NCBI RefSeq assembly: GCF_021191635.1
Contig: NZ_JAIWPR010000006.1
Coordinates: 124,001-188,000, forward strand
Reading direction: 5' to 3'
Length of the DNA stretch: 64,000 bases
Source of the DNA: Alterluteimonas quercicellularis
Lineage (GTDB): Bacteria; Pseudomonadota; Gammaproteobacteria; Xanthomonadales; Xanthomonadaceae
Made by a program: the position numbers and the translations under genes. The notes under the pieces are model-generated. The model saw nothing but the letters and a program-made list of their open reading frames with translations. It was not told where the DNA came from and did no database searches. Positions 1-64,000 of this stretch are shown piece by piece (the stretch's first letter is position 1; each line of letters opens with the position of its first letter).

Positions 1-19
1 TGCGTCAGGACAGCGTGGG

Positions 20-2887
20 GTGCGTGCGGCGGTCGCCACGCTGGCACGAGCGGTTCGCAACGCCGCCGCGGGACTGGGCCTGCTGGCAGCGCTTCCCTGC
101 GCCTTCGCCGCCGATGCTGCGCGCATCGACTTCGACATTCCGCGGGCATCCCTGGACACGGCGCTGGCGCGCTTCGCGGAGCAGAGCCGCGGCCACGTCT
201 TCTACTCGCCGGCGCTGGTCGCGCACCGGCAGTCGCGGCCCCTGCAGGGCCGCATGACGCCCTCGCAGGCGCTGGCGCAGCTGCTGGAGGGATCGAACCT
301 CACCGCGGTCGCGGTCAATTCCGATACCTACCTGCTGCAGCCGGCGCCGAGGACGCGCCGGGCGCGGCCGCCGGCGCCGCGCCCGGCGGACGAACCGCCG
401 CCGCGCAGGCAGGAGACGCTGGACCTGCAGGGCATCCAGGTGACCGGCAGCCGCATTCCGCGCGCCTCGCTGGAAACGACGGTGCCGGTCACCGTGCTCA
501 CCCGCGAGGAGATCGAGTCCAGCGGCTTCGTCACCCTGTTCGACCTGCTCAAGCACCAGCCGGGCATGACCGGGCACCATGCCGTGGAGGCAGCGAGCGA
601 GCGGCAGAGCCAGTCGCTGACCTCGATCGTGGCCACGGCGAGCGCGCATTCGGCGAGTCTGTACGGGCTGGGTCCGCGCGGCACCCTGTACCTGATCGAC
701 GGCAAGCGGGTGGCGGACTATGCGCTGCCTTCCGCCTCGCTCGGCGGCCTGTCGGACCTCGGCGGCATTCCGCTGAGCATGGTCGAGCGGGTGGAAATCC
801 AGCGCGGCGGCGCCTCGGCGATCTACGGCTCCGACGCTGTCGCCGGCGTGGTCAACATCATCCTGAAGCGCGACTACCTTGGCACGGAAGGGTCCGCGCT
901 CTACGGGCTCTCGGAGCGCGGCGACGCGGGCGTCGGGCGCCTGTCGGCGAGCGGCGGCTTCGAGTTCGGCGACAGCGGGCAGCTGTCGTTCAACGTCGAC
1001 CGGTTCTCGCAGGCGCACCTGGCCGGCGATGCGCGCGACTGGCACACCGCGGACCGGCGTAGGCACGGGCTGCCGGACGGGACGGAGGAACTCGGCTACC
1101 GGCTGGAAGACCTGGAGATCGATCCGTTCCCCTCCTGCGTGGCGGCCGCGGATCCGCTGCACCCGGCCTGTCGGCTCGACCGGGGCCGCTACCGCAGCCT
1201 CAGGCCGGGCATCGAGAGCCGCGCCGCCTCGCTGCACTGGACGAGCGCGCTGCCGCGCGATGCGCAGCTGCGGGCCGACCTGCGCTACGCCGGCGCCACC
1301 ACGCGCCTGGACACCGCGCCGATGTTCCTGGTTGGGAACATCGTACCGTCCTCGGACCCGCGCTACTCCGAGGACGCGATCGCGCACCACGCCTTCTACG
1401 AGCTCGGACCGATCTCGAGCCGCACCCGGTCCTCGTCGACGAGCGCGTCCATCGGCGCGACCGTTCCGGCGGGCCGCTGGTCGCTCGACGTCGAGGCCCA
1501 TGCGCAGTCCAACCGGGCCAGGAACGCCATCTTCGGCGTGGTCAACACCGATACCCTCATCTCGCTGCTGCAAGCCGGCCGATACCACATCGACGGACGG
1601 CCCAACGCACCGGAGGTACTGGCGACGATGATTCCGCCCTTGTCCATCGAGGGCGACACCGGCCTGCGCGCGCTGACCGTGCGCGCGAACGGGCCGCTCG
1701 GCGCGATTGCGGGGCGTCCGATCCAGGCCGCGGTGGGCGCCGAGTATCAGCAGGACCGCCTGGAACTGGCGTTCGACCCCTACTTCCTCGAAGGAAGCTA
1801 TGCGTACATCGGCGACTCGCGCGACTTCGAGGGACGGCGCGGCCGGCATGCGGCCTATTCCGAGGTCGCGTTCCCGGCGACCCGGACGCTATCGCTGGAG
1901 GCCGCGTGGCGGATCGACCGGGTCCAGGGCCAGGGCGCGTCCTCCTCGCCCCGCGCGGGCCTGACGTGGCGGCCGACGGAGCGCGTCCTGCTGCGCGGGA
2001 GCATGGGGCGCGCGTTCCGCAGCCCGACCCTGCTCGAGCTCAACGTGGTGCCGGCAGACATCAACGCAGGCCAACCGGAATGGATCGCGATGGAGCCCGG
2101 TCTTCCCCCGTGTCTCATGCCGTTCGCGGGCGACCTGTGCCGGGTCGAGATCCGCACCGCGTCGAACCCCGGCCTGCGCCCCGAGCGCGCGCTGTTCCGC
2201 GGTGCAGGCGTGGTCTGGGAACCGGTGCGCGGCATGGACCTGGCGGTCGACTACTTCGACATCGTCCGCAAGGACGAGATCGTGACGGTCGCGCTGGCGG
2301 ATCTACTGGCCTTCCCCAGGCGGTTCCCGGCGGCCTGGGGCCTGGACGCGGAGGGGCGACTGCGTTCCCTGGACATCCAGCAGTTCAACCTCGCGCGATC
2401 CGATACCCGGGGCGTCCAGACGGATGCGACCTGGCGCCTGCGCACGCGCAAGGACGGCACGCTGGCCCTCGGCCTGTCGGCGAGCCGAATCCTGGACGCG
2501 CGCTTCACCGGCGGCGACGGCCTGGCGGTGGACCGGGCCGGATACCGCGCGCCCGCGACCACGGCACTGGCATCGATCCAGTGGAAGCGGGACGCCTGGA
2601 GCGCATCGATGCACCTGCGGTACTTCTCGGGCTACACGATCCACGACAGCGCGAGCGCCTGCCCGGATCAGAACGCGACGGCCGGCCGTTGCCGCAACCC
2701 CTCCATCAGCACGGTCGCGCTGGGGGTGAGCTATGCGAGCCCGATGGGCTGGCGCGCCTCGGCGTTCGCCAACAACCTGACCGACCGCACACCGGTCGAC
2801 TACGACACCGAGCGCGCCGGCTACAATCCTTCGCTCGACGATCCGGTCGGTCGCAGCTACGTCGTACGGCTGGACTACCGCTTCTGA
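20..2887 (+). CDS. TonB-dependent receptor with N-terminal STN domain
   Basis: This is an outer-membrane TonB-dependent receptor of 955 aa. A signal peptide (about residues 1-30, ending CAFAA) precedes an STN (secretin/TonB short N-terminal) domain at about 35-110. A Pro/Arg linker follows, then a plug beginning near VTGSRIPR (about 140) and a 22-strand-type barrel that ends in Phe (DYRF), as outer-membrane proteins do. STN domains usually mean signalling to a FecR/FecI pair or a transducer role, but no fecI/fecR gene is visible downstream, and the upstream side lies outside the window. The frame is open to the left edge. The GTG at 20 is the first usable start, and the gene could begin earlier. 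The ligand cannot be inferred. Confidence 0.9.
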   Translation: MRAAVATLARAVRNAAAGLGLLAALPCAFAADAARIDFDIPRASLDTALARFAEQSRGHVFYSPALVAHRQSRPLQGRMTPSQALAQLLEGSNLTAVAVNSDTYLLQPAPRTRRARPPAPRPADEPPPRRQETLDLQGIQVTGSRIPRASLETTVPVTVLTREEIESSGFVTLFDLLKHQPGMTGHHAVEAASERQSQSLTSIVATASAHSASLYGLGPRGTLYLIDGKRVADYALPSASLGGLSDLGGIPLSMVERVEIQRGGASAIYGSDAVAGVVNIILKRDYLGTEGSALYGLSERGDAGVGRLSASGGFEFGDSGQLSFNVDRFSQAHLAGDARDWHTADRRRHGLPDGTEELGYRLEDLEIDPFPSCVAAADPLHPACRLDRGRYRSLRPGIESRAASLHWTSALPRDAQLRADLRYAGATTRLDTAPMFLVGNIVPSSDPRYSEDAIAHHAFYELGPISSRTRSSSTSASIGATVPAGRWSLDVEAHAQSNRARNAIFGVVNTDTLISLLQAGRYHIDGRPNAPEVLATMIPPLSIEGDTGLRALTVRANGPLGAIAGRPIQAAVGAEYQQDRLELAFDPYFLEGSYAYIGDSRDFEGRRGRHAAYSEVAFPATRTLSLEAAWRIDRVQGQGASSSPRAGLTWRPTERVLLRGSMGRAFRSPTLLELNVVPADINAGQPEWIAMEPGLPPCLMPFAGDLCRVEIRTASNPGLRPERALFRGAGVVWEPVRGMDLAVDYFDIVRKDEIVTVALADLLAFPRRFPAAWGLDAEGRLRSLDIQQFNLARSDTRGVQTDATWRLRTRKDGTLALGLSASRILDARFTGGDGLAVDRAGYRAPATTALASIQWKRDAWSASMHLRYFSGYTIHDSASACPDQNATAGRCRNPSISTVALGVSYASPMGWRASAFANNLTDRTPVDYDTERAGYNPSLDDPVGRSYVVRLDYRF

Positions 2888-3003
2888 GCTTCGGCCCCGA
2901 CGCCGGCTTCACCCGTGCCGGCGCCAACCCCGGAACGGATTCCTGGAGGGCACCGTCCTCAGCGATCCGAGCTCGAAGGCAGCTGTGGCGCCGCGGCACG
3001 AAG

Positions 3004-3037
3004 AACCTCTTGAAGCTCTGTCTTCAAGGGGTTTTCG
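3004..3037 (+). terminator. Probable intrinsic terminator between the TonB receptor and the tRNA-Cys 3' side
   Basis: A 12-bp stem (AACCTCTTGAAG / CTTCAAGGGGTT, closing through a T-G wobble) with a 6-nt loop is followed by TTTT on the plus strand. It lies about 115 nt after the receptor stop codon and about 30 nt after the tRNA-Cys 3' end on the other strand. It could therefore serve both converging transcripts. The wobble pair and the T-run favour the plus strand. Confidence 0.6.
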
Positions 3038-3068
3038 AGATCGCACGAGACGGCATGAGATCCGAATG

Positions 3069-3142
3069 TGGAGGCCTGGGTCGGAATCGAACCGGCGTAC
3101 GCGGATTTGCAGTCCGCTGCATGACCACTCTGCCACCAGGCC
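3069..3142 (-). tRNA. cysT: tRNA-Cys(GCA)
   Basis: Read on the minus strand this folds as a 74-nt tRNA with encoded CCA. The 7-bp acceptor stem is GGCCTGG/CCAGGCC, the anticodon loop is CTGCAAA (GCA anticodon), and the T arm carries GGTTCGATTCC. It follows tRNA-Gly and pgsA, as cysT follows glyW and pgsA in E. coli. No tRNA-Leu follows. Confidence 0.95.
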
Positions 3143-3197
3143 GGCGACGGTGCCGCGAGTCTATCGGAAACCCGTTCGGGGTGCCCCGACAAGACAA

Positions 3198-3215
3198 GAC
3201 CCCGCAAGCGGGGTC
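3198..3215 (-). terminator. Hairpin between tRNA-Gly and tRNA-Cys
   Basis: A perfect GC-rich inverted repeat (GACCCCGC/GCGGGGTC) sits in the 122-nt spacer between the two tRNA genes. On the minus strand it is followed by TTGTCTTGTC, a weak T-rich tail. It is either a partial terminator after tRNA-Gly or a processing hairpin in a joint precursor. Confidence 0.5.
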
Positions 3216-3264
3216 CTGGCCGGAGCGATCCGCGCCGCGTGCGGCGGTGGACTCGCGTCGAAAC

Positions 3265-3330
<66 letters not shown>

Positions 3331-3340
<10 letters not shown>

Positions 3341-3975
3341 GGTGGAGGCGGAATTTTACCGTCCGCGGCGACCGTGTCAACCGCTTTCCGCTCGTTCTCC
3401 CTCAGCGCCGGCCAGGCGGCGCGCAAGTACTGGAAACCGGACCACAGGGTCAGCAGGGCGGCGGCCGCCAGCAGCCAGTCGCCGATATGGAAGATCGGCT
3501 CGCCCAGCCATGGGGTCTCGCGCGGCGGCGTGTCGGGGGTGACCGAGTACAGCAGGCACAGCAGGGCGATCATCTGCACGGCGGTCTTGAACTTGCCCAC
3601 CGCCGCCACCCGCACCGTGGCGCGCTGGCCGAGCTCGGCCATCCACTCGCGCAGGGCCGAGACGGCGATCTCGCGCCCCACGATCACCGCGGCCCAGAAC
3701 GCCATCCACGGGGTGGGATGTCCCTGCACGATGAGGAACAGCGCCACCGCCACCATCAGCTTGTCGGCCACCGGGTCGAGGAAGGCGCCGAAGGCCGAGG
3801 ACTGGTGGTAGCGGCGCGCGATCCAGCCGTCGAGCCAGTCGGTGATCGCGGCCAGCCCGAAGACCGCCGCCGAGGCGAAGTTGGTCCAGCCGAACGGCAG
3901 GTAGAACACCAGCACCAGCAGCGGGATCATCAGGATCCGCAGCAGGGTGAGCCAGGTGGGGAGGGTGAGCTTCAT
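3331..3975 (-). CDS. pgsA: CDP-diacylglycerol--glycerol-3-phosphate 3-phosphatidyltransferase
   Basis: PgsA makes phosphatidylglycerol phosphate from CDP-diacylglycerol and glycerol-3-phosphate at the inner membrane, the committed step to phosphatidylglycerol and cardiolipin. The 214-aa protein carries the CDP-alcohol phosphotransferase signature DWLDGWIAR...GAFLDPVADK (about residues 46-75) and several hydrophobic segments. It starts 7 nt after the uvrC stop, the same uvrC-pgsA coupling as in E. coli. The TAG stop lies inside the 5' end of tRNA-Gly. Confidence 0.96.
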
Positions 3976-3982
3976 GCCGTCG

Positions 3983-5911
3983 TCAGGTCGCGGAATCCAG
4001 GCCGTGCAGGCTGTCGTAGATGCGCCGCGCGAGCGCGGCGTTCACCCCGTCGACCTGCGCGATCTCCTCGGCGCCGGCGGCCCGGAGACCGGCCAGCCCG
4101 CCGAAGTGCCGCAACAGGTTAGCGCGTCTGCGCGGCCCGATGCCGGGAATATCCTCCAACCGGCTCACGTTGCGGGCCTTCTGGCGGCGCCCGCGGTGGC
4201 CGGTGATGGCGAAACGGTGCGCTTCGTCGCGGACCTGCTGGACCAGCTGCAGGCCGGCCGAGTCCGGCCCGGGCCGGATCTCGCGGCCGTCGGGCAGCAG
4301 CAGCGCCTCGTGGCCGGCGCGCCGCGCCTCGCCCTTGGCCACGCCCACCAGCAGCACGCCCTCGATGCCCAGCGCGCCCAGCACGTCGCGCGCCTGCGCC
4401 ACCTGCCCGGCGCCGCCGTCGATGAGCAGCACGTCGGGCAGGACCGCGTCGCCGCGGGCGGGCCGCGGCGCTTCGGCCCCGGCCCCGGTACCGGCCTCGG
4501 CATCCGCGGGCGCGCCCTCTCCGGCCAGCGCCGCGGCGGCGCGGCGGAAGCGCCGGCTCAGCGCCTGGTGCATGGCGGCGTAGTCGTCGCCCGGGGCGAC
4601 GCCTGCGATGTTGTAGCGGCGGTACTGCGAGCGCACCGGCCCCTCGGCGTCGAACACCACGCAGGAGGCCACGGTCGCCTCGCCCATGGTATGGCTGATG
4701 TCGAAGCACTCGATGCGCTGCGGCGCCCGGTCCAGGCCCAGCAGCTCGCGCAGCGCCTCCAGGCGCGCGCGCTGCGCGGACTGGCTGTCGATGCGCGCGG
4801 CCAGCGCCATGGCCGCGTTGCGGCGCGCCAGGTCGACGTAGCCGGCGCGCTCGCTGCGCACGCTGGTCTTGATCTGCACGCGGCGGCCGGCGGCGGCCGA
4901 GAACGCCTCCTGCAGCAGTTCCAGGTCCTCGATCGCGCGGTCGAGCACGATCTCGCGCGGCGGGAGCTGCTCGGCGTAGTACTGCGACACGAACGCGGCC
5001 AGCACCTCGGCCGGGTCCTCGCTGCCGGCGGTGCGCGGGAAGAACGCGCGGGTGCCGAGGTTGCGGCCGTCACGGAAGGCCAGCAGCAGCACGCAGGCCT
5101 GGCTGCCCTGCATCGCGCAGGCCAGCACGTCGAGGTCGGCGATGCGGCCGTCCACGTACTGCCGCGCCTGCAGGCTGCGGATGGTGGCGATCAGGTCGCG
5201 CAGGCCGGCGGCGCGCTCGAAGTCCAGCGCCCCGGCCGCGCGCTCCATGGCCTGCGCCAGTTCCTCGCTGAGCTCGCCGCTGCGGCCGTCCAGGAACAGC
5301 GTGGCGCGGCGCACCGCCTCGGCGTAGTCGCCGGCGTCCACCAGGCCCACGCACGGCGCGCTGCAACGGCCGATCTGGTGCTGCAGGCACGGCCGCGACC
5401 GGTTGCGGAACACGCTGTCCTCGCAGCTGCGCAGGCGGAACAGCTTGTGCATGACGTTGAGGGTCTCGCGCACGCTGCTGGCGCTGGGGTACGGGCCGAA
5501 GTAGCGCCCGGGCAGGCCGCGCGGGCCGCGGTGGAAGGCCAGCCGCGGCCACTCCTCGCCGGTGAGCAGGACGTAGGGATAGCTCTTGTCGTCGCGCAGC
5601 ATCACGTTGTAGCGCGGCTTGAGCGACTTGATGAGCTGGTTCTCGAGCAGCAGCGCCTCGGCCTCGGTGCGCGTGGCGGTCACCTCGATGCCGGCGATCT
5701 GCGACACCATCGACATGATCCGCGTCGGCTTCGGCGTGGCGCTGAAGTAGTTGGCCACCCGCTTGCGCAGCGAGGCGGCCTTGCCGACGTAGAGCACGCT
5801 GCCGTCGGCGGCGAGCATGCGGTACACGCCCGGGGCGGTGCTGAGGGTGCCGACGAACGCCTTGCCATCGAAGCCGGCGCCGGCGTCGTGGCCGGTCCTG
5901 CGCGGGGTCAT
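3983..5911 (-). CDS. uvrC: Excinuclease ABC subunit C
   Basis: UvrC makes the dual incisions in nucleotide excision repair after UvrAB loads on damage. The 642-aa protein has an N-terminal GIY-YIG nuclease (GVY at 28-30, LYVGKA near 40) and a central UVR motif (FERAAGLRDLI) for UvrB contact. It also has an RNase H-like endonuclease with HTMGEATVASCVVFD, and a C-terminal helix-hairpin-helix (IPGIGPRRRANLL). The frame stays open far upstream through the preceding gene. ATG at 5911 (MTPRRTG) is chosen because the family domain begins about 20 residues later and the upstream gene stops at 5919. An acidic insert near residue 480 makes it slightly longer than the usual ~610 aa. Confidence 0.96.
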   Translation of the reverse strand: MTPRRTGHDAGAGFDGKAFVGTLSTAPGVYRMLAADGSVLYVGKAASLRKRVANYFSATPKPTRIMSMVSQIAGIEVTATRTEAEALLLENQLIKSLKPRYNVMLRDDKSYPYVLLTGEEWPRLAFHRGPRGLPGRYFGPYPSASSVRETLNVMHKLFRLRSCEDSVFRNRSRPCLQHQIGRCSAPCVGLVDAGDYAEAVRRATLFLDGRSGELSEELAQAMERAAGALDFERAAGLRDLIATIRSLQARQYVDGRIADLDVLACAMQGSQACVLLLAFRDGRNLGTRAFFPRTAGSEDPAEVLAAFVSQYYAEQLPPREIVLDRAIEDLELLQEAFSAAAGRRVQIKTSVRSERAGYVDLARRNAAMALAARIDSQSAQRARLEALRELLGLDRAPQRIECFDISHTMGEATVASCVVFDAEGPVRSQYRRYNIAGVAPGDDYAAMHQALSRRFRRAAAALAGEGAPADAEAGTGAGAEAPRPARGDAVLPDVLLIDGGAGQVAQARDVLGALGIEGVLLVGVAKGEARRAGHEALLLPDGREIRPGPDSAGLQLVQQVRDEAHRFAITGHRGRRQKARNVSRLEDIPGIGPRRRANLLRHFGGLAGLRAAGAEEIAQVDGVNAALARRIYDSLHGLDSAT

Positions 5912-5918
5912 CCGGCGG

Positions 5919-7343
5919 TCATTCCCCGATCGGCACGTGCTGCAGGGCGCCGGTCCGGGCGTCCAGCCGCAGCACCGCATGGGCCTCCGTGTCGGCGATC
6001 CACACCACGTCGTCGGCCACCGCCAGGCCGGACGGCCCGTGCAGCGGCCGCGGCAGCTCGACGCTGGCCAGCTCGCCGCCGCCCAGGCGCAGCGTGCGCA
6101 GGCAGTCGTTGCCGCTGTCGGCGATCCACAGCCGCGGCGCGCCGGGGTCCAGCGCGATCGCCTGCGGCTGCTGCAGGCGCGCGTCCACGCGCTGGCCGTC
6201 GACGCGGCCAAAGGTCCAGGGCCCCTGCCCGACCAGGGTCTGCACCTGGCGGGTGCGCGCGTTGACGCTGCGCACCGCGGAGCCCGCGGCGTCGCAGACG
6301 TAGACCATCTGCTGCACGGCGGCCAGCGAGACCGGCTCGGCGAACGACGCCGCCTCCCCGGTGCCGTCGGCCACGTCCAGCTTGCCGGAGCCGGCGAGCA
6401 GCGACAGCTCGTGCCGGGCCAGGTCGTAGTCCCAGACCCGGTTGTCGCCGGCACTGGCCACGAACAGGCGGCCGGCCGCCAGCGCCAGCCCGCGCGGCTG
6501 GTCGAGGGTGACCGCGCGCGGGTCGGCGACCTGGCCGGTCTCCGGGGTGCCGGGCCGGCCGGCGCCGAGCACGGTGTCGACGTCGCCGGTGCGCAGCTGC
6601 ACGCGGCGCACGGCGTGGTTGCCGCTGTCGGCGATGTAGAGCAGGTCGCGCTCGATGGCGATGCCGTGCGGCCGGTTGAACGCGGCCAGCTCCATCGGCC
6701 CGTCGATGAAGCCGGGGCCGCCGCTGCCGAACTGGCGCACCACGCGCCCGCCCTGGTCGCACTCGAGCACGCGGTGGTGGTTGCTGTCGACCAGGTACAG
6801 GTAGGACCCGGAGGCGGCGATGCCGACCGGGAAGCGCAGCGGCAGGCCGGGCTCGCCGCCACGGCGCAGCTCGATGGGCCGCGCGCTGCGCGAGCGCGGC
6901 ACCAGTTCGGCGACCAGTTCGGCGACCCGGGCGTCGAGCGGGCGCACCGGGCCGTCGCCGACCACCCGCTCGCGGATGCGGCCTTCGCCGTCGATCAGCA
7001 CCACGGTCGGCCAGGCCTCGATGCCGAACTGCTGCCAGGCGGCCCAGTCGGCATCGTGCGCGACCGGGAAGTCGAACTTCTGCCGGCGCAGGCGGCGGCC
7101 GGCGCGGCGCGCGTCGCGCTCGTGGTCGAACTTGGGCACGTGCACGGCCACCACGTTCAGGCGCTCGCCGTGGCGCGCGTGCAGGTGCGCCAGGTCGTTG
7201 AGGCGCTGGGTGGACCAGGCGGAGCCCGCGTTGATGAAGGCGAGCGCGCACACCTTGCCGCGCAGCTGCGCCATGCGCAGCGGCTCGGTCGTGTTCAGCC
7301 AGTCGAGGCCTGTGGGAAACTCGGGGGCTAGGGAGGCATCCAT
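5919..7343 (-). CDS. NHLRC2-like protein: thioredoxin-fold domain plus NHL beta-propeller
   Basis: A 474-aa protein with an N-terminal thioredoxin-like domain (about 1-145). It has the cis-Pro region EAWPTVVLID and a LNTTEPLRMAQLRGKVCALAF segment. A C-terminal six-bladed NHL propeller follows, with repeated units such as LYLVDSNHHRVLE, LYIADSGNHAVRR and LWIADSGNDCLRT. This layout matches bacterial homologues of vertebrate NHLRC2. The redox CxxC of thioredoxins is absent: the corresponding stretch reads INAGSAWSTQ. No signal peptide is seen. ATG at 7343 (MDASLAP) is preferred to the upstream TTG at 7382, because the shorter form starts at the domain and avoids overlap with the phosphatase gene. 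Function unknown; it sits in the repair/envelope operon 8 nt before uvrC. Confidence 0.85.
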   Translation of the reverse strand: MDASLAPEFPTGLDWLNTTEPLRMAQLRGKVCALAFINAGSAWSTQRLNDLAHLHARHGERLNVVAVHVPKFDHERDARRAGRRLRRQKFDFPVAHDADWAAWQQFGIEAWPTVVLIDGEGRIRERVVGDGPVRPLDARVAELVAELVPRSRSARPIELRRGGEPGLPLRFPVGIAASGSYLYLVDSNHHRVLECDQGGRVVRQFGSGGPGFIDGPMELAAFNRPHGIAIERDLLYIADSGNHAVRRVQLRTGDVDTVLGAGRPGTPETGQVADPRAVTLDQPRGLALAAGRLFVASAGDNRVWDYDLARHELSLLAGSGKLDVADGTGEAASFAEPVSLAAVQQMVYVCDAAGSAVRSVNARTRQVQTLVGQGPWTFGRVDGQRVDARLQQPQAIALDPGAPRLWIADSGNDCLRTLRLGGGELASVELPRPLHGPSGLAVADDVVWIADTEAHAVLRLDARTGALQHVPIGE

Positions 7344-7388
7344 GGACAGTCCGGCGTCCGCGATCGGACGATTATGCGGCAAGCGGCG

Positions 7389-7868
7389 TCAACGCCCGCC
7401 CAGCCGCCGCACCGCGCCCAGGGCGGCGGCGTCCACCACCGCCCAGACCTCCTCGAAATGGTCGTCGCCGCCGGTATAGGGATCGGGGATCGCGCCGTCG
7501 CCGGTCATCACCCCGGCCCAGTCGGTCAGCAGCGCGATCTGCGCGGTGGCGCCGGGCGGGCGGCGCGCGCGCACGTCGGCGAGGTTCTGCAGGTCGGCGC
7601 ACAGCAGCCAGTCGAAGCGGGTGTAGTCGTCGCGGTGCAGCTGGCGCCCGCGCAGCGGCCGCAGGTCCACGCCGTGGCGCGCGGCGGTGGCGATCGCCCG
7701 GCGGTCCGGCGGCTCGCCGACGTGCCAGCCGCCGGTCCCGGCGGAATCGACGGCGACCGCGTGCTCCAGCCCGGCCTCGGCCAGGCGGTGGCGCAGCGCG
7801 CCCTCGGCCATCGGCGAGCGGCAGATGTTGCCCAGGCAGACCACCAGCAGGCGCAGGGGCTCAGCCAT
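7389..7868 (-). CDS. Low-molecular-weight protein-tyrosine phosphatase
   Basis: A 159-aa LMW-PTP. It shows the P-loop CLGNICRS with nucleophile Cys11 and Arg17, and the general-acid loop IPDPYTGG with Asp129. Both catalytic elements are intact, so it should be active on phosphotyrosine (or on phosphoarginine, as some bacterial members are). The start codon overlaps the kdsB stop by 8 nt, indicating translational coupling within the LPS operon. No tyrosine kinase gene is nearby. Confidence 0.93.
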
Positions 7869-8637
7869 GCCGGGCCGCCTCGCGCAGCCGCGCCTCGGCG
7901 CGCTCGAGGTCCTGCGGCGTGTCCACGCCGGGCGGGAACGGCGCCGGCGTCAGCGCCACCGCGATCCGGTGGCCGGCCTCCAGCGCGCGCAGCTGCTCCA
8001 GCGCCTCCACCCGCTCCAGCGCGCCCCGCGGCATCCGCGCGAACGCCCGCAGGAAGCCGGCGCGGTAGCCGTAGATGCCGATGTGGCGCAGCCACCGGTG
8101 GCCGGCCGGCAGCGCGTCGCGGCGGGCGGCGAAGGCGTCGCGCGGCCACGGCACCGGCGCGCGGCTGAAGTACAGCGCGTCGCCGCCGGCCGCGCGCACC
8201 AGCTTGACCGCGTTGGGATCGAGCAGGGTCTCCACGTCCTCCACCGGCGCGGCCAGGGTGGACATCGGCGCGCCGCTGGCGGCCAGCAGCTCGGCCACCG
8301 CGCGGATGCCCTCCGGCGGCGCGAAGGGCTCGTCGCCCTGCAGGTTCACCACCACGGTGTCGTCGCCCCAGCCGGCGATGTCGGCGCATTCGGCGAGGCG
8401 GTCGGTGCCGGAGGCGTGGTCGGCGCGGGTCATCGCCACGCGCACCCCGCTGCCGTCGAGCGCGCGGGCGACGCGCTCATCGTCGGTGGCGATCCAGACC
8501 GCGTCCGCGCCGGCGGCCAGCGCGCGCCGCGCGACGTGCAGCACCAGCGGCGCGCCGCCCAGCGGCCGCAGCGGCTTGCCGGGCAGGCGGGAGGCGTCGT
8601 GGCGGGCGGGAATGGCGACGACGAAGGGCGTGGTCAT
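7861..8637 (-). CDS. kdsB: 3-deoxy-manno-octulosonate cytidylyltransferase (CMP-Kdo synthetase)
   Basis: KdsB activates Kdo with CTP to CMP-Kdo for the LPS inner core. The 258-aa protein has the nucleotidyltransferase start [14 protein letters not shown], then [13 protein letters not shown] and the metal-binding NLQGDEPF, all typical of KdsB. It lies 41 nt after lpxK and overlaps the phosphatase gene, so the lipid A, Kdo and export genes form one transcription unit. Confidence 0.97.
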
Positions 8638-8678
8638 CCGCCGATTTTGACATGCCGCGCCCTGACATGGCGCGCGGT

Positions 8679-9692
8679 TCAGAGCCGGCGCAGGCGGTCC
8701 AGCAGCGCGACCCAGAAGGCCTCGGGCAGCAGCGCGTCGACCGGCACGCTGTAGTGGCGCTCGCCCGCGAAGGCGATGCACTTCACCGCGTCCTTCTCGG
8801 TCATCAGCACCGGCAGGTCGCTGCCGAAGCTCAGGTCGGAGGCCGCGTAGCGGTGGTGGTCGGGGAACGCGTGCGGCACCACCGCGATGCCGTGCGCGCG
8901 CAGCGTGGCGAAGAAGCGCTCGGGATCGCCGATGCCGGCCACGGCGTGCACGCGGCGGCCGGCGAAGGCCTCCAGCGGCACCGCGCGGCCGCCGGCCAGC
9001 GGCACCGCGCGCCGCGTCTTCAGGCGCATCGGCCATTCGCCGAAGCCGGCGTCCCCGGCGGGATCGGCATGCGGGTCGTCGATGCCGCAGTTGAGTACCC
9101 GGAAGGCGGCCTCGGCCGAGCGCGCCGCCGGTTCGCGCATCGGCCCGGCGGGGATCAGCCGCGCGTTGCCGTAGCGGCGGCGGCCGTCGATGACCTCGAT
9201 CTCGATGTCGCGGCGCAGCCGGTAGTGCTGCAGGCCGTCGTCGCAGACCACCACGTCGCAGCCGGCCGCGGCCAGCGCGTGCGCGGCGGCGGCGCGGTCG
9301 CGGTCCACCCGCACCCGGGCGCCGGTGCGGCGGGCGACCAGCAGCGGCTCGTCTCCGGTCTCGGCGGCCTCGGCGTCCGCCTCGACCCACAGCGCCGCGT
9401 CCTCGCGGGCGCGGCCATAGCCGCGGCTGGCCAGCCCGGGCGCGTAGCCTTCCGCGCGCAGGCGCTCGATCAGGGCGATGGCCAGCGGCGTCTTGCCGCT
9501 GCCGCCGGCGATCAGGTTGCCGACCACGATCACCGGCACCCCGGCCTGGACGCGCCGGCGCAGGCCGCGCGCGTACAGCCAGCGGCGCAGCGCCACGCCA
9601 CGGCCGTAGACGCCCGCCAGCAGGCGCGCCCAGGCCGGCGGCGGCGCGCCGTCGAACCACCAGCGCGGCGGCGTGCGGGCGCGTCCGCTCAT
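8679..9692 (-). CDS. lpxK: Tetraacyldisaccharide 4'-kinase
   Basis: LpxK phosphorylates the 4' position of the lipid A disaccharide at the inner membrane. The 337-aa protein has the P-loop [12 protein letters not shown] (about 58-69), the SRGYGR motif and [12 protein letters not shown], all diagnostic. The ATG overlaps the msbA stop in a 4-nt ATGA, so the two are translationally coupled. Start chosen for that overlap and for the [13 protein letters not shown]-terminus. Confidence 0.97.
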
Positions 9693-11443
9693 CCTTCCGC
9701 GTCGCGGAACTGCATGCGGTGCAGGTGCGCGTACAGCCCGCCCTGGGCCAGCAGCTCGGCATGGGTGCCCTGCTCCACCAGCCGGCCGTGGTCGAGCACC
9801 AGCACCTGGTCGGCGTGCTCGATGGTGGACAGCCGGTGGGCGATCACCAGCGTGGTGCGGTCGGGCATCAGCCGGTTCAACGCGTCCTGCACCAGCCGCT
9901 CGGACTCGGTGTCGAGCGCGGCGGTGGCCTCGTCGAGGATCAGGATCGGCGCGTCGCGCAGGATCGCGCGGGCGATCGCCAGGCGCTGGCGCTGGCCGCC
10001 CGACAGGCGCGAGCCGTTCTCGCCGACCGGCGTCTCCATCCGCTCCGGCAGCCGCTCGATGAACTCCCAGGCGTTGGCGCTCTCGGCGGCCGCGCGCAGC
10101 TGCTCGGGGCTGGCCTCGGCGGCATAGGCGATGTTGGCGGCGACGCTGTCGTCGAACAGCATCACCCGCTGCCCGACCAGGGCGATCTGCCGGCGCAGGT
10201 CGGCCAGCCGGTACGCGTCCAGCGGCACGCCGTCCAGGGTGATGCGGCCGCTGCTGGGCTCGTAGAAGCGCGGCACCAGCCGCACCAGGCTGGTCTTGCC
10301 GCTGCCGGAGCGGCCGACGATCGCGGTCACGGTGCCCGGCCGCGCGACGAAGCTCACGTCCTCCAGCGCCACCCGCTCGCCGTCGCGCGCGTAGCGCAGG
10401 CCGACGCCCTCGAAGCGCAGCTCGCCGCGCGCGCGCGCCAGTGGGCGGCCGCCCGTATCGCGCTCCTCCTCGGCGTCGAGGATCGCGAAGATGCGCTCGG
10501 CGGCGGCGACGCCGCGGCCAATCACGCTCTGCACGTTGGTGATCCGGCGCAGCGACGGGATGATGCCCATCATCGCCGTCATCAGCTGCACGAACTGGCC
10601 GGGGGTGAGCGCGTCGTTCAGCGCCTCGCGGGTGGCCACCCAGATGATCGCCGCCAGCGCGCAGGCCGCCAGGATCTGCACCAGCGCCGAGGCCGTGGCG
10701 CGGGTGGTCTCGACCTTCATGTTCAGCCGCAGCACGCGGTTGGTCAGCGCCGAGTAGCGCGCCTGCTCGAAGCCCTGCGCGCCGTACACCTTGACGTCCT
10801 GCTGCGCCGCCAGCGACTGCTCGGCGCTCTGCGCCAGGTCGCCCATGCCGGTCTGGATGCCGGAGCTGATGCGGCGGTAGCGCTTGCCCACGTACCAGAC
10901 CAGCACGCCGATCAGCGGCACCACGACGACCATCGCCATGGTCACCTTGGCGCTGGTGTAGAGCATCATGCCGAGCAGGAAGGCGATGGTCAGGCCGTCG
11001 GCCACCAGCACCTTCAGCGCGTCGGTGCTGGCCTGCGCGACCTGCTCGGTGTCGAAGTTCAGCCGGCTGACCATGGCCGGCACCGCCTCCTCGTCGAAGC
11101 GCGCGCTGGGCAGGCGCAGGTACTTGCCCAGCACCAGCTCGCGCAGGTCGCGCACCACGCTGCGGCCGGTGCGCGCCATGCCGTAGTCGGTGGCGAAGGT
11201 GGCCGCGCCGCGCAGCAGGAACAGGCCGACGATGGCGAGCGGCAGCCACACCGCCGCCCAGGGCTGCGGGTTGACGAAGCCGTCGTCGGTCAGCGGCCCC
11301 ATCAGGTAGACGAAGGCGCCGCCCGCCGCCGCCTCGATGATCATGCCGATCAGCGCGACGACGATCAGCGGCCAGTAGCGCGCCGCGTAGCCCAGCAGCC
11401 GCTTGTAGATCGGCCAGGCGGCCGGCGTGTCGGACTTCGTCAT
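9689..11443 (-). CDS. msbA: Lipid A export ATP-binding/permease protein
   Basis: MsbA is the half-size ABC exporter that flips lipid A-core across the inner membrane. The 584-aa protein has an N-terminal six-helix domain and a C-terminal ATPase. The Walker A is GRSGSGKT (377-384), the signature LSGGQ is at 480, Walker B is LILDE (501-505) and the switch His is in IAHRLS. It lies between exbD (4-nt gap) and lpxK (4-nt overlap), the standard order in this family of bacteria. Confidence 0.96.
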
Positions 11444-11447
11444 CGGG

Positions 11448-11876
11448 TCACCGCGCCGGCGCCGCGTCGGGCGCGGTGGCGATCGAGATCCGGTTGAAGC
11501 CCAGCTGGCCGAGCGCGTCCATCGCGGTCACCACGGCCTGGTGCGGCGTGCGCGCGTCGGCGCGCAGCAGCACCGGGCGCTCGCGGTCGCCGCCGGCCAC
11601 TTCCTGGATGGTGCGCTTGAGCGATTCCACGTCGGTGCGCAGCGCCTCGCGATCGTCGACGAAGTAGCGCCCGTCGGCGTTCACCAGCACGCTCAGCGCG
11701 CGGCCCTGGCTCTCGCTCTCCTCGGCGCTGGCGCGCGGCAGCTCCAGCTTGAGCACGGAACGGGCGTCGAAGGTGGTGGTGATCACGAAGAAGATGATCA
11801 GCACCAGGATCACGTCGATCAGCGGCACCAGGTTCAGTTCCGGCTCGTCGGCGGCGCGGCGGTCGCGGATGCGCAT
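11448..11876 (-). CDS. exbD: ExbD/TolR-family biopolymer transport protein
   Basis: A 142-aa energy-transducing partner of ExbB. A short cytoplasmic N-terminus is followed by one membrane helix (about 16-36) containing the conserved proton-carrying Asp21 in PLIDVILVL, then a periplasmic domain. It follows exbB with a 3-nt gap. With the neighbouring gene it would power TonB or another envelope machine. The msbA-lpxK-linked exbBD pair is typical of xanthomonads. No tonB gene is in the window. Confidence 0.92.
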   Translation of the reverse strand: MRIRDRRAADEPELNLVPLIDVILVLIIFFVITTTFDARSVLKLELPRASAEESESQGRALSVLVNADGRYFVDDREALRTDVESLKRTIQEVAGGDRERPVLLRADARTPHQAVVTAMDALGQLGFNRISIATAPDAAPAR

Positions 11877-11879
11877 GGA

Positions 11880-12551
11880 TCAGCCCTGCACCGCCAGCGC
11901 GGGATCGGGATGCGCGGACGCGCCCGCCGCCGACGCGGCGGGACGGCGGCTGCGCGGGTCGAGCGTGTCCATCAGCCGGATCGCCTCGCTCTCCATGTCG
12001 ACGATGTAGCCGTCGATGCGGGCGCGGAAATGGCGGTGGAACATCAGCGCCGGCACCGCCACCACCATGCCGGTGGCCGCGCACACCAGCGCCTTGCCGA
12101 TGCCGCCGGCGAGCTGGTTGACGTCGCCGACGCCGTGGTCCATCACCCCCAGGAACATCTGGATCATGCCGACCACGGTGCCGAACAGGCCCAGCAGCGG
12201 GCCGGCGGCTGCGATCGTGCCGAGGGTGTTGAGGTAGCGCTCCATGCGGAAGACGATGTGGCGGCCGGTGTCCTCGATGCGCTCGCGGATCTCCTCGCGC
12301 GGGCGCTGGCGCACGTCCAGCGCCGCGGCCAGCAGCGCGCCCAGCGGCGAGGTGTTGCGAAGCGAGTCGATGTGCGCCGGGTCCAGCCGGCCGCGCGCGG
12401 CCCAGGCGCGGACCTCCTCGCCCAGGCCCGGCGGCAGCACCGCCCGGCGGCGCAGCGTCCAGCAACGCTCCACGATGATCGCCAGCCCTGCCGCCGACAG
12501 CAGCAGCAGCGGGATCATCGGCCAGCCGCCGGCCTTGACCAGTTCCAGCAC
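11880..12551 (-). CDS. exbB: MotA/TolQ/ExbB proton-channel family protein
   Basis: A 223-aa inner-membrane protein with three hydrophobic segments (about 10-30, 105-130 and 150-175). It has the ExbB/TolQ motif GLFGTVVGMIQMF and the third-helix stretch GIGKALVCAATGMVVAVPAL. It is the first gene of the minus-strand operon that runs to pgsA. It is transcribed divergently from the methyltransferase at 12723 across a 171-nt spacer that must hold both promoters; no convincing box could be picked by eye. Confidence 0.93.
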   Translation of the reverse strand: MLELVKAGGWPMIPLLLLSAAGLAIIVERCWTLRRRAVLPPGLGEEVRAWAARGRLDPAHIDSLRNTSPLGALLAAALDVRQRPREEIRERIEDTGRHIVFRMERYLNTLGTIAAAGPLLGLFGTVVGMIQMFLGVMDHGVGDVNQLAGGIGKALVCAATGMVVAVPALMFHRHFRARIDGYIVDMESEAIRLMDTLDPRSRRPAASAAGASAHPDPALAVQG

Positions 12552-12722
12552 GTTCTTTCCCCGGGCCCGAGGGCCGTCCGCGAAAACCGGCCGCTAGGAT
12601 AGCCCAGGGCGCGACGCCCCAGCCGCCGGCCGGCCCGTCACGACGAGACGCCGCCTCGCTCGCCCCGGGGCACGCCCTGCCGACCGGCCACCGCGTTGCC
12701 GCGATCGAGGCGCCGCCGCATC

Positions 12723-13388
12723 ATGCCGGACATGGACACCCTCCCGTCTCCCGAGGCCCTGGCGGCGCAGCTGCGCCGCCCGGCCGGCACCGACGCCGAG
12801 GACGTCGGCGCGCGCATGAGCGAGGCCAACGCCGCGGTCAACCGCCGTGCCGTCGCCCTGCTCGACGTCGGGGCGGGCCAGGCGGTACTGGAGATCGGCC
12901 CCGGCAACGGCGCCTTCGTGCCCGAGTTGCTGGCCGCGCCCGGCAGCCGCTACGCCGGCGTGGACTGGTCGCCGGAGATGGTGGCCGCTGCGAACCGGCG
13001 CAACGCCCGCGCGGTGGCCGACGGGCGCGCCCGGTTCGTCGAAGGCGACGCCGCCGCGCTGCCTTTCGCCGACGCCGCCTTCGACCGCGTGCTGAGCGTG
13101 AACACCCTCTACTTCTGGACCGAACCGCAGCGCGTGCTGGCCGAGATCGCGCGCGTGCTGCGGCCCGGCGGCCGCCTGTGCCTGGCCTACGGCGACCGCG
13201 GCTTCATGCAGCGCCTGCCGTTCGCCGCCCACGGCTTCGCGTTGTACGACCGCGAGGACGGCACCGCCCTGTTGCGCGCGGCGGGCTTCGGGGAAGTCGC
13301 CCACCACGCCCATGCCGAGACCGTGCGCGGCAACGCCGGCGACCTGGTGGAACGCGACTTCCACCTGCTGCTGGCGCGGCGGGGCTGA
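12723..13388 (+). CDS. Class I SAM-dependent methyltransferase (UbiE/Methyltransf_11 type)
   Basis: A 221-aa protein with the SAM-binding motif I VLEIGPGNGAF, the acidic motif II position VDWSPEM, a GDAAALPFADAAFDRV post-II segment and LRPGGRLCLAYGD as motif III. The substrate cannot be told. Of several in-frame starts, ATG at 12723 (MPDMDT) is chosen; ATG at 12732 is equally possible and a TTG at 12696 is unlikely. It separates comEC from exbB and is flanked by copies of the 23-bp repeat. Confidence 0.85.
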   Translation: MPDMDTLPSPEALAAQLRRPAGTDAEDVGARMSEANAAVNRRAVALLDVGAGQAVLEIGPGNGAFVPELLAAPGSRYAGVDWSPEMVAAANRRNARAVADGRARFVEGDAAALPFADAAFDRVLSVNTLYFWTEPQRVLAEIARVLRPGGRLCLAYGDRGFMQRLPFAAHGFALYDREDGTALLRAAGFGEVAHHAHAETVRGNAGDLVERDFHLLLARRG

Positions 13389-13437
13389 GCGCTTCCAGCG
13401 ACGGCGATCGGAACGTTCGCGAAGACCGGGGCGCTGG

Positions 13438-13660
13438 GTCGCGCGCGAGCGCGCTCCTACAAAAGCCCGGTCGCCGACGCGGCCTTTCGCTCTACGTGTC
13501 GCGGGTTGCAACTGTAGGAGCGCGCTCGCGCGCGACCGGCCCCGGATTCCGCAAACTGCGTTGCCGGCCGCCACGGACCGCCGTCCGTGCATGGCGGCGC
13601 GTGCTTGCGCTGCCGCAGGTCCGGCGACACTCGACGCCACCGCGCGCGAGCGCGCTCCTA
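13438..13660. repeat. Three copies of the 23-bp palindromic repeat
   Basis: Copies lie at 13438-13460 (reverse), 13514-13536 (forward, exact GTAGGAGCGCGC then TCGCGCGCGAC) and 13639-13660 (reverse, last bases diverged). The forward and first reverse copies form an inverted pair. They fill the 302-nt space between the converging methyltransferase and comEC genes; no gene was found there. Confidence 0.9.
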
Positions 13661-13690
13661 TGCAGGCGGAATCGACTTCGTGCGGGCGCG

Positions 13691-16030
13691 TCAGCGCTCG
13701 CCCGCGGCCTGGCGCCGTGCCGCGTCCCACAGCCGCGGATGGGTGGCGCGCCGTGCAGAGACTGACGCGCCGCCCGGCGCGAGCCGCACCCGCAGCGCGC
13801 CGGCCTCGGCGGTGTCGTGCACCGTCGCCCCGGCCGCGGCCCAGCGCTCGACCGCGGCTCGCTCGGGATGGCCGAAGCGGTTGCCGTGCCCGGTCGAGAC
13901 CAGCGCGTGGCGCGCGCCGGTCGCGGCCACGAACAGCGGGTCGGACGAGGTGTCGCTGCCATGGTGCGCCGCCAGCACCACCTCGGCGCGCACGCCGCGA
14001 GGATCGATCCGCGCCAGCTCGCGCTCGACCACCGCCCCGATGTCGCCGGCCAGCAGCGCCGCGCCGTGCGCGGTCTCCACGCGCAGCACGCAGCTGGCCT
14101 CGTTGCGCAGGTCCGGGAAATGCAGCGGCGGATGCAGGAAGCGCAGGCGCACGCCGTCGACCTCCCAGGCGGTGCCCGCCAGGCATGGCACGGTGCCCTC
14201 CAGGCCGGCCCGGGCCGGCGCGAACACCGGCATGGCAGGATGCCGCCGGCGCACCGCGGCCAGCCCGCCGGCATGGTCGAGGTCGGCATGGCTGACGACG
14301 CCGGCCGACAACCGCCGCACGCCCAGGGCGTGCAGGGTGGGCACCACCACCCGCTCGCCGGCGTCGTAGCCTTCCGGCACCGCCGGCCCCATGTCGTACA
14401 GCAGCGCGTGGTGGCGCGTGCGCACCAGCACCGACAGCCCCTGCCCCACGTCCAGCAATACCAGTTCCGCCTGGCCGTGGCGCGGCGGGCGCAGGTCCGG
14501 CCACAGCAGCGGCAGCCACAGCAGGGCCGCCAGCGCCTTGCCGGGCACGCCGCGCGGCAGCAGCAGCCAGAACGCCCCGGCCAGCGCCGCCGGCAGCGCG
14601 AACCAGCGCGCCTCCGGCAGCCACCACAGCGCGAAGGGGCTCGCCGCCAGGCGCCCGAACAGCGGCCAGCTCAGGTCGAAGCACCAGGCCGCGAGCCGCC
14701 ACGCGCCCGCGCCCCAGCCCGCCTGCAGCGCGTCCAGGCCGGTGCCGAGCAGCGACAGCGGCACCACCACCAGGCTCCACCACGGGATCGCGATCAGGTT
14801 GGCGAACGGGCCTGCCAGCGAGGCCTGCCCGAACAGGATCGCAGTCAGCGGCAACAGGCCGAGCGTAGCGACCCACTGCGCATGCAGGAAGCCCGGCACG
14901 ACCGGCCGGCCGCGGGCGTCCGGCAGGCACCAGGCCAGCCAGGCCACGCCGGCGAAGCTCAGCCAGAACCCGGCCGTGAGCAGCGACAGCGGATCGGCCA
15001 GCACCACCGCGATCGCCGCCAGCGCGAGGGCATCGCCCACGCCCAGCGCCCGCCGCGACAGCCGAGCCGCCATCGCCACGCCGATCATCAGCACGGTGCG
15101 CACCGTAGGCAGCGCCCAGCCGGCGGCCGCGGCGTAGGCCAGCGCGCCGGCGAACGCCACCGCCGCCGCCGCTTGCGGCCGCGGCACCCAGCGCCCCAGG
15201 CGCGGCCACAGCCGCCAGACGCCGGCCGCCGCCAGGGCGAAGAAGCCGGCCACCAGCCCGACGTGGAAGCCGGAGATGGCGATGAGGTGGGTCAGCCCGG
15301 TCGCACGCAGGGCTTCCCAGTCCAGTTCGTCCAGGCCGCGGGTGTCGCCCAGCGCCAGCGCCCGCACGTAGCGCGACGACGCCCCGGGCACGGCCGCCTC
15401 GATGCGCGCCGCGGTCCGTTCCCGCCAGCGGTCGATCCCGGCACCGGCCCGCAGGGCCTGGACCGGTTCGCGGTCACGGATGTAGCCGATGGCCGCGATG
15501 CGCCGTGCGAAGGCCTGCTTCTCGCCGTCGAACCAGCCCGGATTGCGCAGGCCGCGCGGCGCCCGCAGCCGCGCCGTGAACGTCCAGCGGCCGCCGGCCT
15601 CGATCGCGTGCCGGGCCGAAGCCCCGCCGCCGCGCGGGTCGTACCAGGCCAGCCGCAGCAGGCGGCCGCGCAGCGGCGCCGGCATGGCCTCGTCGCGGTC
15701 GACCCGGAACAGGAAGCGCGTGCGTTCGGTCTCGTGCTCGGGCAGGCCGACCACGCGCCCGCGCAGCGGCACGTCGGCCCGCTCCAGCGACGGCGGCAGC
15801 TGCAACGACAGCGCGAACGCGGCATGCAGTCCCGCGACGGCGAAACCCGCGATCGCCGCGCCGGCCCAGCGCAGGCGTCCGCCGCGCCACCACAGCGCCG
15901 CGCCCGTCGCGGCCAGCACCGGCCAGAGCGGCCACGGCGGCAGCCTCGGCAGCAGCAGGCAGGCGAGCGCGCCCGCCGCCAGCGCCGCCGCCGCGCCCAG
16001 GCCGAGCGGCCTCGCGCCCGCGCCGGCCAT
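13691..16030 (-). CDS. comEC: DNA internalization-related competence protein ComEC/Rec2
   Basis: ComEC forms the inner-membrane channel for transforming single-stranded DNA. The 779-aa protein has N-terminal membrane helices and an OB-like region (DUF4131). The competence domain includes LTHLIAISGFHVGL, and the C-terminal metallo-beta-lactamase-like domain has LLDVGQGLSVLV and the metal motif SHADLDHAGG. Length matches the family. The frame is open further upstream to 16513, but ATG at 16030 (MAGAGARP) starts just before the first helix. The gene is single and intact, so natural competence is possible if type IV pilus genes exist elsewhere. Confidence 0.93.
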   Translation of the reverse strand: MAGAGARPLGLGAAAALAAGALACLLLPRLPPWPLWPVLAATGAALWWRGGRLRWAGAAIAGFAVAGLHAAFALSLQLPPSLERADVPLRGRVVGLPEHETERTRFLFRVDRDEAMPAPLRGRLLRLAWYDPRGGGASARHAIEAGGRWTFTARLRAPRGLRNPGWFDGEKQAFARRIAAIGYIRDREPVQALRAGAGIDRWRERTAARIEAAVPGASSRYVRALALGDTRGLDELDWEALRATGLTHLIAISGFHVGLVAGFFALAAAGVWRLWPRLGRWVPRPQAAAAVAFAGALAYAAAAGWALPTVRTVLMIGVAMAARLSRRALGVGDALALAAIAVVLADPLSLLTAGFWLSFAGVAWLAWCLPDARGRPVVPGFLHAQWVATLGLLPLTAILFGQASLAGPFANLIAIPWWSLVVVPLSLLGTGLDALQAGWGAGAWRLAAWCFDLSWPLFGRLAASPFALWWLPEARWFALPAALAGAFWLLLPRGVPGKALAALLWLPLLWPDLRPPRHGQAELVLLDVGQGLSVLVRTRHHALLYDMGPAVPEGYDAGERVVVPTLHALGVRRLSAGVVSHADLDHAGGLAAVRRRHPAMPVFAPARAGLEGTVPCLAGTAWEVDGVRLRFLHPPLHFPDLRNEASCVLRVETAHGAALLAGDIGAVVERELARIDPRGVRAEVVLAAHHGSDTSSDPLFVAATGARHALVSTGHGNRFGHPERAAVERWAAAGATVHDTAEAGALRVRLAPGGASVSARRATHPRLWDAARRQAAGER

Positions 16031-16337
16031 CACCCGCGCCTCCGCACCATGCGCAGGCGTCCGCACCGCCTGTCCGCACACTCCTGCGCGCCTGTGCCGC
16101 GCTTCGTCTTCCTTGCCGGATGGCGTTCCATCGCCACGCGCCTCCATGCGCCGTGCATGCAACGACTCTAGCCGCCGGCATCGGGCTCGGGCATCGGCGA
16201 GACACCGCCGATGGCGTAGGACGTTTCCGAAACCGCGACGCGACACGGCGCGCGCACGCATGGGCCGGGCCTGACGACAAGTCGCGTGCCCGCTAAGCTG
16301 GCCGGCCGCAACGCAACGGCCCCGCGCCCGCCCCGCC
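16031..16337. other. Intergenic space between divergent comEC and a lipoprotein gene
   Basis: These 307 nt hold no coding region that can be supported and no repeat or hairpin that stands out. They must contain the promoters of comEC (minus) and of the gene at 16338 (plus). None could be assigned by eye. Confidence 0.5.
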
Positions 16338-16886
16338 ATGTCCCGTCGCCCTGCTCGCCGGCTTCGCGCGGCCGCCGCCCTGCTCTGCGCATCGCTGGCA
16401 GGCACGGGCTGCGACGGGCTGCTCTCGTCCGGCAGTTTCGGCAGCGGCACCCCACCGCCGACGCGCGACCGCGGCAGCGTGATCGCCACGGTGGAACACG
16501 GCGGCTTCGCCATCGAGGTCCGCCGCTACCGGGCAGGCAAGGACGGCAACGACAGCCCGTTCTGCGACTACCGGGTCTCGTTCGGGGGCAAGCCGCTCGA
16601 AGGCGTTCCCGACCTCGACCACTACAACGGCTGCGGCGCCCTGCTCCTGCTCGAGGACGCGCCCCACCTGTTCGTCATCGGCGCCTACCGGGGCTCCGGC
16701 GGCCACTACGTCCCGGTGTTCTTCGGCGAGGGTGGCGGGCGTCCCTACGCGCAGCCGCGGCCCGACTGCGGGCTGTCGCCGGGCGATCCGCAGGCGTGGG
16801 AGGGCTGGTCGGTCGTGGACGGCCGGGTCGAGCTCTGCGGAACGCGCTGGCGGGTGCGGCCCTCGCCCGTCCCGGCCGTTCCTTGA
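16338..16886 (+). CDS. Putative exported lipoprotein, unknown function
   Basis: A 182-aa protein with a basic N-terminus, a hydrophobic stretch and a possible lipobox ending at Cys25 (LAGTGC, with Gly instead of the usual Leu at -3). Anchoring is therefore probable, not certain. The mature part has four further cysteines spaced through a small beta-rich domain (SPFCDYRVSF, YNGCGALLLL, RPDCGLSP, VELCGTRW), suggesting disulfides in the periplasm. I do not recognise the family. It converges on creD. Confidence 0.65.
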   Translation: MSRRPARRLRAAAALLCASLAGTGCDGLLSSGSFGSGTPPPTRDRGSVIATVEHGGFAIEVRRYRAGKDGNDSPFCDYRVSFGGKPLEGVPDLDHYNGCGALLLLEDAPHLFVIGAYRGSGGHYVPVFFGEGGGRPYAQPRPDCGLSPGDPQAWEGWSVVDGRVELCGTRWRVRPSPVPAVP

Positions 16887-16994
16887 CCGGTCCGAGCGCA
16901 CGCCCGACGACACGGCGCGATGCGGGCCGTTCTTCTCCTGCCGGAGTGCCTCGGGACCGCACTCGTCCGCGACCGGACGGTCGCGGCGACGCCT

Positions 16995-17017
16995 GTCGCG
17001 CGCGAGGGCGCTCCTAC
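16995..17017 (-). repeat. Single copy of the 23-bp palindromic repeat
   Basis: One reverse-oriented copy with a single change (GAGGGC for GAGCGC), between the converging ends of the lipoprotein gene and creD. Confidence 0.85.
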
Positions 17018-17096
17018 GAAAGCCCTGTCGCGGCGTCGGGTTCTCGTTCGAGCGCCGCGGGCGCGCCGGCCGATCCGCCGGCGCGCCGCGACTTCT

Positions 17097-18419
17097 TCAG
17101 CGCGCTTCGCTGCCCAGCGCGTACCAGTCCACCTTGCGGGTGATCCACATGATCGCGGCGAGGATGCCGAACAGCAGCAGCGAGCCCATCAGCAGCGCGT
17201 TGTGCTCGGAGGCCAGCAGCACGTAGAGCGCGCCGTACAGCGAGGTCAGCATGGCCGAGAAGCCCGCCGCGCGCAGCCAGCTGCGCAGCACGCCGGACAG
17301 GTAGACGCACTGCACCCCGATGCAGGCCGCCGCCGAGAGCAGGTAGGCCTTCCAGAACGCGATGTGCTCGGACAGGCCGAGCAGCAGCAGGAAGAAGATC
17401 GCCAGCGCCAGCCCGACCAGCAGGTACTGCAGCGGGTGGATCGGCAGGCGCTTGATCAGCTCGAACAGCGCGAACGCGACGAAGGTCAGCACCACGAACA
17501 GCAGGCCGTACTTGGTCGCGCGGTCGACCTGGGTGTAGACGTCCACCGGGTCGACCAGATCGACCTGCAACGCGTCGATCGGCCCCTCCGGGCTGCGGCG
17601 CAGCTGCGCCTGCGCATCGGTGGCCAGCGCCGACAGCGTCCACAGCGCGCGGAAGCCGTCGCGGCCGACCTCGCGCTCGTTGGGCAGGAAGCGCCCGCCG
17701 AACAGCGGATGCGGCCAGGGCGAGGCGATCGCGATGCGGTTGTCGTCGGCCAGCGGCACGATCGACAGCGAGCGGGTGCCGTCGATGGTGGCGTCCAGCC
17801 GCACCTCGCGCAAGGCCGGCAGCTGCCCGCCACCGGGGTCCGCCGGCGGCGCCAGCCCGGCGTGCACGCCGGGCAGCGACGGCCCGAGCGCGCGCGTGCC
17901 GGCGGCCAGCGGCAGCGCCCGCCCGTCCACCGTCAGCGCCGGCGTGCCGACCAGCCCACGCACGTCGGACAGCCCCACCGCGAGGTAGGGCGCGCCGTAG
18001 GTACGGCCGGGCTCGACCGGGAGGTCGAACGGCGCGAACCGCGCCGTCGCGCGCGCCTGCCAGCTGTACACCGGCACCCGGAACAGGCCGATCCGCCGTT
18101 CCGACGGCCGCAGGTCGCCTTCGATCTCCAGCCGGTCGGGCGGCTGCAGCAGGAAGCCCCGCGAGGTCCGCACCACCACGCGCTGGATGCCGTCCTGGCC
18201 GGTCTCCTGCGTCTGCCGTTCTTCCGTCCACGGCACCACCCGCACCGGGCCGAGCAGCCGCTGCGCGCCCGCCTTGCCCTCGGCCACGCGCTGCACCGCC
18301 TCCTCGCGATAGCGCTCGCGCTCGTGGACCACCCCGCGGATCATCCCCAGCGGGACCAGCAGCGCCAGCACCAGGGCGCCGATCACCGCGAACCGCAACA
18401 CCAGCTTCGTCGACTTCAT
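17097..18419 (-). CDS. creD: Inner-membrane protein CreD
   Basis: A 440-aa CreD. It has one N-terminal helix (about 7-27), a large periplasmic domain rich in beta structure, and about five C-terminal helices (from YGLLFVVLTFVAFALFELIKRLPIHPLQYLLVG onward, given here by its ends YGLLFVV and PLQYLLVG). CreD is the main output of the CreBC system and is linked to envelope integrity and beta-lactam response in Stenotrophomonas and Aeromonas. It lies downstream of creBC on the same strand but is separated by a repeat-bearing 254-nt spacer with its own cre box, so it probably has its own CreB-driven promoter. Confidence 0.93.
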   Translation of the reverse strand: MKSTKLVLRFAVIGALVLALLVPLGMIRGVVHERERYREEAVQRVAEGKAGAQRLLGPVRVVPWTEERQTQETGQDGIQRVVVRTSRGFLLQPPDRLEIEGDLRPSERRIGLFRVPVYSWQARATARFAPFDLPVEPGRTYGAPYLAVGLSDVRGLVGTPALTVDGRALPLAAGTRALGPSLPGVHAGLAPPADPGGGQLPALREVRLDATIDGTRSLSIVPLADDNRIAIASPWPHPLFGGRFLPNEREVGRDGFRALWTLSALATDAQAQLRRSPEGPIDALQVDLVDPVDVYTQVDRATKYGLLFVVLTFVAFALFELIKRLPIHPLQYLLVGLALAIFFLLLLGLSEHIAFWKAYLLSAAACIGVQCVYLSGVLRSWLRAAGFSAMLTSLYGALYVLLASEHNALLMGSLLLFGILAAIMWITRKVDWYALGSEAR

Positions 18420-18485
18420 GCCGCATACCTCGTGGGAACCGGGGCGCAGCATGCGCGGCGCGCATGGGCGGGGCGGGAAGCGAGT

Positions 18486-18501
18486 TTGAAGCGAGGGTGA
18501 A
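18486..18501 (-). promoter_or_regulatory. cre box (CreB binding site) upstream of creD
   Basis: On the minus strand the sequence reads TTCAC-CCTCGC-TTCAA, one base from the CreB tag TTCAC-N6-TTCAC known from E. coli and Aeromonas. It is about 67 nt upstream of the creD ATG, the right place for activation of creD by phosphorylated CreB. Confidence 0.75.
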
Positions 18502-18529
18502 GTCGTCGCGGCATACTCCGCCCTCCCAT

Positions 18530-18677
18530 GCAGGAGCGCGCTCGTGCGCGAGCGGGCAAGGTGCGACCGGACCCACGGCAGAAGAACGCGTCCCCACGCG
18601 CGCACGACGGCGAACGACGACCGGCATCGCTTTTCCGGGGTGCCGAAGAAAGCGCTCGCGCGCGAGCGCGCTCCTAC
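18530..18677. repeat. Inverted pair of 23-bp repeats between creC and creD
   Basis: A diverged forward copy (18530-18552) and an exact-core reverse copy (18655-18677) face each other 102 nt apart. The creC TAG stop codon (18674-18676) lies inside the reverse copy. Confidence 0.85.
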
Positions 18678-20134
18678 GGAGCCGGGCGGTGCCCCCGCTC
18701 CAGCGGCAGCCAGAGCGTGGCCAGCGCGCCGCCGCCCTCGCGGTTCTCCAGCCGTGCGCCGCCGCCGTGCAGCCGCGCGACCTCGCGCACGAAGGGCAGC
18801 CCCAGGCCGGAACTGCGCGGCGCGCCCGGCCGCGGCAGGGAGTAGAAGCGCTCGAAGACGCGCTCCAGCGCGTAGTCCGGCACGCCCGGGCCGCTGTCGG
18901 CCACCTGCAGCCGCAACCGCCCGTCGTCCACGGCGGCGCTGAGCCGCACCTCGCCGCCGGCCGGCGAGAACGACACCGCGTTCTCCAGCAGGTTGCCCAG
19001 CGCCTGCCGCAGCAGGAAGGGATCGCCGGCCACCCGCGCCGCGGCGGCGTCGCCGGGCTCGCAGCGCAGGCCCACGCCGGCGGCGCGGCAGGCCGGCCCC
19101 ACCGCCTCGGCGGCCTGCGCCAGCAATTCGCCCGCCGCCACGTCCTGCCGCTTCTGCAGCCAGCCGTGCTGCTCCACCTCGGCCAGCGCCAGCAGCTTGT
19201 CGATGGTCTCGGTCAGCCGCCGCTGCTGGGCGAGGATGTTGCCGGCGAAGCGCTGCCGCTCGGCCTCGGGCAGCGGCTCCTGCAGCAGCTCGGCGGCGCC
19301 GCCGATCGCCGCCAGCGGGCTCTTCATCTCGTGGGTCAGCGACTGCACGTACTGCTCCACGTAGGCCTTGCCCTCCAGCTTGCGGCGCATCGCCTCCAGC
19401 GCGCGGCCGAGGTCGCCGATCTCGTCGCGGCGCGGCCGCGGCGGCGGCACCGGCTCGCCGCGCGCCACCGCCTGCGCGTAGCGGTTGAGGCCGCCCAGCC
19501 CGCGCACCAGCCACCAGGTCATCAGCAGGCCGATCAGCGCGGCGATGCCGATCAGCCATGCGCCGCGCGCCAGGATGCTGCGCTGGCTGGCGACGATGAA
19601 GGGCTCCACGCTGCGGTTGGGCTGCGACACCGTCAGCACGCCGAGCAGGCGCGCGGGCTCGTCCGGATCGCGGATCGGCGCGGCCACGTGCATCACGGTG
19701 TCGTCCGGATCCGCGGGATCGCGCGGGCTGGAGCGCGCGCCGTACTCGCCGCGCAACGTGCGGTACACGTCGTTCCAGCGCGAGTTGTCGCGGCCCAGGT
19801 CGCGCCCCTGCGAGGAGTAGACCACCACGCCGCGGGCGTCGGTGATGCTGACCTCCTGGTCCACGCTGCGCTTGTCGAAACTCCAGACCTCCGCCCGCGG
19901 ATCGCGCGCCCGCGCGCGCGCCATGCGCTGCGCGAAGGCGCCGTCGGCGATACGGCCGTCGCGCAGGTCCTCGGCCGCCAGCTCGGCCAGCATGTTGGCC
20001 GAGTCCACCAGGGTCGCTTCCAGCGCCTGGCGCACGCCCGGCTTCACCTCCTCCACGAACACCCGCATGACGAAGAACGCGGCCACGCCCACGATCAGGA
20101 AGAACGCCAGGAACAGCTTCAGCCCGATGCGCAC
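18674..20134 (-). CDS. creC: Sensor histidine kinase CreC
   Basis: CreC is the membrane kinase that phosphorylates CreB. The 486-aa protein has a first helix (about 5-26), a periplasmic sensor region, a second helix (near 190-210) and a HAMP-like segment. The H-box is QSLTHEMKSPLAAIGG, the N-box GNLLENAVSFSP, and the G-boxes DSGPGVPD and GLGLPFV. The start is the GTG at 20134, two nt after the creB stop, since creB and creC are translationally coupled elsewhere; no ATG lies near. The stop codon is supplied by a 23-bp intergenic repeat. Confidence 0.93.
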   Translation of the reverse strand: MRIGLKLFLAFFLIVGVAAFFVMRVFVEEVKPGVRQALEATLVDSANMLAELAAEDLRDGRIADGAFAQRMARARARDPRAEVWSFDKRSVDQEVSITDARGVVVYSSQGRDLGRDNSRWNDVYRTLRGEYGARSSPRDPADPDDTVMHVAAPIRDPDEPARLLGVLTVSQPNRSVEPFIVASQRSILARGAWLIGIAALIGLLMTWWLVRGLGGLNRYAQAVARGEPVPPPRPRRDEIGDLGRALEAMRRKLEGKAYVEQYVQSLTHEMKSPLAAIGGAAELLQEPLPEAERQRFAGNILAQQRRLTETIDKLLALAEVEQHGWLQKRQDVAAGELLAQAAEAVGPACRAAGVGLRCEPGDAAAARVAGDPFLLRQALGNLLENAVSFSPAGGEVRLSAAVDDGRLRLQVADSGPGVPDYALERVFERFYSLPRPGAPRSSGLGLPFVREVARLHGGGARLENREGGGALATLWLPLERGHRPAP

Positions 20135-20136
20135 GC

Positions 20137-20832
20137 TCAGGCGTCCAGCGAGTAGCCGAGGCCGCGGTGGGTGCGGATCGGGTCGGCCTCGGCGCCGGCC
20201 GCGCGCAGCTTGGCCCGCAGCGTCTTGACGTGGGTGTCCACGGTGCGGTCGCCGCTGTCGGCGTCGCTGTCCCAGCCGCGCTCCATCAGCTGCGCGCGGC
20301 TGAGGATGGCGCCCGGCCGGCGCAGCAGCGCCGCCAGCAGCGCGTATTCGTAGCGGGTCAGTTCCAGCGCCTGCCCGCGGTAGCGGATGCGCCGGCCCTC
20401 GGCGTCGATCGCGAACTCGCCCAGCGCCCGCCACCTTTCACCCTCGGCCGCGCCCGCCTGCGCGCCCGGCAGACGGCGCAGCCGTGCGCGGACGCGTGCA
20501 GCCAGCTCGCGCGGCGAGAACGGCTTTGGCACGTAGTCGTCGGCGCCCAGTTCCAACCCCAGCACCCGGTCCAGTTCGTCGTTGCGCGCAGTCAGGAAGA
20601 TCACCGGCACCTCGCTAAAGGTGCGCAATCGCCGACAGACCTCGAATCCGTCCATGTCCGGGAGCCCCACGTCCAGCACCACCAGATCGGTCGCGCCCTC
20701 GCGCAATATCTCGAGCGCCTCGCCGCCGAGCGTGCAATGGCGCACGCGATGGCCTTCCCGGCCCAGCGCATAGACCAAGGTATCGGCGATCGTGGGCTCG
20801 TCCTCGACGACGAGGATGCGTGCGGTGGGCAT
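20137..20832 (-). CDS. creB: Response regulator CreB
   Basis: An OmpR/PhoB-type regulator of 231 aa. The receiver domain has acidic residues in VVEDEP and phospho-acceptor Asp54 in VVLDVGLPDMDG. The C-terminal winged helix contains RAQLMERGWDSDADSGDRTVDTHVKTLR (ends quoted as RAQLMERGW and VDTHVKTLR). In other gamma-proteobacteria CreBC responds to carbon source and to PBP4 inhibition and controls creD. ATG at 20832 is chosen because MPTARILVVEDEP is the canonical receiver start. creA is absent from the window. Confidence 0.95.
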   Translation of the reverse strand: MPTARILVVEDEPTIADTLVYALGREGHRVRHCTLGGEALEILREGATDLVVLDVGLPDMDGFEVCRRLRTFSEVPVIFLTARNDELDRVLGLELGADDYVPKPFSPRELAARVRARLRRLPGAQAGAAEGERWRALGEFAIDAEGRRIRYRGQALELTRYEYALLAALLRRPGAILSRAQLMERGWDSDADSGDRTVDTHVKTLRAKLRAAGAEADPIRTHRGLGYSLDA

Positions 20833-20995
20833 GGAGCGCAGTATGGCGCGCGCCGCGGCGCGATACACGGCCAGCCTCGTTCAGCCGGGCCGGCAGACGA
20901 GGCCGTCAGGAACCCAGGGAATACCCGGATATTCAAGCGCAACAGGCGCTGCTAGCGTGGACTTACAGCGTCCTGACGCGATACGAGCAACCACG

Positions 20996-22009
20996 ATGGA
21001 CATCGGCTCCGCTCTGGCCAGGCCGGCCCGCTTCGATCCGCCGCCACCTCCGCCGGAACCCGCTCCCGGCCCCAGAAGCGAACTGCCGCAGCCAGAGCGG
21101 CCCTCGACTCCGTACGAACTGCCGCCGTTTCCGCCTGGTCTGGAGCCGCCTGCGCTGCCTCACACCGATGACGCCGGCGATGCCGAGCGGGCCAACTTCA
21201 CCGACGCGGATCTGTACGGGCCGGACGGTCCTGAACCGCAAGACATCGACCAGGACAGTATCGGCGATTGTTATTTCGTCGCCACGCTGGCCGCGCTCGC
21301 CAATTCCCCCGAGGGGGATGCACGCATAGAGGAGAGCATTACCTACAACGAGGAGACCGGTACCTTCACGGTGACCTTCTACGAGGAAGGACCGCTCGGC
21401 ATCCCCGTGCCGGTGCAGGTCGAAGTGACCCAGGACGACATCCAGGACAACCTCGAACGTGGCGGCGGCAGCACCGTCGACAACAACGGCGCCGGCCCGA
21501 TCTGGCCGGCGGTGATGGAAGCCGCCTACGCCAAGCACGCGGCCCAGAACGCCACCCTTCCCGAGCGGCTCGCCGCGGGCGTGGCCGGGATCAGCGAGAT
21601 GGATCTGGGTTACCAGCTAATCGAGGGCGGCAAGGCGCGCGATGCTCTCTTCGATCTCACCGGCACCCAGGGAACGGATATTGACAACGCGTTCGTTGAT
21701 CGCTGGGGCACCGGGTTCACGATGCACCTGATCAACGAAGCGCTGGCGGACGGGCGCAGCGTGACCCTGTCCACCGACCCGGAGCATGACGGCGCATCCG
21801 AGGACGGGCTGGCGGACAATCACGTCTACCAGGTGGAACGGGTCTATGTGGACGAGAAGACCGGCGAGGTCATGGTGGAACTGCGCAATCCCTGGGCCAA
21901 CAACAACACCGAAGGTCAACGCAACGATGACCCCATCGTGACCGTGCCTCTTTCCCAGATCACCGAAGACGGGGGATTTGAGTACTTCAACATCGGACCG
22001 AAGGGTTGA
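20996..22009 (+). CDS. Calpain-like cysteine protease (peptidase family C2)
   Basis: A 337-aa protein with a calpain catalytic core and an unusual Pro-rich N-terminus (about residues 11-56). The three catalytic positions of the calpain family are all present: Cys92 in DQDSIGDCYFVATLAAL (calpains: QGxLGDCWxLAALAxL), His276 in LADNHVYQVERV, and Asn298 in ELRNPWANNN. The calpain core segment PIWPAVMEAAYAKH (about 168-181) is also kept. No signal peptide, EF hand or C2-like domain is seen. ATG at 20996 is the first start after creB and is followed directly by the Pro-rich stretch. Codon use is less GC-extreme than in neighbouring genes. Substrate unknown; the gene starts 164 nt from divergent creB. 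Confidence 0.85.
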   Translation: MDIGSALARPARFDPPPPPPEPAPGPRSELPQPERPSTPYELPPFPPGLEPPALPHTDDAGDAERANFTDADLYGPDGPEPQDIDQDSIGDCYFVATLAALANSPEGDARIEESITYNEETGTFTVTFYEEGPLGIPVPVQVEVTQDDIQDNLERGGGSTVDNNGAGPIWPAVMEAAYAKHAAQNATLPERLAAGVAGISEMDLGYQLIEGGKARDALFDLTGTQGTDIDNAFVDRWGTGFTMHLINEALADGRSVTLSTDPEHDGASEDGLADNHVYQVERVYVDEKTGEVMVELRNPWANNNTEGQRNDDPIVTVPLSQITEDGGFEYFNIGPKG

Positions 22010-22019
22010 CGGCAGGGCC

Positions 22020-22535
22020 ATGAAGCGTGAGGCCGCCGTCCGCAGGAACAGCGAGAGGTGCGGGCCTGTCGTGCTTGGCCTCGGCCTGGCCCTGTCCGGA
22101 TTGGCACCGGCGCTCGCCGCAGGCCAGTATGATCCAGTCGCCCACGCAAGCCCAAGGCACGAGGCCTCGATGACTATCGATCAACTGGATGCTCCCGGCG
22201 GCGCCGCCGAGCTGGGCACGCCTCAGGAAGCGGACGCCGAGCGTCTCCACGACGAATTGGAAGCCTATCTTCGCGGCCGCTACCGGATTTCCGCGCAGCG
22301 GACCTTCGGGATTCCGGACATCGACTGGGTGGGCCTGGACAGCCACTTCGACAACCAACTTGGGCACGCGGGTGGCTACGAACGGCAGGACGTGCCATGG
22401 CGGCGTCCCGGCAAGGACCTGTTCTCCATCCACCGGGGCGAAGTGGACACCGTTGCGGTCGGCCTCCTGCGCGACCACGGCGCCGACGGCCGCAGGATCT
22501 TCGGGTACTTTCAGTTGGAAGCCGCGACGCCCTGA
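22020..22535 (+). CDS. Small exported protein downstream of the calpain-like protease, unknown function
   Basis: A 171-aa protein with a clear signal peptide (hydrophobic VVLGLGLALSGLAPALA, cleavage near residue 34). The mature part, of about 135 aa, is acidic and soluble and rich in Asp/His, including DIDWVGLDSHFDNQLGHAGGY (quoted ends DIDWVG and GHAGGY). I do not recognise the family. Its ATG is 11 nt after the protease stop, so the pair is almost surely one operon. A periplasmic inhibitor, substrate or immunity partner of the protease is possible but is inference only. Confidence 0.75.
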   Translation: MKREAAVRRNSERCGPVVLGLGLALSGLAPALAAGQYDPVAHASPRHEASMTIDQLDAPGGAAELGTPQEADAERLHDELEAYLRGRYRISAQRTFGIPDIDWVGLDSHFDNQLGHAGGYERQDVPWRRPGKDLFSIHRGEVDTVAVGLLRDHGADGRRIFGYFQLEAATP

Positions 22536-22614
22536 CAGAGCGCGCCCACCGCCATGTAGTCCCGAGCCGTTGTCCGCCGGACGCCCGGCGGGCCGTGCGC
22601 CGTACACTGCGCGG

Positions 22615-23481
22615 ATGAACTACCGCCACGCCTTCCACGCCGGCAACCATGCCGACGTCCTCAAGCACGTCGTGCTGCTCGCGCTGTGCGATGCGCTGAC
22701 CGCCAAGCCGGCGGCCTGTTTCGCGCTGGACACCCATGCCGGCCGCGGCCTGTACCGGCTGCGCGACAAGGCGGCGCGACGCACCGGCGAGGCCGAGGGC
22801 GGGATCGGCCGCCTGGCCGCGGCGGGGCCCGCCGACCCGCTGCTGCAACGCTACCTGGCCGCCGTCGCCGCCTGCCGCAAGCAGGCGGGCGACGACGCCT
22901 ATCCCGGCTCGCCCTGGCTGCTGGCGCACGCGCTGCGCGCGCAGGACCGCATCGCCTGCTGCGAGCTGCAGCCGGACGAGGCGGACGCGCTCCGGAGCGC
23001 CTTCGCCGGCGAGCCGCGGGTGGCCGTGCACGCGCGCGACGGCTACCAGGCGGTACGCGCGATGCTGCCGCCGCGCGACGGCGCCGCCCGCATCGGCCGC
23101 GGGCTGGTGCTGGTCGACCCGCCCTACGAGCAGCAGCTGGAGGAGTTCGTCCCCGCCCTGGCCGCGATCCGCGAAGGACTGCGCCGCTGGCCGCAGGCCT
23201 GCTACGCACTGTGGTATCCGATCAAGCAGCGGCGCGCGCTGGGACGGCTGTACCGGTCCGCGGCGACGCTGGAAGCCGGCGGCGGCGTGCTGGCCTGCGA
23301 GCTGCTGGTGCGGCCGGACGACTCCCCGCTGCGGATGAACGGCAGCGGCCTGCTGCTGGCCAATCCGCCGTGGCGCCTGGACGCCCGGCTCCGCGGCGCC
23401 GTGCCGGTCCTGTCCGAGACCCTGGGCGAGGCCCCCGCCCACGCGCCGACGCGCGTGGAATGGCTCAGGGCCCCGGACTAG
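22615..23481 (+). CDS. rlmJ: 23S rRNA (adenine(2030)-N6)-methyltransferase
   Basis: RlmJ methylates A2030 of 23S rRNA. The 288-aa protein begins MNYRHAFHAGNHADVLKH, the hallmark of the family. It carries ALDTHAGRGLYRL as SAM motif and LVDPPYE as the catalytic [D]PPY motif IV. A likely -10 (TACACT, 22603-22608) lies only a few bases before the ATG, so the leader must be very short. Confidence 0.96.
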   Translation: MNYRHAFHAGNHADVLKHVVLLALCDALTAKPAACFALDTHAGRGLYRLRDKAARRTGEAEGGIGRLAAAGPADPLLQRYLAAVAACRKQAGDDAYPGSPWLLAHALRAQDRIACCELQPDEADALRSAFAGEPRVAVHARDGYQAVRAMLPPRDGAARIGRGLVLVDPPYEQQLEEFVPALAAIREGLRRWPQACYALWYPIKQRRALGRLYRSAATLEAGGGVLACELLVRPDDSPLRMNGSGLLLANPPWRLDARLRGAVPVLSETLGEAPAHAPTRVEWLRAPD

Positions 23482-23580
23482 GGCCCGTTAGCGCCGACGG
23501 CATGCCTCGTACTGGCCGGCCGTCCGGGTGGCGTTCCCCTGGCCGCCATGCAAGGTATGCCGTTAGCGCTAACAGGCCCT
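23480..23580. repeat. 101-nt element with 28-nt imperfect inverted arms
   Basis: The arms 23480-23507 (starting AGGGCCCGTTAGCGC) and 23553-23580 (ending GCGCTAACAGGCCCT) match as inverted repeats at 24 of 28 positions, with a 45-nt centre. The left arm begins at the rlmJ stop. It would form a long hairpin and may terminate rlmJ transcription. No transposase is present, so a miniature mobile element cannot be shown. Confidence 0.75.
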
Positions 23581-23671
23581 CGCGGCCGAGCCGCGTCGTG
23601 ATGCGGCCTTCATGCTCGGCCGTTCATGTTCTAGATGGGGACTTCACCCTGCACCTGTCAGCATCCGACGC

Positions 23672-24205
23672 ATGGCCGCTCGCAACCGACTCCCTCCCTG
23701 GCACGACCAGATCCGGCTCACCAATGGCCGCGAAATCCTGATCCGTCCCGTCCGCCCCGACGACGCCGAGCCGCTGCGCGCGGGCTTCGGGCTGCTGGGG
23801 CCGGAAGAGATCCGGCAGCGCTTCCTCGACCGCATGCCCGAACTCAGCGCCGAGATGGCCAACCGCCTGACCCGGCCCGACCCCAAGACCGAGTTCGCCC
23901 TGGTGGCCGCCGAGCCGCTGCCGCCGGGCGAGGCGCTGGTGGGCGGCGTGGCGCGGGTGGCGGTGGTGCCGGGCACGCGGGACGGCGAGTTCACCATCCT
24001 CGTCAGCCGCTACATCGCCGGGCTCGGCGCCGGCCGCCAGCTGATGCGGCGGCTGGTGCGCTGGGCCAAGGGCAAGAAGCTGGAGCGGCTGGTGGGCGAC
24101 GTGCTGGAGGACAACCAGCCCATGCTGGCCCTGGCCGACTCGCTGGGCTTCCGCCGCGAGACGTCCGACACCCCCGGCGCGGTGCGGGTGGTCCTCGACC
24201 TCTGA
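23672..24205 (+). CDS. GNAT-family N-acetyltransferase
   Basis: A 177-aa acetyltransferase. Its N-terminus (RLTNGREILIRPVRPDDAEPL) resembles the acetyltransferase domain fused to acyl-CoA synthetase-like proteins (Pat type). The acetyl-CoA segment SRYIAGLGAGRQLMRRLVRWA carries a modified RxxGxG/A motif and is followed by LEDNQPMLALADSLGF. ATG at 23672 (MAARNRLPP) is preferred over an in-frame start at 23612 that would lie in the spacer. Substrate unknown; Lys acetylation or polyamine-type acetylation are both possible. Confidence 0.85.
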   Translation: MAARNRLPPWHDQIRLTNGREILIRPVRPDDAEPLRAGFGLLGPEEIRQRFLDRMPELSAEMANRLTRPDPKTEFALVAAEPLPPGEALVGGVARVAVVPGTRDGEFTILVSRYIAGLGAGRQLMRRLVRWAKGKKLERLVGDVLEDNQPMLALADSLGFRRETSDTPGAVRVVLDL

Positions 24206-24211
24206 TTCTCG

Positions 24212-24278
24212 GCAGGAGCGCGCTGGCGCGCGACAGGATGCGCGCCTGAAGCCCGGTCGCGCGCGAGCGCGCCCCCAC
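24212..24278. repeat. Inverted pair of 23-bp repeats between the GNAT gene and mfd
   Basis: A forward copy (24212-24234) and a reverse copy (24256-24278), each with one or two changes, face each other across 21 nt. Together they can form a hairpin of about 67 nt directly after the GNAT stop codon. Confidence 0.88.
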
Positions 24279-24339
24279 GGCACTGCCGTGCCCGTCCGCT
24301 CCCGCGAACCCGGACGCTGCCGGCATCGCCCGGCCCCGG

Positions 24340-24345
24340 TAGAAT
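24340..24345 (+). promoter_or_regulatory. Candidate -10 of mfd
   Basis: TAGAAT matches the sigma-70 -10 element (TATAAT) at five of six positions and lies 10 nt before the ATG at 24356. This implies an almost leaderless mRNA. No good -35 is seen. It overlaps the alternative ATG at 24344, which argues against that start. Confidence 0.4.
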
Positions 24346-24355
24346 GGGCGGTTCG

Positions 24356-27300
24356 ATGACGTCTCCCGCCCACCCCGCTCCGCCGCTGCCGCGACGCGGC
24401 CAGCAGCGCGCCTTCTGGCGCGCCCCGGCCTCCCCCTCCGCCCTCGCCTGGGCGCTGCTGCGCGCCGGCCGCGCGCACGCGCGCCCGCTGCTGGTGGTGG
24501 CCCGCGACAACCACCAGGCGCACCAGCTCGAGGCCGACCTGCACACCCTGGCCGACGGCGCCGCGGACCTGCCGGTCCTGGGCTTCCCGGACTGGGAGAC
24601 CCTGCCCTACGACCGCTTCAGCCCGCACCCGGAGATCGTCTCCCAGCGGCTGGCCACGCTGCACCGGCTGCCGCAGCTGGAACGCGGGCTGGTGGTGCTG
24701 CCGGTGCAGACGCTGATGCAGCGCCTGCCGCCGCGCGCCTACGTGATCGGCCAGACCTTCGACATGCGGGTCGGCCAGCCGCTCGACCTCGACGCGGAGA
24801 AGGCGCGCCTGGAGGCGGCCGGCTACCGCCACGTGCCGCAGGTGCTCGACCCCGGCGACTTCGCGGTCAGGGGCGGCCTGCTCGACGTGTTCCCGATGGG
24901 CGCCGACACCCCGTACCGGGTGGAGCTGTTCGACGCCGACATCGAGTCGATCCGCAGCTTCGACCCGGAATCCCAGCGCTCGCTCGACCGCGTGCCCGAG
25001 ATCCGCATGCTGCCCGGCCGCGAGGTGCCGCTGGACGAGGCCTCGCGCGCTCGGGCCATGGCGACGCTGAGCGAGCGCTTCGACATCGACCAGCGCCGCA
25101 GCGCCCTGTTCCAGGACCTGAAGTCGGGCCTGGCGCCGGCCGGCATCGAGTACTACCTGCCGCTGTTCTTCGAGCCCCCGCGCGAGCGCTTCGGCGCGCG
25201 CGACGCCGCCGGCGCCACCGCGCTGCTGTTCGACTACCTGCCCGGGGACGCGCTGCCGGTGCTGGCGCCCGGCGCAATGGCCGCGGCCGAGCAGTTCTGG
25301 CGCCAGATCGACGAACGCTACGAGCAGCGCCGGCACGACATCGAGCGCCCGCTGCTGCCGCCGGCCGAGCTGTGGCTGCCGCCCGACGCGCTGCGCGAGC
25401 GGCTCAACCTCGGCGAGCGGATCGAGGTGGCTGACGGCACCCACGCGCAGTCCGCGCAGGCCGTCGCGCTCGGCGACCAGCCCGCCCCCGACGTGCCGCT
25501 GTCGACCCGAGAGGCCGATTCCGCCGCCGCGCTGAAGTCCTTCCTCGACCACTACCCCGGCCGCGTGCTGCTGGCCGCCGACAGCGCAGGCCGCCGCGAG
25601 GCCCTGCTGGACATGCTGCAGCCCGCCGGCCTGCGGCCGGAGGTGGTCGCGGGCGTGGCCGCCTTCCTCGACGGCGAGGCCCGCTTCGCGATCGCGGTGG
25701 CGCCGCTCGACAACGGCTTCGCCCTCGACGCGCCCCCGGTCGCGCTGCTGACCGAGCGCCAGCTGTTCCCCGAGCGCGCCACCCAGCCGCGGCGCGCGCG
25801 CCGCGCCGGCCGCGAGCCGGAGGCGATCATCCGCGAGCTGGGCGAGCTGTCCGAGGGGGCGCCGATCGTCCACGAGGACCACGGCGTGGGCCGCTACCGC
25901 GGGCTCGTCGTGCTGGAGGCCGGCGGCGCCCCGGCCGAGTACCTGGAGATCGAGTACGCCAAGGGCGACCGGCTCTACGTGCCGGTGGCGCAGCTGCACC
26001 TCATCAACCGCTATTCCGGTGCCTCGGCCGAGACCGCGCCGCTGCACTCGCTGGGCGGCGAGGCCTGGAGCAAGGCGAAGAAGCGCGCCGCCGAGAAGGT
26101 CCGCGACGTCGCCGCCGAGCTGCTGGAGATCCAGGCCAAGCGCCAGGCCCGCGACGGGCTCGCGCTGGAGGTGGACCGCGCGCTGTACGAGCCGTTCGCG
26201 GCCGCGTTCCCGTTCGAGGAGACCCCCGACCAGCACGCCTCGATCGAGGCGGTGATCCGCGACCTCGGCTCCAGCCAGCCGATGGACCGCGTGGTCTGCG
26301 GCGACGTCGGCTTCGGCAAGACCGAGGTTGCGGTGCGCGCCGCCTTCGTCGCCGCCTCCGCCGGCAAGCAGGTGGCCGTGCTGGTCCCCACCACGCTGCT
26401 GGCCGAGCAGCACTACCGCAGTTTCCGCGACCGCTTCGCCGACTGGCCGATCCGGGTCGAGGTGCTGTCGCGCTTCAAGTCCACCAAGGAGATCAAGGCC
26501 GAGCTGGAGAAGGTCGCGCGCGGCGAGATCGACGTGATCGTCGGCACCCACCGCCTGCTGCAGCCGGACGTGAAGTTCCGCGACCTGGGGCTGGTGATCG
26601 TGGACGAGGAACAGCGCTTCGGCGTGCGCCAGAAGGAGGCGCTGAAGGCCCTGCGCGCCAACGTGCACCTGCTGACCCTCACCGCCACGCCGATCCCGCG
26701 CACCCTCAACATGGCGATGGCCGGCATCCGCGACCTGTCGATCATCGCCACCCCGCCCGCGCACCGGCTGGCCGTGCAGACCTTCGTCGTCCCCTGGGAC
26801 GACGCCATGCTGCACGAGGCCTTCCAGCGCGAACTCGCCCGCGGCGGCCAGCTCTACTTCCTGCACAACGACGTGGAGAGCATCGGCCGCATGCAGCGCG
26901 AGCTGCAGGCGCTGGTGCCGGAGGCGCGCATCGGCATCGCCCACGGGCAGATGCCCGAGCGCGAGCTGGAAAAGGTGATGCTCGATTTCCACAAGCAGCG
27001 CTTCAACGTGCTGCTGTCGACGACGATCATCGAGTCCGGCATCGACATCCCCAACGCCAACACCATCGTCATCAACCGCGCCGACCGCTTCGGCCTGGCG
27101 CAGCTGCACCAGCTGCGCGGCCGCGTCGGCCGCTCGCACCACCGCGCCTACGCCTACCTGGTGGTGCCCGACAAGCGCTCGATCACCGCCGATGCGCAGA
27201 AGCGCCTCGACGCGATCGCCTCGATGGACGAACTGGGCGCCGGCTTCACCCTGGCCACCCACGACCTCGAGATCCGCGGTGCCGGCGAACTGCTGGGCGA

Positions 27301-27856
27301 GGACCAGAGCGGGCAGATGGCCGAGGTCGGCTTCAGCCTGTACACCGAGCTGCTGGAGCGCGCGGTGCGCTCGATCCGACAGGGCAAGCTGCCCGACGCC
27401 GACGAGCCGCCCGAGCGCGGCGCCGAGGTGGAACTGCACGTCCCGGCGCTGATCCCCGAGGACTACCTGCCCGACGTGCACGCCCGGCTGACCCTGTACA
27501 AGCGCATCAGCGGCGCGCGCGACAGCGACGGCCTGCGCGAGCTGCAGGTGGAGATGATCGACCGCTTCGGCCTGCTGCCCGATCCGGCCAGGCACCTGTT
27601 CGCGGTGGCCGAGCTCAAGCTGCAGGCCACCGCGCTGGGCATCCGCAAGCTCGACCTCGGCGCCAACGGCGGCCGCCTGGTGTTCGAGGCCAAGCCGCGC
27701 ATCGACCCGATGGCGCTGATCCAGATGATCCAGAAGCAGCCCAAGCTCTACGCGATGGACGGCCCCGACAAGCTGCGCGTGAGGCTGCCCCTGCCCGACG
27801 CGCCGGACCGCTTCAACGCCGCCCGCGGCCTGCTCGCCGCCCTGGCGCAGCCGTGA
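24356..27856 (+). CDS. mfd: Transcription-repair-coupling factor
   Basis: Mfd removes stalled RNA polymerase from lesions and recruits UvrA. The 1166-aa protein has UvrB-like N-terminal modules (for example QTLMQRLPPRAYV and GGLLDVFPMGADTPYRVELF). The RNA polymerase-interacting Tudor domain has HEDHGVGRYRGL. The RecG-like translocase has Walker A CGDVGFGKTEVA (near residue 650), DEEQ Walker B (near 750), TATPIPRTL and GRVGRSHHRAYAY. A C-terminal TRCF domain follows. ATG at 24356 is preferred to 24344. Its stop overlaps the yjjG start. Confidence 0.97.
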   Translation: MTSPAHPAPPLPRRGQQRAFWRAPASPSALAWALLRAGRAHARPLLVVARDNHQAHQLEADLHTLADGAADLPVLGFPDWETLPYDRFSPHPEIVSQRLATLHRLPQLERGLVVLPVQTLMQRLPPRAYVIGQTFDMRVGQPLDLDAEKARLEAAGYRHVPQVLDPGDFAVRGGLLDVFPMGADTPYRVELFDADIESIRSFDPESQRSLDRVPEIRMLPGREVPLDEASRARAMATLSERFDIDQRRSALFQDLKSGLAPAGIEYYLPLFFEPPRERFGARDAAGATALLFDYLPGDALPVLAPGAMAAAEQFWRQIDERYEQRRHDIERPLLPPAELWLPPDALRERLNLGERIEVADGTHAQSAQAVALGDQPAPDVPLSTREADSAAALKSFLDHYPGRVLLAADSAGRREALLDMLQPAGLRPEVVAGVAAFLDGEARFAIAVAPLDNGFALDAPPVALLTERQLFPERATQPRRARRAGREPEAIIRELGELSEGAPIVHEDHGVGRYRGLVVLEAGGAPAEYLEIEYAKGDRLYVPVAQLHLINRYSGASAETAPLHSLGGEAWSKAKKRAAEKVRDVAAELLEIQAKRQARDGLALEVDRALYEPFAAAFPFEETPDQHASIEAVIRDLGSSQPMDRVVCGDVGFGKTEVAVRAAFVAASAGKQVAVLVPTTLLAEQHYRSFRDRFADWPIRVEVLSRFKSTKEIKAELEKVARGEIDVIVGTHRLLQPDVKFRDLGLVIVDEEQRFGVRQKEALKALRANVHLLTLTATPIPRTLNMAMAGIRDLSIIATPPAHRLAVQTFVVPWDDAMLHEAFQRELARGGQLYFLHNDVESIGRMQRELQALVPEARIGIAHGQMPERELEKVMLDFHKQRFNVLLSTTIIESGIDIPNANTIVINRADRFGLAQLHQLRGRVGRSHHRAYAYLVVPDKRSITADAQKRLDAIASMDELGAGFTLATHDLEIRGAGELLGEDQSGQMAEVGFSLYTELLERAVRSIRQGKLPDADEPPERGAEVELHVPALIPEDYLPDVHARLTLYKRISGARDSDGLRELQVEMIDRFGLLPDPARHLFAVAELKLQATALGIRKLDLGANGGRLVFEAKPRIDPMALIQMIQKQPKLYAMDGPDKLRVRLPLPDAPDRFNAARGLLAALAQP

Positions 27857-28554
27857 ACGCGCAGGCGCCCGCCCTCGCCTACGACTGGGTGCTGTTCGAC
27901 GCCGACGACACCCTGTTCCACTTCGACGCCCTGCAGGGCCTGCAGCGCACCTTCGCCCGACACGGCCTCGCCTTCGGCCACGCCGAGTACGCCGCCTTCC
28001 AGGCGGTGAACCGGCCGCTGTGGGTGGACTACCAGCACGGACGCCTCAGCGCCACCGAGCTCAAGCGCCGGCGCTTCCACGACTGGGCCGCGCGCATCGG
28101 CCTGCACCCCGACGAGCTCAACCGCGACTTCCTCGCCAGCATGGTCGAGGCCTGCCCGCCGCTGGACGGCGTGACCGCCCTGCTCGACGCCCTGCACGGC
28201 CGCGCCCGGCTGGGCATCGTCACCAACGGCTTCGTCGACTTGCAGGAAGCCCGCCTGCGCCATACCGGCCTGCGCGAACGCTTCGAGGTGCTGGTCATTT
28301 CCGAACAGGTCGGCGTCGCCAAGCCCCACCCCGACATCTTCCGCCACGCCCTGCGCGAGATGGGCGAGCCCGCGCCCGCGCGCGTGCTAATGGTCGGCGA
28401 CAACCCGCACTCCGACATCGCCGGCGGCCACGCCATGGGCTTCGACACCTGCTGGTACAACCCCGGCGGATTGCCGCGCCCCGACGGCGTGGCGATGCGC
28501 TACGAGGTCGCGTCGCACGGCGAACTGGCGCGGCTGCTGCTGGGCGGAGGCTGA
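27853..28554 (+). CDS. yjjG: YjjG-type pyrimidine 5'-nucleotidase (HAD family)
   Basis: A 233-aa HAD phosphatase that dephosphorylates pyrimidine and non-canonical nucleoside monophosphates and so cleanses the pool. Motif I is FDADDTL with nucleophile Asp16 and Asp18, motif II is IVTNGF, motif III is the Lys in GVAKPHP, and motif IV is MVGDNPHSDI. The start is the GTG at 27853, whose GTGA overlaps the mfd stop codon. Confidence 0.92.
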   Translation: MNAQAPALAYDWVLFDADDTLFHFDALQGLQRTFARHGLAFGHAEYAAFQAVNRPLWVDYQHGRLSATELKRRRFHDWAARIGLHPDELNRDFLASMVEACPPLDGVTALLDALHGRARLGIVTNGFVDLQEARLRHTGLRERFEVLVISEQVGVAKPHPDIFRHALREMGEPAPARVLMVGDNPHSDIAGGHAMGFDTCWYNPGGLPRPDGVAMRYEVASHGELARLLLGGG

Positions 28555-28571
28555 GCCGTCCAGGCGCTCAC

Positions 28572-28636
28572 GCAGGAGCGCGCTCGCGCGACCGGATTCG
28601 CGGGACAAGCGCTGTCGCGCGCAAGCGCGCTCCTAC
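28572..28636. repeat. Inverted pair of 23-bp repeats between converging genes
   Basis: Forward copy 28572-28592 (2 nt short) and reverse copy 28614-28636 are separated by 21 nt, between the ends of yjjG and the LprI-like gene. The long hairpin could terminate both transcripts. Confidence 0.88.
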
Positions 28637-28670
28637 AGGGGACGGCGATCCCATCCACGCCGGATCTGCG

Positions 28671-29063
28671 CTAGCCGCCGTCCAGCTCGCGCAATTCCAG
28701 CGCCCTCGCCGAATTCAGGGTCATCGGGCAGTAGTCGTACATCGGCGAGCCGATATGCGAGCCGGCCAGTGCGCAGTGCGCGTTCCGATACGTCAACCAG
28801 GCCTTCTGCGAGGCCTCGAACTTGTCGGCATCCGCCGGATCGCTCGACCGCAGCCTCGCGTGGATCGACCGGTAGCGCTGCTCGATCTCCTCTTTCGCCC
28901 GCTCCGACACCCGGGAAGCGCAGACCTGGACGACCGCGTTGTTGATCGGGCCGGCGGCCTCCACGCAATCGTCGTAGGCGGCCGAATACTCGGAAGACGA
29001 CTGCGCGCTGGCCGCCTGCACGGGGGCACAAAGCGCGATGCACAGCAACCACGTGGATTTCAT
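28671..29063 (-). CDS. LprI-like (DUF1311) exported protein
   Basis: A 130-aa protein with a signal peptide (LLCIALCAPVQAASA, cleavage near 20). A DUF1311/LprI-type domain follows, with cysteines in DDCVEAA, VQVCASR, NAHCAL and YDYCPM and the family stretch ASQKAWLTYRNAHCAL. Mycobacterial LprI inhibits lysozyme, but most members have no assigned function. Secreted to the periplasm or beyond. It is the first gene of the accessory region. Confidence 0.82.
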   Translation of the reverse strand: MKSTWLLCIALCAPVQAASAQSSSEYSAAYDDCVEAAGPINNAVVQVCASRVSERAKEEIEQRYRSIHARLRSSDPADADKFEASQKAWLTYRNAHCALAGSHIGSPMYDYCPMTLNSARALELRELDGG

Positions 29064-29334
29064 TCGCAGTCTCCCGTTCCCGCTCGATGCAGACCCGATG
29101 CCAGGCCCGTTCCGGCAGCCCTTGGCCGGGATACTAGTCCAGATCCAACCCGTGGGATCGGGACGACAATCCGTTCCGCCCACCGCCGGCGTCCATCTCG
29201 GCGACGACCGACGATTCCGCGCCGCCAGCCCGATCCGTGCTTTACTCCACTCCGGGCATGTCTTTCGAGTCCGAGTGCCCTCATCGCAGGGCTCGACTCG
29301 GGCGTCAGACCCTCGCCTGCCACACCGAACGCTA

Positions 29335-29769
29335 ATGACGCTCCCATCGCATCCGGTCCTCGATCCCGCGCTCGTGGGCACCTATCCGGCGGCCGCAAAA
29401 GCGGGCGGCGGCTATGTATGGGACGCAGTCCTCGAGTATCGCGTCTGGTGCCATCCGGAACGCGGCGCGCCAGACGTCGCCGACGGCAGCGACTACTACC
29501 GCCCCTTCGAAACGTATCAAGAGGCGCTTGCGTTCTCGCAGGAGATGCCCGGCACGGAAGAGCCGCTCGCCCTGATCCTGCAGGAGGAGTACATAGACGA
29601 GCCCGAGCCTGGCGAGTACCTGCACGTCAAGGAGCGCCGCGTGGCGGAATGGCCGGTATCGTTCCTCTCGCGCCCGCGCCGGACGCCCCGGACCATTCCG
29701 GACTTCATGGCGCCGGACGCGCCGGCGAACAGGCTGGATATCCTTCGTGGCTTCCGTGGCTTCGCCTAG
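29335..29769 (+). CDS. Conserved hypothetical protein, unknown function
   Basis: A 144-aa cytoplasmic-looking protein without signal peptide or helices. It starts MTLPSHPVLDPALVGTYPAA and has the well-spaced motifs YRVWCHPERG, DYYRPFETYQEALAFS, EEPLALILQEEY and KERRVAEWPVSFLSRPRRTP. Similar proteins are sometimes labelled GCN5-related in annotations, but no acetyl-CoA motif is seen here. ATG at 29335 is chosen; the frame is open further upstream without a better start. The preceding 271 nt hold nothing recognisable. Confidence 0.75.
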   Translation: MTLPSHPVLDPALVGTYPAAAKAGGGYVWDAVLEYRVWCHPERGAPDVADGSDYYRPFETYQEALAFSQEMPGTEEPLALILQEEYIDEPEPGEYLHVKERRVAEWPVSFLSRPRRTPRTIPDFMAPDAPANRLDILRGFRGFA

Positions 29770-29794
29770 CACGCTCCCGACGGCAGGACGCGCC

Positions 29795-30142
29795 ATGAGG
29801 ATCGGCTGGGCATTGGCCGTCCTGGTCTGGGTCGTCCCCCTCGGCTCGCTGCTCGCCTGCCCGCACGACCTGCACGGCTTCTCGACGTGCTCCTCTGCCG
29901 CGCAGATCGGGCGCACTCTGAGTTCCTACCTGGTGGCCCCCGGGGTGTGGTTCGGCTCTGTCGTCTCCGGTGCATTATCGAGTGATCCATACGCCGGAGC
30001 GTCCCTTCCCGCATACCTGTTCGGGGTCCTCTCCTGGTTGGCGCTTCTTTCAGGTGCCATCATTCTCCTGTGCACGCGCTTGTCCGCACACAAGTCGTCG
30101 GCGCCCAGCCATCCGAAAGCCGACGACGCCCCGAGGCGATGA
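29795..30142 (+). CDS. Small membrane protein, unknown function
   Basis: A 115-aa protein with two predicted membrane segments (IGWALAVLVWVVPLGSLLAC near the N-terminus and YLFGVLSWLALLSGAIILLC near 75-95) and a short polar C-terminus. Two cysteines lie just after the first helix. ATG at 29795 begins directly before the first helix. It lies 25 nt after the previous gene and may share its transcript. No family recognised. Confidence 0.6.
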   Translation: MRIGWALAVLVWVVPLGSLLACPHDLHGFSTCSSAAQIGRTLSSYLVAPGVWFGSVVSGALSSDPYAGASLPAYLFGVLSWLALLSGAIILLCTRLSAHKSSAPSHPKADDAPRR

Positions 30143-30207
30143 TCCATTCGGATATCGAGCAGATGGGATTGGTCGTCGCCGCCAACGCTCCAATGGGATC
30201 GAGACAT

Positions 30208-30732
30208 ATGAGCCGTTCCATCCTCGCCGTTGCCGTCCTCGGCCTCATGCTGGTGGCGAGCCCGCTTCTTGGGCAGAACGTTCCAGGGCCCGCCACATCC
30301 ACAGAGCTTCCCGAGGTCGCCTTGCCGCCTGAGCTGGACCGCGTGCTTCGCGACTACGAGCGCGCATGGCGCGCGGCCGACGCGTCAGCCCTCGCGTCGC
30401 TGTTCGCGGAGGACGGTTTCGTGCTGCAAGGCAATCGCCCGCCGATCCGCGGGCGCCCGGCCATCCAGGCAGCCTACGAGGGCCAAGGGGGCGGCTCGTT
30501 GCGGCTGCGCGCCCTCGCCTTCGCCGCCGAAGACACGATCGCCTACATCGTCGGCGGATACGGTTACGGCGATGCGCCCGGCGACGCAGGCAAGTTCACC
30601 CTCACCTTACGGCGTGCGCCGGGTGCGCCCTGGCTGATCTTCTCCGACATGGACAACCCGAACGCGCCGCCGCGGCAACGCAGCGCACCGGACACCCCTC
30701 CATCAGCAGAGCTTCCAACGACGGGACACTGA
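30208..30732 (+). CDS. Exported SnoaL-like/NTF2-fold protein
   Basis: A 174-aa protein with a signal peptide (LAVAVLGLMLVASPLLGQ, cleavage near 21). An NTF2-like (DUF4440/SnoaL) domain follows: ERAWRAADASALASLFAEDGFVLQ, then RPPIRGRPAIQAAYEG, then APWLIFSDMDNPNAPP. Such domains bind small molecules or act as hydrolases, and the function here is unknown. ATG at 30208 is chosen for the signal peptide, although the frame is open to 30070. Confidence 0.72.
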   Translation: MSRSILAVAVLGLMLVASPLLGQNVPGPATSTELPEVALPPELDRVLRDYERAWRAADASALASLFAEDGFVLQGNRPPIRGRPAIQAAYEGQGGGSLRLRALAFAAEDTIAYIVGGYGYGDAPGDAGKFTLTLRRAPGAPWLIFSDMDNPNAPPRQRSAPDTPPSAELPTTGH

Positions 30733-30854
30733 TGCCGCGGGCATTTCGCGGACAAAGCCGCAGGCTCTTTTGCAAGCAGCGCGACCAGTGGACTCAACGA
30801 ACGAGTGTGGCAAGATTCCAGCATTGATGAGCTGCCGAAATGCATGGGGCGGCA

Positions 30855-30912
30855 GCCTGACAATTCACTCAGACCGGCACTATTTGCGGTGCGGCTTAAT
30901 TCGGCGTTAGAG
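30855..30912 (+). repeat. attC-like integron recombination site 1
   Basis: A 58-nt site bounded by GCCTGAC (R'' position, one base from RYYYAAC) and GTTAGAG (R'). The inner arms contain AATTCACTCAGACCGGCAC and GGTGCGGCTTAATTCGGC, which pair imperfectly. This is the same plan as the classic aadA-type attC (AATTCATTCAAGCCGAC...GCGGCTTAACTC). The next cassette gene starts 10 nt downstream. Confidence 0.78.
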
Positions 30913-30921
30913 CGACAAGAC

Positions 30922-31767
30922 ATGCCAAGCGCGACAATCAAGATCTATTTGCCTCATGGGGATCCGAAAAGACTCCGCACAGGCGAAATTTCCAACTGGT
31001 CAGGAAAGGCGATTGCTGGCCCACGTACCGAGCTTGACCAGATCCTCAAGCGGGATGAATCGTCTAGCGCGGGCATCTACATCTTATCTGGCATAGATCC
31101 ATTCACGGGAAGTCCAGCCGCTTACATCGGCGAGGCGGAGTCGATCAAGGATCGAATCAAGCGACACCTGTCAAAGGATTTCTGGTCCCATCTCGTATTC
31201 TTCATAAGCAAGGATGAGAACCTGACAAAAGCACATGTACGCTTTCTGGAAGGTCGTCTCATCGCGCTGGCCAAGGAAGCCAAGCGTGCTGATCTCACTA
31301 ATTCGCAGGCAAGCAGTTCCAAGCTACCAGAATCCGACATAGCAGACATGGAAATCTTCTTGGAACGCATCGAGCAGTTGCTTCCGGCGCTAGGTGTGGA
31401 TGTTCTCGTACCGGTAACGTCACCAGCAGGAACGCCCAAAGAAGCGCAATTGCTCTATTGTGAGGTCAATGGACTCAAGGCGATCGCTCGCCTTACCCCG
31501 AATGGCATCGTAGTGCTCAAAGGCTCTCAGGCCGCAGCCAACATCAGGCCATCTGCTGCCGACTACCCCTGGATTATCAATTCTCGGGAACAGCTCGTGA
31601 AAGACGGAACACTGGTGCGAAGCAAAGAGGCCCTGGTGTTTCAGGAAGATCATGAGTTCTCAAGCCCTAGTGCTGCCGCAGCCATCGTTCACGGCGGCAC
31701 AGCAAATGGGCGTACGGCGTGGAAAGATGAGAAGGGTCGAACCCTAAAGGCACTCGACTCCGCCTAG
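30922..31767 (+). CDS. GIY-YIG nuclease-family protein with C-terminal DUF4357 (integron cassette gene)
   Basis: A 281-aa protein with a GIY-YIG fold (GIYIL at 51-55, AYIGEAES at 68-75, Arg79, and a Glu in FLEGRLIALA). A DUF4357 ending follows (GGTANGRTAWKDEKGRTL). GIY-YIG/DUF4357 proteins are common in defence islands and cassette arrays, usually without a tested function. GC content is clearly lower than in the chromosomal neighbours, and many codons end in A or T. It lies between two attC-like sites, its stop codon being inside the second, which is the form of a complete gene cassette. ATG at 30922 (MPSATIKIYL) is used, not the far upstream frame opening. Confidence 0.82.
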   Translation: MPSATIKIYLPHGDPKRLRTGEISNWSGKAIAGPRTELDQILKRDESSSAGIYILSGIDPFTGSPAAYIGEAESIKDRIKRHLSKDFWSHLVFFISKDENLTKAHVRFLEGRLIALAKEAKRADLTNSQASSSKLPESDIADMEIFLERIEQLLPALGVDVLVPVTSPAGTPKEAQLLYCEVNGLKAIARLTPNGIVVLKGSQAAANIRPSAADYPWIINSREQLVKDGTLVRSKEALVFQEDHEFSSPSAAAAIVHGGTANGRTAWKDEKGRTLKALDSA

Positions 31768-31821
31768 CAATTCATTCGAGCCGATGCCGCTTCGCGAAGC
31801 AGCCTAGCTCGCTCGTTATGC
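31762..31821 (+). repeat. attC-like integron recombination site 2
   Basis: A 60-nt site from GCCTAGC to GTTATGC. Inner arms AATTCATTCGAGCCGATGC and GCAGCCTAGCTCGCTC surround CGCTTCGCG. Its left part is nearly identical to the aadA-type attC. It starts within the GIY-YIG stop codon and ends 19 nt before the next gene. Confidence 0.82.
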
Positions 31822-31839
31822 CGCACAGGAGACATTATC

Positions 31840-32358
31840 GTGAGCAGGGAAGATCTGATTGCTGTCGGGGCCCGAATCTTCGCGGTGTTCCTGTTGGTGA
31901 CAGTCGCGCGCTCGTTTCCGAGCGCTACAGCGCTCCTTGACCAGCCGGATCCGAAACCGTCCCTGGTGCTCGTTGGAACCGTACTGGCGTCCAGTATCGC
32001 CGTCTGCGCTTTCCTGTGGTTCTTTCCGCTCACCATCGCAAGAAAGCTGCTGCCCGTGATGAGCGAGCCGCGCTCGGAAACCGCCTTGAGCGGCTCGTTA
32101 GCGTTATCCGTCGGGCTTACGCTTCTGGGCGTGTGGGTCCTGGCCTATGCGCTGCCCGACGCGATCTACTGGACTACCTTGTTCCTGCTCACCCGCCGGG
32201 CCGATGCCATGTACTTTACATGGGGCCCCGAGCAGATCGCCGGCATCGTCACCACCCTTGCGGAGCTGCTTCTTGCCGCCTGGTTGATCTTCGGGAGTTC
32301 GGGTATCAAGCGACTCATTCTCAGGTACCGTCGCGGCGCACTCGAAGACGTGATCTGA
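31840..32358 (+). CDS. Four-helix membrane protein (integron cassette gene), unknown function
   Basis: A 172-aa protein with about four membrane helices (LIAVGARIFAVFLLVTVA, LVLVGTVLASSIAVCAFLWF, LALSVGLTLLGVWVLAYAL, IAGIVTTLAELLLAAWLIF) and a basic C-terminus. The GTG at 31840 is the start and lies 19 nt after attC site 2. No family recognised. Base composition is intermediate. It and the next gene (4 nt later) look like a two-gene cassette. Confidence 0.72.
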   Translation: MSREDLIAVGARIFAVFLLVTVARSFPSATALLDQPDPKPSLVLVGTVLASSIAVCAFLWFFPLTIARKLLPVMSEPRSETALSGSLALSVGLTLLGVWVLAYALPDAIYWTTLFLLTRRADAMYFTWGPEQIAGIVTTLAELLLAAWLIFGSSGIKRLILRYRRGALEDVI

Positions 32359-32362
32359 CCCC

Positions 32363-32989
32363 GTGGCGATAAGAAGAACCGCCACTTTCGTTCATTGGAA
32401 CTTCTTCCTTGCCCTGGAGGAAGATCTCGATCGCCTCGCGAGGTTCGTCGACCTCAGCGGAAACGATAGAACCTACTCGATCGAAATAGGCAGATTGTTG
32501 CTTAGCGCCTGCGCAGAGACTGATGTCGTACTCAAGCAACTTGTGAGAGAGCTAGACCCAACGGCAAGCCCGAACAGGCTTGGCGAATACTTCGAATCGA
32601 TCTCACGCCACCTGCCGAATTTTCGTAAGTTCCACGCGATCCTTCCGAGATACGGGGTAAATCTGAAACCATGGCGAGACTGGCGCGAAAATCGAGCACC
32701 TGGCTGGTGGTCGGCGCACAATAAGGTCAAGCATCAACGCCACGAACATTTCGATAAGGCCAACCTAAAGAACTGCCTGAATTCGATGGCCGGCCTGTAC
32801 GCCGCCACTCTCCATCTTTATGCGGCGGAAGCTGAGCAAGCACTGATTCCAGGGCAACCGAGAATCTTTAGCTGCGGTCCGCTACACAGCGCAGGATCCG
32901 TACTCGCTGGACAAGGTATTATCCTGCGCTACCAAGGTCTAACTGCCAACGATTCATTGGAGCCGACACAGCCTCGCAACGGGAACTAG
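32363..32989 (+). CDS. Hypothetical protein, unknown function (integron cassette gene)
   Basis: A 208-aa helical, soluble protein without signal peptide. Noticeable motifs are LLLSACAETDVVLKQL, a block WWSAHNKVKHQRHEHF and LNSMAGLYAATLHLYAAEAEQ. The His/Lys-rich block resembles some HEPN-like proteins, but the Rx4-6H motif of RNase HEPN domains is not clearly present, so this is only a suggestion. The GTG at 32363 follows the previous stop by 4 nt. The last 17 codons run into the attC-like sequence at 32937, as cassette genes often do. GC is low relative to neighbours. Confidence 0.65.
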   Translation: MAIRRTATFVHWNFFLALEEDLDRLARFVDLSGNDRTYSIEIGRLLLSACAETDVVLKQLVRELDPTASPNRLGEYFESISRHLPNFRKFHAILPRYGVNLKPWRDWRENRAPGWWSAHNKVKHQRHEHFDKANLKNCLNSMAGLYAATLHLYAAEAEQALIPGQPRIFSCGPLHSAGSVLAGQGIILRYQGLTANDSLEPTQPRNGN

Positions 32990-32990
32990 C
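32937..32990 (+). repeat. Degraded attC-like site 3
   Basis: A perfect R'' core GTCTAAC, then AACGATTCATTGGAGCCGAC, matches the left half of attC sites. The right half is eroded (CTCGCAACGGGAACTAGCC) and lacks a clean GTT core. It is probably a decayed end of the array. Confidence 0.55.
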
Positions 32991-32993
32991 CGA

Positions 32994-33338
32994 ATGTCCG
33001 CCTGCATGGAATTGATCGCTGCCCTTGCGATTCTCGCGATCGCGCAATCTGCACCCGCCGCGACCCAGTGCGAAATCAAGGGGGACGCCGCCCATTGGGC
33101 CTACGACGCCTGCTTCTGGCAGTTCGAGACGGACGACGACCTGCATCCCGGCGTCGTCGCCTGCGCCGAGCGAAACCTGGCCCTCGTGCGATCGGAGGGC
33201 GCCTGCCCGGCAACGCGCATCTTCAAGAGCCGCATCTGCAAACTCGTACAGCAGACCGGGGATCGCCTCGCTTCTTTCGAGGCGTGCATGGCCGATCCGT
33301 CCGTGGAGGGATCGACCGTCAGGAATGGCGGGCTCTGA
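32994..33338 (+). CDS. Small exported Cys-rich protein, unknown function
   Basis: A 114-aa protein with a signal peptide (ELIAALAILAIAQSAPA, cleavage near 23). The mature part has six cysteines in the order TQCEI, DACFWQF, VACAERN, GACPAT, RICKLV and EACMAD, which suggests three disulfide bonds. ATG at 32994 lies just after the decayed attC; ATG at 33006 is an alternative. No family recognised. Confidence 0.65.
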   Translation: MSACMELIAALAILAIAQSAPAATQCEIKGDAAHWAYDACFWQFETDDDLHPGVVACAERNLALVRSEGACPATRIFKSRICKLVQQTGDRLASFEACMADPSVEGSTVRNGGL

Positions 33339-33441
33339 CTGCGTCGCGATCCATCCGCACGGCTCCGCTGCGCGGCCTCGGGCTTGGACGACGAATGGAG
33401 GGCCGGCGACCGCATCATTGAGGATCGCGCAGCCCTGCCGC

Positions 33442-34815
33442 CTAGCGCCGCAGCGCTCCCCGCCCCCGCATCGCCGCCTCGTCGTCGAGCCAGTTGGCGC
33501 CCTTGTTTCTGAGGAAGAACACGTAGACGAACAGCGATGCCGCGATCACGATGGTCGCGTAGACCACGAAGGCGACCACCTGATCGGTGCGCAGCGCGGC
33601 CTGGTAGAGCAGCGGCGCGGTGCCGCCGAAGGCGGAGTTCGCCAGCGCGTAGCCCAGGCCGACGCCCAGGGCGCGGACATGGGTGGGGAACAGTTCGGCC
33701 TTCACCACGGCGTTGATGGAGGTGTAGCCGGTCAGGATCACGAAGCCCACGGTGAGGATGGCGAAGGCGGCCAGCCAGTCGGTCTGCCGGGGCAGCGCCA
33801 GCACCAGGAACCAGGTGTAGAGCACGCCGCCGATGCCGAAGAACACCAGCAGGCTCTTGCGGCCGACGAGGTCGGACAGCCAGCCGCCGACCGGCTGCAT
33901 GACCATCAGCATCGTCAGCGCGACGAGGTTGATGATGGTGCCGGTCATGACGTCGTCGCCGGCGAAGGCGCTCTGGATCATCTTCGGGCCGTTGACGGAA
34001 TAGGTATAGAACGCGACGGTGCCGCCGGCGGTGACCAGGAAGCACAGCAGCAGCGGCCGCCACTGGCGCACGAACAGCTCGCGCAGCGAGCCCGATGCCT
34101 GGGCACCGCCGCGGCGCGCGGCCTCGATCGATTCGGATCCGAGCGACTCGTCCATCGTGCGGCGCAGCCAGAACACCACGATCGCGGCAATGCCGCCGAG
34201 GCCGAAGGCGACGCGCCAGCCCCAGGCCGAGATCTGCGAGACGTCGAGGAACTGCAGCATGAGCAGCAGCGTCAGCTGCGCCAGCACGTGCCCGCCCACG
34301 AGCGTGACGTAGTGGAACGAGGACAGGAAGCCGCGCCGGCCCGGGATCGCGGCTTCCGACATGTAGGTCGCGCTGGTGCCGTACTCGCCGCCGGTGGCGA
34401 AGCCCTGCACCAGGCGGGCCAGGAGCAGGATCGCGGGGGCGGCGACGCCGATCGTGCCGACCGTGGGCGTGATGGCGATGACGAACGAACACGCCGCCAT
34501 CAGCGTCACCGAGACCGTCAGCGCGAGCCGGCGGCCGTAGCGGTCGGCGAAACGGCCGAAGTACCAGGCGCCGATCGGCCGCATCAGGAAGGTCATGGCG
34601 AAGATCGCCCAGACGAAGAGCGTGGCGTTCTTGTCCTCGGGCGAGAAGAACTGCGATTCGAAGTAGGCCGCGAACACCGAGTAGACGTAGACGTCGTACC
34701 ACTCGACGAGGTTGCCGGCCGAGCCCTTGAGCGTGTTGGACACCGAACGGCGCAGGCTGCCGGGCGCGGCGGCGACGGAGACTGCGGTGGGCGCGGCGGG
34801 CGTCGATGAGGTCAT
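33442..34815 (-). CDS. MHS-family MFS transporter (KgtP/dicarboxylate type)
   Basis: A 457-aa symporter of the metabolite:H+ family. It has the N-terminal motif LKGSAGNLVEWYDVYVYS, the MFS loop FGRFADRYGRRLAL and GFATGGEYGTSATYMSEA, all typical of alpha-ketoglutarate/shikimate/proline-betaine permeases. Twelve helices are expected. KgtP-like specificity for 2-oxoglutarate is plausible from the motifs but cannot be fixed. Monocistronic; it lies downstream of lolD on the same strand behind a block of four repeats. Confidence 0.88.
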   Translation of the reverse strand: MTSSTPAAPTAVSVAAAPGSLRRSVSNTLKGSAGNLVEWYDVYVYSVFAAYFESQFFSPEDKNATLFVWAIFAMTFLMRPIGAWYFGRFADRYGRRLALTVSVTLMAACSFVIAITPTVGTIGVAAPAILLLARLVQGFATGGEYGTSATYMSEAAIPGRRGFLSSFHYVTLVGGHVLAQLTLLLMLQFLDVSQISAWGWRVAFGLGGIAAIVVFWLRRTMDESLGSESIEAARRGGAQASGSLRELFVRQWRPLLLCFLVTAGGTVAFYTYSVNGPKMIQSAFAGDDVMTGTIINLVALTMLMVMQPVGGWLSDLVGRKSLLVFFGIGGVLYTWFLVLALPRQTDWLAAFAILTVGFVILTGYTSINAVVKAELFPTHVRALGVGLGYALANSAFGGTAPLLYQAALRTDQVVAFVVYATIVIAASLFVYVFFLRNKGANWLDDEAAMRGRGALRR

Positions 34816-34879
34816 GCAGGGGCGGCCTGGCTCGTGGCGAGCCCGCAGTATAGGACCCCGTGCCGGGGCAACCGCCCCT

Positions 34880-35055
34880 GCAGGAGCGCGCTCTCGCGCG
34901 ACCGGAGGCGCGGGGCAAGACCCGTCGCGCGCAAGCGCGCTCCTACGGAGGTGGATGCTTGCCGGAGCCGCAACACTGCAACCCGCACTGCAGGAGCGCG
35001 CTCGCGCGCGACCGGGTTTCGCGGGAAAGCCCGTCGCGCGCGAGCGTGCTCCTAC
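34880..35055. repeat. Two inverted pairs of 23-bp repeats after lolD
   Basis: Copies lie at 34880-34902 (+), 34924-34946 (-), 34990-35012 (+, exact core) and 35033-35055 (-). Each pair spans about 66 nt. The 20-nt centre of the second pair begins CGGGTTTCGC and ends GGAAAGCCC, so it extends the stem. The last copy supplies the lolD stop codon (TAG at 35052-35054). Confidence 0.9.
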
Positions 35056-35837
35056 ACTTCCGAGGGGGCGACCTCGCGCAGCTTGCCTTCGTGCAGCTCC
35101 AGCACCCGGTCCAGACGCCGGGCGAGGTCGCGGTCGTGGGTGACCAGGACCAGGCTGGTGCGCTGGGCGCGGTTGAGGTCCAGCATCAGCTCGAACACGG
35201 TGCCGGCGGTGCGGTCGTCGAGGTTGCCGGTGGGCTCGTCGCCCAGGACGCAGGCGGGATGGTTGACCAGGGCGCGGGCGACCGCGGCGCGCTGGCGCTC
35301 GCCGCCGGACAGCTCGCCGGGCTTGTGCTGCAGGCGATGGCCCAGGCCGACGCTCTCCAGCAGCGCGCGCGCCTTGGGCTCGACCTCGGCGATGCCGGGG
35401 CTGCGGGCGCGGCGCCCGCCTTCGACCGGCTGCCCGGCCAGCAGCGCCGGCAGCATCACGTTCTCCAGCGCGGTGAACTCGGGCAGCAGGTGGTGGAACT
35501 GGTAGACGAAGCCCAGCGCGCGGTTGCGCAGCGCACCGCGCGCGGCGTCGGAGAGCGCGCTCATCCGGTGGCCGGCGACGAAGACCTCGCCTGCGGTAGG
35601 CACGTCCAGCCCGCCCAGCAGATGCAGCAGGGTGCTCTTGCCGGCACCGGAGGCGCCGATGATGGCCACCGTCTCGCCGGCGTACACGGCGAAGTCCAGC
35701 CCGGCGAACACCGGCGTGTTGAGCTTGCCCTCGCGGTAGGTCTTGCCCAGCCCCTCGGCCCGGATGACCGCGTCCTGTGCGCGCTCCTGCACCTGCGAAT
35801 CCCGAATCCCGAATCCCGAATCCCGGCTCTCACTCAT
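35052..35837 (-). CDS. lolD: Lipoprotein-releasing system ATP-binding protein
   Basis: LolD drives release of outer-membrane lipoproteins to LolA. The 261-aa ATPase has Walker [10 protein letters not shown], the signature [15 protein letters not shown] and Walker [14 protein letters not shown]. The homologous part starts near residue 25 ([14 protein letters not shown]). The preceding residues ([15 protein letters not shown]) are encoded by four tandem CGAATCC heptamers and look like a repeat-derived extension. The ATG at 35837 overlaps lolC by 8 nt. An internal start cannot be excluded. The stop codon comes from a 23-bp repeat. Confidence 0.93.
35796..35823. repeat. Four tandem CGAATCC heptamers inside the lolD 5' end
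   Basis: Four perfect 7-bp units, followed by CGGCTCT, lie near the lolD/lolC junction. On the coding strand they encode the [10 protein letters not shown] peptide. The flank resembles the arms of the repeat between sdhA and sdhB (38727-38833). Confidence 0.85.
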
Positions 35838-37071
35838 AACGCAGCGCCTCCGCCGGGGCGGTGCGCGCCGCGCGCCACGCCGGATAGATGGTGGCGAGGA
35901 AGGCCATGACCAGCGCGACCAGCGCAATGGTGCCCACATCGTCGCCGCGCAGTTCGGTGGGCAGGCCGGTGATGTAGTAGACGTCGGGCGGGATCAGCAC
36001 CACGTCGAAGGCGGTCTCGATGGCGCGCAGGATGTACTCCAGGTTGAGGGTGAGCAGGACGCCGCCCACCACGCCCAGCACGGTGCCGATCACGCCGATC
36101 AGCGTGCCCTGCACGATGAACACCCGCAGCACCCCGCCCGGCGGCATGCCCAGCGTGCGCATGATGGCGATGTCGGCCTGCTTGTCGGTCACCAGCATCA
36201 CCTGCGAGGACACCAGGTTGAACGCGCCCATGGCGATGATCAGCGACAGCAGGATCGCGATCATGGTCTTCTCCAGCCGCAGCGCGCGGAACATGTTGGC
36301 GTTCTCGCTGCTCCAGTCGCTGACCCGGTACGGGCCCTGCAGGGCGATGGCGAGATCGCGGGCGACATCGGCCGCCTGGTTCATGTCGTGCAGGCGCAGG
36401 CGCACGCCGGTGGCGGCCTCGCCCAGCCGCTGCACGCGCTGCAGGTCGGACATGTTGACCAGGGCCAGGTTGCGGTCGAACTGCTGGTGGCCGGCCTCGA
36501 ACAGGCCGCTGACCGTGTAGCGCTTGAGCTGTGGCACCGCGCCCATCGGCGTGGCCTGGAAGTCGGTGGTCACCACCACCCGGTCGCCGACCCGCACGCC
36601 CAGCCACAGCGCCAGCTCGCGGCCGAGGACGATGTTGAAGCTGCCGGGCTCGAGCGAGTCGAAGCTGCCCTCGACCATGCGGTCGGCGATCACCGAGACG
36701 TGGCGCTCCTGGTCCGGCAGCACGCCCTGCAGCAGCGCCGGCTGGCGGCTGGGGCCGGCGATCAGCGCCTCGCTCTGCACGTAGGGCGCGGCGCCGGCCA
36801 CGCGCGGGTCGCGCTCGGCGATCTCGACCGCGTGCGCCCAGTCCTGCATGGCGCCGCTGTCGGCGCTGACGGTGGCGTGGGCCGACATCTGCAGCAGGCG
36901 GTCGCGGATCTCGCGCTGGAAGCCGGTCATCACCGCCAGCGTGGTGATCAGCGCGGCCACGCCGATCGCGATGCCGAGGATGGAGGCGAGCGAGATGAAG
37001 GAGATGAAGCCGTTGCGGCGCTTGGCGCGCAGGTAGCGCAGGCCGATGGCGGCGGACAGGGGTTTGAACAT
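35830..37071 (-). CDS. lolC: Lipoprotein-releasing system transmembrane protein
   Basis: A 413-aa LolC/E-type permease. It starts [30 protein letters not shown] with the first helix ([27 protein letters not shown] nearby), a large periplasmic domain and three C-terminal helices. FtsX-like motifs such as [24 protein letters not shown] are present. Only one such permease is seen, so it probably forms a homodimer (LolF type) with LolD. It follows ygfX by 45 nt. Confidence 0.93.
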
Positions 37072-37116
37072 CGGTTCTCGCCGAGGACGCCGACGCAGGG
37101 CGCCGGCACAAGCGAC

Positions 37117-37521
37117 CTATGGTGCCACCGAAGGCGCGCCGCGCGCAGCCCGCGGTGCGGGCGCGGCCAGTCGCAGTTCACGCCGTGCCGGCGGCGGCAG
37201 GGTGTCCGGCCACCAGGCCAGGCGGCGCATGCGGCCGGCGGGGTCGCGCCAGCGGGCGAAGGCCAGCGGCCCGCGCCAGTCGAGGCGGAACGCGTCCACG
37301 GACTCGCCGTCCACCTCCACCCGGCCCTCGGGCCGGAAGCGCAGGACCCGCTCCCCGGCACCGGCCTGCCGCCGCAGCAGCAGCCCGCCGTGCGCGAGCG
37401 CGAGTCCGGCCAGGGGCCAGGCCAGCGCCGGCGGGACGCCGGAGGCCAGCACCGAGGCCGCGGCGCCGGCCGCCAAGGCCGCCAGCGCCGCCGACAGCCA
37501 GCGCGAGGGGCGCCAGCGCAC
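37117..37521 (-). CDS. YgfX/CptA-like membrane protein
   Basis: A 134-aa protein with two close hydrophobic segments (about 8-45) and a soluble C-terminus (RFRPEGRVEVDGESVDAFRLDWRGP, then RRLAWWPDTLP). Position directly after sdhE, size and topology match YgfX (CptA), the membrane partner of SdhE implicated in SDH biogenesis and once described as the toxin of a CptAB pair. The frame is open to 37587. GTG at 37521 is chosen because it lies 13 nt past the sdhE stop and just before the first helix. Family assignment rests largely on context. Confidence 0.7.
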   Translation of the reverse strand: MRWRPSRWLSAALAALAAGAAASVLASGVPPALAWPLAGLALAHGGLLLRRQAGAGERVLRFRPEGRVEVDGESVDAFRLDWRGPLAFARWRDPAGRMRRLAWWPDTLPPPARRELRLAAPAPRAARGAPSVAP

Positions 37522-37534
37522 GATCGCCCCGCCC

Positions 37535-37798
37535 TCAGCGGGACTGCAGGGCGCGCATCCTGTCCACGAACGTTTCGAGCTCGGCATCCGGCACGGCCTC
37601 GTAGCCCATCAACCAGCGCCAGAGCCTATCGTCCTCGCAATCCAGCAGCCGTAGGAAAACGCCCCGCTCGGCTTCGGACGCGGTTGGCCATTCGCGAGCC
37701 AGCCAGCCCTCGAACAGCACGTCGAGCTCGCGCATGCCGCGGCGGCAGCGCCAGCGCAGGCGCTTGAGCTCGGGGTCTTCGGCCTGGCTGCCGGTCAT
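37535..37798 (-). CDS. sdhE: Succinate dehydrogenase flavinylation factor SdhE
   Basis: An 87-aa SdhE/SDHAF2 protein that promotes covalent FAD attachment to SdhA. It has the hallmark [14 protein letters not shown] (RGxxE motif) and the five-helix size. It lies 135 nt after sdhB and before ygfX, the standard gene order. ATG at 37798 ([21 protein letters not shown]) is the start that fits the family length. Confidence 0.94.
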
Positions 37799-37933
37799 CC
37801 GGGTTTCGACGGGACATCGTGCAGCCGTCCCTGGCGCGGCAACGCAGGCCTCGGAGAGCCCGGCCCGGCCATCCATGGCCGGGCGTTCGCGGCTGCGGCC
37901 GATGCCGACAGGGCATCGGCCCAGCGCAGCCGC

Positions 37934-38716
37934 TCACCCATGGCGGGCCAGCATCAGCTGCTTGATCTGGCCGATCGCGCGGGCCGGGTTCAGGCCCTTC
38001 GGGCAGGTCCGCGCGCAGTTCATGATGGTGTGGCAGCGGTAGAGCTTGAACGGGTCTTCCAGGTCGTCCAGGCGCGCGCCGGTGTCCTCGTCGCGGCTGT
38101 CGATGATCCAGCGGTAGGCCTGCAGCAGGATCGCCGGGCCGAGGTAGCGGTCGCCGTTCCACCAGTAGCTCGGGCACGAGGTGGTGCAGCAGGCGCAGAG
38201 GATGCACTCGTAGAGGCCGTCGAGCTTGGCGCGGTCCTCCTTGGACTGCAGGCGCTCGCGGTCGGGCGGCGGCGCGCTCTGGGTGCGGATCCAGGGCTTG
38301 ATCGCCGCGTACTGCGCGTAGAAGTGGGTCAGGTCGGGCACCAGGTCCTTGACCACCGCCATGTGCGGCAGCGGGTAGATCGGCACCTCGGTCTTCTTGC
38401 AGTCCTCGATCGCGCGCGTGCAGGCAAGCGTGTTGGTGCCGTCGATGTTCATCGCGCACGAACCGCAGATGCCCTCGCGGCAGGAGCGGCGGAAGGTCAG
38501 CGTGGGATCGATCTCGTTCTTGATCTTGATCAGCGCGTCCAGGACCATCGGGCCGCACTTGTCGAGGTCGACCTCGTAGGTGTCGGTGCTCGGATTGCGG
38601 CCGTCGTCCGGATTCCAGCGATAGACCTTGAAGGTCCGCGTGCGCGTGGCGCCCGCCGCCGGGAAATGGCGGCCTTCCTGGATCTTCGAGTTCTTGGGGA
38701 GGGAGAATTCGGCCAT
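37934..38716 (-). CDS. sdhB: Succinate dehydrogenase iron-sulfur subunit
   Basis: A 260-aa Fe-S subunit of complex II. The [2Fe-2S] ligands are in [12 protein letters not shown] and the downstream TLACTRA. The [4Fe-4S] and [3Fe-4S] ligands are in [16 protein letters not shown] and [17 protein letters not shown]. It passes electrons from SdhA FAD to ubiquinone. ATG at 38716 ([12 protein letters not shown]) is selected; the open frame further upstream is a shadow through sdhA. Confidence 0.97.
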
Positions 38717-38726
38717 TGGACTACGT

Positions 38727-38833
38727 CCGGGAATGGGGAGTGGGGAATCGGGAATCGTAGAAACAGGAACCTGGGAGTCCGGCAGTACCGCGTTCGCGCT
38801 CGCGATTCTCCATTCCCGATTCCCTATTCCCGG
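38727..38833. repeat. Inverted repeat filling the sdhA-sdhB spacer
   Basis: A 31-nt arm (38727-38757, starting CCGGGAATGGGG) and an imperfect inverted arm (38803-38833, ending CTATTCCCGG) enclose 45 nt. Almost the whole 119-nt gap between sdhA and sdhB is this element. GGGAATSGGGAAT-type repeats of this kind also occur at the lolC/lolD junction. Confidence 0.8.
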
Positions 38834-38835
38834 CT

Positions 38836-40626
38836 CTAGTACACGCGCGCCTTCGGCGGCACCACCTCGACCTCGTCGTCGAGGGTGTACATGTGCACGG
38901 GGCGGTAGTCGATCGTGGTCTCGCCGTTCTCGCCGACCCAGCACAGGGTGTGCTTGTGCCAGTTCTGGTCGTCGCGGTCGGGGAAGTCCTCGTGCGCATG
39001 GGCGCCGCGCGATTCCTTGCGGTTCTCCGCCGACACGATCGTGGACAGCGCCTGGCCCAGCAGGTTCTGCAGTTCCAGGGTCTCGATCAGGTCCGAGTTC
39101 CACACCAGCGAGCGGTCGCTGACCTTGACGTCGGCGAACGAGGCGTGGATCTCGCGGATCTTCTCCACGCCCTCGGCCAGGGTCTTGCTGGTGCGGAACA
39201 CCGCGGCGTCGGCCTGCATGGTGCGCTGCATGCGGTCGCGGATCGCCGCGGTGGGCGTGCCGCCGTTGGCGTGGCGCAGCTTGTCGAGGTTGGCCAGGGC
39301 CTTGTCGCAGGCGTCGGCCGGCAGCGGCTTGTGGCGCGCGCTCGGCGTGATCGTCTCGGCGCAGCGGTTGGCAACCGCGCGGCCGAACACCACCAGGTCG
39401 AGCAGCGAGTTGGAGCCCAGGCGGTTGGCGCCGTGCACCGACACGCAGGCGGCCTCGCCGATGGCGTACAGGCCCGGCACCACCGCGTCGGGGTTGCCGT
39501 CCTTCAGCTGCACGACCTCGCCGTGGTAGTTGGTCGGGATGCCGCCCATGTTGTAGTGGACGGTGGGGATCACCGGGATCGGCTGCTTCTCGACGTCGAC
39601 GCCGGCGAAGATGCGCGCGCTCTCGGCGATGCCGGGCAGCTTCTCGTGGATGTCGCTGGGGTCGAGGTGGGTCAGGTCGAGGTGGATGTGGTCCTTGTGC
39701 TCGCCGACGCCGCGGCCCTCGCGGATCTCCAGGGTCATCGAGCGGCTGACCACGTCGCGCGAGGCGAGGTCCTTGGCGTTGGGCGCGTAGCGCTCCATGA
39801 AGCGCTCGCCGTTGGCGTTGCGCAGGATGCCGCCTTCGCCGCGGACGCCCTCGGTGATCAGGCAGCCCGCGCCGTAGATGCCGGTCGGGTGGAACTGCAC
39901 GAACTCCATGTCCTGCAGGCCCAGGCCCGCGCGCAGCGCCATGCCGCCGCCGTCGCCGGTGCAGGTGTGCGCCGAGGTCGCGGAGAAGTAGGCGCGGCCG
40001 TAGCCGCCGGTGGCCAGCACCACGCCCTGGGCGCGGAACAGGTGCAGGGTGCCTTCGGCCATGTCGAGCGCGAGCACGCCGCGGCAGGCGCCCTCCTCGT
40101 CCATGATCAGGTCGAGGGCGAAGTACTCGATGAAGAAGCGCGCGTCGTGCGCCAGCGACTGCTGGTACAGGGTGTGCAGGATCGCGTGGCCGGTACGGTC
40201 GGCCGCGGCGCAGGTGCGCTGGGCGATGCCCTGGCCGTAGTGGGTCGTCATGCCGCCGAACGGGCGCTGGTAGATCTTGCCTTCCTCGGTGCGCGAGAAC
40301 GGCACGCCCTGGTGCTCGAGCTCGATGATCGCGGGGATGGCCTCGCGGCACATGTACTGGATGGCGTCCTGGTCGCCCAGCCAGTCGGAGCCCTTGATGG
40401 TGTCGTAGAAGTGGAAGCGCCAGTCGTCCTCGCCCATGTTGCCCAGCGCCGCCGAGATGCCGCCCTGCGCGGCCACGGTGTGCGAGCGGGTCGGGAACAC
40501 CTTGGTCAGGCAGGCCGTCTGCAGGCCCTTGTGGGCCAGGCCGAAGGTCGCGCGCAGGCCGGCGCCGCCGGCGCCGACGACGATCATGTCGTACTTGTGT
40601 TCGGTGATCTTGTAGGTCGCGGTCAT
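38836..40626 (-). CDS. sdhA: Succinate dehydrogenase flavoprotein subunit
   Basis: A 596-aa flavoprotein oxidising succinate to fumarate. The FAD-binding motif is [14 protein letters not shown] near the N-terminus, the flavinylation His is in [12 protein letters not shown], and the active-site regions are [15 protein letters not shown] and [10 protein letters not shown]. The C-terminus ends PPKARVY. It lies 154 nt after sdhD. Confidence 0.97.
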
Positions 40627-40680
40627 CGGGGATCTCTTGTTGCGAGCGGGGGGACGGGCGTGCTCGTGCCCTCGCCCCAT

Positions 40681-40706
40681 CCCCTCTCCCGCGCGCGGGA
40701 GAGGGG
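40681..40706. repeat. Perfect 26-nt palindrome between sdhD and sdhA
   Basis: The sequence reads CCCCTCTCCCGCG followed by its exact inverse complement. It can form an 11-bp stem with a GCGC loop inside the 154-nt sdhD-sdhA spacer. CCCTCTCCC...GGGAGAGGG hairpins are a known intergenic theme in xanthomonads. It may set the relative level of sdhA transcript. Confidence 0.85.
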
Positions 40707-40780
40707 CGATCGTGTCGGCGGGAATCGCGTCCGGAAGAAGACAGCGCCCCGCGAGGATGCTGGCTTCGGAGACGGCAGGT

Positions 40781-41185
40781 TCATAGGAACGCGATGCGGC
40801 CGATCGCGTACAGCGAAGCGAGCGCCGCGGCCGCGCAGACGAAGGTGACCAGCAGCTGCAGGGCGACTTCCAGTGCGCGCTGGTGCACGTAGTCCTCGAT
40901 GACCACCTGCAGGCCGAGCTTGGCGTGCCAGAACAGCGCGACCGAGAACACCGAGAACAGGATTGCGTTCCACGGCCGCGCGATCGTGGCGCGGGCGGTC
41001 TCGAGGTCGGCGCCCACCAGCGACAGCAGGGTACCGATGAGCCAGGCCACCAGCGGCACCAGGGCCACCGCGGTCACCCGCTGCCACCAGAAGTGGCCGG
41101 TCCCGGACTTGCCCGAGCCCAGCCCCATGGCGCGCTTGACCGGGGTGCGGTAGTCGCGCGCGGCGCGCGCCTCGATGTCGCTCAT
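40781..41185 (-). CDS. sdhD: Succinate dehydrogenase membrane anchor subunit SdhD
   Basis: A 134-aa membrane anchor with three helices ([59 protein letters not shown]). The haem/quinone-side motif [17 protein letters not shown] is present. The ATG overlaps the sdhC stop in ATGA. Confidence 0.93.
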
Positions 41186-41577
41186 GCCCCACCCCACAGC
41201 ACGAAGAACCAGATCAGCGCGGTCAGTGCGAAGCCGACCGCGAACACCGCATAGCCGGAGCGGTAGACCTCGGGCAGCGAGAAGCCCCAGCCCGCGTCCC
41301 AGGCCAGGTGCCGGATGCCGTTGAGCAGGTGGTAGATCAGCGCCAGGGTGAAGCCGAACAGCAGGACCAGGCCCACCGGCGAGGACAGGCAGGCCGACGC
41401 GGTGGCATAGGCCTCGCCGCCGGCGGCGACCGCCAGCAGCCACCACACCAGGCCCAGCGCGCCCACCGACAGCGCGATGCCGGTGATGCGGTGGAGGATG
41501 GACATGAGCGACGTGATCTGGAACCGATACGTCTGCCCGAGCATGAACGGTGAAATGGGGCGTTCGCGATTCGCCAT
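41182..41577 (-). CDS. sdhC: Succinate dehydrogenase cytochrome b556 subunit
   Basis: A 131-aa membrane anchor. It begins MANRERPISPFMLGQTYRFQITSLMSILHRITGIAL, carrying the Ser/Arg/His quinone and haem motif SILHRITG, and has HLLNGIRHLAWDAG as the second haem-side motif. Three helices. ATG at 41577 is chosen; an in-frame opening to 41664 would overlap sdhAF4. Confidence 0.95.
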   Translation of the reverse strand: MANRERPISPFMLGQTYRFQITSLMSILHRITGIALSVGALGLVWWLLAVAAGGEAYATASACLSSPVGLVLLFGFTLALIYHLLNGIRHLAWDAGWGFSLPEVYRSGYAVFAVGFALTALIWFFVLWGGA

Positions 41578-41630
41578 CGCTGGCAGGTCTCCTCGCTGGG
41601 CGGCAACCGCCGCGTGGCTGGATCGGGAAG

Positions 41631-41792
41631 TCAGAAATCGATACAGCGACCGTTCTTTTCCCAATCGCCGTAACGGGTCGGCTCGGGGCCGTCGCGGCCC
41701 CCGATCTCTTCGGGTGGCGATGCCGGCACCGGCGCCGCGGCGGGCGGATCGTTACGATCCGGGTCCGGTGCGGAAACGCTTTCGCCTATCAT
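41631..41792 (-). CDS. SdhAF4-like (DUF1674) assembly factor
   Basis: A 53-aa protein ending GRDGPEPTRYGDWEKNGRCIDF, the DUF1674 signature of SDHAF4 homologues that protect and flavinylate free SdhA. It precedes sdhC by 53 nt. ATG at 41792 is chosen; ATG at 41834 would give 67 aa and would overlap the divergent ygfZ start codon. It is too small to be supported by more than its C-terminal motif, but that motif is strong. Confidence 0.85.
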   Translation of the reverse strand: MIGESVSAPDPDRNDPPAAAPVPASPPEEIGGRDGPEPTRYGDWEKNGRCIDF

Positions 41793-41832
41793 GGCCGGGG
41801 TCTTCACCCCCGGAATTTTAGTTCCCACATTC

Positions 41833-42684
41833 ATGTCCGACAAGTCGGCCGAGGCCTCCTCCACGTTTTTCGCCGTTTCCGGCGTGTGTCCGCTGGCCGT
41901 GGAGGGCCGGGATGCGCGGCAGTTCGCGCAGGCGCAGTTCATGAACGACGTCGATGCGCTCGCCACCGGCCACTGGCAATGGAACGGCTGGCTGACGCCG
42001 AAGGGGCGCGTGATCGCATTGTTCGCGCTGCTGCGCCTGGACGACGAGCGGCTCCGGCTGCTGCTGCTCGACGCCGACGCGGAGGCCTTCGCCGCCCGCC
42101 TGCGCGGCTTCGTGTTCCGCAGCAAGGTGACGCTGGCGGTGCAGCAGGCGCTTCCCGTGTCCGGGGCCTTCGCGGCGCCCGCGGATGCGAACGGTTCGCG
42201 CTTCGCGACGGACGGCGACGCGATCGAGCTGGACTGGAGCGGCGACGGTGCGCCGCGCCGCCTGCGCATCGGTGGTGGCGCCGCCGGCACGGATGCGACG
42301 CAGGCCGCGCGCTGGCGCGCCTGCGATCTGGCCCACGGCCTGCCGCGGCTGGACCCGTCGCAGGCCGAGCTGTGGACGCCGCAGCAGCTGTCGCTCGAGC
42401 GCCTGCGCGCCTACAGCGTGAAGAAGGGCTGCTATCCGGGCCAGGAGATCGTGGCCCGCACCCACTTCCTCGGCCAGGCCAAGCGCGGGCTGGCGCGCCT
42501 GTCGACCGCGCAGCCCGCCGTGCCCGGCGCGGAGGTCGTGCTGGAGACGGGCAGCGGCAGGGTGGTGGCCGCCGAAGGTGCCGAGGCGCTGGCCGTGCTG
42601 CCGCTCGACCCGCCGCCGGCGCTGCCGCGCCTGGGCGACGCGCCCGCGCAGCCGCTGCCGCTGCTGGACGGCCTGGCGCGCTGA
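41833..42684 (+). CDS. ygfZ: tRNA-modifying/iron-sulfur repair protein YgfZ
   Basis: A 283-aa folate-binding protein related to GcvT that maintains certain Fe-S enzymes such as MiaB. The diagnostic motif KKGCYPGQEIVARTHFLGQAKRG (quoted as KGCYPGQEIVART) contains the invariant Cys. Start ATG at 41833 (MSDKSAEASS). It is divergent from the sdhAF4-sdh operon with only about 40 nt between starts, so the promoters overlap. Confidence 0.94.
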   Translation: MSDKSAEASSTFFAVSGVCPLAVEGRDARQFAQAQFMNDVDALATGHWQWNGWLTPKGRVIALFALLRLDDERLRLLLLDADAEAFAARLRGFVFRSKVTLAVQQALPVSGAFAAPADANGSRFATDGDAIELDWSGDGAPRRLRIGGGAAGTDATQAARWRACDLAHGLPRLDPSQAELWTPQQLSLERLRAYSVKKGCYPGQEIVARTHFLGQAKRGLARLSTAQPAVPGAEVVLETGSGRVVAAEGAEALAVLPLDPPPALPRLGDAPAQPLPLLDGLAR

Positions 42685-42900
42685 GGGCCTGGCCCGCGCC
42701 CGGCGCCGTCCGGCCCGCCGGCGCGACCGCCGGTCCGGCGCGCCGCGCGGGTCTTGATTTCGTCTCGGCCCACGGCCCATATTCCGCGCCGTAGGGGGAT
42801 ACCGATGTGGCGCGCCCGCGTCGCTCCAGGGGCCAGGGACGCCGTGCCGGTGTCGTGATCCGAACGTCGTGATACCGCATCCAGCGGAAGGGGATATGCC

Positions 42901-43398
42901 ATGCGCTTCAAGCTCACCGCCGCCCTCGCGGCGTCGACCGTCCTGTTCGTGGCCGGCTGCGCCAGCCGGCCCGCCGAGCCGCCGCCGCCCGCCGAGGCGC
43001 CGGCCGCGCCGCTGCCGTCGGGCTTCCTCGAGAAGCTGTCGGCCGACGGCCTGTTCGCCTTCGGCCGCGCTAGCATCGACGACTTCAGCCCCGCCGGCCG
43101 CACCGCCCTGGACGAGCTGGCGGCGCGCCTGAACGCGCGGCCGCTGGAGATCGTGCACGTGATCGGCCACAGCGACCGCATCGGCAACGACCGCGCCAAC
43201 CTGCGCCTGTCGGAACAGCGCGCGAACGCGGTGCGCGCCTACCTGATCGAGCGCGGCGTGCCGGCCGACCGCATCACCGCCGTGGGCCGCGGCAGCGTCG
43301 AGCCGGTGGTCGATTGCGAGGGCCAGCGCGGCGACGCGCTCAAGGACTGCCTGGCGCCGAACCGCCGGGTCGAGGTCAAGGTCGAGTTCGCGCGCTAG
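42901..43398 (+). CDS. OmpA-family (Pal-like) lipoprotein
   Basis: A 165-aa peptidoglycan-associated protein with a perfect lipobox (FVAGC, Cys20). A Pro-rich spacer (PAEPPPPAEAPAAPLP) is followed by an OmpA C-terminal domain with FAFGRASIDDFSPAG, GHSDRIGNDRANLRLSEQRANAVRAYL and NRRVEVKVEF. It anchors the outer membrane to the wall. The upstream 216 nt are GC-rich and without a gene. A GGAAGGGG-like stretch before the ATG may be the ribosome site. Confidence 0.9.
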   Translation: MRFKLTAALAASTVLFVAGCASRPAEPPPPAEAPAAPLPSGFLEKLSADGLFAFGRASIDDFSPAGRTALDELAARLNARPLEIVHVIGHSDRIGNDRANLRLSEQRANAVRAYLIERGVPADRITAVGRGSVEPVVDCEGQRGDALKDCLAPNRRVEVKVEFAR

Positions 43399-43402
43399 AA
43401 CC

Positions 43403-43569
43403 GCAGGGACGCGCTCGCGCGCGACATGGGTGCGGGGCAGGCCCCGTCGCGCGCAAGCGCGCTCCTGCCACTGCGTCGTCCGCAAGGGCTCCCTGTAGGA
43501 GCGCGCTCGCGCGCGATAGCTTTTCTACCGTATCGGAAGGAAAGAGCTCGCGCGCCGGCGCGCTCCTAC
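43403..43569. repeat. Two inverted pairs of 23-bp repeats between converging genes
   Basis: Copies lie at 43403-43425 (+), 43446-43468 (-), 43495-43517 (+) and about 43547-43569 (-, with GCCGGC for GCGAGC). They fill the whole gap between the OmpA-like gene and the E1 gene. The last copy supplies the TAG stop of the E1 gene (43566-43568). Confidence 0.9.
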
Positions 43570-45842
43570 GGCAGCGCCGCGGCGGCGGCGACGATGTCGT
43601 CCTCGGACGGGATCACCAGGAACGCCGCGCCGGCCAGCGGGGGGCTGGTGGCGGCGCCGCCCACGCGCTTCAGCGGCCGGTCGCCGCGGCCGGCCTCGAC
43701 GACCGCGGTGACGATGCCCTCCCCCACCCCGGCGCTGCGCCGGCCCTCGTCGACCACCAGGATGCGCGCGCACTCCCCGGCATGGCGGGCGATGGCGGCC
43801 TCGTTGAGGGGCACCAGCCAGCGCAGGTCGACCACGCGCACCGCCCAGCCGTGCGCGGCCTCGATCGCGCGCGCGGCGCGCAGGCTCATCGGCACGCCGT
43901 TGCCGAAGGTGAACACCACCAGGTCGGTGGCCTCCGGCGCGTAGACGCGCTCCTCGCCGAAGGCCATCGCCTGGTCCGGCGGCGGATAGGCCGTCAGCCA
44001 GCCGCCGTCGCCCGGCGCATGCAGGTCCTTGGTCATGTACAGCGCGATCGGCTCCAGGAACGCGCACACGCGCCCGTCCACCTTCGCCAGCGCCATCAGC
44101 GTGCGCAGCATCGTCGCGGCGTCGTCGCCGCGCGAGGGGCAGCCGACGACCAGGCCGGGAATGTCGCGCAGCGCGGTGACCGAGTTGTCGTTGTGGAAGT
44201 GGCCGCCGAAGCCGCGCTGGTAGCCGAGCGAGGCGATGCGCATCACCATCGGGTTGCGGTACTGGCCGTTGCTGAAGAACGACAGGCTGGCGGCCTCGCC
44301 GCGAATCTGGTCGCAGGCGTTGTGGAAGTAGGCCAGGTACTGGATTTCGGGCAGCGGCAGCAGGCCCAGGTTGGCGTAGCCCTGGGCCATGCCGAGGATC
44401 ATGGTCTCGTCGAGCAGCGTATTGAACACGCGCCTCGGGCCGAAGGCCTTCTGCAGGCCCTTGGTCACGGTGTACACCCCGCCCTTCTGCGCCACGTCCT
44501 CGCCGAACAGCAGCGCCTCGGCGTGCTTGAGCAGCAGGTCGTGCAGGGCGTTGTTGATCTGGATCGCCAGGTGCCGCGGCGGCTGCCGCTCCGGCAGCTT
44601 CTCCTCGCCGCCGAACACGGCCGCGCGCGCGGCGGCGTGCTCGAAGCGCGTCGCCTCGGCCCGCACGGCGTCGGGCGTGTACGGCGCCAGCGGCGCCACT
44701 ACCTCGGCCAGCGTCGTCAGCCGCGGCCGGCGGTCCGCGGCCTCGGCCGCCTCGAAGCACTGCGCGCGCGTGGCCTCGTACAGGTCGAGGATCGCCCGCT
44801 TCGTCATCAACCCCGACGCCAGCGCGATCGCCGCGCTGCGCAGCAGCGGGTCGGTCGCCTCCACCGCGCACAGTTCGGGGATCGAGCGCCACTCGATCTC
44901 GAAGTCGGTGCCGGCGTGGCCCATGATGCGGGTGGTGCGCAGGTGCAGGAAGGTCGGCCGGCGGGTGCGGCGGCAGTGCTCGACCGCGCGCTGCACGTCG
45001 CCGTAGCCGGCCGCCAGATCCAGGCCGTCGGCGGCGAAGTAGTCCAGGTCCGGGCGCGCGGAGAAGTTGCGCGCGATCCAGCCGTCGGGCGTCTTGACCG
45101 AGATGCCGATGCCGTTGTCCTCGCACACGAACAGCACCGGCGCCGGCAGCTTCTGGTAGGCGGTCCAGGCGGCGGCGTTGAACGCGGTCTGCGCGGTGGC
45201 GTGGTTGCTCGACGCGTCGCCGAACGAGCAGATCGCGATGCTGTCGTCCGGCACCGGCAGCGCGTGGCCGATGCGGCGGCCGTGCTCGATGGCGATCGCG
45301 GTGCCCAGCGCCTTGGGCAGGTGCGAGGCGATGGTGGAGGTCTGCGGCAGCACCCACAGCGGCTTGCTGCCCCAGACCTTGTGGCGGCCGCCGCTGGCCG
45401 GATCGTCCCGGCTGGCGGCGAACGACAGCGCGGAATCCATCACCGGGTCCAGGCCGGGCAGCTTGCGGAAGCGCTCGGCCATGAAGCCGCCGCTGCGGTA
45501 GTGCAGGAACGCGGGATCGGTGTGGCGGGCCAGCCGCGCGACCATCGCGTTGCCCTCGTGGCCGCTGGAGCCGATGGTGTAGAAGACCTTGTTCTGCACG
45601 CGCAGCACGCGTGCCATCAGGTCCAGGTGGCGGCTGATCAGCTGCGAGCGGAACAGCTCGCCGAAGCCGTGCGCGTCGAGCGCGCTGCCGGGCAGCACCG
45701 GCGCATCCGCGGCCGGCGGCGTCGCGGCGGCGGCGCCGTCCCAGTCGCGCACGAACTCCTGGAAGTTCGCGTCGCAGATCTCGGCGCGGTTGAGGCCGCG
45801 CATGCGGGCGGGGATCGGATCGGGAACGCGGCGGAAGCTCAT
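43566..45842 (-). CDS. Fused alpha/beta thiamine-dependent 2-oxoacid dehydrogenase E1
   Basis: A 758-aa polypeptide joining an E1 alpha part (about 1-400) and an E1 beta part (about 430-758) of the branched-chain/acetoin dehydrogenase type. The alpha part has the TPP motif FGDASSNHATAQTAFN ending in VCEDNGIGISV. The beta part has FGEDVAQKGGVYTVTKGL, FNTLLDETMILGMAQGYANLG and HNDNSV. Such fused E1s oxidatively decarboxylate 2-oxoacids (2-oxoisovalerate-like), but the E2 and E3 partners are not in the window. ATG at 45842 (MSFRRVPDP). The stop codon is inside a 23-bp repeat. Confidence 0.9.
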   Translation of the reverse strand: MSFRRVPDPIPARMRGLNRAEICDANFQEFVRDWDGAAAATPPAADAPVLPGSALDAHGFGELFRSQLISRHLDLMARVLRVQNKVFYTIGSSGHEGNAMVARLARHTDPAFLHYRSGGFMAERFRKLPGLDPVMDSALSFAASRDDPASGGRHKVWGSKPLWVLPQTSTIASHLPKALGTAIAIEHGRRIGHALPVPDDSIAICSFGDASSNHATAQTAFNAAAWTAYQKLPAPVLFVCEDNGIGISVKTPDGWIARNFSARPDLDYFAADGLDLAAGYGDVQRAVEHCRRTRRPTFLHLRTTRIMGHAGTDFEIEWRSIPELCAVEATDPLLRSAAIALASGLMTKRAILDLYEATRAQCFEAAEAADRRPRLTTLAEVVAPLAPYTPDAVRAEATRFEHAAARAAVFGGEEKLPERQPPRHLAIQINNALHDLLLKHAEALLFGEDVAQKGGVYTVTKGLQKAFGPRRVFNTLLDETMILGMAQGYANLGLLPLPEIQYLAYFHNACDQIRGEAASLSFFSNGQYRNPMVMRIASLGYQRGFGGHFHNDNSVTALRDIPGLVVGCPSRGDDAATMLRTLMALAKVDGRVCAFLEPIALYMTKDLHAPGDGGWLTAYPPPDQAMAFGEERVYAPEATDLVVFTFGNGVPMSLRAARAIEAAHGWAVRVVDLRWLVPLNEAAIARHAGECARILVVDEGRRSAGVGEGIVTAVVEAGRGDRPLKRVGGAATSPPLAGAAFLVIPSEDDIVAAAAALP

Positions 45843-45869
45843 CGGCGGGCGGGCGAGGTCGGGAGGGGG

Positions 45870-46562
45870 TCAGTCCGCGGCGGCCAGCCGCGCGGCGGCC
45901 TCGGCGGTCGGCGCGGGCAGCGGGCGGTAGCCGGGCGTGGCGGCCACGCGCGCCAGCCAGTCGCGCAGCGCGGGATAGCCGGCGAGGTCGAAGCCGCCGT
46001 CGGCGGCGACGGCGGTGTACGCCGACAGCGCGATGTCGGCGATGCCGTAGGCGGGTCCGGTGAACCAGGGCTGCGCGCCCAGGTGCCGCTCCATCACCGC
46101 CAGCGCCGCGTGGCCGCGCGCCTGCAGCGCCGGCAGTTCGGCGCGGCGCGACGAACCGGCCGGCGTCCAGCCGCGGACGAAGCGGGCCACGGCGATGTAC
46201 GGCTCGTGGCTGTACTGTTCGAAGAACAGCCACGACAGCGCCTGCGCGCGCTGCCAGGCGTCGGCCGGCAGGTAGGGCGTGCCCTCGGCCAGCCACACCA
46301 GCATGGCGTTGGACTCGACCAGCACCGCGCCGTCGGCGCGCTCCAGCACCGGCACCTTGCCGTTGGGGTTGCGGGCGAGGAATTCCGCGGTGCGGGTGGC
46401 GCCGCCGGGGCTGTCGACATCGACCCAGCGGTACGGGCGGCCCAGCTGTTCCAGCAGCAGCCGCGGCTTGTGGCAGTTGCCCGAGGACGCGTAGCCGTAC
46501 AGGGTGATCGCCGCGCGCCCTGTGTCCGCACCTCGCGCCTCCCCCGCCTCCAGCGTACTCAC
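45870..46562 (-). CDS. Glutathione S-transferase family protein
   Basis: A 230-aa GST. The N-terminal thioredoxin-like domain has YGYASSGNCHKPRLLLEQL, NPNGKVPVLE with the cis-Pro, and ESNAMLVWLAE with the conserved Glu-Ser. A helical C-terminal domain has WFTGPAYGIADIALSAY. The likely catalytic residue is Ser or Cys in SSGNC, not Tyr. The GTG at 46562 overlaps the GNAT stop (GTGA), so the two are coupled. Substrate unknown. Confidence 0.87.
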   Translation of the reverse strand: MSTLEAGEARGADTGRAAITLYGYASSGNCHKPRLLLEQLGRPYRWVDVDSPGGATRTAEFLARNPNGKVPVLERADGAVLVESNAMLVWLAEGTPYLPADAWQRAQALSWLFFEQYSHEPYIAVARFVRGWTPAGSSRRAELPALQARGHAALAVMERHLGAQPWFTGPAYGIADIALSAYTAVAADGGFDLAGYPALRDWLARVAATPGYRPLPAPTAEAAARLAAAD

Positions 46563-47119
46563 CGCACGGCTTCCCGCCGCGCGCGCCACTGCGCGGCGCT
46601 CTGGCGCCAGACCTCGACCGGATGGTCCTCGAACGGCGGCGGCAGCCGCCCCGGGCCGCTGTTGACGGCGCCCAGCCGCTGCGCGAGGCGCTGCGAGGCG
46701 AGGTTGGCGGGATCGATGCAATGGATCACCTCGTCCCAGCCCAGCGCGTCGAACGCCCAGTCGATCGTTGCGGTCGCCGCTTCGAGCGCGTAGCCGCGGC
46801 CCCAGGCGTCGGGGTGGAAGGAGTAGCCGATCTCGTTGCCCGGCCAGCCCTCCGGCCGCCAGGGACCGACCTGCCCCAGCCAGCGGCCGCTGGCGCGCTC
46901 GACCACCGAGAACATGGCGAAGCCCTGGACCAGCCAGGCGCCGGGCATCTGCAGGAAGCGCCGCCAGGCGGCGGCGCGCGGGATGTGTCCGCCGATGTAG
47001 CGCGCGGCCGCTTCGTCGGCGAGCAGCTCGGCGTAGCGGTCGAAGTCCTCGATCCGCGGCAGGCGCAGGGTCAGCCGCGCGGTGCGCAGTTCCGGTCCAG
47101 CGAAGTCGACGTTCGGCAT
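46559..47119 (-). CDS. GNAT-family acetyltransferase, RimJ/RimL type
   Basis: A 186-aa acetyltransferase starting ELRTARLTLRLPRIEDFDRYAELLAD. It has EIGYSFHPDAWGRGYALEA (acetyl-CoA motif R/GxGxG variant) and HCIDPANLASQRLAQRLGA. RimJ/L-type members acetylate N-termini or small amines; the target is unknown. It lies 41 nt after gcdH on the same strand and overlaps the GST gene. Confidence 0.87.
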   Translation of the reverse strand: MPNVDFAGPELRTARLTLRLPRIEDFDRYAELLADEAAARYIGGHIPRAAAWRRFLQMPGAWLVQGFAMFSVVERASGRWLGQVGPWRPEGWPGNEIGYSFHPDAWGRGYALEAATATIDWAFDALGWDEVIHCIDPANLASQRLAQRLGAVNSGPGRLPPPFEDHPVEVWRQSAAQWRARREAVR

Positions 47120-47160
47120 GCCGGTGATTCCCGTTCTGGCGGAGGACGCGCGCGGCGCCC

Positions 47161-48324
<1,164 letters not shown>

Positions 48325-48479
48325 GGCGGTCGCGGGTTCCGGAAAACCGCGATTGTATCGCCCCGCCCGGCCCCGCACCCTGCCCGCCGGGCCGGCGACC
48401 GCGCGGATGGGCCTGGGGCCGCCGGAGCGTCGTCCGGGGCCTGAACCCAGGAGAGCGCGCGGTGCGCAGGAAAGGCCCC

Positions 48480-48545
48480 GTCGCGCGCGAGCGCGCTCCT
48501 ACGACCGGATCGTCGTTTACCCGTAGGAGCGCACTCGCGCGCGAC
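48480..48545. repeat. Inverted pair of 23-bp repeats downstream of dnaE2
   Basis: A reverse copy (48480-48502) and a forward copy (48523-48545) point away from each other across 20 nt, the opposite arrangement from most pairs here. A further decayed arm lies near 48450. The pair is between dnaE2 (end) and gcdH (start). Confidence 0.88.
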
Positions 48546-48587
48546 TGTCGTCGGGCCGCCCGGTTCCGCGATCCCCGGATCGACCTT

Positions 48588-51500
48588 CTAGTGGAAGTCC
48601 CGCGAGGGCGCGCGCAGGTCGCCCAGCAGGTGGCTGAGGTCGTCGAGGTCGCCGGCGATCAGGTGCGAGACCCCGTCCACCCGCTCCCAGCGCCCGCGTA
48701 CGGCCATCACCCGCGATTCCAGCAGCGCGCGCCGGCGGCGCATCGCCAGGTGCGGCCAGACGATCACGTTGATCATGCCGTGCTCGTCCTCCAGGGTGAC
48801 GAAGATCGTGCCCTTGGCGGTGGCCGGGCGCTGGCGCTGGGTGACCAGCCCGGCGACGTGCACGCCGCTGCCGTGGCGGCGCTGCTGCAGCTCGCGCAGG
48901 CCGAGGATGCGGCGCTCGGACAGCCGCGGGCGCAGCAACGCCATGGGATGGGCGCGCAGGGTCAGGCCCACGCTGCCGTAGTCGGCCAGGATCTCCTCGC
49001 CCGCGCGCGGCGCCGGCAGCGCCACCGCCGACTCGCCCGGGCTGCCCGGCAGCAGCGGCAGCCGGCGCTCGATGCCCGACACCTCCCAGCGCGCGGCGTT
49101 GCGGTGGCCGGCCAGGCCGCGCAGCGCGTCGGCTTCGGCCAGCGCGGTGCGCGCCTTCTCGTCGAGGCCGGCGCGCAGGCACAGGTCGGCCACGTCCGCG
49201 AAGGGGCGCGCCTCGCGGGCGGCCACGATCCGCGTCCCGGCGGCTTCCGACAGCCCGCGCACCTGGCGCAGGCCGAGGCGGATCGCCGGCTGCTCGCCGG
49301 GATCGTGCTCGTCGCCCCAGGGGCGGCCGCCGACCAGGGCGTTGTCCCAGCCGCTGCGGCGCACGTCCACCGGCAGCACCCGCACCGCCTCGCGCTCCGG
49401 GCTGCCGCGCAGCGCGTCCTGCACGATCTGGCTGGGCGAGTAGAAGCCCATCGGCTGCGCGTTGAGCAGGCCGCAGGCGAAGGCGGCCGGCTCGTGGCGC
49501 TTGAGCCAGCAGCTGGCGTAGACCAGCTTGGCGAACGAGGCGGCGTGGCTCTGCGGGAAGCCGTAGGAGCCGAAGCCCTTGATCTGCTCGAAGATCTGGT
49601 CGATGAACTCGGGCGAGTAGTCCCTGGCCATCATCCGTTCGCGCACGCGCTGGCGGTGGGACTCCATGTCGCCGCCGCGGCGCCAGGCGGCCATCGAGCG
49701 GCGCAGGTTGTCGGCCTCGCTGTCGGTGTAGTCGGCCGCGTGCATCAGCAGCTCCATCACCTGTTCCTGGAACAGCGGCACGCCCAGGGTCGGCGCCAGG
49801 ATGTCGCGCACCTCCTGCGAGGGATAGGTCACCTGCTCGCGGCCCTGTCGCCGGCGCAGGTAGGGATGCACCATGTCGCCCTGGATCGGGCCGGGGCGCA
49901 CGATCGCCACCTCCACCACGAGGTCGTAGAAGCAGGCGGGCTTGAGCCGCGGCAGCATGGCCATCTGCGCGCGCGACTCGATCTGGAACACGCCCACGGT
50001 GTCGGCACGCTGGATCATCGCGTAGGTCCTGTCATCCTCGCGCGGGAGCGTGGCCAGCTCGAAGGCGCGGCCGCGGTGCGCGCGGACCAGGTCGAGGGTC
50101 TTGCGGATGCAGGTGAGCATGCCCAGCGCCAGGCAGTCGACCTTGAGCAGCTTCATCGTCTCCAGGTCGTCCTTGTCCCACTGGATGATGGTGCGCTCGG
50201 GCATGGCGGCGTTCTCCACCGGCACCACGTCCGACAACGGCCCGTCGGAGATCACGAAGCCGCCGACGTGCTGGGACAGGTGCCGCGGGCGGTCGCGCAG
50301 CATCTCCGTCACCGCCAGTACCCGCGCGATCAGCGGGTTGTCCGGATCGAAGCCGGCCTCGCGGATGCGCTGCTCCATCGGCGTCTCGCCGTTGCCCCAG
50401 CCGTAGCAGTTGGCCAGCAGGGCGATCTGGTCCGGCGGCAGCCCGAAGGCCTTGGCCACGTCGCGCACCGCGCTCTTGCCGCGGTAGGAGATGACCGTGG
50501 CAGCCAGCGCGGCACGCGTGCGGCCGTACTTGGCGTAGACGTACTGGATGACCTCCTCGCGGCGCTCGTGCTCGAAGTCGACGTCGATGTCCGGCGGCTC
50601 GTCGCGCTGCTCGGAGAGGAAGCGCGCCATCAGCAGCCGGGTCTCGTCGGGGTTGACCGCGGTGATGCCCAGCGCGTAGCAGACCGCGGAGTTGGCCGAA
50701 GAACCGCGCCCCTGGCACAGGATGCCGCGCGAGCGCGCGTAGCGGACCACGTCCTGCACGGTCAGGAAGAACGCCTCGTAGCCCTTGCGCGCGATCAGCC
50801 CCAGCTCCTGGTCGATCTGCTCGCGCACCTTGCGCGGCGCGCCCTGCGGCCAGCGCTCGGCCAGGCCCTGCTCGGTCAGCTCGCGCAGCCAGGTGGCGGG
50901 CGTCCGCCCCTCGGGCACCAGCTCGCGCGGATAGCGGTAGCGCACCTCGCGCAGGTCGAAGCGGCAGCGCCGCGCCAGCGCCACGGCCTCGTCCAGCAGC
51001 GCGGGCGGGTAGATGTTGCCCAGCGCGCGCCGGCTGCGCAGGTGGCGCTCGCCGTTGCGGAACAGGTGCGCACCGCACTCGGCCAGCGGCAGGCCGTGGC
51101 GGATCGCGGTCAGCGTGTCCTGCAGCACGCGCGCGCGGCGCGTGGCCATGTGCGCGTCGCCGCAGGCCAGCGCCGGCATGTCCAGCGACTGCGCCAGCGC
51201 CAGCAGGGCCTGCAGGCGCGCCGCGTCGTCGCGCTCGCGGTGCAGCTCCACCGCCAGCCGCGCCCGCTCGCCGAACAGCGCCCGCAGCCAGGCGCCCTCG
51301 CCGCGGTCGGGCTCGGCACCCGGCAGCCACAGCGCGAACAGGCCGGCGGCGCCGGCGCCCAGCGCCGCTTCCACGTCGGCTCGGGCGAGGCGGTAGCGGC
51401 CCTTGGGCGCGGCGCGCCGGGCGGCGGTGATCAGGCCGCACAGCGCCGCGTAGCCGGCGGCGTCCTCGACCAGCAGCACGCACCGCAGGCCGTCCTCCAG

Positions 51501-51830
51501 CGCGAACTCGCTGCCCACGATCAGCCGCACGCCGGTGGCCTCGGCCGCCTCCAGCGCGCGCACGATGCCGGCCAGCGAGCACTCGTCGGTGATCGCCAGC
51601 GCCTCGTAGCCGCACTGCGCCGCGCGCGCGAACAGCGCCTCGGCGCTGGAGGCGCCGCGCAGGAAGGAGAAGTCGGACAGGCAGTGCAGCTCGGCGCAGG
51701 CCGGCAGACCGTCGTCGCCGCCGATCGCGTCGTTGGCCGCCTCGCGCAGGCGCGCGCCGACCGTCCAGGCCCGCGGCGGCCGCCCGCCGGGGGTGTCGCG
51801 ATCGACGCCGTCCCAGTGGTGATCGGTCAT
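48588..51830 (-). CDS. dnaE2: Error-prone DNA polymerase III alpha (DnaE2/ImuC)
   Basis: A 1080-aa C-family polymerase of the SOS mutasome. The N-terminal PHP domain begins [16 protein letters not shown]. The palm has [21 protein letters not shown] and the catalytic [15 protein letters not shown], followed by [25 protein letters not shown]-terminal OB fold has [32 protein letters not shown] at 51830 (MTDHHWDG) is chosen over an upstream 51851 opening. It is the last gene of lexA-imuA-imuB-dnaE2. Confidence 0.96.
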
Positions 51831-51865
51831 GGCCGCGGCCGCCAGCCGCAACTCCGGCGCCCCCT

Positions 51866-52010
51866 GTAGGAGCGCGCGCGCGCGCGACGGGCGTTAAAAA
51901 ACGCCCCACACAAATAAACAAATCGCGCCAGCGCCCAGGCGCCCCCGCGCGGCGCCCCCCCCCCCCCCCCCCCCCCCACCCCCGCCCCCCCCCCCCCCCC
52001 GCTCCTGCGG
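51866..52010. repeat. Poly-C tract flanked by 23-bp repeat remnants between imuB and dnaE2
   Basis: A forward repeat copy (51866-51886) and the outer end of a reverse copy (CTCCTGC, 52002-52008) enclose a spacer. It contains 23 C (51955-51977), A, 5 C, G and 16 C (51985-52000). The 46-nt homopolymer-like stretch is unique in the window. The 209-nt intergenic space holds no other feature. Confidence 0.85.
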
Positions 52011-52039
52011 ACGGCCAGCGATTCGTTGCGCATCGGCCG

Positions 52040-53458
52040 CTACCCGAACCAGCCGTGCAGCATCCAGCCTTCGCGCGCGCCGGCGGGGGTGTAGGCCCAG
52101 GCGCGCTGCCCCTGGCCGGTGCGCACGACGTAGTAGTCGCGGCGCACGTCCTCGCCGTCCCACCAGCCGCTCTCCAGGCGCTCGGGGCCGGACAGTATCT
52201 CCAGCCGTGCGTCGCGCAGCGGCACCGGGCTCGGCAGCAGCCAGGCCGGCCGCGGCGGCCGCGGCGGCGCGGCGGGGATCGCCGCGCCCTCCCCGTCCAT
52301 CCGCCGCCAGGCGCGCTCGGGGCGCGGGTCGTCGGCCGGCGCGAGCCGGTACACCGCGCCGTCGCCCAGCCGCCCGCGCAGGCGCTCGCGCAGCTGCGGC
52401 CAGGGCATGCCCTGCTGCGCGCGGCGGTCGAACAGGTCGCGGCTGGCGGACACGAACGGCGGCAGCTCGGCGGCGTGCAGGCGCAGCGCCACCACCGGGC
52501 GCTCGATCTGCGCCCGCTCCAGCCGGCTGCGCGCGATCTCGAACAGCAGCGCCGGGTCGCGCTCGGGCGCGAGCAGGCCGATCTCCACCGCGCTGTGGCC
52601 GCGCTCGTGCTCCAGGCGCAGTTCGAAGCGCTGCACGCCGCCGTCGCGGATCGACAGCGCGGTGGCCAGGTCGCCGGTCAGGCGCCGCAGCGGGAACAGC
52701 AGCGCGAGATGGCTCTCGACCTCGTAGCCGAGTTCGACGCGAGCGTCGAAGCGGTCCGGCGGTGCGTACCAGGGCAGCGGATCGTCGGCCTCGCCGTACA
52801 GGCGCGCCAGGTGCGCGGGCAGGTCCGCGCCGAAGCGGCGGCGCACGGCGGCGCCGGGCAGCGCGCGCAGCGCGCCCAGGGTGCGCACGCCCATGCGGTG
52901 CAGGCGCTCGCCGGCCTCGTCCGGCAGGGCGGCGCGGCGCACCGGCACCCGGTCGAGTGCCTCGGCCAGCGCCGCCGGCCGGGGCAGCGCCAGGCCGTCG
53001 CGCACGCCCGCCAGCACGCGCGCCGCGCGCGGCGTGGGCGCCAGCGCGATGCGATGGCGAAAGCCCAGCGCGTCGAGCTCGGCGCGCAGGCGCGCCTCGA
53101 AGCGCGGCCAGGGGCCGAACAGGCGGAAGCTGGCCCCCGCTTCGAGCACGATCGCCCCCGGCCATTCGGCGCTGACCAGCGAGCTGTGGCGATAGGCCCA
53201 GCCGGCCAGGAAACGCTGCGCAGCCGCCTCGCGCGCGGGGTCGTGCTCGACCGTGGCGAACGCCGGCAGCAGCGCGTGCGCGGCCAGCAGCCGCATGCCC
53301 GGGCGCAGGCCGGCCGCGGCCGCGGCGGCGTTGACCGCGTGCAGGCTGCGCAGCTGCGCGGGCCCGGTCGCCAGCGCCAGCGGCGCGTCCGGGTCGGGGA
53401 CGCGCCGCAGCACGGCGTCGAGCGCCAGCTGCGGCAGGAGGATGCAGGCCCAGAGCAT
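52040..53458 (-). CDS. imuB: ImuB, Y-family polymerase-like SOS mutagenesis protein
   Basis: A 472-aa Y-family homologue that acts as the beta-clamp-binding hub between ImuA and DnaE2. The N-terminus (MLWACILLPQLALDAV) and the VLEAGASFRLFGPW segment align with the two catalytic regions of DinB but lack their acidic metal ligands, as expected for an inactive ImuB. The C-terminus ends GWMLHGWFG. It starts 9 nt after imuA. Confidence 0.93.
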   Translation of the reverse strand: MLWACILLPQLALDAVLRRVPDPDAPLALATGPAQLRSLHAVNAAAAAAGLRPGMRLLAAHALLPAFATVEHDPAREAAAQRFLAGWAYRHSSLVSAEWPGAIVLEAGASFRLFGPWPRFEARLRAELDALGFRHRIALAPTPRAARVLAGVRDGLALPRPAALAEALDRVPVRRAALPDEAGERLHRMGVRTLGALRALPGAAVRRRFGADLPAHLARLYGEADDPLPWYAPPDRFDARVELGYEVESHLALLFPLRRLTGDLATALSIRDGGVQRFELRLEHERGHSAVEIGLLAPERDPALLFEIARSRLERAQIERPVVALRLHAAELPPFVSASRDLFDRRAQQGMPWPQLRERLRGRLGDGAVYRLAPADDPRPERAWRRMDGEGAAIPAAPPRPPRPAWLLPSPVPLRDARLEILSGPERLESGWWDGEDVRRDYYVVRTGQGQRAWAYTPAGAREGWMLHGWFG

Positions 53459-53467
53459 GGCGGCGAT

Positions 53468-54079
53468 TCAATGCGCGGCCAGTTGCACGGGCTGCGACGG
53501 CACCCGCCCGCCGCGGCACTTGCGCACGTGCCAGGCGCCGCGCGCCCATTCCAGCCGCAGCGCCGCCGGCGACGGGTTGGCGGCGTGGCGGCGGTCGCGC
53601 AGCGCGAAGGCGCAGCAGTCGCCGCTGTCGGCCGCCACCTGCAGGCGCCGCAGCGCGCGCTCGTCGGCCGACTGCGGCCAGCCCACCACCGCCGCGCAGG
53701 CGCCGCTGCGCAGGCACTGCTCGAAGGCCCACAGGGCGTCGCGCGGCGCGGCCTCCACCACCTGCAGCCAGGCCAGGTCCACGCCGGCGGCCTGCCAGGC
53801 CGGCGCGTAGGGCACGCACGGCGGCGCCACCAGCACCACCGGCTGGCCGGCCGCGGTCAGCCGCGCCAGCGCGGGCAGCAGCAGCGACAGCTCGCCCACG
53901 CCGGCGGCGGGCAGCAGCAGTTCGCTCAGCGCACGCCGCGGCCAGCCGCCCTGCGGCAGGGCCGCGTCGAGCGCGGCATGGCCGGTCGGCTCGCCGTCGG
54001 CGCGAGCGGTGGCCTCGCGCCCGGCCGACCAGACCGTGCGCGCGGCGATCAGCGCGTCCAGGGGCAGGACTTCGCCCAT
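53468..54079 (-). CDS. imuA: ImuA, RecA-like SOS cell-division/translesion accessory protein
   Basis: A 203-aa ImuA (SulA/RecA-like) protein with HAALDAALPQGGWPRRALSELLLP, LSLLLPALARLTAAGQPVVLVAPP and CAAVVGWPQSADERALRRLQVA. No clear Walker A is seen, typical of the shorter ImuA group. The ATG at 54079 overlaps the last base of the lexA stop, so the cassette is tightly coupled. Confidence 0.92.
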   Translation of the reverse strand: MGEVLPLDALIAARTVWSAGREATARADGEPTGHAALDAALPQGGWPRRALSELLLPAAGVGELSLLLPALARLTAAGQPVVLVAPPCVPYAPAWQAAGVDLAWLQVVEAAPRDALWAFEQCLRSGACAAVVGWPQSADERALRRLQVAADSGDCCAFALRDRRHAANPSPAALRLEWARGAWHVRKCRGGRVPSQPVQLAAH

Positions 54080-54678
54080 CAGCCCTGGCGCACCAGCCCG
54101 CAGTACAGCCCTTCGATGGCGAAGTCGGCGCCGCGCGGGATCTCGATCGGCGCATGCGCCGGGTTGCGCGGCAGCAGGCGCAGGCGCTCGCGGGTGCGCT
54201 GCAGCCGCTTGATCGTGAGCTCGCCGTCCAGCCGCGCGACCACGGTCTGGCCGTCGCGCGCGTCCCCGGCGCGGTGCACGCCGACCAGGTCGCCGTCGAG
54301 GATGCCGTCGTCGATCATCGAGTCGCCCTGCACCCGCAGCAGGTAGTCCGGACGCAGCGAGAACAGGCCGCGATCCAGCCACAGCTGCTGGTCGAGGCCG
54401 ATGTCGGGGCCGATCGGCGCGCCCGCCGCCACCCGTCCCAGCACCGGCAGCGGCAGCAGCGCCGGCCGCTCGCCCGCGGCCAGCCGCACGCCGTGGCGCC
54501 GGCCGGGGCGCTCCACCAGGCCGGCTCCGACCAGGGCCTGCACATGCTTCTGCGCGGCGTTGCGCGAAGCGAAGCCGAAGCGCTCGGCGATCTCGGCCAG
54601 GCTCGGCGACTGGCCCTGCGCGGCGCGCTCGCGCAGGAAGGCGAGCACGGCGGCGCGACGGGGGGGGAGCGCATCCAT
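54079..54678 (-). CDS. lexA: LexA repressor of the imuAB-dnaE2 cassette
   Basis: A 199-aa LexA. The N-terminal winged helix is LAFLRERAAQGQSPSLAEIAERFGFASRNAAQKHV. The cleavage site is Ala85-Gly86, and the self-cleavage dyad is Ser120 (GDSMIDDGIL) and Lys158. All catalytic parts are intact. Bacteria of this group often keep a second lexA next to recA, so this copy may control chiefly the mutasome. ATG at 54678 gives the standard length. Confidence 0.95.
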   Translation of the reverse strand: MDALPPRRAAVLAFLRERAAQGQSPSLAEIAERFGFASRNAAQKHVQALVGAGLVERPGRRHGVRLAAGERPALLPLPVLGRVAAGAPIGPDIGLDQQLWLDRGLFSLRPDYLLRVQGDSMIDDGILDGDLVGVHRAGDARDGQTVVARLDGELTIKRLQRTRERLRLLPRNPAHAPIEIPRGADFAIEGLYCGLVRQG

Positions 54679-54737
54679 CGGGGGCACCTTCCGACCGGGA
54701 CGATTCCGCCGAAGCGGAGCCCGGCAACGGTTGCCGG

Positions 54738-54755
54738 GGTGTGCATTTGTACACC
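54738..54755 (-). promoter_or_regulatory. Candidate LexA operator of the lexA-imuA-imuB-dnaE2 operon
   Basis: An imperfect palindrome GGTGTGCATTTGTACACC (8-bp arms matching at 7 positions, 2-nt centre) lies 60 nt upstream of the lexA ATG. Its GTGC-N4-GTAC core resembles the boxes reported for LexA2-type repressors and differs from the E. coli CTGT-N8-ACAG box. An adjacent perfect inverted repeat CCGGCAACGGTTGCCGG (54721-54737) lies between it and lexA. Confidence 0.65.
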
Positions 54756-54821
54756 CATCGCGCGTGAAGGACGAGCGGGCCCGCGCCGGCCCTTGCCAAA
54801 CCGGCCGCACCCCGGTCAATA

Positions 54822-54837
54822 TATAACTTAGGTTATA
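54822..54837 (+). promoter_or_regulatory. Palindromic operator/promoter of the AbrB-Doc pair
   Basis: An AT-rich stretch in an otherwise GC-rich region contains TATAACT-TA-GGTTATA, an imperfect 7-bp palindrome, immediately before AACCAAGGGAG (ribosome site) and the antitoxin ATG. The same TATA-rich bases can serve as -10, with TTGCCA at 54793-54798 as a weak -35. This fits autorepression by the antitoxin or the complex. Confidence 0.6.
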
Positions 54838-54852
54838 ACCAAGGGAGCCGCG

Positions 54853-55074
54853 ATGAAGCTCAAGATCACCACCGTCGGCAACTCCGCCGGCGTCATCCTC
54901 CCCAAGGAACTGCTGGCCCGCCTGCGCCTGAGCAAGGGCGACACCCTGTACGCGCTGGAGACCCCGGACGGCATCCGGCTGACCGCGTTCGACCCCGAAC
55001 TGGCGAGCCAGATGGAAGTGGCGGAGGAAGTGATGCGCAAGCGTCGGGCCCTGCTGCACAAGCTCGCGCAGTGA
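54853..55074 (+). CDS. AbrB/MazE-family antitoxin
   Basis: A 73-aa protein with a swapped-hairpin AbrB DNA-binding domain (KITTVGNSAGVILPKELLARLRLSKGDTLY). An acidic then basic C-terminal tail (MEVAEEVMRKRRALLHKL) would bind and neutralise the toxin. It is preceded by AAGGGAG as ribosome site and followed 10 nt later by the Doc-like gene. Together they form an AbrB-Doc pair, not the classic Phd-Doc. Confidence 0.9.
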   Translation: MKLKITTVGNSAGVILPKELLARLRLSKGDTLYALETPDGIRLTAFDPELASQMEVAEEVMRKRRALLHKLAQ

Positions 55075-55084
55075 GGCGGCCGAC

Positions 55085-55516
55085 ATGATCGTCTGGATCG
55101 GAAAGTCGCTGATCCTGGCCATCCACGACCGGCAGCTGGCCGAGCACGGCGGCGCTGGAGGCGTGCGCGACGACACGCTGCTGGACTCCGCCCTGGCCCG
55201 TCCGCGGCAGCTGTTCGCCTACGGCGACCCGCCGCCCGACCATGCCGCGCTCGCCGCGAGCCTGGCCTACGGACTGGCGCGCAACCATCCTTTCGTCGAC
55301 GGCAACAAGCGGACTGCGGCAGTGGCGTGCGAAACCTTCCTGCTGCTCAACGACCTGGCGCTCGAAGCCGACGACCTGACGCTCTACCCGCTCTACATCG
55401 GCCTCGCCGAAGGCACCCTCGGCGAGGCCGAGTTCGCCGACTGGCTGCGCCGGCACCTCGTGGTGCACGGCAGCGGGCGGCTCAACGAACCGCGGGCGGA
55501 TTACGCCGCCCCGTAG
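55085..55516 (+). CDS. doc: Doc-type Fic toxin (death on curing)
   Basis: A 143-aa Fic/Doc protein with the full-length catalytic motif HPFVDGNKR (residues 68-76), LARPRQLFAY and a start IWIGKSLILAIHDRQLAEHGG typical of Doc. Doc of phage P1 phosphorylates EF-Tu using this motif. Here the motif is intact, so the toxin should be active. It overlaps no other gene and converges with the DUF6496 gene. Confidence 0.92.
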   Translation: MIVWIGKSLILAIHDRQLAEHGGAGGVRDDTLLDSALARPRQLFAYGDPPPDHAALAASLAYGLARNHPFVDGNKRTAAVACETFLLLNDLALEADDLTLYPLYIGLAEGTLGEAEFADWLRRHLVVHGSGRLNEPRADYAAP

Positions 55517-55559
55517 ACAGGCGCCTGCCCTTCCCCGTGTCCGGGCCACCCGTGCGGGT

Positions 55560-55582
55560 GTCGCGCGCGAGCGCGCCCCCAA
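55560..55582 (-). repeat. Single copy of the 23-bp palindromic repeat
   Basis: One reverse copy with a decayed outer end (CCCCCAAC for CTCCTAC) between the converging doc and DUF6496 genes. Confidence 0.8.
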
Positions 55583-55606
55583 CAGCTAATGCGGAGCGGT
55601 TGCGTC

Positions 55607-56110
55607 TCAGGAAGCGCGCTTGCGGGTGCGCGCGGCCTTCTTCGCGGCGGCCTTGCGCCCGGCCGCGCCCTTGGTGCCGGCGGCCTTCCTGGCGGCGGCG
55701 GACCGGCTGGAGGCGGTGCGCTTGGAGGCGGCCTTCCTGGCCTGCGTCGACAGCGCCTTCTTGCCCACCGCCTGCTTCGCGGTGGTCTTCCGGCTCGCGG
55801 TCTTCAGCGCCTTCTTGGCGCCGGCCGAACGCTTGGCGGCGGGCCGCTTGCGGGTCTTCGACGCCTGCTCGTCCTGCGCGGCCTTCTTCTTGGTCGCCTT
55901 CGACGCGGTCTTGGAAGGCTTGGCCTTCACCCCGTCGCGCCGCGCCTTGGACAGGCCGATCGCGATCGCCTGCTTGGCGTTCTTGGCGCCGTGCTTGCCC
56001 CCGCGGACGTGCTCGATCTCTTCCTTGACGTATTCGCCGGCCTGGGTGCTGGCGGACTTGCCCTCGCGCTTGTCCTTCGCGGCGGCCTGGCGGGTCTTCT
56101 TCTCCGGCAT
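55607..56110 (-). CDS. Lys/Ala-rich DUF6496 protein (histone H1-like tail)
   Basis: A 167-aa basic protein. The N-terminal 60 residues (KREGKSASTQAGEYVKEEIEHVRGGKHGAKNAKQAIAIGLSKARRDGV) form the short DUF6496-like domain. The rest is a Lys/Ala/Arg/Ser low-complexity tail with AAKK, SKTRKR and RKAA repeats, similar to histone H1-like DNA-binding proteins such as AlgP. It probably binds DNA or RNA. Monocistronic, 76 nt after the T5orf172-like gene on the same strand. Confidence 0.8.
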   Translation of the reverse strand: MPEKKTRQAAAKDKREGKSASTQAGEYVKEEIEHVRGGKHGAKNAKQAIAIGLSKARRDGVKAKPSKTASKATKKKAAQDEQASKTRKRPAAKRSAGAKKALKTASRKTTAKQAVGKKALSTQARKAASKRTASSRSAAARKAAGTKGAAGRKAAAKKAARTRKRAS

Positions 56111-56186
56111 GACGGTACTCCGAGCGGACGGACGGCCGGTGTAGCAACGCCTGCGTGAAGCCGGCCGCAAGGCCGCCGGCACCGGC

Positions 56187-56774
56187 TCAGGAGCGGCCGC
56201 GATACCAGGCCAGCACGGGCGCCGGCAGCGCCTCGTCGATCCCGATCTCCAGCGCCGCGAAGGCGTCGAGCTGGTCGCGCAGCCGCCGGCGCACGGCCGC
56301 GGCGGCCTGCGCGCCGTGCAGTTCCCCGACGCACCACTGCGCCAGCGTCCATTCGTGCAGGCCGTCGCGCCGCGCCGCCAGCGCCGCCTGCAGCCAGCCG
56401 TGCAGCGGGTGCACGCGATGGCCGCGCTCGGCGAGCCCGCGCACCGCGACGTCGAGCGCCTGCTCCACGCCGCGGAACCACTCGGTGCCGCCGCCGGCCG
56501 CCGCACGGACCGCCAGCGGCGCCGGCGCGTTGTGCGGCTTCAACGGCCCGCGCAACTCCAGTTCCAGGTCGCGCGCGTCGCGCAGGGTCTCGGCCTCCAC
56601 CACCACTCCAAGCTCCACGCCGAAGAATTCGTACCAGCGCGGATGCAGCGCGGCGATGCGGCCCAGCGGATCGTGCGAGAAGCCGATCTTGCAGTGGTCC
56701 TCCCAGCGGCAGGGAAACACGTAGGCGAAGCAGCGCCCGTCGATCGGCACCGCGCCGGCGGGGGCGCGCCGCAT
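56187..56774 (-). CDS. T5orf172/Mug113-like GIY-YIG family protein
   Basis: A 195-aa protein. The first 80 residues contain a GIY-YIG-like core of the T5orf172 type: RCFAYVFPCRWEDHCKIGFSHDPLGRIAALH, then FFGVELGVVVEAETLRDARDLELELRGPLK. The catalytic Arg and Glu positions appear kept (GRI, LELEL). The C-terminal half is Ala/Arg-rich and not recognised. Its start overlaps the DUF763 stop codon, so the two proteins may work together. Confidence 0.75.
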   Translation of the reverse strand: MRRAPAGAVPIDGRCFAYVFPCRWEDHCKIGFSHDPLGRIAALHPRWYEFFGVELGVVVEAETLRDARDLELELRGPLKPHNAPAPLAVRAAAGGGTEWFRGVEQALDVAVRGLAERGHRVHPLHGWLQAALAARRDGLHEWTLAQWCVGELHGAQAAAAVRRRLRDQLDAFAALEIGIDEALPAPVLAWYRGRS

Positions 56775-58084
56775 CAGCGCGCGTCGCGCCGGGCGGGGCC
56801 GTCCGCGGCGGCCGGCGCGGGCTCCCAGCCGAACACGCTGCGTCCGCCGTAGCGATGCGACTGCATGCGCTCCTCGTCCAGCAACGCGTCCAGCGACGGC
56901 CCCCGCGCCGTGGCTTCCAGCCGCCGCGCCTGCGCGTCGAGCCGGCGGATGGCGGCCAGCGTCTCCTCCTGGCCGAGCCGGGCCTGTCCCACCGCGGTCT
57001 TCAGCACGTCGAGGGTGCGGTCGAACACCTTCGTCGGCACCGGGAACGGGTGGCGGTCCTTGCCGCCGTGGGCGAGCGAGAAACGCGCCGGGTCGGTGAA
57101 CCGGCACGGCGCGCCGTGCAGCACCTCGGCCACCAGCGCCAGCGCCCGCACCGTGCGCGCGCCGACGCCCGGCACCTGCAGCAGTTCGGCGAAGTCGCTC
57201 GGGCCGCAGGCGGCGGCCGCGGCCAGGTTGCCGTGCAGCCGCCGCAGCACCACGTCGTCCGCGCGCACGTCGTGGTGGCCCGGCAGGGCGAGGTGCGGCT
57301 GCATGGCGGCGGCCGCGTCCTGCGCACCGGCGAACAGGTCGGCCGTCGCGCCGGTGGGCGCCGCACGTGGGGCGGCCGGCGCGATGCGCCCGAACTCGCG
57401 CGCCAGCCGCGCCGGGCCCAGTTCGCGCAGCAGGCCCACCTGCGCCTCGCGCGAGGCGGCGGCGCGGCGGTCGGCCAGGTTGATGATGCGCCCCTGCCCC
57501 GGCCCGTCGATCGCCGCGTGCGGCGCGTCGACGAAGCTCTCCAGCCCCTCCGACAGCCAGTGGTAGCGCCGCGCCTGCTTGCGCGCGCCGTGCATGCCCT
57601 GCTGCACCACCACCCAGCGGCCGTCGTCGGCGACGATGAAGCCGTGCAGGTACAGGTCGAACCCGTCCTGCACCGCCGCGCTGTCGACCTTGGCGACCAG
57701 CCGGCTGGTGCGCGCCAGCGCGGCGCCGTCGATGCCGGTGCGCTCGCCCACCGCCAGCAGCTCCGCCGGCGTCGCCCGAGAATGCCGGCCGCGACCGCCG
57801 CACACGTGCAGGCCCAGTTCGCCCGACAGCGGCGCCAGCCCGCGCTTGAGCGCGCCGATCACGCTGGTGGTGATGCCGGAGGAATGCCAGTCCATGCCCA
57901 TCACCGCGCCGAAGCACTGGAACCAGAACGGGTGCGCCAGCCGCCGCAGCAGCTCCGCGCGGCCGTACTCGATCACGATCGCCTGGCACATCACCGCGCC
58001 CAGCCGGGTCATGCGCTGCCCCAGCCACGCCGGGACGCGCCCGCCGTGCAGGGGAAGATCGGCGCTGCCGGTGCGGCGGGACAT
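56774..58084 (-). CDS. DUF763-domain protein
   Basis: A 436-aa protein matching DUF763. It starts MSRRTGSADLPLHGGRVPAWLGQRM and has HPFWFQCFGAVMGMDWHSSGITTSVIGALK, ARKQARRYHWLSEGLESFVDAPH and an HhH-like segment FAELLQVPGVGARTVRALALVAEVLHG. The helix-hairpin-helix suggests DNA contact. The function is not known; it has been noted near DNA-repair genes in other genomes. It is followed by the T5orf172-like gene with a 1-nt overlap. Confidence 0.87.
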   Translation of the reverse strand: MSRRTGSADLPLHGGRVPAWLGQRMTRLGAVMCQAIVIEYGRAELLRRLAHPFWFQCFGAVMGMDWHSSGITTSVIGALKRGLAPLSGELGLHVCGGRGRHSRATPAELLAVGERTGIDGAALARTSRLVAKVDSAAVQDGFDLYLHGFIVADDGRWVVVQQGMHGARKQARRYHWLSEGLESFVDAPHAAIDGPGQGRIINLADRRAAASREAQVGLLRELGPARLAREFGRIAPAAPRAAPTGATADLFAGAQDAAAAMQPHLALPGHHDVRADDVVLRRLHGNLAAAAACGPSDFAELLQVPGVGARTVRALALVAEVLHGAPCRFTDPARFSLAHGGKDRHPFPVPTKVFDRTLDVLKTAVGQARLGQEETLAAIRRLDAQARRLEATARGPSLDALLDEERMQSHRYGGRSVFGWEPAPAAADGPARRDAR

Positions 58085-58146
58085 CGCCCCAGGTTACGCG
58101 GGCGGCATCTCAGGCGTTGAGACCGCCTGCCGGCAGGGCTTGCCCG

Positions 58147-59313
58147 TCAGTCGGCGTTGACCGCATGCGGGCGGGTGCCGTGCCGCCGGTCCATGGCGTT
58201 GCGTTCGTCGTGCAGCGCTTCCTGCTGCTCCGCGCTCAGCCCACCGTGCAGGGTGGCCTTCAGCCGGTTCAGCCAGGGGATCCGCTGCGCGTCGGGCAGT
58301 TCGCGCACCCGCAGGCGCAGCCGGTAGCGTTCCTCGGCCGTCATCCCGATGTAGGCCTGCGCGTCCGGGACCGGCGGCGGCACCGGGCCGGCCAGGATGA
58401 ACGCCATCCCGCGCGAGATCGCGGCGGGGATCACGGTGCCGTGGTCCTCGCCGGCGATTTCCTGGAACACCGCCTCGGTTCCCGGCATCGAGGCCAGCCG
58501 CCCGGCCGCCGAGCGCGCGCGGTCCACCTGGGCGCGCTCCCTCAGGTCGGCGGCGATCCGGTCGGCGTCCGCTTCCTGCAGCACGGCCGGGCTGGGGGTC
58601 TGCTCGTACTCGCCGGCCACGACCAGGACCCGGACCGGGGTCCGCTCGCCCGCCCTGCGCGCGGACATCCGCTCGATCTCCCCGGCGAGCTGGCCATCGG
58701 CATACCAGAGCGAGGGACTGGCGGACACGTAGGTCTGGAAGGACCCGGGCCGCGCGGTCAGCGCGTACAGCACGAACAGGCCGCCGAAGGAATGCCCGAA
58801 CAGCGCCTGCCGCTGCGGATCGATGGGGTAGTCGCGCTGCACGATCGGCTTGAGCTCGTCCTCGATGAAGTCCAGGAACGCGGCCGCGCCGCCATTGGGC
58901 TTGCGCACCCGAGGATCGTCGACCGCGACCGGCGTCAGGTCCAGCGTGCGCTCGGCGCGGCCATCGGCACCGGGCGGGTAGCCGATGCCGACCACCACCG
59001 CGCGCGTATGCGGCCCATGCCCGTGCCGGCGGCGCTCGTAGGCCCGCACCGTCTCGACCACCGTATGGAACATCGCATCGGGGTCCAGCACGTAGATGAC
59101 CGGATGGCCCGCAGCCGGCGCCGGCTGCTCGGGAACGGCGATCGACAGCTGGTACTCGCGCCCGGTCCGCTCCGAACGCACCAGGCTGCGCGCGGTCGCC
59201 AGCGGGCAGGCGGACGGACGGCCCTCGGCCGGAGGGGGCGGCGGGTGCGCGGACAGCGGCGATGCCCACGCCAGGCAGGACAGGCACAGCGACAGCAGCA
59301 GCGGGGCTTTCAT
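58147..59313 (-). CDS. Secreted esterase, IroE/Fes-like alpha/beta hydrolase
   Basis: A 388-aa hydrolase with a signal peptide (LLLSLCLSCLAWASPLSA, cleavage near 22). An esterase-D domain contains YVLDPDAMFHTV, the nucleophile elbow GHSFGG (Ser175) and a likely catalytic His291 in GEDHGTVIP. Such proteins cleave siderophore esters in the periplasm or are general esterases. The C-terminal 70 residues form a helical extension. It lies 90 nt after the TonB receptor, behind a strong hairpin, so uptake of an ester ligand followed by periplasmic hydrolysis is plausible. Confidence 0.85.
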   Translation of the reverse strand: MKAPLLLSLCLSCLAWASPLSAHPPPPPAEGRPSACPLATARSLVRSERTGREYQLSIAVPEQPAPAAGHPVIYVLDPDAMFHTVVETVRAYERRRHGHGPHTRAVVVGIGYPPGADGRAERTLDLTPVAVDDPRVRKPNGGAAAFLDFIEDELKPIVQRDYPIDPQRQALFGHSFGGLFVLYALTARPGSFQTYVSASPSLWYADGQLAGEIERMSARRAGERTPVRVLVVAGEYEQTPSPAVLQEADADRIAADLRERAQVDRARSAAGRLASMPGTEAVFQEIAGEDHGTVIPAAISRGMAFILAGPVPPPVPDAQAYIGMTAEERYRLRLRVRELPDAQRIPWLNRLKATLHGGLSAEQQEALHDERNAMDRRHGTRPHAVNAD

Positions 59314-59368
59314 CTTGGCTCTCCCGCCCCCGGCCGCTTCCGGGCCGGGAGCCGATCGGATGGCTGAA

Positions 59369-59392
59369 GGCCCGGGCGCGAACGCCCGGGCC
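59369..59392 (-). terminator. Intercistronic UUCG hairpin between the TonB receptor and esterase
   Basis: On the minus strand GGCCCGGGCG-TTCG-CGCCCGGGCC forms a perfect 10-bp stem with a UUCG tetraloop. No T-run follows, so it is more likely a 3'-end stabiliser or attenuator that lowers esterase expression than a full terminator. Confidence 0.6.
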
Positions 59393-59403
59393 CGCGTTGC
59401 GGC

Positions 59404-62373
59404 CTACCAGCGCTTGTCGAACGCCAGCACGAGGGTGCGCCCGAGCGCGGTCGCGTTCGCCGGGTCGTAGGGATCGGCCAGCGCGTCGTTGGCGGCGGTG
59501 CCGCCGTCGATGAAGGGCGGGTTGCGGTCGGTGACGTTCACCGCGGCGAAGTTGATCCGCGCATCCTGGAAGAACCCGCCGAGCGCGGACAGGTCGTAGT
59601 CCAGGTTGAGGTCGAAGGTGGTCCAGGAGTCGATCTTCACCGGCGCAGTCGCCGCCGTCGGCACGCCCGCGGCGTTGGGCACGAAGCAGCCGCTGGCGCA
59701 CTCGTAGTCGTCGACGTAGTTCATGGTCAGGGTCGCGCGCAGGCCGCCGAGGTGCCAGCGCACGCCCTGCTGCGACCGCAGCGCCACCGGGTTGCCGACC
59801 GCGCTGTACTTGCCGAGCTGGTCGACGTAGTCCGAGCCCGGCGTCGCCTGCACCTCGTATGAGTTCAGCCAGGTGCCGCGCACGAACAGGTCGAACGACC
59901 CGGGGCCGGCGTCGAATCCGTAGCCGAGGTCGAAATCCACGCCGTCCATCTTCAGCGACGCGAGGTTGAGCTGGGTCGCGTTGACGATCATCGCCACGTC
60001 CCCGGCGCTCTGCACCGGCCCGGCGCCGAGCTGGCCCAGATAGCGCGGGTCGTTGTCGATCAGGTCCTGTACGCGCGCGGCGGACGGATTGATCTCCAGG
60101 CTGTCGATGTAGGGGGTGGTGCCGGTGGCGAACAGCTGCGCGAGGATGCCGCCGAGCGCGCCGGACTGGATACGCACGATGCGGTCGTCGACCTTCAGGT
60201 TGAAGTAGCTGGCGCCCACCTTCAGCCCCGGCGCCCACTCCGGCGCGTAGTCGAAGCCGAGCGTCCAGGTGCGCGATTCCTCCGGCCGCAGGGTGGGCCC
60301 GGCGCCGCCGCTGACCACGATCGCGGTGAACGTGCAGTTGCCGGGGCCTCCCGGGGTGCCGGTCACGCCGTTCAGCGGCACCAGCGTGGTGCTGCAGGGG
60401 GCGGTGTAGAGATCGGCGCGCATGAACGCGCCGTTGCCGCCGGTGATCGGCTGCACGCCGTCGTAGGCGTAGCGCATCGGCGGCGCGTGGAACGAGGTGC
60501 CCCAGCTGCCGCGCAGGGTCAGGCTGTCGGTCGGCCTGAAGTCCAGGCCGACCTTGGGGTTGAAGGTGGAGAAGTCGCCGAGCCCGTCGCCGCGCTCGTA
60601 GCGGCCGGCGATGGACAGGTCCAGCTTCTTCGCGAACGCGGCCTGGTTGTCCCGCCCGATCAGCGGCAGGGCCAGTTCCGCGAACAGCGCGCCGACGTCG
60701 CGCTCGGTCGTGCCGAAGACCGCGCGCTGGTCGGAGGTGCTGCGCCAGTTGAAGTCGAGGTCGCCGCCGATGTGCTCGCGGCGCCAGTCGACGCCCGCCG
60801 CCAGCTTCGCGGTACCGCCGGGCATGGCGAACAGGTCGCCGTCGACCTTGAAGCTCGCCTGCGCCAGCCACGAGGTGAAGCTCAGATTCTCGTAGCCGAT
60901 CAGCTGCGACAGCACCTGCTCGGAGAGCCCGTCGGTCGTCCACGGGTTGAAGGCCGCGTAGCCCAGGCCGGCGCAGTAGGCGCGGGCGGCCGCGCTCGCG
61001 TTGCCGGCCAGCCCCTGGCTGCACTGGATCGAGGTCGGCGCCTGCGCCTGCCCGCCCGCAGGCGTGGGCAGGTAGTCGTAGATGTTGGCGTTGCGCTGCA
61101 CGTCCGAATCGCGGTGCTGCTCCTCGCGGCTGTAGGACAGCGTGGCCTCGCCGCGCCAGCTGCCGCCCAGGGCGAAGCCGGCGCCCAGGGTCGCGGCCAG
61201 GCTGTCGACGCCCACCTCGCGGCGCAGCGGGCGGTCGTCGATCAGCACGCCGTAGTTGTTGGCCACGCCGGGGATGAAGTACGGGTTGTCCGGGCCCAGC
61301 GTGCCGTAGAGCGGCAGGTAGCCCTGGTTGTACTCGCCGCGGCGGCGCGTGTAGCGCAGGTCGCCGTACAGCTCGGTCGATTCCCCGACCGCCTGCTCGA
61401 AGCCGAAGAAGGCGCTGTGGCGCTCCATCTCGGGCACGATGTCGACCTGCTCCCAGGCGTTGTAGGTGTTGCCCACGCCGTCGGTCACCGCGACCAGGTC
61501 GGCGGCGGTCAGCCCGGTGCCGGTGCCGCCGGGCACCCGGTAGACCACGTTGCCGTTGGGCGCGGCGGTGCCCTGGAACAGGTTGGCGGCGCTGCCGGCA
61601 CGGGCGCTGGCGCGCCGCCAGTTCACGCCGCCGCGGTCGCTGAAGTCGCCGCCGTTGTAGATCTCGCGGTCCGTGGCGAGCACGTTCTGCTGGCGGTTGA
61701 ACTCGTAGCCCACGATCAGGCCGCCGCGGCCCCAGTCGGTACCCCAGGTCTGGCCGAGCTGGTACTGGTCGCCGCCGCCGTCGGTGGTGCCGGCGCGCAC
61801 GGTGGTATGCGCGCCGGTATCGCGGCGCTTGAGCAGGATGTTGACCACGCCGCCGACCGCGTCGGAGCCGTACACCGCGGACGCGCCGTCGAGCAGGATC
61901 TCGATGTGCGAAACCGCGTTGGTCGGGATCGTCGAGATGTCGACGAAGTCGCCGTACTGGCCCGCCGCCGCCACCCGCCGCCCGTTGACCAGCACCAGCG
62001 TGGACAGCGCGCCGAGCCCGCGCAGGTTCACGCCCTGGCCGCCGGTCATGTTCGACCCGGCGACGCTGGCGTCCTGGCCGCCCTGCACGTTGTCGCTCAT
62101 GCCCACGCCGCCGGCGAAGTTCGCCGGCAGTTCGCGCAGGTAGTCGCCGATGGTGGCCTTGCCGCTGGCCTTGATCTCCTCCGCGCCGATCACCAGCACC
62201 GCATTGCCCGCAGGATCGGCACCGCGGATGTTGGTGCCGGTGACGACCACCGTCTCCAGCGTCTGCGACGCCGCCTGCTCCCGCTGCTGGGCCTGCAAGG
62301 ACCCGGAGATCGCCAGCGCGAGCAGGCTCGCGCTCCCCGCCACGCCGCTCAGACATCGCGTCCGCTTGCTCAT
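59404..62373 (-). CDS. TonB-dependent receptor
   Basis: A 989-aa outer-membrane receptor with a signal peptide (about 1-28, ending SLQAQ). The TonB box region is LETVVVTGTNIRG. The plug contains VNLRGLGALSTLVLVNGRRVA and GSDAVGGVVNILLKR, and the barrel ends FDKRW. It resembles the long receptors of xanthomonads and sphingomonads for peptides, glycans or siderophores. It has no STN domain. A candidate promoter lies upstream (TTGACA...TCATAT). The esterase gene downstream and the divergent GntR regulator suggest one substrate-responsive locus. Confidence 0.93.
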   Translation of the reverse strand: MSKRTRCLSGVAGSASLLALAISGSLQAQQREQAASQTLETVVVTGTNIRGADPAGNAVLVIGAEEIKASGKATIGDYLRELPANFAGGVGMSDNVQGGQDASVAGSNMTGGQGVNLRGLGALSTLVLVNGRRVAAAGQYGDFVDISTIPTNAVSHIEILLDGASAVYGSDAVGGVVNILLKRRDTGAHTTVRAGTTDGGGDQYQLGQTWGTDWGRGGLIVGYEFNRQQNVLATDREIYNGGDFSDRGGVNWRRASARAGSAANLFQGTAAPNGNVVYRVPGGTGTGLTAADLVAVTDGVGNTYNAWEQVDIVPEMERHSAFFGFEQAVGESTELYGDLRYTRRRGEYNQGYLPLYGTLGPDNPYFIPGVANNYGVLIDDRPLRREVGVDSLAATLGAGFALGGSWRGEATLSYSREEQHRDSDVQRNANIYDYLPTPAGGQAQAPTSIQCSQGLAGNASAAARAYCAGLGYAAFNPWTTDGLSEQVLSQLIGYENLSFTSWLAQASFKVDGDLFAMPGGTAKLAAGVDWRREHIGGDLDFNWRSTSDQRAVFGTTERDVGALFAELALPLIGRDNQAAFAKKLDLSIAGRYERGDGLGDFSTFNPKVGLDFRPTDSLTLRGSWGTSFHAPPMRYAYDGVQPITGGNGAFMRADLYTAPCSTTLVPLNGVTGTPGGPGNCTFTAIVVSGGAGPTLRPEESRTWTLGFDYAPEWAPGLKVGASYFNLKVDDRIVRIQSGALGGILAQLFATGTTPYIDSLEINPSAARVQDLIDNDPRYLGQLGAGPVQSAGDVAMIVNATQLNLASLKMDGVDFDLGYGFDAGPGSFDLFVRGTWLNSYEVQATPGSDYVDQLGKYSAVGNPVALRSQQGVRWHLGGLRATLTMNYVDDYECASGCFVPNAAGVPTAATAPVKIDSWTTFDLNLDYDLSALGGFFQDARINFAAVNVTDRNPPFIDGGTAANDALADPYDPANATALGRTLVLAFDKRW

Positions 62374-62483
62374 GCTCGTTTCCCCCTCTGGCTGTGATTT
62401 CGACGAATCCGCTACTTGGAGTCCGGCCGGGGTCGCCCCGGCAGCCCGCGAAATCCCTGTCACAAGGGCTTAACTTGACTGCG

Positions 62484-62513
62484 ATATGAGCAGACAGACC
62501 AAGCTGATGTCAA
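62484..62513 (-). promoter_or_regulatory. Candidate sigma-70 promoter of the TonB receptor
   Basis: On the minus strand a perfect -35 TTGACA (62508-62513) is followed by 18 nt and TCATAT (62484-62489) as a weak -10. The leader to the ATG at 62373 would be about 105 nt. Confidence 0.5.
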
Positions 62514-62645
62514 CAAATTACGATATTTTTTCTCGATGGGCGCGATCCGACGCGGCTGAACCGCATTAAATCCGCAATTAAATCGATAATTTTCAAGCGC
62601 TTCTCCTGGCGACCTGGCGGAACCGCGGCCGTTCCCCGGCCCCGG

Positions 62646-62662
62646 ATGCTGCATCGCAGCAT
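62646..62662. promoter_or_regulatory. Candidate GntR operator
   Basis: A perfect inverted repeat ATGCTGC-ATC-GCAGCAT, 48 nt upstream of the gntR ATG, in the shared divergent region. Seven-bp arms and an odd 3-nt centre suit a dimeric FCD-type regulator, which could control itself and the receptor. Confidence 0.55.
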
Positions 62663-62709
62663 GGATGGGGCGTGTTGATTTTCGAAATTGCCCCCCGCAT
62701 CCTCTGCGC

Positions 62710-63429
62710 ATGAGCCAGACCCCCTCCGTCGCATCGGCACGCACCCTCGCCCGCCAGGCCTACCAGCGGATCCGGCAGGACATCGTGGCCGGACGCCTGC
62801 TGCCCGGCAGCAAGCTCAAGCTCGAGACCCTGGTCCAGCAGTACCGGATCGGCATGTCGCCGCTGCGCGAGGCGCTGGCGCGGCTGGTCGGCGACCAGCT
62901 GGTCAAGACCGAGGACCAGCGCGGCTTCTGGGTCGCCCCGCTCTCGCTGGAGGAACTCGACGACATCTCGCGGGTACGCACCCTGGTGGAGACCGAGGCC
63001 CTGCGCCTGTCCATCGAGAACGGCGACGAGGCCTGGGAACGCGACGTCCGCGCCGCGTTCGACGCCCTCAGCGAGGTGGAGGCCGACCTGTCGGGGTCCG
63101 AGCTGCCGGTCTCGCAGGACGTGCTCGACCAGTGGGAAGCGCGCAACCATGACTTCCATACCTCGCTGATCGCCGCCTGCGGCTCGCCCTGGCTGGGCAA
63201 GCTGCAGGAACTGTTGTACCACCAGGCCGAGCGCTACCGGCGGTTCTCGCTGAGCTATTCGCAGGGGCGCCGCTTCGTCCACGACGAGCACGTCGCCATC
63301 TTCGACGCCGCGGTCGAGCGCAATGCCGTGCGCGCCTGCCGGCTGACCGAGGACCACCTGATGCGGACCTACGACGCGGTCCGCAGCGCGATGGCCAAGA
63401 TGCAGGCCTTCTCGGCGAGCGCGGCCTGA
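62710..63429 (+). CDS. GntR-family transcriptional regulator, FCD (FadR C-terminal domain) subfamily
   Basis: A 239-aa regulator. The winged helix is AYQRIRQDIVAGRLLPGSKLKLETLVQQYRIGMSPLREALARLVGDQLV. An all-helical FCD effector domain follows, with metal-binding Asp/His positions in RNHDFHTSLI and DEHVAIFDA, as in metal- and carboxylate-binding FCD proteins. The overall pattern resembles CsiR-like regulators. ATG at 62710; the frame is open to 62665 without a better start. It probably represses the divergent TonB receptor-esterase operon. Confidence 0.92.
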   Translation: MSQTPSVASARTLARQAYQRIRQDIVAGRLLPGSKLKLETLVQQYRIGMSPLREALARLVGDQLVKTEDQRGFWVAPLSLEELDDISRVRTLVETEALRLSIENGDEAWERDVRAAFDALSEVEADLSGSELPVSQDVLDQWEARNHDFHTSLIAACGSPWLGKLQELLYHQAERYRRFSLSYSQGRRFVHDEHVAIFDAAVERNAVRACRLTEDHLMRTYDAVRSAMAKMQAFSASAA

Positions 63430-63459
63430 GACCGGCGGCGCACAGCGCGCCGCCGTGCC

Positions 63460-63483
63460 CCAGGGCCCGTTGACAGGCCCTGG
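63460..63483. terminator. Bidirectional hairpin between gntR and the converging gene
   Basis: CCAGGGCC-CGTTGACA-GGCCCTGG forms an 8-bp perfect stem between two converging genes. No strong T-run. The outer AGGGCCCGTT...ACAGGCCCT resembles the tips of the 101-nt element after rlmJ. Confidence 0.6.
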
Positions 63484-63490
63484 CCGCCGC

Positions 63491-64000
63491 TCAGCCCGGA
63501 CTGCAGATCCGCGGGTGGGTCCCGAGCAGTTCGCGGGTCCGCTCGAACCCGTCGACCGCGCGCTGATCGAAGGGCTTGGTGTTCTCCGACACGTACAGGC
63601 CGACGATCAGGTCGCCCTCTTGGTCGTAGAAGGCGAGGATGCGGGTGAACTTGTCCGCTTCCTTGGTCGGCAGCTGCAGCGCCCAGATCTGGTCGACCTC
63701 CTGCGGGGTGACGTGGCCGTGGACGCCGTCGCCGTCGTCGGCGTACATGTCGTACCAGATCGGGGTGGAGGTCGATCGGGTCTGCGGCACGGTGCTGGGG
63801 AAGTTCCAGGCGTGCATGCCGCCGGAGGTGAAGACGATGCCGATCCGGGTGTCGGCGCCCCAGGCGTCGACGGACTTCCACACCTCCTCGAAGAACAGGC
63901 GGTTCGAGCGCACGCCGTAGGCGTGGTCGGGATGCAGCGCGCTGACCACGGTGGCTTCGGGCATCCGGAACAGGCGGCCCACCGCCGGCGGCGGCGCGCC
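63491..64000 (-). CDS. Partial gene, unknown function (5' end outside window)
   Basis: The C-terminal 169 aa of a protein whose frame is open to the right edge. It has no membrane segment in this part. Visible blocks are RSNRLFFEEVWKSVDAWGADTRIGIVFTSGGMHAWNFPS (ends given as RSNRLFFEEVW and GGMHAWNFPS), WYDMYADDGDGVHGHVTPQEVDQIW and LGTHPRICSPG. An acidic DDGDG loop could bind metal. I do not recognise the family. An internal GTG at 63982 exists, but the preceding codons (GAPPPA) are also open. Confidence 0.6.
   Translation of the reverse strand, partial: GAPPPAVGRLFRMPEATVVSALHPDHAYGVRSNRLFFEEVWKSVDAWGADTRIGIVFTSGGMHAWNFPSTVPQTRSTSTPIWYDMYADDGDGVHGHVTPQEVDQIWALQLPTKEADKFTRILAFYDQEGDLIVGLYVSENTKPFDQRAVDGFERTRELLGTHPRICSPG

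Follow-up and report, generated by a model that had tools for sequence, protein, structure and literature searches.

Six integron-type gene cassettes without an integrase: a probable decayed CALIN between mfd and an MFS transporter gene

Organization of the array

The window analysed here, a 64-kb stretch (G000:C55:124001-188000, G000 being the source genome) of a 4.5-Mb draft assembly with 109 contigs and a completeness of 100, contains six consecutive genes, all on the plus strand, which extend over approximately 29795-33338 and, given the position of the window within its contig, lie away from any contig end. They encode, in order, a small protein (29795-30142), a DUF4440/SnoaL-like protein (30208-30732; Pfam DUF4440, 3.5e-9), a GIY-YIG/DUF4357 nuclease-like protein (30922-31767), a hydrophobic protein that appears membrane-like by eye (31840-32358), a further protein (32363-32989) and a second small protein (32994-33338). 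The start of the first gene was set by analogy with its relative (the listed open reading frame begins at 29747), and that of the DUF4440 gene by analogy with congener G046, the searches having used 30154-30729. Two attC sites on the plus strand (30855-30912 and 31762-31821) flank the GIY-YIG gene, and the left core of the second contains the stop codon of this gene (31765-31767), in agreement with an earlier note on this DNA which had described stop codons running into the next site. No array protein was named by NCBIfam above its cut-offs, and Rfam at gathering scores returned only two tRNAs in the 64-kb window.

The GC content falls from ~0.70 to 0.55-0.57 at 31-33 kb. The array had been described as made of low-GC genes, which holds for part of it (54% for 30922-31764 and 32363-32986; 62% for 31840-32355) but not for the other genes, which have 66-69% GC (29747-30139, the DUF4440 gene and 32994-33335); outside the array, the MFS and HAD genes have 69% and 72% respectively. 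The HAD gene and the first cassette are separated by a minus-strand open reading frame (28671-29381), antisense to the array, whose 236-residue product contains an LprI domain at residues 147-230 (Pfam 1.3e-11). Dispersed repeats, REP-like by eye, were also observed on both sides of the array (28572-28637, 34868-34946 and 34978-35056).

attC sites in the window

Sites were scored with R1, a covariance model trained on 26 attC sites of congeners, all from loci with an integrase; its structure consisted of the outer and inner stems. A strict regular expression picked 30 distinct sites, of which two from the source genome itself and two from the G003 locus were left out of the training; sites chosen in this way are biased towards intact ones and, as R1 is tuned to the clade, distant attC types would be missed. 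R1 matched both full sites at exactly the coordinates proposed earlier by inspection (35.4 bits, E 7.7e-8 for 30855-30912; 37.0 bits, E 2.4e-8 for 31762-31821). These were the two best of the five matches (E<=10) in the 64 kb, so that failure to be hit by a covariance model, an outcome that would have spoken against attC, was not what this clade-specific model of our own returned. The third match, a possible decayed attC at 29251-29310 on the plus strand, is weak and may be due to chance, scoring 15.0 bits (E 0.15) across the window and reaching E 0.012 when 5 kb were searched without filters; an in-frame ATG (29335) lies 24 bases past its end. Both full sites are real but belong to the weaker attC sites of the genome, ranking 16th and 18th of at least 21 R1 matches at E<=1 (a lower bound, since 150 of 9515 first-look candidates were scored). 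Their core boxes read GCCTAGC/GTTATGC (6/7 outer pairs) and GCCTGAC/GTTAGAG (5/7), and the GTT right cores previously reported are present at both.

Neither of the two sites retains the bottom-strand core hairpin of a functional attC. Folded as single-stranded DNA, their bottom strands were no better than shuffled sequences (z of +0.41 for 30855-30912 and +0.39 for 31762-31821), compared with z values of -8.49 to -2.55 for the 26 training sites. The 60 positions of site 31762-31821 also include 13 that depart from the consensus, with 10 of these falling in columns 25-60; training sites have a median of 3.5 such mismatches and at most 8. Given that IntI is described, in a passage of PMC8618304, as binding the folded bottom strand of attC, we infer from this loss of fold that both sites would be poor or dead substrates for the integrase. 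Loss of fold is not unique to the window array, as it is partial in the others that we scored: among model-picked sites of the same genome, z was <=-2 in 4/6 on contig C44, 1/5 on C5, 2/6 on C3 and 0/2 in the window, and among model-picked sites of congeners in 3/6 in G046 (a set without two weaker R1 matches) and 3/4 in G003.

A third site had been proposed as half decayed (32937-32990, plus strand), and only its left half stood up. At 32944, attC columns 1-36 scored 18.9 bits, the second-best place in the window for these columns and a score attained by none of 200 first-order random 3.4-kb sequences (plus strand only). The covariance model as a whole gave no match to the half site in 28500-33500, even with filters off. 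Further downstream, the window and the L175 relative of the last gene share GGCGGGCTCT at the stop of that gene (32994-33338), followed in the window by what looks by eye like a blurred attC. This likeness is suggestive of a further attC trace at the 3' end of the gene, where R1 gave no match with filters off.

Relatives of the cassette-type genes

Each of the six gene families has at least one relative bracketed by attC sites, adjoining sites in the relatives' loci being scored by R1 at E<1e-3. We regard the six consecutive same-strand genes as cassette-type because of these bracketed relatives and because R1 gave no match at E<=1 in 24 control loci totalling 103 kb, where relatives of the flanking MFS (23 loci) or HAD (1 locus) gene lie. 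The control loci all belong to the genus, while four of the array genes have relatives drawn from the wider family or from more distant groups. For several families the bracketed state is a minority one, being found in 1/12 relatives of gene 31840-32358, 1/7 of the DUF4440 gene, 1/3 of 32363-32989, 2/5 of 32994-33338 and 3/62 loci of the GIY-YIG gene, many of whose loci without attC come from distant bacteria to whose attC types R1 is not tuned.

For the first gene (29795-30142), the single relative found among 198 family genomes (33% identity) has attC on both sides (L181:1433-1492 and 1811-1868). The DUF4440 gene is present in 8 of 52 genomes of the genus, its own included, and had been taken for the left chromosomal neighbour of the array (as a SnoaL-like gene). 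This assignment is revised here: it is of cassette type, and in congener G046 it lies between two attC sites (L024:4141-4200 and L024:3506-3564). Of the remaining relatives, that in G003 has attC upstream only and five have none adjoining (in L027 there is a weak partial match beside the gene, E 0.11). The idea that this gene might mark the corresponding chromosomal locus in congeners was also considered and rejected, as none of the seven relatives has a match to mfd, HAD, MFS or lol in its surroundings (three of the seven stretches reach or begin at a contig end); this lack of shared neighbours is what led us to recognize it as a cassette.

Relatives of the GIY-YIG gene lie between attC sites in Luteimonas arsenica, Thermomonas beijingensis and Pseudoxanthomonas sp. 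J31, while attC occurs at the 3' end only in two loci (L094 and L101) and upstream only in one (L099). Gene 31840-32358 has its bracketed relative in L164 (attC at 1430-1489 and 2028-2087). A second copy of this gene, 39% identical, was observed in the source genome (G000:C85:2572-3057; L173), with no attC in the stretch examined. No attC was found with R1, filters off, between 31840-32358 and 32363-32989 in the window. The latter gene has three relatives among the 198 genomes, with attC on both sides in L157, upstream in L158 and not adjoining in L159. The last gene, 32994-33338, has five: those in L175 (60% identity; interrupted by an internal stop) and L179 (28%) are bracketed by attC, that in L177 has a site upstream only, and those in L176 and L178 have none; the array, which was thought to end at the half site, hence runs on to 32994-33335.

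Reading frames are free of stops in the five genes tested against relatives (all but 32994-33338). The dN/dS values obtained (0.19 and 0.29 for the DUF4440 gene, 0.19 and 0.19 for 31840-32355, and 0.35 for 29795-30139) show constraint across the whole divergence, including the time before the array froze, and not constraint since then; none is given for the GIY-YIG gene and 32363-32989 because dS was saturated.

The same locus in related genomes

The genome with the most similar MFS gene, G016 (96%), shares the gene order lolC-lolD-MFS-mfd with the window; its MFS-mfd interval is ~385 bp against 5,585 bp here, and there is no attC in 19.9 kb of the locus and no integrase match in the genome. 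The locus is thus variable among relatives, and not constant throughout the family as would be expected of something other than cassettes, which supports the earlier reading of a cassette array without an integrase. G016 has no HAD gene at this place, so that insertion here and deletion there are indistinguishable, and a deletion in G016 is a possible origin of its short interval. Congener G001 retains the mfd-HAD arrangement and carries a lone attC beside lolD (L063:16059-16118; 58.6 bits), within the mfd-lolD interval. This is perhaps an independent event, and the mfd-lolD interval may receive cassettes repeatedly.

Integrase, attI and other arrays in the genome

No integron integrase was detected in the draft genome at the TIGR02249 cut-off or E<=1e-60, neither in the window, as the earlier note had it, nor elsewhere; with 109 contigs, a gap may conceal one. 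At E<=1e-3, four matches that score far under the cut-off fall in two frames, which read by eye as XerC/XerD-like, and were rejected as integrases. Across the genus, an integrase above cut-off was found in 40 of the 52 genomes searched and the attC motif in all 52. Congener G018 has two such integrases (C10:62574-63515 and C45:246370-247314).

The attC motif (<=3 mismatches) has 12 matches in the source genome (six on C44, three on C5, two on C3 and one in the window), and the reversed motif, used as a control, has none genome-wide. Three further arrays without an integrase are found in this genome, all on the minus strand, on C44, C5 and C3, and the genome-wide R1 matches include single attC-like ones on C30 (G000:C30:39748-39785; 38.3 bits) and C43 (G000:C43:17301-17361; 32.1 bits). 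On C5, the stretch before the first cassette (L014, ~11900-12400) shares 69% identity over 353 aligned columns with the intI start and attI side of G001. At the protein level an intI remnant was not significant there (best overlapping tblastn E 0.08); from its DNA likeness, C5 looks like a dead integron. Array C44 (L013, 10260-12960) combines six attC sites with an attI-like leader; the alignment of this leader (198 columns, 70%) covers the attI side and no part of intI. Among 30 intI loci compared, parts of the C5 leader were matched in eight and parts of the C44 leader in four (E<=1e-4). Array C3 (L015, 7619-9863) also has six attC sites, and no other compared locus matched the sequence preceding the first of them. 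As a candidate attI beside the first full site of the window array, 30733-30880 was rejected: unlike the C5 and C44 leaders, it has no match other than itself in the window and loci L001-L060.

Origin and fate of the array

We consider it very likely that the array is a decayed CALIN, comprising about six chromosomal integron gene cassettes without an integrase and without a recognizable attI. Two attC sites in the same orientation lie ~0.9 kb apart, the genes belong to families found as cassettes elsewhere, and both intI and, in the stretch 30733-30880, attI were searched for and not found. Under this reading, the cassettes would have been placed by IntI acting on folded attC while the lineage, or a donor, had an active integron; IntI would subsequently have been lost, after which the attC sites would have drifted. 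The array would now be immobile, with its reading frames persisting. With the integrase apparently gone and the docking sites decayed, the genes look frozen in place.

How the cassettes arrived is a separate matter, and off-target capture, in which IntI acting in trans inserted them at a secondary attG-like site that never was an integron platform, is a route of origin compatible with a decayed CALIN. We give it somewhat less than an even chance. The missing attI-like leader at 30733-30880 and the short interval at the G016 locus would agree with such an insertion, which a passage of PMC8618304 names as one proposed route to CALINs; against it, a run of about six same-strand cassettes would exceed the yield of one event, and rearrangement of a larger array would yield a fragment of the same appearance. 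Whichever route applies, the decayed CALIN might still be mobilizable by an IntI from another element or strain, since both sites retain GTT right cores and five to six of seven outer core pairs, and parts of the Xanthomonas study (PMC12444791) indicate that CALINs can be moved in trans. This appears improbable, as neither site folds beyond its shuffles, in contrast to every training site, and it is the folded bottom strand that IntI is said to bind (PMC8618304, in the passage cited above). There is hardly any likelihood left, finally, that the motifs are chance matches or members of some other repeat family, for instance REP elements. Although short dispersed repeats do flank the array (28572-28637 and 34868-35056), such an origin is opposed by the E-values of the two sites in the window, by the lack of any reversed-motif match in the genome and by the position of the sites at the ends of a GIY-YIG gene that is attC-bracketed in the three bacteria named above.

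Relation to known integrons and CALINs

This kind of element is already known, and no new mechanism emerges from the array. IntegronFinder 2.0 sets the threshold for a CALIN at two attC sites, and CALINs are common, with 2961 counted against 2760 complete integrons (both from parts of PMC9024848). The window array resembles a CALIN by that definition in having two attC sites of the same orientation that enclose a gene, with no integrase in the vicinity. It differs in that its sites are low-scoring and fold-less and that most cassette-type genes have no detectable attC, so that an attC search would report fewer cassettes than appear to be present. Loss of intI with stable arrays has been described in Xanthomonas, and the portions of that study considered here (PMC12444791) share with our case the widespread intI in relatives, its lineage-specific loss and CALINs elsewhere on the chromosome. 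The present array, however, belongs to another genus and to a locus between mfd and MFS near lolCD, and its genome has two separate attI-like leaders without a full intI.

What is added here is a detailed instance of cassette-type genes that persist although most are stripped of their attC marks, a clear example of the fixation of integron cargo in a chromosome through integrase loss and attC decay, with the genes remaining. As about six cassette-type genes are accompanied by only two detectable attC sites, surveys based on attC would miss such cassettes. We tentatively suggest, while holding it to be rather less probable than not, that, once an integrase is lost, the attC sites erode but the captured genes survive intact and turn into regular genes of the chromosome, and that attC surveys overlook a large hidden class of domesticated cassettes. 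No literature on immobilized CALINs was found, in a search too narrow for attC-less cassette relics to be called unreported. Where attC searches see little, such relics can be traced by checking, for adjacent genes, if attC sites flank their relatives at other loci.

The nuclease-like cargo gene

If the suggestion is true, the hidden domesticated cassettes include a candidate anti-phage gene. The GIY-YIG/DUF4357 protein matches PADLOC family PDC-S14 over residues 3-279 (2e-102) and was the only one of the four array proteins searched with PADLOC (out of six) to give a match. According to a section of PMC10855318, PDC-S14 is a putative antiphage family that overlaps with GAO_29 and is still uncharacterized; it is spread in susceptible strains (57% of 14) and is described there as not linked to resistance. 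The protein differs from PDC-S14 in being carried here as an integron cassette, with a defence activity that is putative.

Its DUF4357 domain scores well above the Pfam cut-off (1.9e-22; 79.4 bits against 38.4), and the GIY-YIG domain falls below it (15.9 against 22.6 bits; E 0.016). Y53, Y68, R78, E110 and N127, which we take to be the active-site residues of GIY-YIG nucleases (the two tyrosines being those of GIY/YIG), are invariant in all 10 aligned members. Judged by its families, the protein is probably a nuclease-type defence candidate. A tblastn search of plasmids with this protein returned 51 records, all with less than 60% identity.
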